Below, in pieces: positions 1 through 39,311 of a DNA stretch of 39,311 bases (position 1 is its first letter; each line of letters opens with the position of its first letter). The stretch is from positions 1 through 39,311 of the forward strand of contig JADGAR010000034.1 of assembly GCA_015231915.1 (NCBI GenBank), given 5' to 3'. Below the pieces are notes generated by a model. The model had not been told where the DNA came from, did not search any database, and saw only the letters and a list, made by a program, of their open reading frames with translations. This DNA is from Magnetococcales bacterium (GTDB lineage Bacteria; Pseudomonadota; Magnetococcia; Magnetococcales; Magnetaquicoccaceae). A program made the translations under genes and the position numbers.

Positions 1-30
1 AAAACGATGCAATCCAAACTGGCTGAGATT

Positions 31-588
31 TCAATCCCAAACCAGCATTTCTTTCCCGATGGGACGTGTGCGCTCCAACAGTGCGCGAAATCCCAACCAA
101 TCGAACCCGGAACCAGGATCCCATTTGCGACCGGGAGCAATATCCCGATGCCCCACCATCCGCGCAGGCGTCAGACCGGGCAGGACCGCCATCAGGGTAC
201 GAGCCAGCATGGCCAAACGCTCATACTGCGCCGACTCGAAACTCCCGCCATCCACCCCTTCCAACTCTACCCCAACGGAGTAATCGTTGCAGGCCGGACG
301 TCCTTCCCAAACGCTTTGTCCGGCATGCCAGGCACGACGCAACACCGGAACGTACTGGGTCACCTCTCCGCCACGCCCGATCAGGAAATGAGCCGACACC
401 CGCAGTCCGGCAAGGCCGGCAAAGTACGGATGCAACCCGGAATCCAACCGACCCAGGAACAGGTCGTCCACATAACCGCCACCAAATTCCCCAGGGGGCA
501 GCGAAATGGCATGCACCACCAGCAAATCCACCGCCGTCCCGACAGGACGCGCATCCGCATGGGGGGAGGGGAGATAACGGATGAGCAA
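31..588 (-). CDS. ampD: 1,6-anhydro-N-acetylmuramyl-L-alanine amidase AmpD
   Basis: Zinc amidase of the Amidase_2 family that removes the peptide from anhydromuropeptides during cytoplasmic cell-wall recycling. Visible family landmarks in order are VVHAISLPPGEFGG near the N-terminus (first zinc His), SAHFLIGRGGEVTQYV, RAWHAG, then NDYSVGVELEG and the C-terminal VGHRDIAPGRKWDPG, which carries the second zinc His and the Asp ligand. The C-terminus is complete. The start is uncertain: the frame stays open into the upstream nfu gene, and the only starts near the expected N-terminus are TTG at 588 (chosen) or a CTG just before it. An ATG at 687 would add about 33 residues, Gly/His/Asp-rich, encoded entirely inside nfu and unlike the family. 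It is last in a minus-strand run with nfu and the TolC-family gene, so it is probably co-transcribed with them. Confidence 0.88.
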   Translation of the reverse strand: MLIRYLPSPHADARPVGTAVDLLVVHAISLPPGEFGGGYVDDLFLGRLDSGLHPYFAGLAGLRVSAHFLIGRGGEVTQYVPVLRRAWHAGQSVWEGRPACNDYSVGVELEGVDGGSFESAQYERLAMLARTLMAVLPGLTPARMVGHRDIAPGRKWDPGSGFDWLGFRALLERTRPIGKEMLVWD

Positions 589-593
589 ATCGC

Positions 594-818
594 TCAGCGC
601 ACGCTCTCCACCGAGGCCACCGCCGGAATGCGCGCCTTCATGATCCGCTCGATCCCCCCCTTCAGGGTCATCATGGCACCCGGACAACTCCCGCAGGCCC
701 CACGCAAACGCACCTGCACCACATTGTCCGGGGTGACATCCACCAGTTCCACGTCGCCGCCATCCGCCTGCAACATGGGACGAATCTCCTTCAAAACTTC
801 TTCCACCTGCTCACGCAT
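594..818 (-). CDS. NifU C-terminal (Nfu) domain Fe-S carrier protein
   Basis: A 74-residue stand-alone Nfu domain that would carry or deliver an Fe-S cluster. It begins MREQVEEVLKEIRPMLQADG and holds the family's CGSCPG motif, whose two Cys bridge a 4Fe-4S cluster between two subunits. The start at 818 is preferred because GGAG lies 7 bases upstream on the minus strand. An ATG at 842 would add eight residues (MSVLLEKK) without a better ribosome site. It lies 36 bases after the TolC-family gene and its stop sits just before the ampD start, so it is probably translated from the same message. The family assignment is secure; the client proteins cannot be read from the context. Confidence 0.9.
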   Translation of the reverse strand: MREQVEEVLKEIRPMLQADGGDVELVDVTPDNVVQVRLRGACGSCPGAMMTLKGGIERIMKARIPAVASVESVR

Positions 819-854
819 TTTTTTCTCCAGTAAAACCGACATGATCGATAGGCA

Positions 855-2402
855 TCACTTCTTTTTCCCGCGCGGGGCATGCAACGCATGCAACCGCTCC
901 GCACGAATCAACCGGATCCCATGGCGCGCCGGCTGCAACGGGATCTCCTCTTCCAACACCCGGGCCGGCCTGTCGAGACGCAAACCGCGCGGCGGGTCGT
1001 CGCTGGGCATTTTCGGCTGTTCGGTATCCGCGCCCGGCACACGGATCGGCAGGACCACCTTGCTCGCCTCCAGATTGGGATCCCCGAAATCGTAATGCAA
1101 CTGCCCCACGGCGTACAACAGCCGAAACTGGGCGGTGACAATGGCAAAACGTCCCTTGGCCAACTCCACCTGAGCGGTAAAGGCCGCATTCTGGGCGTCC
1201 AACAGATCCAGGGCAGTGCGCGTGCCCACCGAGAACTCCTGTTCCACACCGTCCAGGGCGGCATTGGCCGCATCCAAAGCCACCTTCAGGGAGGCTTCGG
1301 CGGCGATGGCGCTGTGCAGATCAAGCCGTGCAGCCTCCACTTCCCGGTCGATGACGCGCCGCCAACGCTCCACCTCGGCCTCCTGGGCATCCCTGGCGGC
1401 CAGGGTCTCCCGCACCTGGGAGACCACCGTGCCGCCAGCATACAACGGGACCGTCAGACCCAGGTTCAAGGTGTATTGATCCACCGGATCCACGGTGCCC
1501 GCCGTTTCGTCGCCCCGATGGCGGGAACCGCTGGCAGTTAAAGAGAGCGAGGGCCAATGACCGGCCCGGCGCAGTTCCACATCCTCCTCGGCCACTGCCA
1601 CGCGCAGCTTGGCCGCCACCAGTTCGGGCCGGCCCAGCGCCCACTCCCGCAAGTCGCCAAGGGAGGTCTTGGGCAGGGCGTGATGGAATTCCGGCACCAG
1701 CAATCCGTTCGGCACCGCCTCACCGGTCTGCTCGAAAAAACGGGCGCGCACCACCGCCAATTGATTGTTCGCCTGCACCAGGTTCGCCTCCGAGGTGGCG
1801 AGACGCGCCTCGGCATGGCTGACATCGGTGCGGGTGATCTCCCCGGCGTCATACCGGGAGCGCGTCGCCAACAGGTGATGCTTGAGCAGATTCCGGTTGT
1901 TTTCCGCCAGGCGCGCCACCTCCCTGGTCTGCATCACCTCCACGATCACCAGGGCCGTATCCAGGAATACCCCCTGAACTGCGGCTTGCAGATCGTACTC
2001 GGCGGCGGCAATGTGGGGTTTGCTCTGCCGCAACCCCACGATGGCCTTGCGATTGAAAATCGGCTGGGTCATCGTCAGGGTCATGGACAAGGGGTCGGTG
2101 GTGTTGTGAGCGCCTGCCCAGTCGCTGCGATTGTGACTCCGCGAGGCACCCAAGTCAATCGTGGGCAAAAAGGCGGCCTGACTTTGGGGAAACCGCTCCC
2201 GCGCCGCCTTCAGTCGTGCCTCGGCGGACAGGACACGGGGATTGTGTCGCACTGCGGAGCGTATCGATGCGAAAAAGGGATCCCCATCCACCCCGGAGGC
2301 CGCGAGCAGAGTGGCGGCCAGCAGAGCCGCGCACGCGCACAATCCCAACGCAATTCCGTTCTTCAACGTCCGGTGATCCTCGCAAGGCTGGTGAAATGCC
2401 AT
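855..2402 (-). CDS. TolC-family outer-membrane efflux/secretion protein
   Basis: A 515-residue outer-membrane factor that would form the trimeric exit duct of a type I secretion or RND/MFS-type efflux machine. It has an N-terminal hydrophobic signal segment (about residues 16-36, LGLCACAALLAATLLAASG), then the typical TolC duplication. Each half starts with a coiled-coil stretch rich in Ala, Arg and Glu (SAEARLKAARERFP; RAGHWPSLSLTASGS) and has the LGLTVPLYAGG strand motif near residue 310. The C-terminal 60 residues are basic and proline-rich and extend past the OEP repeats. No inner-membrane pump or periplasmic adaptor gene is adjacent, so its partners are encoded elsewhere. The start ATG follows a hairpin (2408-2428). 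parE ends 52 bases upstream in the same direction. Confidence 0.88.
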   Translation of the reverse strand: MAFHQPCEDHRTLKNGIALGLCACAALLAATLLAASGVDGDPFFASIRSAVRHNPRVLSAEARLKAARERFPQSQAAFLPTIDLGASRSHNRSDWAGAHNTTDPLSMTLTMTQPIFNRKAIVGLRQSKPHIAAAEYDLQAAVQGVFLDTALVIVEVMQTREVARLAENNRNLLKHHLLATRSRYDAGEITRTDVSHAEARLATSEANLVQANNQLAVVRARFFEQTGEAVPNGLLVPEFHHALPKTSLGDLREWALGRPELVAAKLRVAVAEEDVELRRAGHWPSLSLTASGSRHRGDETAGTVDPVDQYTLNLGLTVPLYAGGTVVSQVRETLAARDAQEAEVERWRRVIDREVEAARLDLHSAIAAEASLKVALDAANAALDGVEQEFSVGTRTALDLLDAQNAAFTAQVELAKGRFAIVTAQFRLLYAVGQLHYDFGDPNLEASKVVLPIRVPGADTEQPKMPSDDPPRGLRLDRPARVLEEEIPLQPARHGIRLIRAERLHALHAPRGKKK

Positions 2403-2407
2403 GACCC

Positions 2408-2428
2408 GTTTCCGGTTCCGCCGGAAAC
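2408..2428 (-). other. Inverted repeat just upstream of the TolC-family start codon
   Basis: Perfect 8-bp arms (gtttccgg at 2408-2415, ccggaaac at 2421-2428) with a 5-base loop lie between the parE stop and the tolC-like ATG at 2402. There is no T-tract, so it is not an intrinsic terminator. In the mRNA it would end only a few bases before the start codon and include the GGAA stretch most like a ribosome site. It could therefore dampen translation or act as a processing/stability element. Confidence 0.4.
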
Positions 2429-2454
2429 CGTTATTGAAAATATGGGCAATGGTT

Positions 2455-4374
2455 TCAAAAGTCCAGATGATCCTTTGCGAAATGGGCTTTTTCCTGAATG
2501 AAGCGGAACCGCTCGGCTGGGCGCTTGCCCATCAGGCGGTCGAAGGTGTCGTCGGTGGCCTCGCGGTCGTCCACCACCACCTTGAGGAGATGACGGGTGG
2601 CCATGGCCATGGTGGTCTCGCGCAGTTGCGCAGGATCCATCTCGCCGAGGCCCTTGAAGCGGGAGATTTCGACCTTGGCCTTGGGTTTGCGGCGGGCCAG
2701 TTCGGCCAGCGCCCGCTCCCTGGCGTTGTCGTCAGCAACGTAGCGGACCTCACCGGCTGTCGAGAGGCGATAGAGGGGGGGTTGGGCCAGATAGAGGCGG
2801 CCATGGGCGATCAGGGGTTGCATGAAGCGGTAAAAAAAGGTCAAAAGCAGGCTGGCGATATGGGCGCCATCCACATCGGCGTCGGTCATGATGATGATTC
2901 GACCGTAGCGGACCTTTTCCGGATCGAACTGGCGACCGAATCCGGCGCCGATGGCAGTGATCAGGTTTTTGATCTCGGCGTTGTTTTCGAATTTTTCCAG
3001 GTTGGCCTGCTCGACGTTGAGGATCTTGCCCCGCAAGGGCAGCACCGCCTGGACGTGGCGGTCCCGTGCCTGCTTGGCCGAGCCGCCGGCGGAATCCCCC
3101 TCGACGATGAACAGTTCGGTGACGCTGGTGTCCGAGGAGATGCAGTCGGTGAGCTTGCCCGGCAAAGTGAGACGCGCGGTGGCGGTCTTGCGGGTGACGC
3201 GGGTGGAGGCCTTCTTGCGGTTCAGGCGCTCCTGCGCCCGTTCCACGGCCTGTTCCACCAGACGGGTGGCCCGTTCCGGGGCGCCGTGCATCCAGTGGTC
3301 CAGGTTGTCCTTGATGACCGCCTCGATGCGCCGGCCCACGCCGGCGTTGGTCAGGCGGTCCTTGGTCTGCCCGGCGAAGCTGGGATTGGGGATGAAGAGC
3401 GAAAGCACCCCATGCAGACCGTCGAGGATATCCTCCGGATTGAAATCCACTCCCTTGGGCAGGAGGCTGCGGGCCTCGGCAAACTCGCGGAAGCCCCGGA
3501 CCAGGGCAGTGCGCAGGCCGTTTTCGTGGACGCCGCCTTCAGGATTGGGGATGGCGTTGCAGTAGAAGAGGGTGCGGCCCTTTTCCTCGAGGGTCCAGAC
3601 GAGCGCCCACTCCAGGCGGCCCCGGCCATCCTCGCCAAACCGTTCCACCTGGCCGGCGAAGGGTTCGCGCACCACGCGCCGCTCCTCCGGGACCATCTCC
3701 TTGAGGTAATCGCGCAACCCTTCCGGGAAGCAGAAGGTCCACTCCTGGTCGTTTCCCTCGTCGCGGACCACCAGGGTGAGACCGCGGTTGAGGTAGGCCT
3801 TGGCACGGCCCATTTCCACCAGGCGTTCGACATCGAAGCGGGTTTGGGGGAAGATGTCGCCATCGGGCAGGAAGGTCACCCGGGTGCCGTGCCGGCGGGT
3901 GGGTTCCAGGCGTTCCATCGGGGTTGACGGCACGCCCCGGCCAAAGCGTTGCCGCCAGCGGAAGCCGTCCCGTTCCACCAGGACCTCGGTCCACAAAGAG
4001 AGGGCGTTGACTACCGAGACGCCGACCCCGTTCAGGCCGCCGGCGGTTTCGTAGGCCTTGTCGTGGAATTTGCCCCCGGCGTGCAGGGTGGTCATGATGA
4101 TTTCCAGGGCGGATTTGTCGGGATAGCGTGGCAGCGGGTCCACCGGGATGCCGCGACCGTTGTCCCAGACCGAGATGGCACCATCGCCCCGCAGGGTGAG
4201 TTGGATGCGGTCGGCGTGACCGGCGGAGGCTTCGTCGGTGGCGTTGTCGAGGAGTTCCACCACCAGGTGATGGAGGGCGCGCTCATCGGAGCCGCCGATA
4301 TACATGCCGGGACGCTTGCGGACGCCCTCCAGGCCTTCCAGTACTTCGATCTGGGATGCGTTGTAGGCGGTCAT
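2455..4374 (-). CDS. parE: DNA topoisomerase IV subunit B
   Basis: ATPase subunit of topoisomerase IV, which decatenates daughter chromosomes together with ParC. At 639 residues it has ParE length (GyrB is about 800). The GHKL ATPase comes first: ELLDNATDEA with the Asn/Asp box, WDNGRGIPV, and GGLNGVGVSVVNALS. The transducer domain follows. The TOPRIM domain has EGDSAGGSAKQARDR near residue 425 and the metal motif DADVDGAH near residue 498, and a C-terminal region has RFKGLGEMDPAQL. The residues around NPEDILDGLHGVLS and the absence of a GyrB-type insertion favour ParE over GyrB. It follows infA by 34 bases in the same direction, an uncommon pairing that suggests shared transcription. Confidence 0.93.
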   Translation of the reverse strand: MTAYNASQIEVLEGLEGVRKRPGMYIGGSDERALHHLVVELLDNATDEASAGHADRIQLTLRGDGAISVWDNGRGIPVDPLPRYPDKSALEIIMTTLHAGGKFHDKAYETAGGLNGVGVSVVNALSLWTEVLVERDGFRWRQRFGRGVPSTPMERLEPTRRHGTRVTFLPDGDIFPQTRFDVERLVEMGRAKAYLNRGLTLVVRDEGNDQEWTFCFPEGLRDYLKEMVPEERRVVREPFAGQVERFGEDGRGRLEWALVWTLEEKGRTLFYCNAIPNPEGGVHENGLRTALVRGFREFAEARSLLPKGVDFNPEDILDGLHGVLSLFIPNPSFAGQTKDRLTNAGVGRRIEAVIKDNLDHWMHGAPERATRLVEQAVERAQERLNRKKASTRVTRKTATARLTLPGKLTDCISSDTSVTELFIVEGDSAGGSAKQARDRHVQAVLPLRGKILNVEQANLEKFENNAEIKNLITAIGAGFGRQFDPEKVRYGRIIIMTDADVDGAHIASLLLTFFYRFMQPLIAHGRLYLAQPPLYRLSTAGEVRYVADDNARERALAELARRKPKAKVEISRFKGLGEMDPAQLRETTMAMATRHLLKVVVDDREATDDTFDRLMGKRPAERFRFIQEKAHFAKDHLDF

Positions 4375-4408
4375 GTGCCGGCTGGCGCCCCCGGAGCTAA
4401 GGATGGGG

Positions 4409-4627
4409 TTATTTGTGACGATAGGAGATGCGCCCCTTGCTCAGATCATAAGGGGTCAGTTGCACCGTCACCTTGTCTCCGGGGAGGATGCGAATGTAAT
4501 GTTTTCTCATGCGACCGGAAATATGACACAAAAGTTTGTGTTGATTTTCCAGTTCCACGCGGAACATGGCGTTGGGGAGGTTTTCCATGACCGTCCCCTC
4601 CATTTCGATGACGTCTTCCTTACTCAA
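4409..4627 (-). CDS. infA: Translation initiation factor IF-1 (TTG start)
   Basis: IF-1 binds the 30S A site and helps form the initiation complex. The 72-residue product is exactly the family's length and runs from [20 protein letters not shown] to the canonical end [10 protein letters not shown], a single S1/OB fold. No ATG lies at the family start. The start is TTG at 4627, with GGGAG seven bases upstream; further upstream the frame is unrelated to IF-1. A sigma70-like promoter at 4668-4695 reads into it with a short leader of about 35 bases. It heads a minus-strand run that continues into parE. Confidence 0.95.
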
Positions 4628-4643
4628 GATGGCACTCCCGACA

Positions 4644-4672
4644 TTGAACGGCTCTCCAAAAGAGAATATAAT
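4644..4672 (+). promoter_or_regulatory. Sigma70-like promoter for the NeuD-like gene
   Basis: TTGAAC (4644-4649) and TATAAT (4667-4672) are separated by exactly 17 bases on the plus strand, about 80 bases before the acetyltransferase start. The -10 is a perfect consensus and overlaps the -10 of the opposite infA promoter. Confidence 0.7.
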
Positions 4673-4695
4673 ATCACGGATTCGCGCTTTGTCAA
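4668..4695 (-). promoter_or_regulatory. Sigma70-like promoter for infA
   Basis: On the minus strand, perfect TTGACA (4695-4690) is followed by 16 bases and TATTAT (4673-4668). Predicted transcription starts near 4662, giving a leader of about 35 bases before the infA TTG. The element interlocks with the plus-strand promoter at 4644-4672, so the two polymerases cannot bind at once. Confidence 0.7.
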
Positions 4696-4752
4696 TACAG
4701 AATGGCAAGGCGGCGACCATTTTTTTCGGGAGCGGGTTTGCGGTCGCGGGCA

Positions 4753-5415
4753 ATGAAAAACATCATCATTATGGGTGGCTCCGGCCATGCAAAAACGATA
4801 ATCGATATCGTTGAACGGGAGAATCGCCATCGCATCGTCGGGGTGCTCGATCCGGCGCGCGAGGTGGGAGAACGCCTGCTTGGCCACGTCGTGCTCGGCG
4901 GGGACGAGGATCTCCCGGAACTGGTGACGCGATTGGGGATCGAGGGGGCCATTCTGGCCATCGGCGGGAATCACCAGCGGGCGTTGCTGGCCGAAAGGCT
5001 GGCAAAACAACACCCGGACCTGCCCCTGGTGAGCGCCGTGCATCCGGGGGCCGTCATCGGCAGGGGGGCGACGCTGGGTGCGGGCACGGTGGTCATGGCC
5101 GGGGCGGTGATCGGACCCGATTGCCGGGTGGGGCGCGCCTGCATCATCAACACCCTGGCTTCCCTGGACCACGATTCGGTCATGGGGGATTTTGCCGCGC
5201 TGGCCCCCCATGCGGCCACCGGCGGGAACTGCCGGATCGGGCGCGGCGCCTTTTTGGGCATGGGCGCGGTGGTCATCCATGGCCTGCGGGTGGGGGAGCA
5301 TGCCCTGCTTGGCGCCGGGGCCGTGGCGGTGCAGGACGTGCCAGCCCTGTCGGTCTCCCTTGGGGTGCCGGCCAGGGTGGTGCGCGCAAGGAGGGAAGAG
5401 GATCCCGGCTTGTGA
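4753..5415 (+). CDS. NeuD/PglD-like sugar O/N-acetyltransferase
   Basis: Predicted acetyl-CoA-dependent acyltransferase for a nucleotide-linked or sialic-type sugar in surface polysaccharide synthesis. The N-terminal Rossmann-like PglD domain starts [20 protein letters not shown]. It is followed by a left-handed beta-helix of hexapeptide repeats ([21 protein letters not shown] onward). The putative catalytic base is the His in [13 protein letters not shown], at the position of the PglD active-site His. The 220-residue length fits the family. I start at ATG 4753; an in-frame ATG at 4702 would add 17 Arg-rich residues unlike the family. No sugar-synthesis genes flank it except the unrelated-looking membrane protein downstream, so the acceptor sugar is unknown. 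Confidence 0.87.
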
Positions 5416-5453
5416 AATGACGACACTTCGACAAGCGAGTATCGAGCAGGAAT

Positions 5454-5482
5454 TTGCACTGCCGGCATGCATCGGGTATTCT
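5454..5482 (+). promoter_or_regulatory. Candidate promoter for the downstream membrane-protein gene
   Basis: TTGCAC (5454-5459), a 17-base spacer and TATTCT (5477-5482) lie in the 189-base gap after the acetyltransferase gene. The leader to the start at 5605 would be about 115 bases. The match is moderate (5/6 and 4/6). Confidence 0.4.
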
Positions 5483-5604
5483 TGGCTGGCCGTCAAAATG
5501 GACCGGTAAATCCGGGCAGCGGCGCGCATGATGGCGACAGGGACCCAACTGTTCCTGACTCCCTTGACTGCATCTGGCAGAGACTGCAAACGCGCTGGAA
5601 TCAA

Positions 5605-7149
5605 ATGAATCCTTTTTCCGTTCCAATCCCTGCGCTCACGGCGGCAAACCGCCAGGAATGGCGCTTTCTGGCAATCATGGCCGGCACGGCGTGTCTGCTC
5701 TTTGCGCTTTATACCCTGGCATGGCCCATGGAGTGTGGCCGTGAATGCTGGGTCTACCTGGAGCATTATCATGGCGTTGTGTCGAGCTTCACCTTTTTCC
5801 GCCCCGTGGGTGCCAGCCATCTGCTCGGTTGGGTAAGTGAATTACCATTCTCGTTGCTGCCGTGGGCCTTTTGTCTCCTGTATTTGCTGCACCTGGGTAC
5901 GGCCTATTGGGCGGCCCGCCGGTTTGGCCTGCTGACCGCAAGGATCGTTCTCGTCCTGCTCGTATTGGACTTCAGCGTATTGGCCACCTTTCATCGCTTC
6001 GACGGCTACCCCATGTTCGCTCTGTCGCTCTCCATCTGGAGCATGGCCATGGTCCATGGGTTCACCACCCCCAGCTATGCCAAATTATACTTTTTAGGGG
6101 TAGTGACGATACTTCCTTTGATTATGAGGCAAACTGCAATAGTATTGTTCCTGACAGCGCTTTTCCCTTTTTTTTGTTTCGGCGTTTCCTGGCGGAGCGT
6201 GCTGCGTTCGCTTGCATTCGGCCTGGGGATCGGAACCGGCTTTCTGGCTTTGGCGTTGTACAATTATATTCATTTTGGTTTGTTCGTGGCCCTCCCATCG
6301 TCGGAATTCTATTTCCCGACCTACCATGTGTACAGACAGCAGGCACCCAAATTTTCCGAGCAACACGGACCATACAATCAAAAATTGATCCAGACCATCC
6401 AGGAGGAACTGCTCACACAGGATGTCTATGTCAACAATCGGGTGGATCTGGAGCGCTTTCTGACCTTCAGCCTGGATGATCGCAAACTCAGCGACCTGCA
6501 GTATTTGGATGTCAAGCATTCCGGTCTGGTCAGGAATGCCGCCTACGAGGCCATCCGTGCGCAACCAGGTGTTTTTCTTAAATCATTGTTTTCTGTTACT
6601 TGGAGAATGTATACCAAGGACAACCTCTCGGAGTTGCCCCTGCCCACGCCGGAATCGACGTCCACCGTCCCCCCGGCGACGGTCACTGCCGAGGCTGGCA
6701 CCGCTTTCAAAATGCTCCCCAACTCCTTTTCCTCCCGACCAGACGTGGTCGAGATGTCGAATGCCGACGATTCCTTTCCGCAAGGTGGTGAGGAAGACGC
6801 CGCGATCCAACAAAAGGTGAGCGACTTCATCAAGCAACTCTCGCAAAAGGGCAATTACCACCTTGCCTTTTTCCTGCGCTATTTTGTGGCTGCGATCCTG
6901 CCACCCATGCTGTTTTTTCTGTGCATGTCGCTGCTGTTGATCTTCGGCATCCGGCATCTGGAAATCCGGATGCTGTACATCCTGCTGATATCAAGCGTAC
7001 TTCTTATACTTGGTTCCGGCATGATCAATGACCTGCCACAATATCGCGCGCCATTCGATTTTCTGCTCATCCTGGGGGGAGTTGTCGCCGTCGGGCTGCC
7101 TGCTGCCTGCCGACAATGTCTGCACATGACTGGAGCAAAAAATAATTAA
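5605..7149 (+). CDS. Multi-pass inner-membrane protein, glycosyltransferase-C-like
   Basis: A 514-residue polytopic membrane protein of unrecognised family. About six hydrophobic segments crowd the first 230 residues. A long soluble loop follows (about residues 230-430) with a low-complexity stretch rich in Pro, Ser and Thr. Three more hydrophobic segments close the protein. The end has QYRAPFDFLLILGG, which resembles the C-terminal RYR-P motif of ArnT/PMT-type glycosyltransferases. I do not see a convincing N-terminal acidic catalytic motif, so a glycosyltransferase role is only a hypothesis, mildly supported by the adjacent sugar acetyltransferase. The ATG at 5605 has GGA five bases upstream; the frame is open 46 codons further but that extension is proline- and charge-rich without membrane character. 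Parts (about 6070-6300) are AT-richer than the flanks, compatible with transfer. Confidence 0.6.
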   Translation: MNPFSVPIPALTAANRQEWRFLAIMAGTACLLFALYTLAWPMECGRECWVYLEHYHGVVSSFTFFRPVGASHLLGWVSELPFSLLPWAFCLLYLLHLGTAYWAARRFGLLTARIVLVLLVLDFSVLATFHRFDGYPMFALSLSIWSMAMVHGFTTPSYAKLYFLGVVTILPLIMRQTAIVLFLTALFPFFCFGVSWRSVLRSLAFGLGIGTGFLALALYNYIHFGLFVALPSSEFYFPTYHVYRQQAPKFSEQHGPYNQKLIQTIQEELLTQDVYVNNRVDLERFLTFSLDDRKLSDLQYLDVKHSGLVRNAAYEAIRAQPGVFLKSLFSVTWRMYTKDNLSELPLPTPESTSTVPPATVTAEAGTAFKMLPNSFSSRPDVVEMSNADDSFPQGGEEDAAIQQKVSDFIKQLSQKGNYHLAFFLRYFVAAILPPMLFFLCMSLLLIFGIRHLEIRMLYILLISSVLLILGSGMINDLPQYRAPFDFLLILGGVVAVGLPAACRQCLHMTGAKNN

Positions 7150-7156
7150 AGGATTC

Positions 7157-7912
7157 TTATTTCATCAGGCGTCCCGCATGGGGCAAAAACTCCCGCGTGA
7201 ACGCCTCGGCAGGGAACTCCCGGCTGTTCATCTGCCCCAGTTGCCAGGTGGAACGATACTTGGCGTTCAGCCCGCTGGCGCTCTCCATGACCAGAGGATG
7301 CAGGTGATCCCCGTCCATGGGTTGCACATTTCGATAGTGAATGGTTTTGATCATCCCGCCGCCGGCGTCGTATTGCTCCAGTCGCAACGGCATGCCGTTC
7401 TTCCTGTCCACCTCCAGAACCATCCGGGCATAGGGCGATCCGGAAAAGCGGGGTTTCAATTCCAGTTGCCGGATTTCGTCATTTTCCTTCAGCAAGGTGG
7501 GCTGATACTCCTCCAGCCAATCCCCGACCAGAAGGTCCGCGTTGTTGAATACGCCGCCCACCAGGGAGTTCATCAATCCGCTCCGGCGCACTTCCAGTTC
7601 CCCGGGAACGTGCATCCACACCTCGTCCCCCACCCGCAGCACGGCGCGTCCCTTGAGTTCATCCGGGGCCACCACCACGGCCACCGCCTTGCGCCCGCTT
7701 TGCCTGGCCACGTACAGCGTGACCTTGTTGACCCGGCCATTGGGCAGTTCGAAAGCCACCTGGCTGAAACTCTCCCAGGAACCGGAATGGAGCTTGCCAT
7801 CCATCCCCCGCAGGATCTCCTCCGCGTCCGAGGCCAAAAGCGGCCAGGCCAACAGCCATACCCCCAGCCCCAACGCCATGCGGAACCAACGTTTCGGCAG
7901 CAGATGCATCAT
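7157..7912 (-). CDS. Periplasmic LolA-like outer-membrane lipoprotein-sorting protein
   Basis: A 251-residue exported protein of the LolA-like outer-membrane lipoprotein-sorting family (PF17131 type). The signal peptide is clear: two basic residues, then MALGLGVWLLAWPLLA, with cleavage probable before SDAEEIL. The mature part shows the family pattern of beta-strand pairs (VTLYVARQSGRKAVAVVV, VGDEVWMHVPGELEVRR, RMVLEVDRKNGMPLRLEQYD). Such proteins usually sit beside RND/MMPL transporters, but none is adjacent. GGAGG precedes two consecutive ATGs (7912 and 7909); either fits, and I list the first. The gene is convergent with the membrane-protein gene (7-base gap). Confidence 0.75.
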   Translation of the reverse strand: MMHLLPKRWFRMALGLGVWLLAWPLLASDAEEILRGMDGKLHSGSWESFSQVAFELPNGRVNKVTLYVARQSGRKAVAVVVAPDELKGRAVLRVGDEVWMHVPGELEVRRSGLMNSLVGGVFNNADLLVGDWLEEYQPTLLKENDEIRQLELKPRFSGSPYARMVLEVDRKNGMPLRLEQYDAGGGMIKTIHYRNVQPMDGDHLHPLVMESASGLNAKYRSTWQLGQMNSREFPAEAFTREFLPHAGRLMK

Positions 7913-7978
7913 CTTCACCTCCAGGAATACCGGATACCATGGACCACGCAAGAAAAATGACTCTGAAATATAAAAAAC

Positions 7979-8006
7979 TTGGCATGCCAGCGAAAAAGCG
8001 TATAAT
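7979..8006 (+). promoter_or_regulatory. Sigma70-like promoter for the SWIM-like gene
   Basis: TTGGCA (7979-7984), a 16-base spacer and a perfect TATAAT (8001-8006) stand 40 bases before the ATG at 8046. The predicted leader is about 30 bases. Confidence 0.65.
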
Positions 8007-8045
8007 ACCAGTAAGCTTCACTCTGCACGAAAGGGCTGCAACATC

Positions 8046-8849
8046 ATGGCCGACTTCCAATTCACGCTGCACCCCATCAGCGCCCATCCCCTTTTTTGGG
8101 CCATCCTGTTCGGATTGGTGGCGCTTTGGGCCATCCTGCGTTTTCTGATCATCCCCATCCAAAGAAAACGCCACATCCTCCAATCCGTGGCCTATTGCCC
8201 GTCCCTGCTCCTGCCCGTCCTGCCCAAGGAAAATGATGTCGCCATCTTCTCACCCAGCCGCAGGCTGAAATTTTTCGGCTATCGCGTCAACCTCCATCAA
8301 TTGACCTGCTCCTGTGTCCGCTTCCGGCGGTTTCGTGGCTTCTACCCGCCAAACGACATTCGACGTCTCTGTCGCCACCTGCGCAAGGAGCTTGCCGCCA
8401 CCAATCTCTTCAACGAGTTCGATGAACTCACCCGCGCGCTCATCCTCTTCCGGCTGCGGGACTCCTGCTACATCCGCGAACCGGTCCTCAACTCGGAGGC
8501 GATCTTCGGCTTTCATCCCAGAACTTCGATCGTGCGGGTCTATACCTTCCGCAAGAATCCCGACGACCCCCCCCAAGGCCCGTTCACCGGGCCGGTGGAC
8601 AAGTTCACCTACCACCATCGCCAGGAAATCTGGATCTACGGCACCCCGCCCCCCAATTGCGAAGCGATCTTGACGCTCATCGCAGAAATCATGACGGCAT
8701 GCAAGGCCAAATATCCCAAACCCCAGCGCCTGCCCACCATGCGCGAGGAACTCCTCGAACCCATTCCGGTACATCCGAATCCCGAAGACGTCACCCAGAT
8801 CCGGGAAAAGCGACGCAACGCCGCAAAAACGACAACGCCACTGCGTTGA
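8046..8849 (+). CDS. Membrane-anchored protein with SWIM-like zinc finger
   Basis: A 267-residue protein whose overall family I do not recognise. One strong transmembrane segment lies near the N-terminus (about residues 15-37, LFWAILFGLVALWAILRFLI), followed by basic residues, so the rest is probably cytoplasmic. Residues 88-111 read C88-S-C90, 18 residues, C109-R-H111, exactly the CxCx(n)CxH arrangement of SWIM zinc fingers, which bind nucleic acid or protein. Downstream there is a mixed alpha/beta region with an HHRQEIWIYG strand, and a basic tail (KRRNAAKTTTPLR). It has its own promoter and no obvious operon partner. The ribosome site is weak (AAGGG about 11 bases before ATG). Zinc binding is inferred from spacing alone. 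Confidence 0.65.
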   Translation: MADFQFTLHPISAHPLFWAILFGLVALWAILRFLIIPIQRKRHILQSVAYCPSLLLPVLPKENDVAIFSPSRRLKFFGYRVNLHQLTCSCVRFRRFRGFYPPNDIRRLCRHLRKELAATNLFNEFDELTRALILFRLRDSCYIREPVLNSEAIFGFHPRTSIVRVYTFRKNPDDPPQGPFTGPVDKFTYHHRQEIWIYGTPPPNCEAILTLIAEIMTACKAKYPKPQRLPTMREELLEPIPVHPNPEDVTQIREKRRNAAKTTTPLR

Positions 8850-8866
8850 CCTTCAAGGCATGCAAA

Positions 8867-9058
8867 CTAGCGCCCGGCAAGCATCTTGGCGCGTCTGGCA
8901 GCTCCTGGTGTTGTTCTTTTCCCTGTCATCCGTTCCCGCGCGCCTCCCTCCGTCTCACCGTCGCCGATACAGGCCAACAGGTCCGCGCGGGTGGCCACGA
9001 ACAAGGTATACCCCCGCACCGGGACCTCCCAACCACTTTTGGCATTGGTTCTTTGCAT
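8867..9058 (-). CDS. Small basic protein of unknown function
   Basis: A 63-residue reading frame beginning MQRTNAKSGWEVPVRGYTLF and ending with a Lys/Arg-rich tail. A strong ribosome site, GAGGAG, lies seven bases before the ATG at 9058, which is the main argument that it is translated. No family is recognised. It overlaps a second minus-strand frame (GTG at 9152) that also has a strong ribosome site. It occupies the otherwise empty gap between the SWIM-like gene and the Ala/Lys/Pro-rich gene. It could be spurious. Confidence 0.4.
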   Translation of the reverse strand: MQRTNAKSGWEVPVRGYTLFVATRADLLACIGDGETEGGARERMTGKRTTPGAARRAKMLAGR

Positions 9059-9152
9059 GATTTTTCTCCTCGGTCTTGCGTTCATGATCGGTTTTTGCTG
9101 CTTTGTCGATATCCCGTTCGCAATCCACTTGCCAACACCGCAAGGATGCCAC
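8955..9152 (-). CDS. Possible small protein with GTG start, overlapping frame
   Basis: A 65-residue frame whose GTG at 9152 follows AGGAGG by about six bases on the minus strand. The product is hydrophilic in the middle (DIDKAAKTDHERKTEEKNHAK) with three Cys and no recognised family. It overlaps the frame at 8867-9058 in a different phase. One of the two may be a leader or neither may be a gene. Listed because of the ribosome site only. Confidence 0.2.
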   Translation of the reverse strand: MASLRCWQVDCERDIDKAAKTDHERKTEEKNHAKNQCQKWLGGPGAGVYLVRGHPRGPVGLYRRR

Positions 9153-9248
9153 AATTGCCTCCTGCCATCTTGAAATTCATTAATCCATTCGATCAAAAAA
9201 ATCCATCGAAAGGATCCGAATTTTGATTGCTGACGCCATGGATTCGCA

Positions 9249-9254
9249 TATAAT
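9249..9254 (+). promoter_or_regulatory. -10 element of a promoter for the Ala/Lys/Pro-rich gene
   Basis: A perfect TATAAT lies 44 bases before the ATG at 9298. The -35 is poor (TTGCTG at 9227-9232 with a 16-base spacer, or TTGATT at 9223 with 20 bases). Confidence 0.45.
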
Positions 9255-9297
9255 AGCTGCTTACCAATAACAATCAGATGCTTCCATGGAGGAAGGT

Positions 9298-9447
9298 ATG
9301 GCCGTTGCAAAACAACCCCCCGCAGCAAAACCAGCAGCCAAACCCGCGGCGGCAGCCAAACCCGCGGCGAGCAAGACGGCAGCCAAACCGGCGGCCCCCG
9401 CCGCCAAACCGACCACATCCCCCAAGGGTGCGGCCAAGGGCAGGTAA
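9298..9447 (+). CDS. Small Ala/Lys/Pro-rich histone-H1-like basic protein
   Basis: A 49-residue protein made almost entirely of Ala, Lys and Pro in AAKP/AAAAK units, ending KGAAKGR. Composition resembles the C-terminal tails of eukaryotic histone H1 and of bacterial AlgP or Hc1-type DNA-binding proteins, so non-specific nucleic-acid binding is a reasonable guess, not a demonstrated function. Expression signals are unusually complete for so small a gene: TATAAT at 9249, GGAGG five bases from the ATG, and a strong terminator at 9483-9514. It is a single-gene transcription unit. There are no acidic residues at all. Confidence 0.7.
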   Translation: MAVAKQPPAAKPAAKPAAAAKPAASKTAAKPAAPAAKPTTSPKGAAKGR

Positions 9448-9482
9448 GCCACCCCTGCTGAACCAGGCACGGGAGAGTGTAG

Positions 9483-9514
9483 AGACCTCTGGGGCGACCC
9501 GGAGGTCTTTTTTT
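9483..9514 (+). terminator. Intrinsic terminator
   Basis: AGACCTC (9483-9489) pairs with GAGGTCT (9502-9508), extended inside by GGG/CCC, and is followed by a run of T. It ends the Ala/Lys/Pro-rich gene. Its T-run overlaps the stop codon of the convergent ATP-grasp gene. Confidence 0.85.
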
Positions 9515-10502
9515 ATGGTTGGCAACCTGCAGCGAGGCGTTCTTGCGCCGCCTCCACCATGGCCAGGATCAGGCGGGCGTGGGACCAGCCGGCAAACCCG
9601 GCCAGAATGGGCAGGCCGGAAAGGGTGGGGTGCAGACCGGGCAACGGATTGATCTCCAGAAAGTGGGGGATGCCGGCGGCATCGGAACGCAGATCGATGC
9701 GTCCCGCGTCGCGGCATCCCGTCAGTCGGTAGATGGCCAGGCCGGTCGCAAGGGCCATGCGCGCTTCGGGATCGTCCACCCGGCGGTAGTGGACGCGGCT
9801 GGCAGATTCCTCCTTGGTGGCAAAACCGTAAATGCCGGCATCTTGTGCGTTGCGCACGACGATCTCCGCCACCTCGTGGAGCATCGGGTTTGCTCCATTG
9901 CCCACGATCCCCACGGTGAACTCCCTGCCGGGCAGGAAGGGTTCCGCCAGGACCGGCTGGCCGAACCGGCGCCGCAAATCCCGGAACCGGACGGCTAGAG
10001 CGGTCGGGTTTTCCACCCGGGAGGCGATATCACACCCCTTGCCGCTCCCTTCTGCCACTGGTTTGACGAAGAGTGGAAATGGCAAAGAGCAGGTTGCGAG
10101 GTCCGTTTCGTTTTCCAGCAGGCAAAATGGCGTGGTGGGCAGGCCCGCATCCCGTGCCAGACGTTTGCAGAGCGCCTTGTCCAGGGTGATGGCCATGGTC
10201 ACGGCGTCGGAGAAGAGGCATGGAATGGCATAGGCTTCCAGCAGCGCGGGCACCAGGGCTTCCCGGCTTCTGCCCACCATGCCTTCGGCGATATTGAAGA
10301 CCAGGTCCCAGCGTGCGCCGGTCGCCAGTGCGGCAACCAGTGCCCGCGCCGAACCGACACGTTCGATGTGATGGCCCGCCGAACGCAGGGCCGTCTCCAG
10401 GGCATCCAGGGTTTCTGGCCGGTCGAACTCGGCCAACGCCTCCTCGTTCAGGCCCAGATTTTGGTATTCCTCCCGCAAGTCGTACACCAGGGCGATACGC
10501 AC
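9513..10502 (-). CDS. ATP-grasp ligase related to D-alanine-D-alanine ligase
   Basis: A 329-residue ATP-grasp enzyme. It shows the D-Ala-D-Ala ligase layout: N-terminal fold MRIALVYDLREEYQ, DLVFNIAEGMVGRSREA, DKALCKRLARDAGLPT, the ATP-binding FPLFVKPVAEGSGKG (about residues 143-157), VLAEPFLPGREFTVGI and the metal/phosphate motif HFLEINPLPGLHP near the C-terminus. These enzymes join an acyl-phosphate to an amine. The N-terminal half departs from true Ddl, and there are no mur or fts genes nearby, so the substrate may be a different amino acid or peptide. It is convergent with the small basic-protein gene. Confidence 0.85.
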   Translation of the reverse strand: MRIALVYDLREEYQNLGLNEEALAEFDRPETLDALETALRSAGHHIERVGSARALVAALATGARWDLVFNIAEGMVGRSREALVPALLEAYAIPCLFSDAVTMAITLDKALCKRLARDAGLPTTPFCLLENETDLATCSLPFPLFVKPVAEGSGKGCDIASRVENPTALAVRFRDLRRRFGQPVLAEPFLPGREFTVGIVGNGANPMLHEVAEIVVRNAQDAGIYGFATKEESASRVHYRRVDDPEARMALATGLAIYRLTGCRDAGRIDLRSDAAGIPHFLEINPLPGLHPTLSGLPILAGFAGWSHARLILAMVEAAQERLAAGCQP

Positions 10503-10544
10503 GTCAGATTCTCCAGGATTGCATCAGATCCAACTCACCTGGAA

Positions 10545-11561
10545 TCACGATGCGAACACCTCATCCACGGAGTTGGCGAACAGGATGTTTTCGCTCCATG
10601 TTTCCAGCAGTTCCAGGCGTGTCGATCTGACCTTCTCCGTCACCCGGTCCGGCATCGGGCCAAACTTGCGGCGCATCTGTTTCAACAGCATGGCAGCGGC
10701 TTCTTCCTGGCGTCCTTCCTGGCGTCCTTCCTGGCGTCCTTCCTGGCGTCCTTCCTGGCGTCCCTGCACCAGCAGATGTTCCAGCTTTGGAATGGCGGAC
10801 AACTCATTTTCGGGCATTGTGTCCACCAGAAAGTCGAACCATTCCCTGCCGAGCAATGCCATCTGCTCTGGTGTGACGCCCTCCAATTCCGGGTCGTGCA
10901 ATGAACCTTGCATGAGCAACCTCCATAAACCGACAACGTTCTGACAAAACGCAACCGAAATCCGAAACAATCCGTTCTGTTTGATGGTCTGAAATGCCTT
11001 CCTTCTTTCATCCGGGCGGCTGGCAAAGCATTTCAAGGGGGCGTTTCCCGCATTGTCCGTCAGTTCATTCAGCAGAATCAAGCGAATCGTACCGCCCCAG
11101 AGCGGCTTGCTTTCGTAGACCCCATCAGGTCCGACAGGGCGGAAGGAATAGCGTTCGATGAATCCTGGCCGGGGCGTGATGGCACTGATGAGGACACTCT
11201 GTAACTGCCGTCTTTGCAGATCCATGCTGTTCAGAAACAAGGTGTCGTACATCGACAGCCAGGCAAGCGCATCCTCGTTCAGGCTTTCGGTGATCTTCAA
11301 CTCGGCCAGGATGTGATCCGCCTCCAGATCCCACAGCCCGTCGGACAAGAGCGAACGCTGAGCCTGGGTCCACTGTTCCTGCCGACGCCGGATCAGAATC
11401 AGATCCGCCCTGGGCGGCGTGGAGGTGACGGGTACTTCCACGCGCACTTCGATGCCCACAGGCTCCAACAACCCTTGCAGGGTCGCTCCAACCAGAGTGT
11501 GCCAGTGGGTCTTGCCCGTCACGCCTTGTCCTTTCAACGTCGGAGGATCACTTTGGGCCAT
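10545..11561 (-). CDS. Rpn-family PD-(D/E)XK nuclease/transposase-like protein
   Basis: A 338-residue protein of the Rpn (recombination-promoting nuclease, DUF4351-type) group. The nuclease core is RADLILIRR followed by DHILAELKITESL, which gives the D...ExK active-site pattern near residues 52 and 88. The C-terminal third has the repeat (GRQE)n encoded by five exact 12-bp units, then a DUF4351-like end (FGPMPDRVTEKVRS...LLETWSENIL). Known members nick or cleave DNA and promote RecA-independent recombination; some are phase-variable by repeat number. Its ATG overlaps the end of the kamA-like gene by 14 bases in the same direction. Confidence 0.8.
   Translation of the reverse strand: MAQSDPPTLKGQGVTGKTHWHTLVGATLQGLLEPVGIEVRVEVPVTSTPPRADLILIRRRQEQWTQAQRSLLSDGLWDLEADHILAELKITESLNEDALAWLSMYDTLFLNSMDLQRRQLQSVLISAITPRPGFIERYSFRPVGPDGVYESKPLWGGTIRLILLNELTDNAGNAPLKCFASRPDERRKAFQTIKQNGLFRISVAFCQNVVGLWRLLMQGSLHDPELEGVTPEQMALLGREWFDFLVDTMPENELSAIPKLEHLLVQGRQEGRQEGRQEGRQEGRQEEAAAMLLKQMRRKFGPMPDRVTEKVRSTRLELLETWSENILFANSVDEVFAS
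10703..10762 (+). repeat. Five exact tandem 12-bp repeats inside the Rpn-like gene
   Basis: The unit cttcctggcgtc occurs five times without a mismatch (10703-10762) and encodes alternating EGRQ on the minus strand. Because the unit is a multiple of three, gain or loss of copies changes the length of the protein without a frameshift. Confidence 0.95.
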
Positions 11562-12711
11562 CTTGCGTCAAGTCCTGCTTTTCGGCAAGAAAAATATCCA
11601 CCCGCGACTCGAACGCGCCTGCCGAACGGTCGGATTCCGGCGCCGTGTCATCGGGATAGTGAAAAAACCGGCCCTGATGGTTGCGCAACAACCAACGATC
11701 CCCTTTGCGTCCGACAATTCCGTCCGGGACGATGGGGATCTTGCCGCCCCCACCGGGGGCATCGATCACCAGAGTGGGCACCGCGTAGCCGCTGACATGG
11801 CCGCGCAGTCCGTCGATGAGGCTTCTTCCCACTGCCACCGGAGTGCGAAAATGGCCGGTGCCGACAATGGGATCGCACTGGTAGAGATAGTAGGGTCGCA
11901 CCCGGTTTTGCAACAATCCCTGCATCAGGGCGCGCAGGGTGTCCGGATCGTCGTTGATCCCCCGCAGCAGGACGGTCTGACTGCCCAGCATGATCCCGGC
12001 ATCCATCAAACGGGCCAGTGCCCGTTCGACTTCCGGAGTCAACTCCCTGGGGTGGGTGACATGCAGACTGACGACCAGGGGATGAAAGCGGCGCAGGGTG
12101 CGCACCAGCTTTTTCGTGATGCGCATGGGCAGGACCATGGGGATCTTGCTGCCGATGCGCAGCAACGCCACATGCGGAATGGCCCGCAACCGCTCCAGAA
12201 GAGAGGCCAGACGACCGGTGCCCAACAGCAAAGGATCGCCGCCGGTAATCAACACGTCACGGATGCCCGGATGCGCGGCAATGTAGTCGATGGCCTCCTG
12301 CCAGTGCCGCGTCCCCATCCTCCCGCCGAACAGACGGGAACGGGTGCAGTAGCGGCAGTAGGTGGCGCAACGGTCGATGGCCAGCAGCGCCACCCGATCC
12401 GGATAGCGATGAATCAGGCCGGGGACCACCCGGTCCCGTTCCTCCTGCAAGGGATCCTCCGTCTCGCCGGGAAGCACGCGCCCTTCGTCCGGGAGCGGCA
12501 CCAGCGTCCGACGCAAAGGATCGCGCGGGTCTTCCGGGTCCATCAAGGCGGCGTAATAGGGGGTGATCGCCACCGGAAAGCGTCCGGGGGCGGCAGTGAG
12601 CGCCTCCCGCTCCTCCGGCACAAGCTGGAAATGACGTTCCAGGTCGGCCAGGGTGCGGATGCGGTGGCGCAACTGCCAGCGCCAATCCTGCCAACGCGAC
12701 GACCGTTCCAT
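11548..12711 (-). CDS. Lysine 2,3-aminomutase family radical SAM protein (KamA/EpmB-like)
   Basis: A 387-residue radical SAM enzyme using SAM and PLP. The cluster motif CATYCRYCTRSRLFGG has the CxxxCxxC Cys near residues 113-120. DVLITGGDPLLL follows, with the SLHVTHPRELTPEV region and the C-terminal VIDAPGGGGKIPIVPDG that is typical of KamA proteins with a PLP-binding region. Family members shift the alpha-amino group of lysine to the beta position. Two roles are possible: free lysine 2,3-aminomutase, or EpmB modification of elongation factor P. I cannot separate these. No efp or epmA gene is seen here. The ATG lies one base after the thpR stop, so the two are coupled. Confidence 0.87.
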   Translation of the reverse strand: MERSSRWQDWRWQLRHRIRTLADLERHFQLVPEEREALTAAPGRFPVAITPYYAALMDPEDPRDPLRRTLVPLPDEGRVLPGETEDPLQEERDRVVPGLIHRYPDRVALLAIDRCATYCRYCTRSRLFGGRMGTRHWQEAIDYIAAHPGIRDVLITGGDPLLLGTGRLASLLERLRAIPHVALLRIGSKIPMVLPMRITKKLVRTLRRFHPLVVSLHVTHPRELTPEVERALARLMDAGIMLGSQTVLLRGINDDPDTLRALMQGLLQNRVRPYYLYQCDPIVGTGHFRTPVAVGRSLIDGLRGHVSGYAVPTLVIDAPGGGGKIPIVPDGIVGRKGDRWLLRNHQGRFFHYPDDTAPESDRSAGAFESRVDIFLAEKQDLTQDGPK

Positions 12712-12712
12712 G

Positions 12713-13261
12713 TCACCCGGCGGCCAACTGCGCCCGGTGCAGCACGCGGTAACGCACCCCTTCCGGTCGCATCGAAGATTGATACAACAGCAACTCGTCT
12801 ATCGGCCAAGGGGTTGCGCACATTGTTGGCTCCTGTTGCCAGGTGGGCGCCTCGGCGATTTCGGCCTGTGCCCGCGCCAACGTCAGATGAGGTCGAAACG
12901 AACGGGTCTCTTGCGACAGGGGAGGGAGCGCGGCCACGTCCCGGACCAGCCGGGACAAGGGCCGCTCTTCCGGTTCCCGGATTCCCAGCCACAACACCCG
13001 CGCCCGCCGCGCATCGGGAAACACCCCCCAGCCGGACACGGTCAAGGAGAAGGGAGGATGTGCAGCGGCCACAACGCCCAACGCCTCCCGCCACCCCGCG
13101 AGATCCGCAGCCGGCACCTCACCCAGAAAACGGGCGGTCAAGTGGTAATTTTCCGGCACCACCCAACGCCAACCGGCAAGCCGCGACCGCGCCTCCCCGG
13201 CCAGACCGGCAACGCAATGGCGCAAATCCTCCGGCATGGCAAAACCGATGAACAGGCGCAT
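12713..13261 (-). CDS. thpR: RNA 2',3'-cyclic phosphodiesterase
   Basis: A 2H-phosphoesterase that opens 2',3'-cyclic phosphates on RNA ends. The two signature HxTx motifs are present: NYHLTARFLGEV and RPHLTLARA. The start at 13261 gives MRLFIGFAMPEDLR, matching the family N-terminus. An ATG at 13273 or 13312 would add four or 17 residues. It is the first gene of a minus-strand pair with the kamA-like gene (one-base gap) and diverges from yjbQ. Confidence 0.88.
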   Translation of the reverse strand: MRLFIGFAMPEDLRHCVAGLAGEARSRLAGWRWVVPENYHLTARFLGEVPAADLAGWREALGVVAAAHPPFSLTVSGWGVFPDARRARVLWLGIREPEERPLSRLVRDVAALPPLSQETRSFRPHLTLARAQAEIAEAPTWQQEPTMCATPWPIDELLLYQSSMRPEGVRYRVLHRAQLAAG

Positions 13262-13307
13262 GGAATCCGCCATTGCCGACGCTCTTTGAGAAAGGGTATC
13301 ATGGGAC

Positions 13308-13727
13308 ATGCGACAGACTCGAACCACACTCTTCTTCACCACGCGCGGCCCAGGCATGCACGACATCACCGCCGCCATCGACCGCTGGCTGCAACAGGAA
13401 AACGCCCGGCTGGGGGTGTTGACCCTCTTTTGCCGGCACACCTCCGCCAGCCTCGTGATCCAGGAAAACGCCGACCCCGACGTGACCCGCGACCTGACCG
13501 GCTTTCTGGACCACCTGGTCCCGGAACGGGGCATGGGCTTCCGCCACGTCAGCGAAGGGAGCGACGACATGCCCGCCCACGTCAAGACCGCCCTGACCGG
13601 GGTTTCCCTTGCCATCCCGGTGGCCGATGGCCGCATGACTCTTGGCACCTGGCAGGGGATCTTCCTGTGCGAACACCGCCACCATCCCCACCAGCGCCAG
13701 ATCGTGGCCCACTTCATGGGCGATTGA
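13308..13727 (+). CDS. yjbQ: YjbQ family (UPF0047) protein
   Basis: A 139-residue YjbQ-family protein, annotated in databases as a secondary thiamine-phosphate synthase-type enzyme. Conserved blocks are CRHTSASLVIQENADPDVTR, EGSDDMPAHVKTAL and GTWQGIFLCEHR near the C-terminus. The blocks carry the His and Asp/Glu residues that line the family pocket. The biological role in most bacteria is unproven. It starts near the thpR start and ends nine bases before the convergent Trm112-like gene. Confidence 0.88.
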   Translation: MRQTRTTLFFTTRGPGMHDITAAIDRWLQQENARLGVLTLFCRHTSASLVIQENADPDVTRDLTGFLDHLVPERGMGFRHVSEGSDDMPAHVKTALTGVSLAIPVADGRMTLGTWQGIFLCEHRHHPHQRQIVAHFMGD

Positions 13728-13736
13728 GCCGGGCCG

Positions 13737-13904
13737 TCACTCCAGGTTGCGGGCCTCGTCCACCAGCATCACCGGAATGTCTTCCCGGATGGGAAAGGCC
13801 AGACGGTCGAGCCGGCAGATCAGCTCCCCGGCCTTGGCATCGTACTCCAACTCCCCTTTGCACTGGGGACAGACCAGAATTTCCAGCAACCCCTTGTCGA
13901 TCAT
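13737..13904 (-). CDS. Trm112-family zinc-ribbon-like protein
   Basis: A 55-residue YcaR/Trm112-family protein. It begins [21 protein letters not shown], with a CPxC half-ribbon and the conserved [11 protein letters not shown] at the C-terminal side. Eukaryotic Trm112 activates methyltransferases; the bacterial role is unclear. The single remaining Cys further on ([13 protein letters not shown]) means only three Cys are visible, so zinc binding may be incomplete. AAGGAG lies six bases from the ATG. The start codon overlaps the recO stop by four bases (ATGA), so translation is coupled to recO. Confidence 0.87.
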
Positions 13905-14665
13905 GTCGCGCTCCTTCCATGCATCACACCCGCCAAACGACGAAATACCCGATCCGCAGCCAAGGGACGACCGCCGGTGATCGTCAAACGGGCCACCATC
14001 ATCCGGTAAAACCATTCGAGATCTCCCGCAGGCAGCCGCTCCACGGCCACAGGCCACTCCGGCACGGCCATGGCCTTGCGCACGGCCTCCGGCAGGATTC
14101 GCGGACGCCGCGTGTGGGGGGCGCCGCAGACCGCACAGATCGCCAACCCCCGCGCCAGCGAAAAATACATGTTCCCGCCTTCTTTGCCGCCGCACCCGAC
14201 ACAGGCATCCACCCGCCACCCGTAGCCGAACAGCCACGCCAGACGTCCCAGGGCGACCGCCGCCACCGGCAACGGTTCCCCCCCGGCGTCCAGGGCATCC
14301 AGGGCGCCCTCCATGACCCCATGGACCTCCTCCTGGTGCGCGTCTCCGGGCGGGACATAGCGGTAGACCGCCTCGCCCAGCAGTTGCGCCGCCGCCGAGG
14401 CCACCGGCAGAAAGGGGAGACGGTTGCGCGCCCGTGCGATCTCCACCCCATGCAGACTGCCCATCGCCTGCGCCCCGCGCGCCCGCAGGTCGATGCGCAG
14501 CGAATGAAAGCCGGTCAAGGCCGCGCGGGCTTCGTCCCGGCCCCGCCGGGCGTCCCGCGCCGCTGCGGTCAACGTCCCGTTCCGCCGCGTGAGCAGCACC
14601 ACCACCCAGGAGGCATCGCGAAACGGTATCCGCCGCAACAACAAGGCCTCATCCTCAATCCGCAT
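13901..14665 (-). CDS. recO: DNA repair protein RecO
   Basis: RecO with RecR loads RecA onto SSB-coated single-stranded DNA. The 254-residue protein has the N-terminal OB fold ([20 protein letters not shown]) and a central helical part. The zinc finger is built from CVGCGG near residue 156 and CAVCG about 20 residues later. The C-terminus is a short helical tail. The start overlaps the era stop by 11 bases and the end overlaps the Trm112-like start. This is the classical rnc-era-recO order. Confidence 0.92.
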
Positions 14666-15584
14666 CCCCGTCCAGCTCCGCCTGGTAGCCCAGATCCGTC
14701 AATACCCGCGCATCGCCGTTCCAATCCTTTTGCACCCTCGCCACGAGTCGCATGAAGATCGGTCCGCCGAACATCCGTTCCAGTTCCAGGCGCGCCTGCT
14801 CGCCGACCCGCTTGAGCACCTCTCCGCGATGGCCGATGACGATCCCCTTTTGGGACTCGCGCGCCACCAGGATCTCCGCCTCCAGATCCCGCACCTGGGA
14901 CGGCGGCAAACGCATTTCCCACTTCACCACCCGCACGGCCAGGGCATAGGGCAGCTCCTGTTGCAGGCGCATGAACAGCTTTTCCCGGATCACTTCGGCG
15001 ATCCGAAAGGCTTCCGGCTGATCGGTCCACTGGCCGGCGGGGAAATAGCGCGGACCTTCCGGCAGCATCCCGGGCAGGAGCGTCAGCAGCCGCTCCACGT
15101 TGTGGCCGGTCAGCGCCGAGATGGGCACGGCCTCCACGAACATCTCCCCGGCCAGGGAGGCGATCTGTGCCAGGTTTTTCATCAGCCGGTCGTGGGGGGC
15201 GCGGTCCACCTTGTTGAAGACCAGAATCACCCGCGCACCCGCCAGGGGAGGGCGTCCCAGGATCGCCCGGTCCTCGGCGCCGACGCCTCTGGTCGCATCG
15301 ACGAAATAGAGCGTCACATCCGCCTCCCGGCACGAGTCGAAGGCGGTGCGCACCATGGCCCGGTTCAATAGCAGCTTCCCGGGATCGTGAATCCCTGGCG
15401 TGTCCAGGAAGATCAACTGCGCCCCTTCCCGGTCATGCACCCCCAGCACCCGGGTGCGGGTGGTCTGTGCCTTGGGGGTGACGATCGCCGCCTTGCGCCC
15501 CAGCACCCGGTTCAGGAAGGTCGATTTGCCGGTATTGGGCCGCCCGGCGATGGCGATGTATCCGGAGCGAAACGGGGTATTCAT
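14655..15584 (-). CDS. era: GTPase Era
   Basis: GTPase for 16S rRNA maturation and 30S assembly. The 309-residue protein shows G1 GRPNTGKS, the G2 region TPKAQTTRTRVLGV, G3 DTPGIHD and G4 FNKVD. The C-terminal KH domain has KGIVIGHRGEVLKRVGEQ. The end QKDWNGDARVLTDLGYQ is canonical. Era start and rnc stop overlap by four bases (ATGA). Confidence 0.95.
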   Translation of the reverse strand: MNTPFRSGYIAIAGRPNTGKSTFLNRVLGRKAAIVTPKAQTTRTRVLGVHDREGAQLIFLDTPGIHDPGKLLLNRAMVRTAFDSCREADVTLYFVDATRGVGAEDRAILGRPPLAGARVILVFNKVDRAPHDRLMKNLAQIASLAGEMFVEAVPISALTGHNVERLLTLLPGMLPEGPRYFPAGQWTDQPEAFRIAEVIREKLFMRLQQELPYALAVRVVKWEMRLPPSQVRDLEAEILVARESQKGIVIGHRGEVLKRVGEQARLELERMFGGPIFMRLVARVQKDWNGDARVLTDLGYQAELDGDAD

Positions 15585-16288
15585 GTTGTGCGGCTCTCCT
15601 CCTGCAGAAGTCTCAGCGCCTCGCGGGCCGCTTCCTGTTCGGCCTGCCGTTTGGTGCGTCCCGCACCCCGACCGGTCACTTGGGGGTTTACCCGGCAGGT
15701 CACCTGGAACAATCGTTCATGGGCCATGCCTCCCACCTCTTCCAGCCGATACTCCGGCAGGGCTGCGCCACGGGCCTGCAGCCACTCCTGCAAAACGGTC
15801 TTGCCATCCCTGGACGGCGCTTCCACTACCAGCCGCTCCAGGGAGGGCGTGAGGAGTCGTCGCGTCACCTGCTCCACCCCCGACCATCCCCCGTCCAGGA
15901 AGACCGCTCCCAGCACCGCCTCCAGGGAGTTGCCCAGGATGGACGGTTTTTCCCGTCCTCCGCTGCGCGTTTCGCCCCGTCCCAACCGCAGCCACTCTCC
16001 CAGCGCCAGCTCTTCCCCGATCCGGCCCAGGGCCGCCGTGTTGACCAGCATCGCGCGCAGATGGGACATCTCTCCTTCCATCTCCTCCGGAAAGCGGTGA
16101 TACAGCAGTTGCGCCACCGCCAGATTCAAGACCGCGTCCCCCAGGAACTCCAGCCGTTCGTTGTGGGCCAGAATCCCGTCCTGGGCCACCGAGCGATGGG
16201 TCAACGCCAGTTGCAGCAAGGCGATCTCCCCGAACGCATAATCCAGCGCCTCCTTCGACCAGCGCGCGAGGGCATCGGTTTCCGTCAT
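15581..16288 (-). CDS. rnc: Ribonuclease III
   Basis: Double-strand-specific endonuclease for rRNA and mRNA processing. The 235-residue protein begins with a helical domain whose signature NERLEFLGDAVLNLAVA holds the catalytic Glu/Asp residues. The second acidic set is in SILGNSLEAVLGAVFLDGGW. The C-terminal double-stranded RNA-binding domain includes DGKTVLQEWLQARG and ends with a KRQAEQEAAREAL helix. It sits between the DUF4845 gene and era, as usual. Confidence 0.95.
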   Translation of the reverse strand: MTETDALARWSKEALDYAFGEIALLQLALTHRSVAQDGILAHNERLEFLGDAVLNLAVAQLLYHRFPEEMEGEMSHLRAMLVNTAALGRIGEELALGEWLRLGRGETRSGGREKPSILGNSLEAVLGAVFLDGGWSGVEQVTRRLLTPSLERLVVEAPSRDGKTVLQEWLQARGAALPEYRLEEVGGMAHERLFQVTCRVNPQVTGRGAGRTKRQAEQEAAREALRLLQEESRTT

Positions 16289-16291
16289 GAC

Positions 16292-16675
16292 TCAGGAGTC
16301 CGCCCGGTAGGTCAGGATCAGTTCCTCGTGCCCCGGGATGCGAAACTCCCGGTCTCCCATGGGCAGCATGATCGGGATGCGCACGTCCACCTCCACCCGA
16401 TACCCCTTGGGGGTTTTGGTCAGGGTGAGATCGTCCCTGGAGAGCCTGGAGCGATGCAGTTCGTAATCGATGCGTCGCCGCACCTCCTCGATGGGCAGTT
16501 TGGCGTACTCCCCCACCACCCGGTTCGCCAGATCCCGCAACAGGAAGTAATCGTACATTTTTGGCCCGGCATTGGTCGCCACCGACATCCCCAGGCCAAG
16601 AACCGCGAAGATGACGATCACCTTCAACAAGAAATTGCCCGCCTCGGGATGGCCGATATCCGGTCTCTCGTTCAT
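16292..16675 (-). CDS. DUF4845 family membrane protein
   Basis: A 127-residue protein with one N-terminal transmembrane helix (FLLKVIVIFAVLGLGMSVA) and an extracytoplasmic domain ending VDVRIPIMLPMGDREFRIPG. DUF4845 genes commonly lie between lepB and rnc in proteobacteria, as here. Function is unknown; a pilin-like N-terminal helix has been suggested for the family. I start at ATG 16675, with GGGAGG about ten bases upstream; an ATG at 16699 would add an eight-residue basic extension. Confidence 0.85.
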   Translation of the reverse strand: MNERPDIGHPEAGNFLLKVIVIFAVLGLGMSVATNAGPKMYDYFLLRDLANRVVGEYAKLPIEEVRRRIDYELHRSRLSRDDLTLTKTPKGYRVEVDVRIPIMLPMGDREFRIPGHEELILTYRADS

Positions 16676-16705
16676 GGGGTCTCTCCTCCCTCGATGCATG
16701 AGTTG

Positions 16706-17578
16706 CTAGCGAATCGCCTGTCCAAGCCGCTCCCAGCGGGGTTTTCCGGCTGTCCGGTCCCAGGACCAGAACAACGCCACCGCCCGACCCACCAGCCGGT
16801 AGGCCGGCACGTATCCCCAGAAGCGGCTGTCGTTGCTGTTGTCACGGTTGTCTCCCAGCACGAAGTAGTGCTCCGGCGGCACCACATCCTCGAAGATCGG
16901 ATCCGGACCGGTGTACCCGCGCACCAGGATGGCATGGGGTGTGGCGCCCAACGTCTCGAGCAGGCGCTGGGACTCCACCTCCTGCTCGTACTCGTTGTAG
17001 TAGTGAAAGACCCCGTCCGGACGATAGGCCACCGGCTCGCCATTGACGAACAGCCGTTTCTCCCGATAGAGGATCCGGTCTCCGGGCAGGCCGACGATCC
17101 GTTTGATGTAATCCTTCGTCGGGTCCTTGGGGTATTCGAACACCGCGATGTCCCCCCGGTGGGGCGGGTCGGACATGCCGATCCTCTGGTGCGTGAAGGG
17201 CATCCGGTAGCCGTAGGCGAATTTGTTCACGAACAGATAATCCCCCACCAGCAACGTCGGGATCATCGATCCGGAGGGAATCTTGAACGGCTCCACCATG
17301 AAGGTGCGTACCAGGAACGCGATCCCCACCGCCATGGCGATGGCCTCGTAGTATTCGGCGACCACGCTGCCGCCCGCCAGGAATTTCCGTCCGCCGATCA
17401 GCAGGTAGAGTCCGAGCAGCAGCAGCCCCCCGGCCACCGGCACCCCCCAGGATTGGAACATCGTATCCGGGATGGTCACCCCCATGGAGATGGCATTGCC
17501 CAGCACGAAGACCCCGGCAATCAGAAAGAGAATGCCGTGCCAGATGTTTTTACCGCGTCCCGACAACCAATTCAACAC
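16706..17578 (-). CDS. lepB: Signal peptidase I
   Basis: Inner-membrane serine-lysine protease that removes signal peptides. The 290-residue protein has two hydrophobic segments at the N-terminus (about residues 13-35 and 46-63) and a further one before the catalytic region. The catalytic Ser lies in IPSGSMIPTLLVGDY near residue 103. The Lys lies in DYIKRIVGLPGDRI near residue 157. The box III region HYFVLGDNRDNSNDSRFWG is intact. The length is in the usual range for the E. coli-like class. Confidence 0.94.
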   Translation of the reverse strand: MLNWLSGRGKNIWHGILFLIAGVFVLGNAISMGVTIPDTMFQSWGVPVAGGLLLLGLYLLIGGRKFLAGGSVVAEYYEAIAMAVGIAFLVRTFMVEPFKIPSGSMIPTLLVGDYLFVNKFAYGYRMPFTHQRIGMSDPPHRGDIAVFEYPKDPTKDYIKRIVGLPGDRILYREKRLFVNGEPVAYRPDGVFHYYNEYEQEVESQRLLETLGATPHAILVRGYTGPDPIFEDVVPPEHYFVLGDNRDNSNDSRFWGYVPAYRLVGRAVALFWSWDRTAGKPRWERLGQAIR

Positions 17579-17590
17579 GTGCGCGCTCCC

Positions 17591-19402
17591 TTATTCCACC
17601 TTCAGCACCGCCAGGAAGGCCTCCTGGGGGATCTCCACTCTGCCGATCTGTTTCATGCGTTTTTTGCCGGCCTTCTGTTTTTCCAGCAGTTTGCGTTTGC
17701 GGGTGATGTCGCCGCCGTAGCATTTGGCGGTCACGTTCTTGCGCAGCGCCTGGACCGTCTCCCGTGCCACGACTTTGGAGCCGATGGCCGCCTGGATGGC
17801 CACCTCGAACATCTGCCGGTGGATGATCTCCCGCATCCGTTTGACCAGATCGCGGCCTCTGGTCATGCTCTTTTCCCGGTGGACGATCACGGAGAGGGCG
17901 TCCACCGGTTCGCCGTTGATCAGGATGTCCAGTTTCACCAACTCCCCGTGGCGGTATTCGAGGAACTCGTAATCCAGCGAGGCGTAGCCGCGCGACAGGG
18001 ATTTGAGCTTGTCGAAAAAGTCCAATGCCACTTCGTTCAGGGGCAGCTCGTAACGGAGCATGGCCCGGGAATCGGAGATGTAGTGGATGTCTCGCTGCAA
18101 ACCTCGCCGGTCGGTGCAAAGCTGCATCAGAGGGCCGACGTACTCGGGCGGGGTGAGGATCGATGCGAGGATGAAGGGTTCCTCGATATGATCCAGCTTG
18201 TTCGGCGCGGGCAGGGCCGAGGGGTTGTGGACCTCCTCCATGGCGCCGTCCGTGAGGAAGGCGCGATAGACCACGGTGGGCGCTGTGGTGACCAGATCGA
18301 GTCCGAACTCCCGTTCCAGGCGTTCCTGGACGATCTCCATGTGGAGCATGCCCAGGAAACCGCAGCGCATGCCGAACCCCAGGGCCGGGGAACTCTCGGT
18401 CTCGAAGACGATGGAGGCGTCGTTGAGGGAGAGTTTTTCCAGGGATTCCTTGAGCAGCACGAAGTCCGAGGCGGAGGTGGGATACAGTCCGGCGAAGACC
18501 AGGGGTTTGATCTCCTTGAAACCGGGCAACCGTTCGGTCGCCGGGTTGCCTGCGTCGGTGATGGTATCGCCCACCCTGGCCTGGGAGACCTCCTTGATGC
18601 CTGCCACCAGCCAGCCGACCTCGCCGGCGCCCAGGGAGGCCACCGGGGTCAGGCGTGGGGTGAAGACGCCCACCTGATCCAGGGGGGACTCCAGGCCGGA
18701 GCTCATGAAACGGATGCGCCGGGTGCGGTTGGCGGGTTCCGTGGAGAGCCGGCCATCGACGATGCGCACCAGAGAGACCACGCCGAGGAAGTTATCATAC
18801 CAGGAGTCCACGATCAACGCCCGCAGGGGGGCGTTGGGGTTGCCTTTGGGCGGCGGGATGCGGGTGGTGACCGCTTCCAGGATCTCCGCGACGCCGATGC
18901 CGGACTTGGCCGAGGCGAGGATGGCGTCCGAGGCGTCCAGGCCGATGACATCCTCGATCTGTTTGCGCACCGCTTCGGGGTTGGCAGAGGGGAGGTCGAT
19001 CTTGTTGAGGACCGGGATGACGGCCAGGTCGTGATCCAGGGCCATGTAGACGTTGGCGAGGGTTTGCGCCTCGACCCCTTGCGCCGCGTCCACCACCAGC
19101 AGCACCCCTTCGCAGGCCGCCAGGGAGCGGGAGACCTCGTAGGAGAAGTCCACGTGGCCCGGGGTATCGATGAAGTTGAAGATGTAGGTGCGTCCGTCTC
19201 TGGCCTGATATTTCAGGCGCATGGACTGGGCCTTGATGGTGATGCCGCGTTCCCGCTCCAGGTCCATGCTGTCGAGGACCTGGGCAGTCATGTCACGGGC
19301 ATCCATGGCACCGGTGAGTTCGATGAGCCGATCCGCCAGGGTGCTTTTCCCGTGGTCGATATGGGCGATGATGGAAAAATTGCGAATAGAGTCCAGGGAC
19401 AT
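17591..19402 (-). CDS. lepA: Elongation factor 4 (LepA)
   Basis: Ribosomal back-translocase GTPase, 603 residues, as usual for EF4. Features in order are [16 protein letters not shown] (G1), [20 protein letters not shown] (G3) and NKIDLPSA (G4). Domains III-V follow, with a unique C-terminal domain ending [18 protein letters not shown]. It is the first gene of the run to lepB, with a 12-base gap. Upstream of it lies fliX in the same direction. Confidence 0.95.
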
Positions 19403-19486
19403 GCGAAACCAGGGGAGCGATAGATTGGAGAGGGCGCCAACCCCGAAGCCGGGGTCGCGTCTCCCACGGTCTTTGGAAGACGCCCC
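19403..19486 (-). other. Intergenic gap with two short hairpins between fliX and lepA
   Basis: In the direction of transcription, GCGTCT/AGACGC (6-bp arms, about 15-base loop) is followed by ACCCCG-GCTT-CGGGGT. Neither has a following T-tract. They could be weak factor-dependent terminators or leader structures before lepA. Confidence 0.35.
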
Positions 19487-19939
19487 CTATTTATAATCCC
19501 CTCGATCCGTTTTCGCCAGTTCCACTGTTGCCAAAACCGCAGTGCGGTGCAACAAGTCGCGTTCGTGACCGTTTTCCGGGGCGGTCGAGAGGGAGTGCAG
19601 GGCCTGATCGCGGGTTTCGCGCAGCCGTTTGCGGGTTTCGTCCGGCTCCACCAGTTCGTCGTTGATCAGGTCGCGGCCCAGTGCCTCCAGTGAGTCCAGC
19701 AGGTCGGTGGCCTGTTCCGTCTGCTGACGGCGCTGGTAGGGGGTGGGAGCGCGTTCCGCCGTACTGACCGCGCCGGCGGAGAGGGTCGCCAGCAGGGGGA
19801 TGGTCTCCTGGATCCCGGTGAGGGCCGCCAGAGACTTGGAAAAATTTGCCCCGTCCAAAGACTGGGCGGAATGTTTTGCCTGAGCGGCCGCCGAGCGAGC
19901 CAGGGTCTTGCCACTCTTTTCCAGGCGACGAACGGTCAT
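19487..19939 (-). CDS. fliX: FliX-like flagellar assembly regulator
   Basis: A 150-residue protein whose pattern resembles FliX, which in Caulobacter couples early flagellar assembly to activation of FlbD and sigma54 class III genes. Similar features are a low-complexity Ala/Ser-rich N-terminus and the helical stretch YQRRQQTEQATDLLDSLEAL. The C-terminal end RTAVLATVELAKTD matches the conserved VELAK signature. I recognise the pattern by memory and have not aligned it. The start at 19939 is chosen because GGGAG lies eight bases upstream; an ATG at 20026 would add 29 residues. No other flagellar gene is in the window. Confidence 0.62.
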   Translation of the reverse strand: MTVRRLEKSGKTLARSAAAQAKHSAQSLDGANFSKSLAALTGIQETIPLLATLSAGAVSTAERAPTPYQRRQQTEQATDLLDSLEALGRDLINDELVEPDETRKRLRETRDQALHSLSTAPENGHERDLLHRTAVLATVELAKTDRGDYK

Positions 19940-20025
19940 GCGGTATTCTCCCGGTGACAAAGTGATGGACGAAACAAACACGGGGATCTTTTTGCCTAGT
20001 AGTCTACCCGATATTGTCCTACCCA

Positions 20026-20041
20026 TACAAGCCGCATGCCA
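20026..20041 (-). promoter_or_regulatory. Possible sigma54-type promoter for fliX
   Basis: On the minus strand, TGGCATG, four bases, then TTGTA resembles TGGCACG-N4-TTGCW with T for C at the -12 GC. It lies about 75 bases before the predicted transcription start to ATG distance (ATG at 19939). FliX biology makes a sigma54 link attractive, but the -12 mismatch weakens it. Confidence 0.3.
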
Positions 20042-20050
20042 AGGAATTCG

Positions 20051-22456
20051 TCACTCCTGACGTTGGTCTTTTTCCCGCGCGGCTCTTGATTTTACGAAAC
20101 GTAGCAGATCCCGTGCCATGTCGGCTCCGCGCTGATAGCGTTGTTCGGGATCCTTGCGCAATGCCGCGACCAGCACGCCGGCCAGTTCGGGCGGGATGTC
20201 CGACCGGAAATCCGCGCGGGTGGGGGAGAGCGGGGAGAGAATGCGCTGGCGCAGTTCCTCGGGATCATCCTCCCGGAACGGGGGTTGCCCGGTGAGCAGG
20301 TGCATGAAAATGGCGCCCAGGGCGTAGAGGTCGCTGCGCGGATCGTCGATGTGTTCGTTCACCGCCTCGGGGGCGGAGTAGGGGGAGAGTCCGCTGCCTG
20401 CCGGATGGCGTCCCAGGAAGCGGGCGACGCCGAAATCCCGGATCTTGAGCACGCGTCCTTCGGGATCGAAAATCAGCTCCCGTGGTCCGAGATTGCCATG
20501 GGTGACTCCCTGCTGATGGACGTAATCCAGGGCCAGGGCGGCCTGGATCATGGCATGCAGGAGCAGGGGCAAAGGCATGGGGTTGTCCGGGGAGAGGTAG
20601 CGGTCCATGGCGTGTCGTGGCGAAAAGGACTCCATCGCCACGATGAAGAGCCTGGCAATCTGGCTGGCGTCCAGAACGGCGACCACGCCGCGATGGTGGA
20701 GGCCGCGCAGGATGGTCAGGTCCCGTTCCCAGAGGCGGGCCAGGGCGATCTCCGTTGCATTGGTGGACGGCCCGCGTGGCATGACGCGCAGGAGGACCGG
20801 TTCTTCCCGTTCCCGATGATGGGCCAGGAACAAGGCGCCCAAGGCATCGCTGGCCACCTCTTCGGTGACGCGGCAGGGTCCCAGTTCCGTGGGCAGGCGA
20901 TCCAGGATGCCGGCGGGGGTCTCTTCTTCCTGGTCGGCCATGCGCATGGCGTTCTGGAGTCGTTCCTGGAGATGGGGGAAATGCGCGTCGTATTTGGTCA
21001 TGCGCAGGTAGACCTGGGTGGCCTCGGCGAAGCGGCGCGCCCTTTCGAAATCCAGGGCGAGGCGGTCGAGGATGTGCATCATGTCGGCGTCCATGGGGCA
21101 AAGCAGGAATTTTTCCCAGGCCATGGCCCCTTTCCCCTGCCCCTGGAATGCCAGTCCCAGCATCCGGTTGTTTTCCGCGATGGTCATGTGCTGGAAGGAG
21201 CGGTGGGGCCGGTGGAAGAGCGCCTGCTTGACGATGACCAGCAATAAAAAGCCGCTCGCCAGCAAGGCTGCCGGTCCCATCATCGGCACCCAGAATCCCC
21301 GGTGGGTCATGAAGCGGAAATGAAACAGCAGGATCACGCCCAGCGGGAGCAGCAGCAGCACGGACAGCCCCAGGATGCCGGGGAGGGTCCTGGGCTGGGA
21401 GGAGGGCAGGGCGAACAACAGGAGCACACCGGCCACCAGGTAGAGCAGGTAGCGGACCGTGCCGGCCCAGGAGGGGATGACGATGGGATCCCGGTTGAGA
21501 ATGGCGGCCACGGCGTGGGCCTGGATCTCCAGGGGGGTCATGGCGCGTCCGCCCGGCGTGACGAGGGGGGGGGCGAGCATGGGCGAGGTCAACCCCACCA
21601 GGGCGATCCTGCCGCGCAGGCGGTCGGAGGGGATGTTGCCTGCCAGGATCTCGTGCATGGGATAGGTGGCGAATTCCGCATGCCCATCCGCAGGGGAGGG
21701 GAATTGCGGCAGCATTGCCCAGTGTTTCCAGGTGCGCAGTTCCGTTTCTCCCAGGTCGAGGCCGCCATCGGGATGGAGGCGGATCCATTTCTTGTCCAGT
21801 TTTTGAAAATGGGCGACCACCGCCAGGGCCAGGGAGGGCAGGATGATGTCACGGTATTGGACGACCAGGGGAACGGAACGCATCGTGGGGTCGGCGGCAG
21901 CGGGGGGCAGGGCGACGCCGATGCGGGCCGCCCCGGAGCCGAGGGACTCTTCGGGGAGGCGGATGTCGGGGACGGTCATGGGTTGGAGTTTCTCGCCCAC
22001 ACCCCCGTCCAGGGCGGGGATGGCCGCCTCGAGCAGATAGGGGGGGGGCTTGCGGGGCGCCGGATGCGCCGGGCCGTCCCGGTGGGGGGGCAGACCCAGG
22101 ACCACGTTGCCGTTGGCGCGCAGCGCCCTGGAGAGAGGACCGGGCTGGGCATCGGGAGGCAGGGCGGGCAGGGGAAAGGTGAAGCCGATCACCTTGGCGC
22201 CGTTTTGGTTCAGGATCTCCAGCAGTCGGACGAAGGGGAGTTCGTTCCATGGCCAGGGTCCCTGGCGGGCGATGGAGGTTTCGTCGATGGTGATCAGGAC
22301 GATGCGGGCTTCCGGGGGACGGTGGGTGGCCGTCATCGCGCGGTCGTAGGCCATCCATTCCAGCGCCTGGATGGGCGGGAAGCGATCCGCGACGAGAAAA
22401 AACAAGATCAAAAGCAACGCCAGAAAACGGTCGTTGCCGTAAAGGAAACGGTTCAT
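20051..22456 (-). CDS. CHASE2-domain receptor with C-terminal Ser/Thr kinase-like (pseudokinase) domain
   Basis: An 801-residue membrane receptor. Architecture in order: a transmembrane helix near residues 11-24, then a periplasmic CHASE2 sensor to about residue 320 (VLITIDETSI, the later IALVGLTSPM and ALEIQAHAVA-like segment). Three transmembrane helices lie at about 330-430, then a helical TPR-like stretch to about 510 and a protein-kinase fold to the end. The kinase domain keeps DFG (IRDFGVARFL) and the APE-like SAPEAV. It lacks a Gly-rich loop, has Arg where the ATP-anchoring Lys belongs (PVLLRVM), and has HGNLGPREL in place of HRDLKPEN. The catalytic Asp, Lys and Asn are therefore all replaced. 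It may sense a periplasmic signal and pass it on by binding rather than phosphorylation. Confidence 0.85.
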   Translation of the reverse strand: MNRFLYGNDRFLALLLILFFLVADRFPPIQALEWMAYDRAMTATHRPPEARIVLITIDETSIARQGPWPWNELPFVRLLEILNQNGAKVIGFTFPLPALPPDAQPGPLSRALRANGNVVLGLPPHRDGPAHPAPRKPPPYLLEAAIPALDGGVGEKLQPMTVPDIRLPEESLGSGAARIGVALPPAAADPTMRSVPLVVQYRDIILPSLALAVVAHFQKLDKKWIRLHPDGGLDLGETELRTWKHWAMLPQFPSPADGHAEFATYPMHEILAGNIPSDRLRGRIALVGLTSPMLAPPLVTPGGRAMTPLEIQAHAVAAILNRDPIVIPSWAGTVRYLLYLVAGVLLLFALPSSQPRTLPGILGLSVLLLLPLGVILLFHFRFMTHRGFWVPMMGPAALLASGFLLLVIVKQALFHRPHRSFQHMTIAENNRMLGLAFQGQGKGAMAWEKFLLCPMDADMMHILDRLALDFERARRFAEATQVYLRMTKYDAHFPHLQERLQNAMRMADQEEETPAGILDRLPTELGPCRVTEEVASDALGALFLAHHREREEPVLLRVMPRGPSTNATEIALARLWERDLTILRGLHHRGVVAVLDASQIARLFIVAMESFSPRHAMDRYLSPDNPMPLPLLLHAMIQAALALDYVHQQGVTHGNLGPRELIFDPEGRVLKIRDFGVARFLGRHPAGSGLSPYSAPEAVNEHIDDPRSDLYALGAIFMHLLTGQPPFREDDPEELRQRILSPLSPTRADFRSDIPPELAGVLVAALRKDPEQRYQRGADMARDLLRFVKSRAAREKDQRQE

Positions 22457-22505
22457 TCGGAGCGCAAGGTGAGGCAGCGAGGATCGACGGATGCAAGATT
22501 ATCGG

Positions 22506-22534
22506 ATGATAACCCAATCCGGCAAAGATGACAA
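22506..22534 (-). promoter_or_regulatory. Sigma70-like promoter for the CHASE2 receptor
   Basis: On the minus strand, TTGTCA (22534-22529), a 17-base spacer and TATCAT (22511-22506) match both elements at 5/6. Predicted transcription starts near 22499, about 43 bases before the ATG at 22456. Confidence 0.6.
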
Positions 22535-22602
22535 TCCCGCCAGGGAACCGGAGGGGATTTTTTTATCAACAATTTTGCTGTGTTAAAAAACGCTCTCCAA
22601 TG

Positions 22603-23862
22603 TCATTCGTACAGTTTGGGGTTGGTGAGGAACTCCAGGGGATTGACGCGCCATTTTTCGTGGTCCTCGTAGGCCTTGATGATGTAACCGGAGGCGGTGT
22701 CGCCCTGATAGGTCAGCAGGTTGACCTCCTTGGGTTCCAGGCGCTGACCGGTCTTGCCGTTGATGATGATCTTCACCATCGGGTGGAGGAGGCTTTCGCT
22801 GTTGGGCAGGATCACCACCCCCAGCAGGCCGTTTTCCAGACGCACCAGTGTTCCCATGGGGTAGATGCCCACACACTGGACGAATTTCTGATACAACTCG
22901 CTGCTGAAATGGAAGCGGCTCCACTCCAGCATGCGTTTGAGGGCTACGTGCGGGGCGTTTCCCTTGTGATAGCAGCGATCCGAGGTGATGGCGTCGTAGA
23001 CATCGACGATCGCCGCCATCTGGCCGAACTGGTTGATTTCACTCCCTTTCAGTCCCTGGGGGTAGCCGGAGCCGTCGTGGCGTTCGTGATGCTGGGCGGC
23101 CACGTGCATGCTCACCTCGGCGATGCCTGGGGTCTCGGAGAGGATTTTGCGGCTGAAGACCACATGCTTTTTCATGATGGCGAACTCTTCGTCGGAGAGC
23201 TTGCCGGGCTTGTTGAGGATCGCCTCCGGGGTGCGCATTTTGCCGATGTCGTGCAGCATCCCTCCCACCCCCACGTTGATGATCTCCTCTTCTTCCATGC
23301 CCAGGGTCCGGCAGAACGACATCAGAAAGACCCCCACGTTCACCGAATGCATGAAGGTGTACTCGTCTTTTTGCTTGATCAGGCTCAGGGAGAGCAGGGC
23401 GTCCGGGTTGCGGAACATGGAATCGGCCATGTTGCGCACCGCGTCCTTCACCGGGGTGAGGGTCACCTGTTTGCCCAGACGGGCATCTTCCAGCACGGAA
23501 CCCACCAGGGAGCGGGCCTGGGCCTTGACCTTGGCGGCCTGCTGCAGCTCTTTTTCCATGGGGACGACGACTTCCTTGTCCTCCTCATCGTCCCCCAGTT
23601 CCCGCAACTGGGCCTCCAGCATGGCTTGCACCTCGGCGGCGCTGGGGGCCTCTTCCACGTCCTTGCCGCGCGCGGTGTCGATGTAGACCTCGCGGATGCC
23701 GTGGGCGAGCACCGCCTGGGCCTCTTCGTCGGTGCGCAGCAGGCGCGGACCCCGGAAGGCGTTCGGGTCCCGGTCCCGGCAGCAGGGGTCTTTCCAGTCG
23801 TGGTTGAAGTCGTGTACATACATCCCGGCTGTCAGAATGTCGGTGGACACCCGTTTGATCAT
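22603..23862 (-). CDS. HD-GYP domain c-di-GMP phosphodiesterase
   Basis: A 419-residue cytoplasmic protein predicted to hydrolyse cyclic di-GMP. The N-terminal part resembles DUF3391 (MIKRVSTDILTAGMYVHDF), often found before HD-GYP. The HD-GYP domain (about residues 165-340) is complete: YTFMHSVNVGVF, the HD pair in GGMLHDIGKMRT, KKHVVFSRKIL, HHERHDGSGYPQGLKG with the GYP motif, and the ITSDRCYHK region. No receiver domain is fused, so the input is unknown. It could be regulated through its N-terminus. The start at 23862 overlaps the stop of the upstream siroheme-synthase gene by four bases (ATGA). Confidence 0.9.
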   Translation of the reverse strand: MIKRVSTDILTAGMYVHDFNHDWKDPCCRDRDPNAFRGPRLLRTDEEAQAVLAHGIREVYIDTARGKDVEEAPSAAEVQAMLEAQLRELGDDEEDKEVVVPMEKELQQAAKVKAQARSLVGSVLEDARLGKQVTLTPVKDAVRNMADSMFRNPDALLSLSLIKQKDEYTFMHSVNVGVFLMSFCRTLGMEEEEIINVGVGGMLHDIGKMRTPEAILNKPGKLSDEEFAIMKKHVVFSRKILSETPGIAEVSMHVAAQHHERHDGSGYPQGLKGSEINQFGQMAAIVDVYDAITSDRCYHKGNAPHVALKRMLEWSRFHFSSELYQKFVQCVGIYPMGTLVRLENGLLGVVILPNSESLLHPMVKIIINGKTGQRLEPKEVNLLTYQGDTASGYIIKAYEDHEKWRVNPLEFLTNPKLYE

Positions 23863-24512
23863 GGTTTTTCCTCCCAGTCTTTGCCTTCCCGCGCCAGTGC
23901 CGTCCGGACCATGGCCTCGGCGCCCGCCTCGTCGCCCGCCAGGTAGCGCTCCGCCAAACCATCGTTAAGCAGATTATGCCAGAATCTCGCCCGTGCCACC
24001 AGACCGCCCGGCACCCCCTTGCGCCATTCCGCCAGTCGTTCCGCCAGTCCGCCGATGCCCATCGGCAGCCACTCCCCGATGCGTCGGCGCAAATACCCCG
24101 CCAACGCCGGTGACCGCCCCCCTGTGGAAATGGCCACGGTCACCGGCGGTCGTTCCACCACCGCCGGCCAGACGAAGGTGCAGTAGCGCGGTCGGTCCAC
24201 CACGTTCAGCCATATCCCGCGCGCCATTGCTGCCGCATGGATCGCGGCGTTGACCTCCTCGTCGGTCAAAGCGCTCACCGCCAGCCAGACGCCGTCCAGA
24301 TGGTCGGGGCGGAAGCGCTCCGCCAGCCAGCGCAACCGGCCTGCCTGGGCCTCTGCGAGCAGAAATCCCGTCAGTTCCGGGGCCACGACGGTCATGCGCG
24401 CCCCGGCCCGCAGCAGGGCGGCTCCCTTGGCCCTGGCCTCCTCGCCATCGCCCACCAGCAGGCACTCCCGCTCCTGCACTTGCAGGAACACGGGGATCCA
24501 GATTCCATCCAT
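23859..24512 (-). CDS. Precorrin-2 dehydrogenase / sirohydrochlorin ferrochelatase (CysG N-terminal type)
   Basis: NAD-dependent enzyme that oxidises precorrin-2 to sirohydrochlorin, with possible iron insertion, on the siroheme route. The 217-residue protein has a Rossmann fold (CLLVGDGEEARAKGAALLRAG), the VSALTDEEVNAAIHAAA region, NVVDRPRYCTFVWPAVVERPP and the family TVAISTGGRSPALAGYLRRRI. It is the CysG N-terminal half without the methyltransferase half. It is translationally coupled to the HD-GYP gene downstream. It diverges from the DUF2249 gene. Confidence 0.88.
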   Translation of the reverse strand: MDGIWIPVFLQVQERECLLVGDGEEARAKGAALLRAGARMTVVAPELTGFLLAEAQAGRLRWLAERFRPDHLDGVWLAVSALTDEEVNAAIHAAAMARGIWLNVVDRPRYCTFVWPAVVERPPVTVAISTGGRSPALAGYLRRRIGEWLPMGIGGLAERLAEWRKGVPGGLVARARFWHNLLNDGLAERYLAGDEAGAEAMVRTALAREGKDWEEKP

Positions 24513-24625
24513 TGCGGTCCATCCTTAAAAATCGTATCAAAGGATCGTGACTTGTATTGAGTTGAGGGATAATCTTGTCACAAGCGCGTTTTTCCCGCAA
24601 AGGGGCATGCTCGAAACAGGTGACC

Positions 24626-24856
24626 ATGACCGCCGACTTGAACCAGGAACTGGATGTCCGCCATCTGCCGGCCCCGGAACCCATGTTGCGTATTCTTCAA
24701 TCGGTCACCACCCTGCTGCCGGGGGCTGTGCTGCGGGTGACCATCGGTCGTGTCCCGCATCCCCTTTTTCCCAGGCTGCGGGAGCGGGGGTTGGAGTTCG
24801 TCCATGAGGAGCGCGCGGATGGCACGGTGCTGTTGTCCATCCGCAGGCCCGTTTGA
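24626..24856 (+). CDS. DUF2249 domain protein (TusA-like fold)
   Basis: A 76-residue protein with the DUF2249 pattern LDVRHLPAPEPMLRILQ and a central beta hairpin, ending VLLSIRRPV. DUF2249 has a TusA-like fold and is often fused to hemerythrin or found near nitrogen-oxide or sulfur metabolism genes; the function is unproven. AGG lies five bases before the ATG. The frame continues upstream to 24575, but that segment is unlike the family. Confidence 0.75.
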   Translation: MTADLNQELDVRHLPAPEPMLRILQSVTTLLPGAVLRVTIGRVPHPLFPRLRERGLEFVHEERADGTVLLSIRRPV

Positions 24857-24902
24857 AGGCGTTTTTGTTTTCAACTTCTTGATTGGTGATCTTTCAGGAA
24901 AC

Positions 24903-25439
24903 ATGCCCGATACCACCGCACCCCAGACCCAGCGCACCGACTCGACCACGCCCCAACTCCTGTCGGAAGACGAGATCATTCGTCTGGTGAGCGAACGGGC
25001 CAAGAACTACTACGCGGACGGGCAATTTTCTTGCGCCGAGGCCATGCTCAAGGCCTTTGCCGAGGTCTTCGCGCCCCACCTTGTCGATCCTGCCACCATC
25101 ACCCGGCTGGCCACCCCCTTCAACGGCGGTTTTTCCGAACTCCAGCAGACCTGCGGGGTCCTCACATCCGGGATCATGTCCATCGGCATGATCGCGGGCC
25201 GCGACCAGCCTGGCGACGAGTACGCCAAGGAAAAGGCCTACACCCTCACCCAGATCTTCTACAAGCGCTACATGGAGGCCATCGGCACCCCTTCCTGCAA
25301 GGAACTTCTGTTACGCTGGAAGGACCAGGGGCCGGAAAAAACGCAATGCAAGGAGCACACCCGCCGCATCAGCGAACTCCTGGCGCGCACGATTCTCCAG
25401 GTGGGTTTTCACGACCTCCCCGTTGAAGACAACGAGTAA
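24903..25439 (+). CDS. C_GCAxxG_C_C family protein
   Basis: A 178-residue predicted redox protein of the C_GCAxxG_C_C (split-Soret-like) family. Conserved features are FSCAEAMLKAF, GGFSELQQTCGVLTSGIM, SIGMIAGRD and two distal Cys (SCKELL, QCKEHT). The order and spacing match the four-Cys family signature, with Ser replacing Gly before the first Cys. Members are thought to bind a metal or cluster. It follows the DUF2249 gene by 46 bases in the same direction, so co-transcription is likely, and a terminator follows it. Confidence 0.8.
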   Translation: MPDTTAPQTQRTDSTTPQLLSEDEIIRLVSERAKNYYADGQFSCAEAMLKAFAEVFAPHLVDPATITRLATPFNGGFSELQQTCGVLTSGIMSIGMIAGRDQPGDEYAKEKAYTLTQIFYKRYMEAIGTPSCKELLLRWKDQGPEKTQCKEHTRRISELLARTILQVGFHDLPVEDNE

Positions 25440-25476
25440 CCCCGTTTTCGTCCCTTGACTGCATGTGTTGTCCCGA

Positions 25477-25511
25477 TTGGCGACCTTCGTCGCCAAAGGG
25501 CGCTTTTTTTT
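25477..25511 (+). terminator. Intrinsic terminator after the C_GCAxxG gene
   Basis: TTGGCGAC (25477-25484), loop CTTC and GTCGCCAA (25489-25496) form a perfect 8-bp stem, with a run of eight T at 25504-25511 after seven bases. Confidence 0.75.
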
Positions 25512-25625
25512 ATGTTCCCAGGGTCGTGTCGTATCTTGTTAACATACCAACAGGCAAGGATTTTTTTCACGTTTGGTTGTGTGACGTGCGCAAGCCTGGA
25601 AGGGGGGGCGCCATCCATGCACAAT

Positions 25626-25696
25626 AAAAGGATCACTTGCTGACCGGTATTGTGAGCAACAAGGGTAAGGGCAAGGGTTGGAGATCCTTTTTTTTT
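25626..25696 (+). ncRNA. Candidate structured RNA ending in a T-run
   Basis: Nine-base arms AAAAGGATC (25626-25634) and GATCCTTTT (25683-25691) enclose about 48 bases with an internal TTGCT/AGCAA hairpin and a purine-rich part. The right arm runs straight into T. It may be an unusual terminator or a small RNA. No promoter is evident and no known RNA family is recognised. Confidence 0.25.
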
Positions 25697-25748
25697 CGGT
25701 CACTGGTTGGTTTTTTTTATTGTCTTTATCACCAAGGAAGTATAACAT

Positions 25749-26156
25749 TCAGGTGTTCTTGCGTTGCAGAAGCTCCATGAGGTTGGCGAATGGCTGGTAT
25801 GTGGACGCAGACTCTCCCGTATCCGTGGCAATGCCGCGTCCCCGGGCCGCCAGATGTTCCTCGTGTCGGGCGTGTTCGTTGTCGTGACAGTACAGACAGA
25901 GGTTTTCCCAATTGCTGCCGTCTTCCGGGTTGTTGTCGTGGTTGTGGTCCTTGTGATGGACCGTCAATTCCGAGAGGTTTTCGCGCACGAAGGCGCGACC
26001 ACAGCGGGCACATACCCAGGGATGAATCGCCAGGGAGCGCTCCCGGTATCCGGCGGCGCGGGTATCGGCGTTCTTGCGTGCGGTCGCGATCAGGGCCTGC
26101 TCCCGTTGCGTGCGGTCGGCCTCGGAACGGGGGGGTTGCTTGGTGTATCGAACCAT
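25749..26156 (-). CDS. yajD: YajD-family HNH nuclease-like protein
   Basis: A 135-residue HNH-domain protein. The zinc ribbon and HNH core match YajD: SLAIHPWVCARCGRAF, LSELTVHHKDHNHDNNPEDG and NWENLCLYCHDNEHARHEEH. The ribbon has CxxC (CARC) plus CLYC, and the catalytic His pair is in VHHKDHNHDN. YajD function in E. coli is not established. AAGGAG lies eight bases before the ATG at 26156. It diverges from the XRE/S24 regulator across an AT-rich gap. Confidence 0.88.
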   Translation of the reverse strand: MVRYTKQPPRSEADRTQREQALIATARKNADTRAAGYRERSLAIHPWVCARCGRAFVRENLSELTVHHKDHNHDNNPEDGSNWENLCLYCHDNEHARHEEHLAARGRGIATDTGESASTYQPFANLMELLQRKNT

Positions 26157-26464
26157 CGGGCAGACTCCTTGTGGGTTGGTTGGTGTGGCAATAACCGTCT
26201 GTTACAAATTTTAACGCAAAATATCCAGCGTGCGATTTGAACTATTTTACATTATTGGTGTCAAACAGTGCAAGCTGCGAATGTTAAAAAACATGCCAGG
26301 AAGCGCAAGTCGTACAACTCGACAGAAGAGGAAAAGTATTTTATTGTGGCACAGGCATGGCGGTTATCTATCGCAAGCAGATAAAAAATGTTGCACCAGA
26401 CTTTTCAATGATGTAAATAAAATCCCTGACGCAGTATTTCAACAAACATGAGGACAAATAAACC
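26157..26464. other. AT-rich divergent intergenic region with candidate operators
   Basis: These 308 bases lie between the yajD-like gene and the repressor-like gene and are clearly more AT-rich than their neighbours. They contain the palindromes ATGTT-AAAA-AACAT and TTATCT-N9-AGATAA (26364-26384) as possible binding sites. A TTGCAC (26391-26396) with 17 bases to TAAATA is a poor promoter. Short reading frames here lack ribosome sites. Confidence 0.45.
26364..26384 (+). promoter_or_regulatory. Inverted repeat, candidate operator of the XRE/S24 regulator
   Basis: TTATCT (26364-26369) and AGATAA (26379-26384) are perfect 6-bp arms with a 9-base spacer. The site lies 80 bases before the regulator start and just before a weak -35. 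Autoregulation is inferred from position only. Confidence 0.3.
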
Positions 26465-27151
26465 ATGAGCGAAAGAACCAGTACCCTGACCCTGAGTGAC
26501 CGCATCCAAACCGCCCGCAAATTCGCCAATCTCACCCAGAAACAGCTCGCCGATCGTGTCGGCATCAGCCAGACCGCCGTTCATAAACTGGAATGCGGAC
26601 GTTCCCGCTCCTCCAGACGCACCGTCTCCATCGCGCTGACCTGCGGCGTGGATCCCATCTGGCTGGATACCGGACGCGGCGAAATGAGCCTCGGCGGTCA
26701 CCCTGGCACCGATCCCGGTCTCGCCGTCGCGGAGTCTGCCGAGGGCTATCGCGTGCCGGTCATCGCCCGCATTCCCCTCATCTCCTGGGAAGAAGCCAAG
26801 TCTTATACCCCGGAAACCGCCGACTCCCATCACCCCGAAAACGTGAAGGCCTGGATCCCGGTCGCCCCCAAGACCAGCGCCAAGGCCTATGCCCTCGAAG
26901 TCCCGGACGACTCCATGCAGCCGGAATTCACCGAAGGGGAGATCATCATCGTCGATCCCACCATCAAGGCCGAGCACAATCGGTTTCTCATCGCCCGCAC
27001 CCCCGGCGACAACCGGTGCACCCTCAAGCAACTGATCGTCCACGGGGCGCGGCAATACATGAAACCCCTCAACTCCCGCTATCCCCTGATCGAAATCCAG
27101 GATCAGCTCATCGTCAGCGGTGTGGTGGTTGCCAAGTACAAGGATTATTGA
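26465..27151 (+). CDS. XRE-HTH / S24 peptidase LexA- or phage-CI-like repressor
   Basis: A 228-residue two-domain repressor. The N-terminal XRE helix-turn-helix is LTQKQLADRVGISQTAVHKLE (about residues 24-44). A linker follows, then a LexA/UmuD-like S24 domain. The catalytic Ser is in DDSMQPEF (about residue 153) and the Lys is near TLKQL. The self-cleavage Ala-Gly/Cys-Gly is not evident; IARIPLISWEEA resembles CI-type regulators. It probably responds to RecA-ssDNA or a phage-like signal. It diverges from yajD and is followed by hairpins and moeB. Nothing else looks like prophage, so it may be a captured phage regulator or a general stress regulator. Confidence 0.82.
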   Translation: MSERTSTLTLSDRIQTARKFANLTQKQLADRVGISQTAVHKLECGRSRSSRRTVSIALTCGVDPIWLDTGRGEMSLGGHPGTDPGLAVAESAEGYRVPVIARIPLISWEEAKSYTPETADSHHPENVKAWIPVAPKTSAKAYALEVPDDSMQPEFTEGEIIIVDPTIKAEHNRFLIARTPGDNRCTLKQLIVHGARQYMKPLNSRYPLIEIQDQLIVSGVVVAKYKDY

Positions 27152-27172
27152 TTGCCGGCTGCTTCGGCAATC
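27150..27172 (+). other. Hairpin after the S24 repressor stop codon
   Basis: GATTGCCG (27150-27157) pairs with CGGCAATC (27165-27172) across a 7-base loop. The left arm starts within the stop codon. There is no T-tract. Confidence 0.5.
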
Positions 27173-27185
27173 CGATCCTTTCGCT

Positions 27186-27224
27186 TTCCGACTGACGGTC
27201 CCCTGGTGGATCCGTCAGTCGGAA
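27186..27224 (+). other. Perfect 13-bp inverted repeat before moeB
   Basis: TTCCGACTGACGG (27186-27198) and CCGTCAGTCGGAA (27212-27224) are exact complements around a 13-base spacer. No T-tract follows. It could be a terminator of the repressor message, an operator or a leader structure for moeB. Confidence 0.6.
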
Positions 27225-27250
27225 TGACCACCCCGTCTGGCCTGCATCTC

Positions 27251-28027
27251 ATGTCCACTCCCATGCTTTCCAATGACCAGATGGTCCGTTATTCCCGCCA
27301 GATTCTGCTGCGGCAAATCGGTGGTGAGGGACAGCGCCGGCTCGGCGCGGCATCGGTTTTCATCCTGGGTGCGGGGGGGTTGGGATCGCCTGCAGCCAGT
27401 TATCTCGCCGCTGCAGGGGTGGGGCATCTGGTGATTGCGGATGGGGATCGGGTGGAACTGTCCAACCTTCAGCGTCAGATCCTGCATGCCACCGACCGTA
27501 TCGGTCTCCTCAAGACCGAATCCGCCGCGCGGACCTTGCAAGCCCTCAACCCGGAGGTGCGGGTTACGGCATTTGGTGAAAGAATCGATGAAAACAACTT
27601 GAAAACGATCATCGCCGGGTGCGACCTGATTGTGGATGGCAGTGACAATTTCGCCACCCGTTATCTGCTCAATCAGGCCGCGAAGGAGGCTGGAAAGGTG
27701 TTGATCTCCGGAGCCGTTCTTGGTTTCGAGGGTCAGATTGCCACCTTTCGGCATGGGGTGGACCCTGCCGCTCCCTGTTATCGTTGTCTGTATCCCGTCA
27801 GCGGGGAGGCGAATGGTCATGAGGCGGTGCCCACCTGCGCCACGGCTGGGGTGTTGGGGGCTGTCACCGGCGTGGTGGGGAGTTGGCAGGCCGCCGAAGC
27901 GATCAAGGAACTGCTTGGTATCGGTGTTTCTTTGTCCGGTTCGTTGGTATTGATCAATCTGTTGGATGGCATCGTGCATCGTGTGCGTATCGCCAAGGAT
28001 CCGTGTTGTCCGGTTTGCAATTCATAA
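27251..28027 (+). CDS. moeB: MoeB/ThiF-type sulfur-carrier adenylyltransferase
   Basis: E1-like enzyme that adenylates the C-terminal Gly of MoaD (or ThiS) so sulfur can be attached in molybdopterin synthesis. The 259-residue protein has the Rossmann ATP site GAGGLGSPAASYLAAAGVGH, the DGDRVELSNLQRQILH block, VDGSDNFATRYL and a zinc site from CYRCLYP plus the terminal CCPVC. There is no rhodanese extension, so it is the E. coli MoeB length. The start is uncertain (27224 also possible) because no good ribosome site is seen. It is convergent with moaA across six bases and belongs with the molybdenum-cofactor operon. Confidence 0.88.
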   Translation: MSTPMLSNDQMVRYSRQILLRQIGGEGQRRLGAASVFILGAGGLGSPAASYLAAAGVGHLVIADGDRVELSNLQRQILHATDRIGLLKTESAARTLQALNPEVRVTAFGERIDENNLKTIIAGCDLIVDGSDNFATRYLLNQAAKEAGKVLISGAVLGFEGQIATFRHGVDPAAPCYRCLYPVSGEANGHEAVPTCATAGVLGAVTGVVGSWQAAEAIKELLGIGVSLSGSLVLINLLDGIVHRVRIAKDPCCPVCNS

Positions 28028-28033
28028 GCCTGC

Positions 28034-29035
28034 CTATCCCCCGACGGAGGCCATGTTCAGAGTGGGGGAGAGCTGGACAGAAGCGGCATCGAACTGATGA
28101 CGCGCCGGTTTCATGGCCACCGCCGCCCGGATCGTCTCCAGAAGTGCTTCGTCCGAGGCCCCGGCCCGCAGGGGCGTTTTCAGGTCCACCACGTCCATGG
28201 CGCCCAAACACAATACCAGTCCCCCCCTGGAAGTGAGCCGCATCCGGTTGCAGGTGTCGCAGAAGTGCCGCGAACGCGCTGCAATCACCCCGACTTCCGC
28301 TCCGGTCCCCTCGATGCGGAAGTAACGGGCCGGACCCGCCCCCAGCCCCACAGCCGGGTCCGCCGGCAACGGTTCCTGACCGAAGGCCTCACGGGCAATC
28401 CGCAAAATCTCTGCAGCACTGATGAATCGTTCGGGATACGACTGGCCGGCATCCCCGATCGGCATGGTTTCGATAAAACGTAACAGCAGCCCGTTTCGGG
28501 CGGCGAAACGGATCATCTCCGGGATTTCGTGTTCGTTCACCCCGCGCATCACCACCATGTTGACCTTGACCGGCGCAAGACCCGCCTGCACAGCCGCGTC
28601 GATTCCGGCCAATACCCGGGTCAGGTCTCCGCCACGGGTGATGCGGGCAAAAGTCTCCGGGGTCAACGAATCCAAAGAGATGTTGACCCGCCTGACCCCC
28701 GCCGCGCGCAGGTCATGAGCGAATCTGTCCAGCAACAAGGCATTGGTGGTCAGGGAAAGTTCGTGCAAACCGGGCATGGCGCCCAGTTCCCGCACCAGGG
28801 AGAGCAGATTGCGCCGCAGGAGCGGCTCCCCGCCGGTCAGCCGGAAACGGTCCACCCCCAGCCCGACGAACAGGCGCACCAGACGGGCGATCTCCTCCAG
28901 GGTGAGCAGTTCCACGTGATCGGGCAACATCGGCTCGACCGATGGACGACAGTAGTCGCAGCGCATATTGCAACGGTCGGTCACCGAAACCCGCAAGTAA
29001 CGGATGGTGCGTCCGAAGGAGTCGGTCAAGGGCAC
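28034..29035 (-). CDS. moaA: GTP 3',8-cyclase MoaA
   Basis: Radical SAM enzyme that, with MoaC, turns GTP into cyclic pyranopterin. The 333-residue protein has the N-terminal 4Fe-4S motif CNMRCDYC, the LTGGEPLLRRNL segment and the C-terminal cluster CDTCNRMRLTSRG...LVLCLG. It ends with the MoaA-type GG. I take GTG 29035 as start because the MPLTDSFGR end matches the family and GGAG lies ten bases upstream. The frame stays open to 29104, but that part lies inside moaC and is Ala/Arg-rich. It is last in the moaE-mogA, moeA, moaC, moaA operon. Confidence 0.93.
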   Translation of the reverse strand: MPLTDSFGRTIRYLRVSVTDRCNMRCDYCRPSVEPMLPDHVELLTLEEIARLVRLFVGLGVDRFRLTGGEPLLRRNLLSLVRELGAMPGLHELSLTTNALLLDRFAHDLRAAGVRRVNISLDSLTPETFARITRGGDLTRVLAGIDAAVQAGLAPVKVNMVVMRGVNEHEIPEMIRFAARNGLLLRFIETMPIGDAGQSYPERFISAAEILRIAREAFGQEPLPADPAVGLGAGPARYFRIEGTGAEVGVIAARSRHFCDTCNRMRLTSRGGLVLCLGAMDVVDLKTPLRAGASDEALLETIRAAVAMKPARHQFDAASVQLSPTLNMASVGG

Positions 29036-29042
29036 TGGCGGA

Positions 29043-29528
29043 TCACTCCGCGCGCCGGAAGTGGCCGCTCTTGCCGCCGCTTTTTTCCAGCAGCCGGATC
29101 GCACCGATCACCATCTCGCGATCCACGGCCTTGCACATGTCGTAGATGGTCAGGCCGGCCACGGCCACAGCGGTCATGGCCTCCATCTCCACCCCGGTGC
29201 GACCGGTGCTCTTGGCCCAGGCACGCATCAGAATCCGGTTGCCGGCATGATCCGGCTCGAACTCCAGACGCACCGAGGCGAGATGGATCGGATGACACAA
29301 CGGAATGAGCCGGTCCACCTGCTTGGCGGCCATGATTCCGGCCAGCCTGGCGGTCTCCAGGACATCCCCCTTGGCCAAGCCACGGTCCAGAATCAGCCGC
29401 AAGGTGGCGGGGGCCATGATCACCTCCCCTCCGGCCACGGCCACGCGCTCGGTCTCCGGCTTGGCCGAGACATCCACCATGCGGGCAGCGCCCTGTTCAT
29501 CGAAATGGGTCAGTTCCATGGGCGTCAT
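29043..29528 (-). CDS. moaC: Cyclic pyranopterin monophosphate synthase MoaC
   Basis: Partner of MoaA in the first step of molybdopterin synthesis. The 161-residue protein contains [18 protein letters not shown], the catalytic-region [38 protein letters not shown] and [14 protein letters not shown]. Start codon and moeA stop overlap by four bases (ATGA), so translation is coupled. Seven bases separate it from moaA. Confidence 0.94.
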
Positions 29529-30730
29529 GCATAATCGATCAGGCGGATGGTCACCACGTCCCCGTCCTGGAGCGTCACCGGGGCTTCGGGCAGTACGATC
29601 AGGGCGTTGGCTTTCGCCAGGCTGGTCAGGATTCCCGACCCTTGTGCCCCGGTGGTCTCCACCCATACCCCGTCCGGGTCGAAATGGGCCACGCCGCGAA
29701 TGAAATCCATGCGGTTGTGTTTTTTGTTCAGCCGGCCACGGAAGGTGGCCCGCAATTGCCGGGGCGGCTCGTCGGCGGCCCCCATCAGGCGCAGCAGGGC
29801 AGGCCGGACCATCAGCAGAAAGACCGTCAGGCCGGAAACCGGATTGCCGGGCAGGCCGAAAAAACAGGCCTGGCCCAGACGGCCATAAGCCTGCGGCTTG
29901 CCGGGTTTCATGGCCACCTGCCAGAAATGGATCTCCCCCTGGCCCCCCAGCACCTCCTTGACCAGATCGTGATCCCCCACCGACACCCCCCCGGTGGTGA
30001 TCACCGCGTCGGCCTCCTCGCCCGCCTGGCGCAACAGAGCGGCGATCCGCTCCCGGTCATCCCGGACCACGCCCAGATCCAGCACTTCCATCCCCAGGGT
30101 GGTCAATGCGGCCCGCAGGGAGCTGCGGTTGCTGTCGTACACCTGGCCGGGCAGCAGCGGGGTTCCCGGCTCCAGCACCTCGTTGCCCGTGGAGAGCAAC
30201 GCCACCACCGGACGGCGCACCACCTCCACCTGCGCCAGACCCAGACTGGTCAGCAGCCCCAGATGGGGGGGGCGCAACCGGCATCCGGCGGGCAGCACCG
30301 CAGTTCCCTGGCGGATGTCTTCCCCGGCGGGGCGGATGTTCTCGCCAATGCTCCTGCCAGGGGGGATCGTCACCCGGTCTCCCTCGCGGCGCACCATCTC
30401 CTGCATCACCACGCAGTCGCATCCCGGAGGAATCGGCGCGCCGGTCATGATGCGCACCGCCTCGCCCTCCCACAACGGGTTGGTCAGCCGGTCGCCGGCG
30501 GGCAGGTCGGCGATCACCCTCAGGGTGACCGGCCCGGTCCCGGCGCAATCGATACTGCGCACCCCATAGCCGTCCATGGCGGAATTGGCGTGATTGGGCA
30601 CATCCGCCGGGGCAATCACCGGCTCGGACAATACCCGTCCCAGGGCCTCGCTGACCGGCACCGCAACGCTTTCCCGGATCGGTCGGACCTCCGCCAGCAT
30701 GCGGGCATAGGCTTCGTCGAACGGCATCAT
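29525..30730 (-). CDS. moeA: Molybdopterin molybdenumtransferase MoeA
   Basis: Inserts molybdate into adenylated molybdopterin. The 401-residue protein has domain I with [13 protein letters not shown], a [13 protein letters not shown] region, and the MoCF-binding domain [17 protein letters not shown] with the [15 protein letters not shown] loop. A C-terminal beta domain closes it. GGAGG lies eight bases before the ATG at 30730, which sits one base after the upstream stop. An ATG at 30727 is also possible. Confidence 0.93.
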
Positions 30731-30731
30731 T

Positions 30732-31715
30732 TCAATGTCCTCCTCCATGGGCCATGCGCAAAGCATGGGGCACCAGATCGGCCACCGCCTCCAGGCTCTC
30801 CACCGCCCCGCGGGTGGAGCCGGGGAGATTGATCACCAGGGTGCGGTCGCAAAAGGCGCTCACCCCTCGGGTCAATGCGGCGGAGCGCTTTTTGCGCAAT
30901 CCCGCTGCCCGGATCAGCTCCGCGAAACCCGGCAGCTCCCGGTCGCACACGTCGCGGGTGGCCTCCGGCGTCACGTCCCGCGGCCCCGGTCCGGTCCCGC
31001 CGGTGGTCAGGATTACATTCAGTTGCTCCTCGCGCGCCCAGTGGTGCAGCCGTTCCCGGATTTTTTCCCGGTCGTCCGGCAGCAGATCCCGCGCCGCCAC
31101 CACACCTCCGTAGCCCCGGACCAGCCCTTCCAGGGCGTCTCCGCTGGCATCCGTGGCCCGCTCGCGACTGTCCGACAGGGTCAGGATCCCGACCCGCACA
31201 TCGTGCCATGCCACGGTCCGGCCATGGCCATGGTCATGCTCCTTGCATCCAGGCATGTTGTTCGGTTCCTCCCAGCGACCGGCTGCCGCCTCGCAGCCGG
31301 GACAGACCTCCACCCAACGGGCCGTGCCCCCTGTTGTGATCTCCTGTTTCCAGAAGGTGGCCGATTTTTTCAGGTAATCGATCATGTAACGGCAGGCGTC
31401 GAACGCATCGGCCCGATGTCGCGCCGTGGCCACCACCAGCACGATGTTGTCCGCCACCTGCAGGCGTCCCACCCGATGGACCACCAGGATCTCTTCCACC
31501 GCGAACCGCGCCCGCGCGGCGGCCTCGATGCGGGCCAGTTCCGCCTCGGTCATGCCGGGGTAGTGCTCCAGGATCATGGCCTCCAGGGCATCTCCTTCCG
31601 CCAGGTCGCGCACCGTGCCGACAAAGGTCACCACCCCTCCCACCATGGTCCGGCCCTGCAACAGCGCCTCCACCTCCCGTTCCGTCGAGAAATCCTCTGT
31701 CTGAATGCGAATCAT
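30732..31715 (-). CDS. MoaE-MogA (MoaB) fusion protein with Cys/His-rich linker
   Basis: One 327-residue protein joins two molybdenum-cofactor enzymes. Residues 1 to about 140 are MoaE, the large subunit of molybdopterin synthase (VGTVRDLAEG, VHRVGRLQVADN, LKKSATFWKQE with the family Lys). The linker, about residues 138-170, has CPGC, then C157, H160, H162 and H164. From about residue 172 the MogA/MoaB adenylyltransferase begins (RVGILTLSDSRE), with TTGGTGPGPRDVTPEAT and NLPGSTRGAVESLEAV. Both parts look complete and catalytic. The start ATG has AGGA seven bases upstream. The linker residues look able to bind a metal. A single frame with good matches throughout argues against a sequencing error. 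Confidence 0.9.
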   Translation of the reverse strand: MIRIQTEDFSTEREVEALLQGRTMVGGVVTFVGTVRDLAEGDALEAMILEHYPGMTEAELARIEAAARARFAVEEILVVHRVGRLQVADNIVLVVATARHRADAFDACRYMIDYLKKSATFWKQEITTGGTARWVEVCPGCEAAAGRWEEPNNMPGCKEHDHGHGRTVAWHDVRVGILTLSDSRERATDASGDALEGLVRGYGGVVAARDLLPDDREKIRERLHHWAREEQLNVILTTGGTGPGPRDVTPEATRDVCDRELPGFAELIRAAGLRKKRSAALTRGVSAFCDRTLVINLPGSTRGAVESLEAVADLVPHALRMAHGGGH

Positions 31716-31758
31716 ATTGATGTCCTGGGGTATGTCGATAGGCAAACCACATCCCCTT

Positions 31759-31788
31759 ATTGTTCATGACGTGCGCGCCAGCTGTCAA
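31759..31788 (-). promoter_or_regulatory. Candidate promoter for the molybdenum-cofactor operon
   Basis: On the minus strand, perfect TTGACA (31788-31783), 18 bases, then AACAAT (31764-31759). It stands about 45 bases before the moaE-mogA start. The spacer is one base longer than ideal. Confidence 0.42.
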
Positions 31789-31824
31789 TCGTTGCCTACG
31801 TCCAGGCACAAAATGTTTCTTGGT

Positions 31825-34437
31825 TCAGATGCCCAGGCTCCCCGAGTCGGCCCCGTTGCGGCCACGCATCACCTTCAGCAGCTCGAACCAGAGGATGGCC
31901 AACACCCCGGCTGCCAGACAGGCGACCAGATCCGATCCATGCATGGGATCGAAATGGAACAGACGCGACAGCAAAGGCACGCTCAGCACCAGGGTCAGAA
32001 AAATCGCCACACCCGCCCCGATCCACTGCACGGCGGGGTTGGGCACCCGCATGATCTCCAGCAGGGAGCGCTGCCAGGAACGATTGGTCAAAATCAGGAA
32101 GAGATTGGCCACCACCATGGCGGTGAAGACCCCGGCCCGCACGGCGTTGTCGGTATGATCCCAGGCGCGGCCCAGCCAGAGGATGATCCACAGCACCCCC
32201 AGGACCACCCCACCCTGCAGCAGACTCAGACCGATCGAGGCCGACCCGAACAGCCGTTCGTCGGACGGACGCGGCGGTCGATCCATGATGCCCGGTTCTT
32301 CCGGCTCGGCCTCGAAAATGATGGAGCAGGCCGGATCGATGATCATCTCCAGAAAGACGATATGCACCGGCAAGAGCAGCAACGGCAGGGACGGAAAGAA
32401 GATCGGGGTCATGGCCAGACCCACGATGGGCACATGGACCGCCAGCACATAGGCGATCGCCTTGCGGATGTTGTCGTGGATGCGCCGACCGAGACGTACC
32501 GCCCTGACGATCGAGGTGAAGTCGTCATCCAGCAGCACCAGGTCCGCCGCCTCGCGCGCCACGTCGGTGCCGCGTTCCCCCATGGCGATGCCGATGTGGG
32601 CCGCCTTCAGCGCCGGGGCATCGTTGACCCCGTCCCCGGTCATGGCCACCACCCGGCCATGGGACTTGAGCGCCTGGACGATGCGCAGTTTCTGCTCCGG
32701 CACCATGCGGGCAAAGATGTCCACCGTGGCGATGCGCTCGGCCAGGGCCTCCTGGCTCATGGCCGCCAGTTCCGGGCCGGTGATCACCTCCTCCGGGTGG
32801 CTCAGCCCGATCTGCCGGGCGATGGCCCGTGCGGTGACCGGATTGTCGCCGGTGATCATCATCACCCGAATGCCCGCCCGGTTGCATTCGACAATGGCCT
32901 CCGGCACCCCCGGACGCACCGGATCCTCCAGCGCGATCATGCCCAGAAACGTACACGACAACTCTTGCTGAGAATCGGGCAGCGGCCCCTCCCACGACCC
33001 CTGTGCCACACCCAGCACCCGCAATCCGCGGGCCGCCAGCCGTTCCACCTGCCGATCCAGGCGCTCCCGCTCGGCTTGCGTCATCCGGCACAGCAGCGCG
33101 ACCGACTCCGGAGCGCCCTTGGCGGCCACCAGGCGCCCTGTGCCGTCCTCGCGCTCCCACACCTGCGAGGTGGCCATGAATTCTCCTGAGAGGGGGTATT
33201 CACGGATCATCCGCCAGCCATCCCGGCGTTCGGCATGGCCCGGCAGGGACCGGTACGCCTCCAGGATCGCCCGCTCCATGGGGTCGAACGGTTCGGGTCG
33301 CGAGGCCAGTGTCGCGGTCTCCAGCAGGTCGCGCGCGGGATCCCGGCCCGACCACTCCTCCCTGCCTGCGACCCGTTCGAGGGGGGCCTCCTCGCGGCAC
33401 GGCCACAGCGCGCGCACGGTCATGCGGTTGCGGGTGAGGGTGCCGGTCTTGTCCACGCACAGCACGCTGGCGGCCCCCAGGGTCTCGATGGCCGGCATGC
33501 GGCGGGTCAATACCCGGTTCCGGGAGATGCGCCAGGCGCCGAATGCCAGGAAAATGGTCAATATGACCGGAAATTCTTCGGGCAGAATGGCCATGGCCGT
33601 GGCGATCCCTGCCAGGAATCCCTCCTGCCAGGCGGCCAGGGTATTGCCTCGCGTCAGGGCGTAGAGCACCACCAGCAGCGTGCAGAGCGTCAGCCCGATC
33701 GTGGCCAATGTGGCCACCAGTCGCCCGGTCTCCTTTTGCAGCGGGGTGGATTCGTGCGGCAACTCCGTCAGCGAGCGGCCTATCCGTCCCAGTTCGGAGC
33801 GGGCGCCGGTGGCCAGGATCTCCACCACCCCTTCGCCTCGGGTCACCAGGGTCCCGGAGTAGACGAACGGCAGATCCTCCCCGCCTGGTCGCGTCAGTTC
33901 CGCTTCGCCGTCGCGGGCATGTTTGCGTACCGGTTGCGACTCTCCGGTCAGCAGGGATTCATCCACCATCAGGTGACGACTCTCCCGCACCACCCCGTCT
34001 GCCGCGATCCGATCCCCTTCGCCGATTCTCATCCAGTCGCCCCGCGCCACCTCGCGACCCGGAATCCGCGTTTGCCGACCATCCCGGATCACCAGGGCGC
34101 GGGGACTGGAAAGGCTCTTCAAGGCCGCCAGCGCCTTTTCCGTGCGCCACTCCTGGACCACCGTGATGTCGATCACCAGAAAGACGAATCCCAACAGAAT
34201 CATGGCATCCCCCCAATGCTCCCGCCCCATGAGCAGGTAGATCCCCCCGCAGGCGAGGAGCATCAGGAACATCGGCTCCTTCAGGACATCCCCCACGATT
34301 TCCAGCAGATGGTGACTTCCGATGTCCGGGAGTTCGTTGTACCCCTCTGTCTGCAGGCGTCGGGCAGCCTCCTGGCTGCTCAGTCCCGTGTGTTGACAAT
34401 GTCCTGCCAAGCCGGATTCATCCAGTCGGGTGGTCAT
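31825..34437 (-). CDS. P-type cation-transporting ATPase (P2/Ca-ATPase-like)
   Basis: An 870-residue ion pump. Features in order: GLSSQEAARRLQTEGYNELP cation-ATPase N-domain; transmembrane pair; actuator SLLTGESQPV; M4 helix MAILPEEFPVILT; phosphorylation DKTGTLTRNRM; nucleotide-binding KGAPES; hinge TGDGVNDAPALKAAHIG; and a C-terminal group of helices with EMIIDPACSIIFE. M4 has PEEFP instead of PEGLP, and there are no N-terminal CxxC heavy-metal domains, so the ion is not Cu/Zn-type. The exact substrate is unclear. I start at 34437 (AAGGGG eight bases upstream); ATG 34494 or TTG 34512 would give longer proteins, with TTG inside the inverted repeat at 34503-34547. Confidence 0.9.
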   Translation of the reverse strand: MTTRLDESGLAGHCQHTGLSSQEAARRLQTEGYNELPDIGSHHLLEIVGDVLKEPMFLMLLACGGIYLLMGREHWGDAMILLGFVFLVIDITVVQEWRTEKALAALKSLSSPRALVIRDGRQTRIPGREVARGDWMRIGEGDRIAADGVVRESRHLMVDESLLTGESQPVRKHARDGEAELTRPGGEDLPFVYSGTLVTRGEGVVEILATGARSELGRIGRSLTELPHESTPLQKETGRLVATLATIGLTLCTLLVVLYALTRGNTLAAWQEGFLAGIATAMAILPEEFPVILTIFLAFGAWRISRNRVLTRRMPAIETLGAASVLCVDKTGTLTRNRMTVRALWPCREEAPLERVAGREEWSGRDPARDLLETATLASRPEPFDPMERAILEAYRSLPGHAERRDGWRMIREYPLSGEFMATSQVWEREDGTGRLVAAKGAPESVALLCRMTQAERERLDRQVERLAARGLRVLGVAQGSWEGPLPDSQQELSCTFLGMIALEDPVRPGVPEAIVECNRAGIRVMMITGDNPVTARAIARQIGLSHPEEVITGPELAAMSQEALAERIATVDIFARMVPEQKLRIVQALKSHGRVVAMTGDGVNDAPALKAAHIGIAMGERGTDVAREAADLVLLDDDFTSIVRAVRLGRRIHDNIRKAIAYVLAVHVPIVGLAMTPIFFPSLPLLLLPVHIVFLEMIIDPACSIIFEAEPEEPGIMDRPPRPSDERLFGSASIGLSLLQGGVVLGVLWIILWLGRAWDHTDNAVRAGVFTAMVVANLFLILTNRSWQRSLLEIMRVPNPAVQWIGAGVAIFLTLVLSVPLLSRLFHFDPMHGSDLVACLAAGVLAILWFELLKVMRGRNGADSGSLGI

Positions 34438-34502
34438 GTGTGCGGCCCCTTGTTGCAAGCGGTGGAGCGGAACAAACGCCATATTGGTTTCCATGATTGC
34501 AT

Positions 34503-34547
34503 AATTTTCCAACTTTGCAAATATATTTCTTGCAAATTTGGAAAATT
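34503..34547. promoter_or_regulatory. Near-perfect 18-bp inverted repeat (candidate operator)
   Basis: Left arm 34503-34520 and right arm 34530-34547 are complementary at 17 of 18 positions, separated by 9 bases. Core halves are TTTGCAA and TTGCAAA. It sits between the P-type ATPase and the divergent 60-residue membrane protein, overlapping a TTGCAA that could serve as -35 for the latter (17 bases to CAGAAT). A shared repressor site is the simplest reading. Confidence 0.6.
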
Positions 34548-34600
34548 CCGCACAGAATCATTCCAACCCGCAACCCTTCGCACAGACAGGAGCGACGACC

Positions 34601-34783
34601 ATGGACAGATTTTACCAATTCTTGATTTTTGTTGGATTTTTATTGATCCTTGAGGGGGTCGTGCACGTCCTTGAGTTTCATGCCTGGGCCGGCATGGCGG
34701 TTCTGCTCACCGGCGTGGTCGTGGCGCTGGTCTTTCCGGAACCCGAATACCATGCCCACGGCAGGGGAGGGATGTGGCACTAG
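34601..34783 (+). CDS. Small membrane protein with His-rich tail
   Basis: A 60-residue protein with two hydrophobic segments (FYQFLIFVGFLLILEGVVHVL; AWAGMAVLLTGVVVALVF) and a tail of His (EPEYHAHGRGGMWH). No family is recognised. AGGAG lies eight bases before the ATG. It diverges from the P-type ATPase across the inverted repeat. It could be an accessory or regulatory microprotein for the pump, or a metal-binding membrane protein. The link rests on position only. Confidence 0.65.
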   Translation: MDRFYQFLIFVGFLLILEGVVHVLEFHAWAGMAVLLTGVVVALVFPEPEYHAHGRGGMWH

Positions 34784-34932
34784 CGGGTCGGCAGGTCAGG
34801 CGATCGGGAGATTTTCGTTCCGGGGAGCGCTGCGTGGTACGCTGCGCTGGCGAGACGGCTTGGTAAAACCCGCGCCCTCATGTTAACATGGCACTTGAGG
34901 CGCTACATATCCCTTTACCGGCCCGGCACACC

Positions 34933-35769
34933 ATGATCGAAATCTCCCATCGCGAAAAATATCAGGCCATGCAGGCAGCGTTGCGCAACCGGAAAAATGC
35001 CCTGGTTGCCTTTTCGGGCGGGGTGGACAGCACCCTGCTCGTGGCGGCGGTGCAGGCGTCCGGCATCCCTTATCTGGCGGTGACCGCCACCTCACCCACC
35101 ATGCCGGCCCAGGACCTGGACGATGTCCGCACCGTCGTGGACCGGCTCAGGCTGGCTCACCGCTTCATCGAAAGCAAAGAAATCGACGATCCCGGCTTTG
35201 TCCGCAACGGGCCGGATCGTTGTTTCTTTTGCAAAAGCGACCTTTTCCAACGTCTTGCCCATCTGGCCCGTGCCGAAGGGTATCTGCACCTGTTCGACGG
35301 CTCCAATCGTGACGACCTCGACGACTACCGGCCAGGCTTTCAGGCCAAGAAGCAGTACCAGGTGGAAAGCCCGTTGCTGGAGGCCGGCCTCGACAAGAAC
35401 GACATCCGCCTCCTCTCCAGAGAGTTGGGCCTGCCCACCTGGGACAAACCCGCCTCCCCTTGTCTTTCCTCGCGCATCGCCTATGGCGAGCCGATCCGCA
35501 TCGACTCCCTGCGCATGGTGGAGCAGGCCGAAACCTGGCTGAAAGCGCAAGGCTTCACCACGGTGCGCGTGCGCAAGCAGGGGGATTGCGCCCGCATCGA
35601 GTTGACCGAACACGAACTCCCCCGCCTCCTGGAGCCGGCGCTGCGCCGTCAGGCGGCCACCGCGCTGCGCGAGATCGGCTTCGCCTTCGTCACCCTCGAC
35701 CTCGAAGGATTCCAAAGCGGCAAGCTCAATCGTGTCCATGTCGAAAAAATTTTCCCCTCCCCCTCTTGA
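34933..35769 (+). CDS. larE: ATP-dependent sacrificial sulfur transferase LarE
   Basis: PP-loop enzyme that donates sulfur from its own Cys to make the nickel-pincer cofactor of lactate racemase and relatives. The 278-residue protein has the ATP motif SGGVDST (residues 28-34), a CFFC pair (97-100) and PCLSSRIAYG with Cys177, equivalent to the sacrificial Cys176 of L. plantarum LarE. No larB, larC or larA lies here. I use ATG 34933; ATG 34888 would add 15 residues. The stop codon overlaps the -35 of the groES promoter. Confidence 0.85.
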   Translation: MIEISHREKYQAMQAALRNRKNALVAFSGGVDSTLLVAAVQASGIPYLAVTATSPTMPAQDLDDVRTVVDRLRLAHRFIESKEIDDPGFVRNGPDRCFFCKSDLFQRLAHLARAEGYLHLFDGSNRDDLDDYRPGFQAKKQYQVESPLLEAGLDKNDIRLLSRELGLPTWDKPASPCLSSRIAYGEPIRIDSLRMVEQAETWLKAQGFTTVRVRKQGDCARIELTEHELPRLLEPALRRQAATALREIGFAFVTLDLEGFQSGKLNRVHVEKIFPSPS

Positions 35770-35793
35770 CTCCCGGCAACTCGTGCATACATT
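35766..35793 (+). promoter_or_regulatory. Sigma70-like promoter of groESL
   Basis: TTGACT (35766-35771), 16 bases, then TACATT (35788-35793). The -10 partly overlaps the CIRCE element, and the -35 overlaps the larE stop, so groESL is transcribed separately from larE. Confidence 0.75.
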
Positions 35794-35818
35794 AGCACTC
35801 AATCGCGGCGAGTGCCAA
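35792..35818 (+). promoter_or_regulatory. CIRCE operator for HrcA
   Basis: TTAGCACTC, nine bases, GAGTGCCAA; the consensus right arm is GAGTGCTAA, so one base differs. It overlaps the -10, consistent with HrcA repression of groESL. The leader to groES is about 60 bases. Confidence 0.93.
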
Positions 35819-35880
35819 AGCGGGGCACGGCCCCGTTGTTCTTTCACTTGGTAAACTTTTTTGTTCTGGAGATCAGGAAG

Positions 35881-36177
35881 ATGGTGAAAACAAAATTGCG
35901 TCCCCTGCATGATCGTGTCGTGGTCAAACGGACCGAGGAGGAAAAGAAAACCGCCGGCGGGATCATCATCCCGGACACGGCCAAGGAAAAGCCCATTCAG
36001 GGCGAGGTGCTGGCCGTTGGCAACGGTGCCATCCTGGAGAACGGCTCGGTGCGTAAAATGGATGTCAAAGTGGGCGACATCGTCCTCTTCGCCAAGTACG
36101 CCGGCACGGAAGTCAAGCTGGATGGCGAGGAACTCCTCATCATGCGCGAAACGGACATCATGGGTGTCATCAAGTAA
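35881..36177 (+). CDS. groES: Co-chaperonin GroES
   Basis: Lid of the GroEL folding chamber, 98 residues. It begins [18 protein letters not shown] and has the mobile loop region [15 protein letters not shown] and the end [21 protein letters not shown] lies about nine bases before the ATG. An upstream ATG at 35812 would place 23 unrelated residues before it. The CIRCE operator upstream indicates HrcA control. Confidence 0.95.
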
Positions 36178-36230
36178 GCCCTGACCCATTCCATCGGAAT
36201 TCATTCCGCGAACCATATCATACAAGGTGA

Positions 36231-37883
<1,653 letters not shown>

Positions 37884-37909
37884 TTTTCCCCCTTTTTTGC
37901 AGAAAGACC

Positions 37910-37942
37910 ATCACCCCCGGTTGCTTTGCGACCGGGGGTGAT
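37910..37942 (+). terminator. Terminator hairpin after groEL
   Basis: ATCACCCCCGGT (37910-37921) and ACCGGGGGTGAT (37931-37942) form a 12-bp stem with a 9-base loop. A short T-rich stretch follows (TTACTTTG). Confidence 0.65.
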
Positions 37943-37991
37943 TTACTTTGTGGACTTCGTCATCAATTGCGAAGCGCAACGAGGAGGCGGC

Positions 37992-38180
37992 ATGGAGATC
38001 TTCAACCTGATTGTGGTGGGATTCGTGGCATGGGTGTTTGTCAAGGCTGCCATGGCCGGGATGCAGCGTGATCACACGGATCGTTATTTTCAGGAAAACA
38101 AGAAAAAGACCGGGATCAATTTCCACAATTTCTTCGGCGTACCCAACGCGAATTTCAAGTTATGGACGCGGGGCGGCTGA
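37992..38180 (+). CDS. Small membrane protein of unknown function
   Basis: A 62-residue protein with one N-terminal hydrophobic helix (IFNLIVVGFVAWVFVKAAMA) and a basic, aromatic C-terminal part (RYFQENKKKTGINFHNFFG). No family is recognised. GAGGAGG lies just before the ATG. The last 19 bases overlap the start of the M24 metallopeptidase gene, so the two are likely co-transcribed. Confidence 0.6.
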   Translation: MEIFNLIVVGFVAWVFVKAAMAGMQRDHTDRYFQENKKKTGINFHNFFGVPNANFKLWTRGG

Positions 38181-39301
38181 TTTACGCCGCGAGCGAGTCG
38201 TCGGCGGATCTCTTTTATGCCACGCGGTTCTTTGCGCCGGATCCTTTTTTGTATCTGGAGGAGCCGGGCGGGGGGGTGACCCATATGGTCACCTCCGCGT
38301 TGGAGTTGGATCGTGCCCGGCGCACGGCGCGTTGTGACCGGGTGCATGACTGGGCACAGATTCGCACGCGTTGGCAGGTCGGGCATCCTGATGCGCCACC
38401 TTCGCTGGAGGATCTGGCGGCATTTTTTGTGGTGGAGTTGGGGATTGCGCGTTTGCGGGTGCCGGGGGAGTTTCCCTTGTTGCTGGCGGATGGTTTGCGT
38501 GATGCCGGGGTGGAGGTGATTCCGGAGGCAGAGTCGTTCTGGCCGGAGCGGGCCATCAAGACCGGGGAGGAGGTGGCTGCCATCGAGGCTGCGTTGGAGG
38601 TGACGGCCCTGGGCATGGAGGCTGGCATCGGGATGATTCGTGCCGCGCGGATCGGGGATGATGGTGTGTTGTGGCTGGACGGGGAACCTTTGACCAGCGA
38701 GCGGGTGCGGGGTGAGATTCATGCCTGTCTGGTGCGTCTGGGGGCGGCGCCGCATCATACGATTGTTGCCGGGGGGCTGCAGGGGGCGGATCCTCATGAG
38801 GTGGGCAGTGGGTCATTGTTTGCCCGGCAGCCCATCATTCTGGACATTTTCCCGCGCATGGAGGGGAGTGGGTATTGGGGGGACATGACGCGCACGGTTT
38901 GTCGGGGCGAGGCCCCGGAGCGGGTGCGGCGGGCGTGGGAGGCGGTACGGGCGGCCCAGGAGGTTGCATTCGGCTACATTCGGGATGGTGAGTCGGGACG
39001 CAGGGTGCATGATGCGGTAACTGCCAGTTTGACGCAGTCCGGTTTTCCCACCGGAACGCATCCGGAGACCGGTCGGCAGGAGGGTTTTTTCCATGGCACG
39101 GGTCACGGGTTGGGTTTGGAGATTCACGAGGCTCCGCGTATTGGCGGCAAGGATCAGACCTTGTTGGCAGGTCATGTGGTGACTGTGGAGCCTGGGGTCT
39201 ATTATCCGGACATGGGGGGGGTGCGTTTGGAGGATGTGGTGGTGGTGGAGCGGGAGGGGTGTCGCAATCTGACGCGTTTTCCGAAATTTTTCGAAATTTG
39301 A
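38162..39301 (+). CDS. M24-family metallopeptidase (Xaa-Pro peptidase-like)
   Basis: A 379-residue pita-bread peptidase likely acting on N-terminal or X-Pro bonds. Metal ligands are visible: LDIFPRMEGSGYWGDMTRTV (two Asp), HGTGHGLGLEIHEAP (His), VEPGVYYPD (Glu) and GVRLEDVVVV (Glu). The N-terminal non-catalytic domain is less conserved. It overlaps the small membrane-protein gene and ends 10 bases from the window end. Codon choice is strongly biased to G and T at third positions, unlike groEL. Confidence 0.85.
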   Translation: MDAGRLIYAASESSADLFYATRFFAPDPFLYLEEPGGGVTHMVTSALELDRARRTARCDRVHDWAQIRTRWQVGHPDAPPSLEDLAAFFVVELGIARLRVPGEFPLLLADGLRDAGVEVIPEAESFWPERAIKTGEEVAAIEAALEVTALGMEAGIGMIRAARIGDDGVLWLDGEPLTSERVRGEIHACLVRLGAAPHHTIVAGGLQGADPHEVGSGSLFARQPIILDIFPRMEGSGYWGDMTRTVCRGEAPERVRRAWEAVRAAQEVAFGYIRDGESGRRVHDAVTASLTQSGFPTGTHPETGRQEGFFHGTGHGLGLEIHEAPRIGGKDQTLLAGHVVTVEPGVYYPDMGGVRLEDVVVVEREGCRNLTRFPKFFEI

Positions 39302-39311
39302 ATTGTGGAAC

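Follow-up and report, generated by a model that had tools for sequence, protein, structure and literature searches.

The gene at positions 20051–22456 of the window, the 39,311-nucleotide stretch of Magnetococcales DNA analyzed here, encodes a membrane receptor in which a CHASE2 domain is followed by three transmembrane (TM) segments, a linker and a Ser/Thr-kinase-fold domain that has lost most of its catalytic residues. We consider this protein to be probably a receptor pseudokinase with a non-catalytic output, its vertical descent leading back to an active CHASE2 kinase that occupied this locus. The features on which the analysis draws are as follows.

20051–22456, minus strand: CHASE2 receptor gene, predicted pseudokinase, 801 aa, open reading frame with an ATG start
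22361–22447, minus strand: N-terminal hydrophobic, TM-like segment, aa 4–32 (Kyte–Doolittle scan)
21419–22402, minus strand: CHASE2 sensor domain, aa 19–346 (Pfam PF05226, E 1.5e-40)
21212–21469, minus strand: three TM-like segments, aa 330–355, 356–385 and 388–415 (hydropathy scan)
20927–21196, minus strand: conserved cytoplasmic linker, aa 421–510 (LGLAFQGQG...LALDFERAR), common to canonical relatives
20087–20887, minus strand: kinase-fold domain, aa 524–790 (Pfam PF00069), predicted to be catalytically dead
20837–20854, minus strand: degraded Gly loop A535-S-D537-A-L-G540 (canonical GxGxxG), two of three Gly replaced
20786–20788, minus strand: β3 Lys replaced by Arg557 (codon CGC), as in 9/9 genus members
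20720–20722, minus strand: αC Glu replaced by Asp579, as in eight of nine genus members (Glu in one)
20477–20500, minus strand: catalytic loop, aa 653–660, HGNLGPRE for canonical HRDIKPAN (HGN codons 20492–20500)
20429–20437, minus strand: DFG, kept, aa 674–676
20366–20377, minus strand: SAPE segment, aa 694–697, preceded by a shortened activation loop that lacks the Gly-Thr motif
28034–31745, minus strand: molybdenum-cofactor genes moaA, moaC, moeA and moaE/mog, about 5.6 kb from the receptor

The first-pass annotation of this DNA had called the product a CHASE2 receptor, and the Pfam match, the N-terminal TM segment and the three TM segments behind the domain agree with that assignment; a PF05226 search of the organism's own genome returned identical CHASE2 coordinates. 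The Pkinase match spans aa 539–775 (E 3.4e-25) and profile positions 12–253 of 263, i.e., both the N- and the C-lobe, and the best PDB match of the kinase domain is PknB (E 7e-23). Pfam identified no domain in the protein beyond CHASE2 and Pkinase. The host genome (4.0 Mb) holds four CHASE2 and ten kinase-domain matches, the window receptor being one of each. AlphaFold2 modeling reached a pLDDT of only 44 for the kinase domain and 34 for the full protein, with an alignment of only a handful of sequences.

Among the residues that define active Ser/Thr kinases (β3 Lys, HRD Asp and DFG Asp), the DFG Asp alone is present. With two of the three missing, the domain falls within the sequence definition of a pseudokinase used in PMC12599244, namely the absence of at least one of them. 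The positions annotated earlier for the HGN codons of the HGNLGPREL loop and for the Arg codon at the ATP-anchoring Lys proved exact, and the Gly-rich loop reported as missing survives as ASDALG. Three changes had been overlooked: αC Glu to Asp579, catalytic-loop Lys to Gly657, and the metal-binding Asn of HRDxxxxN to Glu660; the HRD Asp itself is Asn655. The DFG and APE-like segments do remain in the window copy, as had been noted, together with the αF Asp and αI Arg, but DFG is peculiar to this copy and its closest relative, with EFG in seven of the nine genus members. The losses predict a catalytically dead domain.

A protein search of 48 genomes of the class gave strong matches in 23 and none in the remaining 25. 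All nine copies found in the genus carry HGN, the Lys-to-Arg change and Asp in place of the second loop Gly. H653-G-N-L656, D537 and R557 are invariant across these nine proteins at about 40% identity, and so are 56 of 177 C-lobe positions. Identical changes occur in Magnetococcales bacterium WMHbin3, an independent MAG whose copy is 82% identical, and HGN, Lys to Arg and the Gly-loop Asp recur in seven further genus genomes. Since independent genomes and orthologs carry the same substitutions, assembly error is excluded, as are chance, sequencing error and a single mutant copy. The annotation had named orthologs with HRD and Lys intact as the finding that would overturn it; the genus orthologs have neither. 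Contigs L061, L062, L063, L066 and L091 of several genus members end within the receptor gene, which is split between contigs in G001 and probably in G004.

Outside the genus, degenerate copies were found in two other genera, belonging to the GTDB families labelled f8 and f13. Their catalytic loops read HGN, HGG, HGR or, once, HGD; the Lys and the Gly loop are kept, the αC Glu is Ile or Met, and DFG is altered in all of them (DFA or NFA in f8, GF-type motifs in f13). Across the 19 degenerate copies the HRD Arg is always Gly (19/19), the catalytic Asp is Asn, Gly or Arg in 18, the canonical αC Glu is replaced in 18, and the activation-loop Thr/Gly-Thr elements are missing throughout. The residues that bear the fold persist: APE Glu and αF Asp in 19/19, and αI Arg in every copy that reaches that point. 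Canonical residues at all these positions (Gly loop, Lys, Glu, HRD, Asn, DFG) are seen in each of the 21 outside relatives sampled, which come from four other Magnetococcia genera and, in 17 cases, from Pseudomonadota beyond the class. In a 398-genome sample of the phylum, matches occurred in 84 genomes, and the motifs were read in part of these.

One branch unites the 19 degenerate copies from three GTDB families when the catalytic columns are removed (SH-aLRT 100), and the same branch is recovered from CHASE2 and the linker with the kinase domain omitted (SH-aLRT 95); both are quick trees, and composition deviates in several rows. The loss of catalytic residues is old and common to three Magnetococcia families, and the protein is still maintained. 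In G028 and G030, whose copies are canonical, and in the majority of degenerate genomes, the receptor gene stands head-to-head with molybdenum-cofactor genes. Degenerate and canonical copies thus share a divergent locus and are therefore orthologs, in which catalysis would have been lost in place.

The simplest history begins with a single early event that removed the HRD Arg together with the Gly-Thr motif of the activation loop; the catalytic Asp and the rest followed lineage by lineage. The loss of the catalytic Asp is placed after that of the HRD Arg because the HGD copy, in G024 (L077:7743-10415), sits inside the clade. The Asp of the catalytic loop, the DFG Asp, the Lys and the Gly loop would then have disappeared later, in separate lineages. 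The G024 protein, which also has VAVK and NFA for DFG, is a possible intermediate of the catalytic loss.

The divergent pairing with moaE/mog-moeA-moaC-moaA, which several families show for canonical and degenerate copies alike, raises a narrower version of our explanation, in which the receptor's output specifically controls the head-to-head molybdenum-cofactor or anaerobic-respiration programme. We rate this as very improbable, given that these genes were not found beside the non-Magnetococcia relatives searched, that the pairing has been rearranged in the window and broken up in G007, and that adjacency may reflect only slow rearrangement or a shared promoter.

Every degenerate copy is a long open frame, interrupted at contig ends alone. 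Neutral drift would destroy the frame quickly; simulated at 0.1 substitutions per site, it introduced about four stops and left 0/300 frames open. Between the window and WMHbin3, dN/dS is about 0.5 gene-wide (0.50) and 0.43 in the kinase domain, and it lies below 1 over most of the gene (679 codons, Fisher p 5e-7). Other degenerate pairs with measurable dS have kinase-domain values of 0.11–0.30, the G041–G037 pair being saturated; all these values come from Nei–Gojobori counting without codon-bias correction and are rough. Neighboring genes of the window–WMHbin3 pair lie at 0.09–0.25, and the receptor gene evolves faster. This excess over the neighbors, the different decay of motifs between lineages and the lack of a strong match in 25 of the 48 class genomes would suit a relic in decay, under relaxed selection since it ceased to be a kinase and with no present function in its kinase domain. 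We judge such a relic improbable: the frames stay open over long stretches in all 19 copies across three families, dN/dS is below 1, C-lobe positions are invariant, and a canonical Magnetococcia pair likewise shows dN/dS of 0.44 in CHASE2 and 0.25 in the kinase domain.

For the preferred reading, a receptor pseudokinase, we hypothesize that the periplasmic CHASE2 domain senses a signal and passes it through the three TM helices and the linker to the pseudokinase domain, which would keep the kinase fold without transferring phosphate. The output would most likely be conformational, i.e., the signal-dependent docking of a cytoplasmic partner, either an active kinase or another regulator. Since the loss is old and shared across families while the protein is still maintained, shape change or partner binding probably replaces phosphorylation. 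The substitutions common to the genus and the loss of the HRD Arg throughout the 19-copy clade support, at the level of sequence, the earlier prediction of a pseudokinase-bearing membrane sensor.

In the window's genus, the pseudokinase probably lacks normal ATP binding, by analogy with VRK3: this protein combines HGN with a Gly-loop Asp, and experiments show it to be inactive and unable to bind ATP (PMC2639636). Nucleotide binding may persist in the f8 and f13 members, since they keep the Lys and the Gly loop and since JAK2 JH2, which has HGN, binds ATP. JAK2 JH2 also weakly autophosphorylates (PMC4718504), so HGN is not strictly incompatible with activity. The domain could accordingly be imagined as atypical but active, either a low-activity kinase like JAK2 JH2 or, in the manner of SelO and SidJ, a kinase-fold transferase of another kind, working through Arg557, Glu660 and Asp674 (Glu in relatives). 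The genus changes conserve charge (Lys to Arg with Glu to Asp, Asn to Asp or Glu, DFG to EFG), EFG does not prevent titin kinase from being active (PMC2639636, Table 1), and the G024 clade member keeps HGD and VAVK; the same G024 protein, however, reads NFA, with the Asp of DFG gone. Kinases described in PMC2639636 as unconventional yet active have one key motif changed and a Gly loop that is intact or plausible, whereas several severe changes coincide here, including the replaced catalytic Asp in 18/19 copies and the Asp537 invariant in the genus, which makes an active enzyme improbable in our judgment.

Outside Magnetococcia, most canonical copies adjoin a PP2C phosphatase and many also an FHA protein; of this kinase–PP2C–FHA operon, adjacent PP2C and FHA genes are not present at the window receptor. 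Almost all Magnetococcia genomes carry a core PP2C of another type. PP2Cs grouping with the kinase-adjacent type turned up in just two of them, beside the receptor in G030 and on a separate contig in G025, and the kinases of these two are canonical. Two of four canonical Magnetococcia genomes thus have this type, against none among the degenerate-copy genomes with examined PP2Cs; on the tree this contrast amounts to a single event, and copies may be hidden where genomes are incomplete. We offer only tentatively, as a possibility, an order-wide receptor-pseudokinase family in which the whole CHASE2 kinase pathway would have switched from phosphotransfer to allosteric output, lost its phosphatase and converged on the HGN/HGR of JAK JH2, VRK3 and GC-C.

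The gene neighbors of the receptor differ within the genus, which we count against the preferred explanation. An HD-GYP protein with DUF3391 is encoded directly upstream (window 22603–23862, minus strand); it was rejected as an operon partner, because the adjacency is confined to the window and WMHbin3. A Peripla_BP_6 periplasmic binding protein and a chemoreceptor (MCP) follow the receptor in G010, G005 and G009 (L059:3271-7040), and the binding protein alone stands beside it in G002. The pair could be a sensing partner in those genomes; as a general partner it was rejected, since it was seen beside the orthologs of G010, G005, G009 and, in part, G002. Between the receptor and lepA lies a gene of 150–179 aa (window 19487–19939, minus strand), whose product gives a weak, sub-threshold match (E 0.052) to FliX, a regulator of flagellar assembly, along almost the full length of the profile.

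Canonical CHASE2 Ser/Thr kinases, such as the cyanobacterial cbSTKII-CHASE2 (PMC2176072) and the Mariprofundia-like form with its PP2C and FHA operon, share domain order, linker and kinase fold with the window protein, and those of G028 and G030 also the orthologous locus. Unlike it, they keep the Gly loop, Lys, Glu, HRD, Asn and DFG, and outside Magnetococcia they mostly have an adjacent PP2C and often FHA. VRK3 and JAK JH2 resemble it in HGN for HRD, VRK3 also in the Asp at the second loop Gly, but both are eukaryotic and lost their motifs separately; VRK3 retains the Lys-Glu pair and the Asn, and JAK JH2 binds ATP and adjoins an active kinase in the same chain. The GC-C kinase-homology domain and plant ARLPK1/2 are membrane-linked pseudokinases whose HGR (GC-C) and HGN (ARLPK) match clade members, although they are eukaryotic and differ in domain architecture.

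Bacterial pseudokinases are already known. The first-pass annotation had thought them uncommon, a view contradicted by a 2025 review (PMC12599244), which describes seven families (ActPs1-3, GLW, CP1, DYD and DLHK) and loss of all three motifs as relatively common in prokaryotes. These are likewise Ser/Thr kinase-fold proteins, several of them membrane-bound, and none has CHASE2 in that review. Comparison by defining features covered CP1, DLHK and GLW, and the window protein differs from each: CP1 has no TM and a linked COG3899 ATPase, whereas the window protein has TMs and no such domain; DLHK has no TM and keeps the HRD Asp, replaced here; and GLW reads GLW for HRD, against HGN and N-terminal TMs in the window protein. 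Neither a CHASE2-linked pseudokinase clade nor Magnetococcales together with CHASE2 or pseudokinase was found in the literature searched, which lies largely outside subscription journals. The genome also encodes another probable pseudokinase, a PEGA-domain protein (L129:3223-5103; G000:C67:27222-29102) with HRN for HRD, no β3 Lys and GFD for DFG. It has relatives in 23 of the 48 class genomes; in those read, DFG is altered too, with the Asp kept only in G028 and G030, and several keep HRD.

Receptor pseudokinases have received little study in bacteria. The present gene, which has largely kept a single chromosomal position, can be traced from the intact kinase via the partly degraded HGD copy to fully degraded copies, and the canonical orthologs, serving as controls, make both the order of loss and the replacement of phosphotransfer testable.
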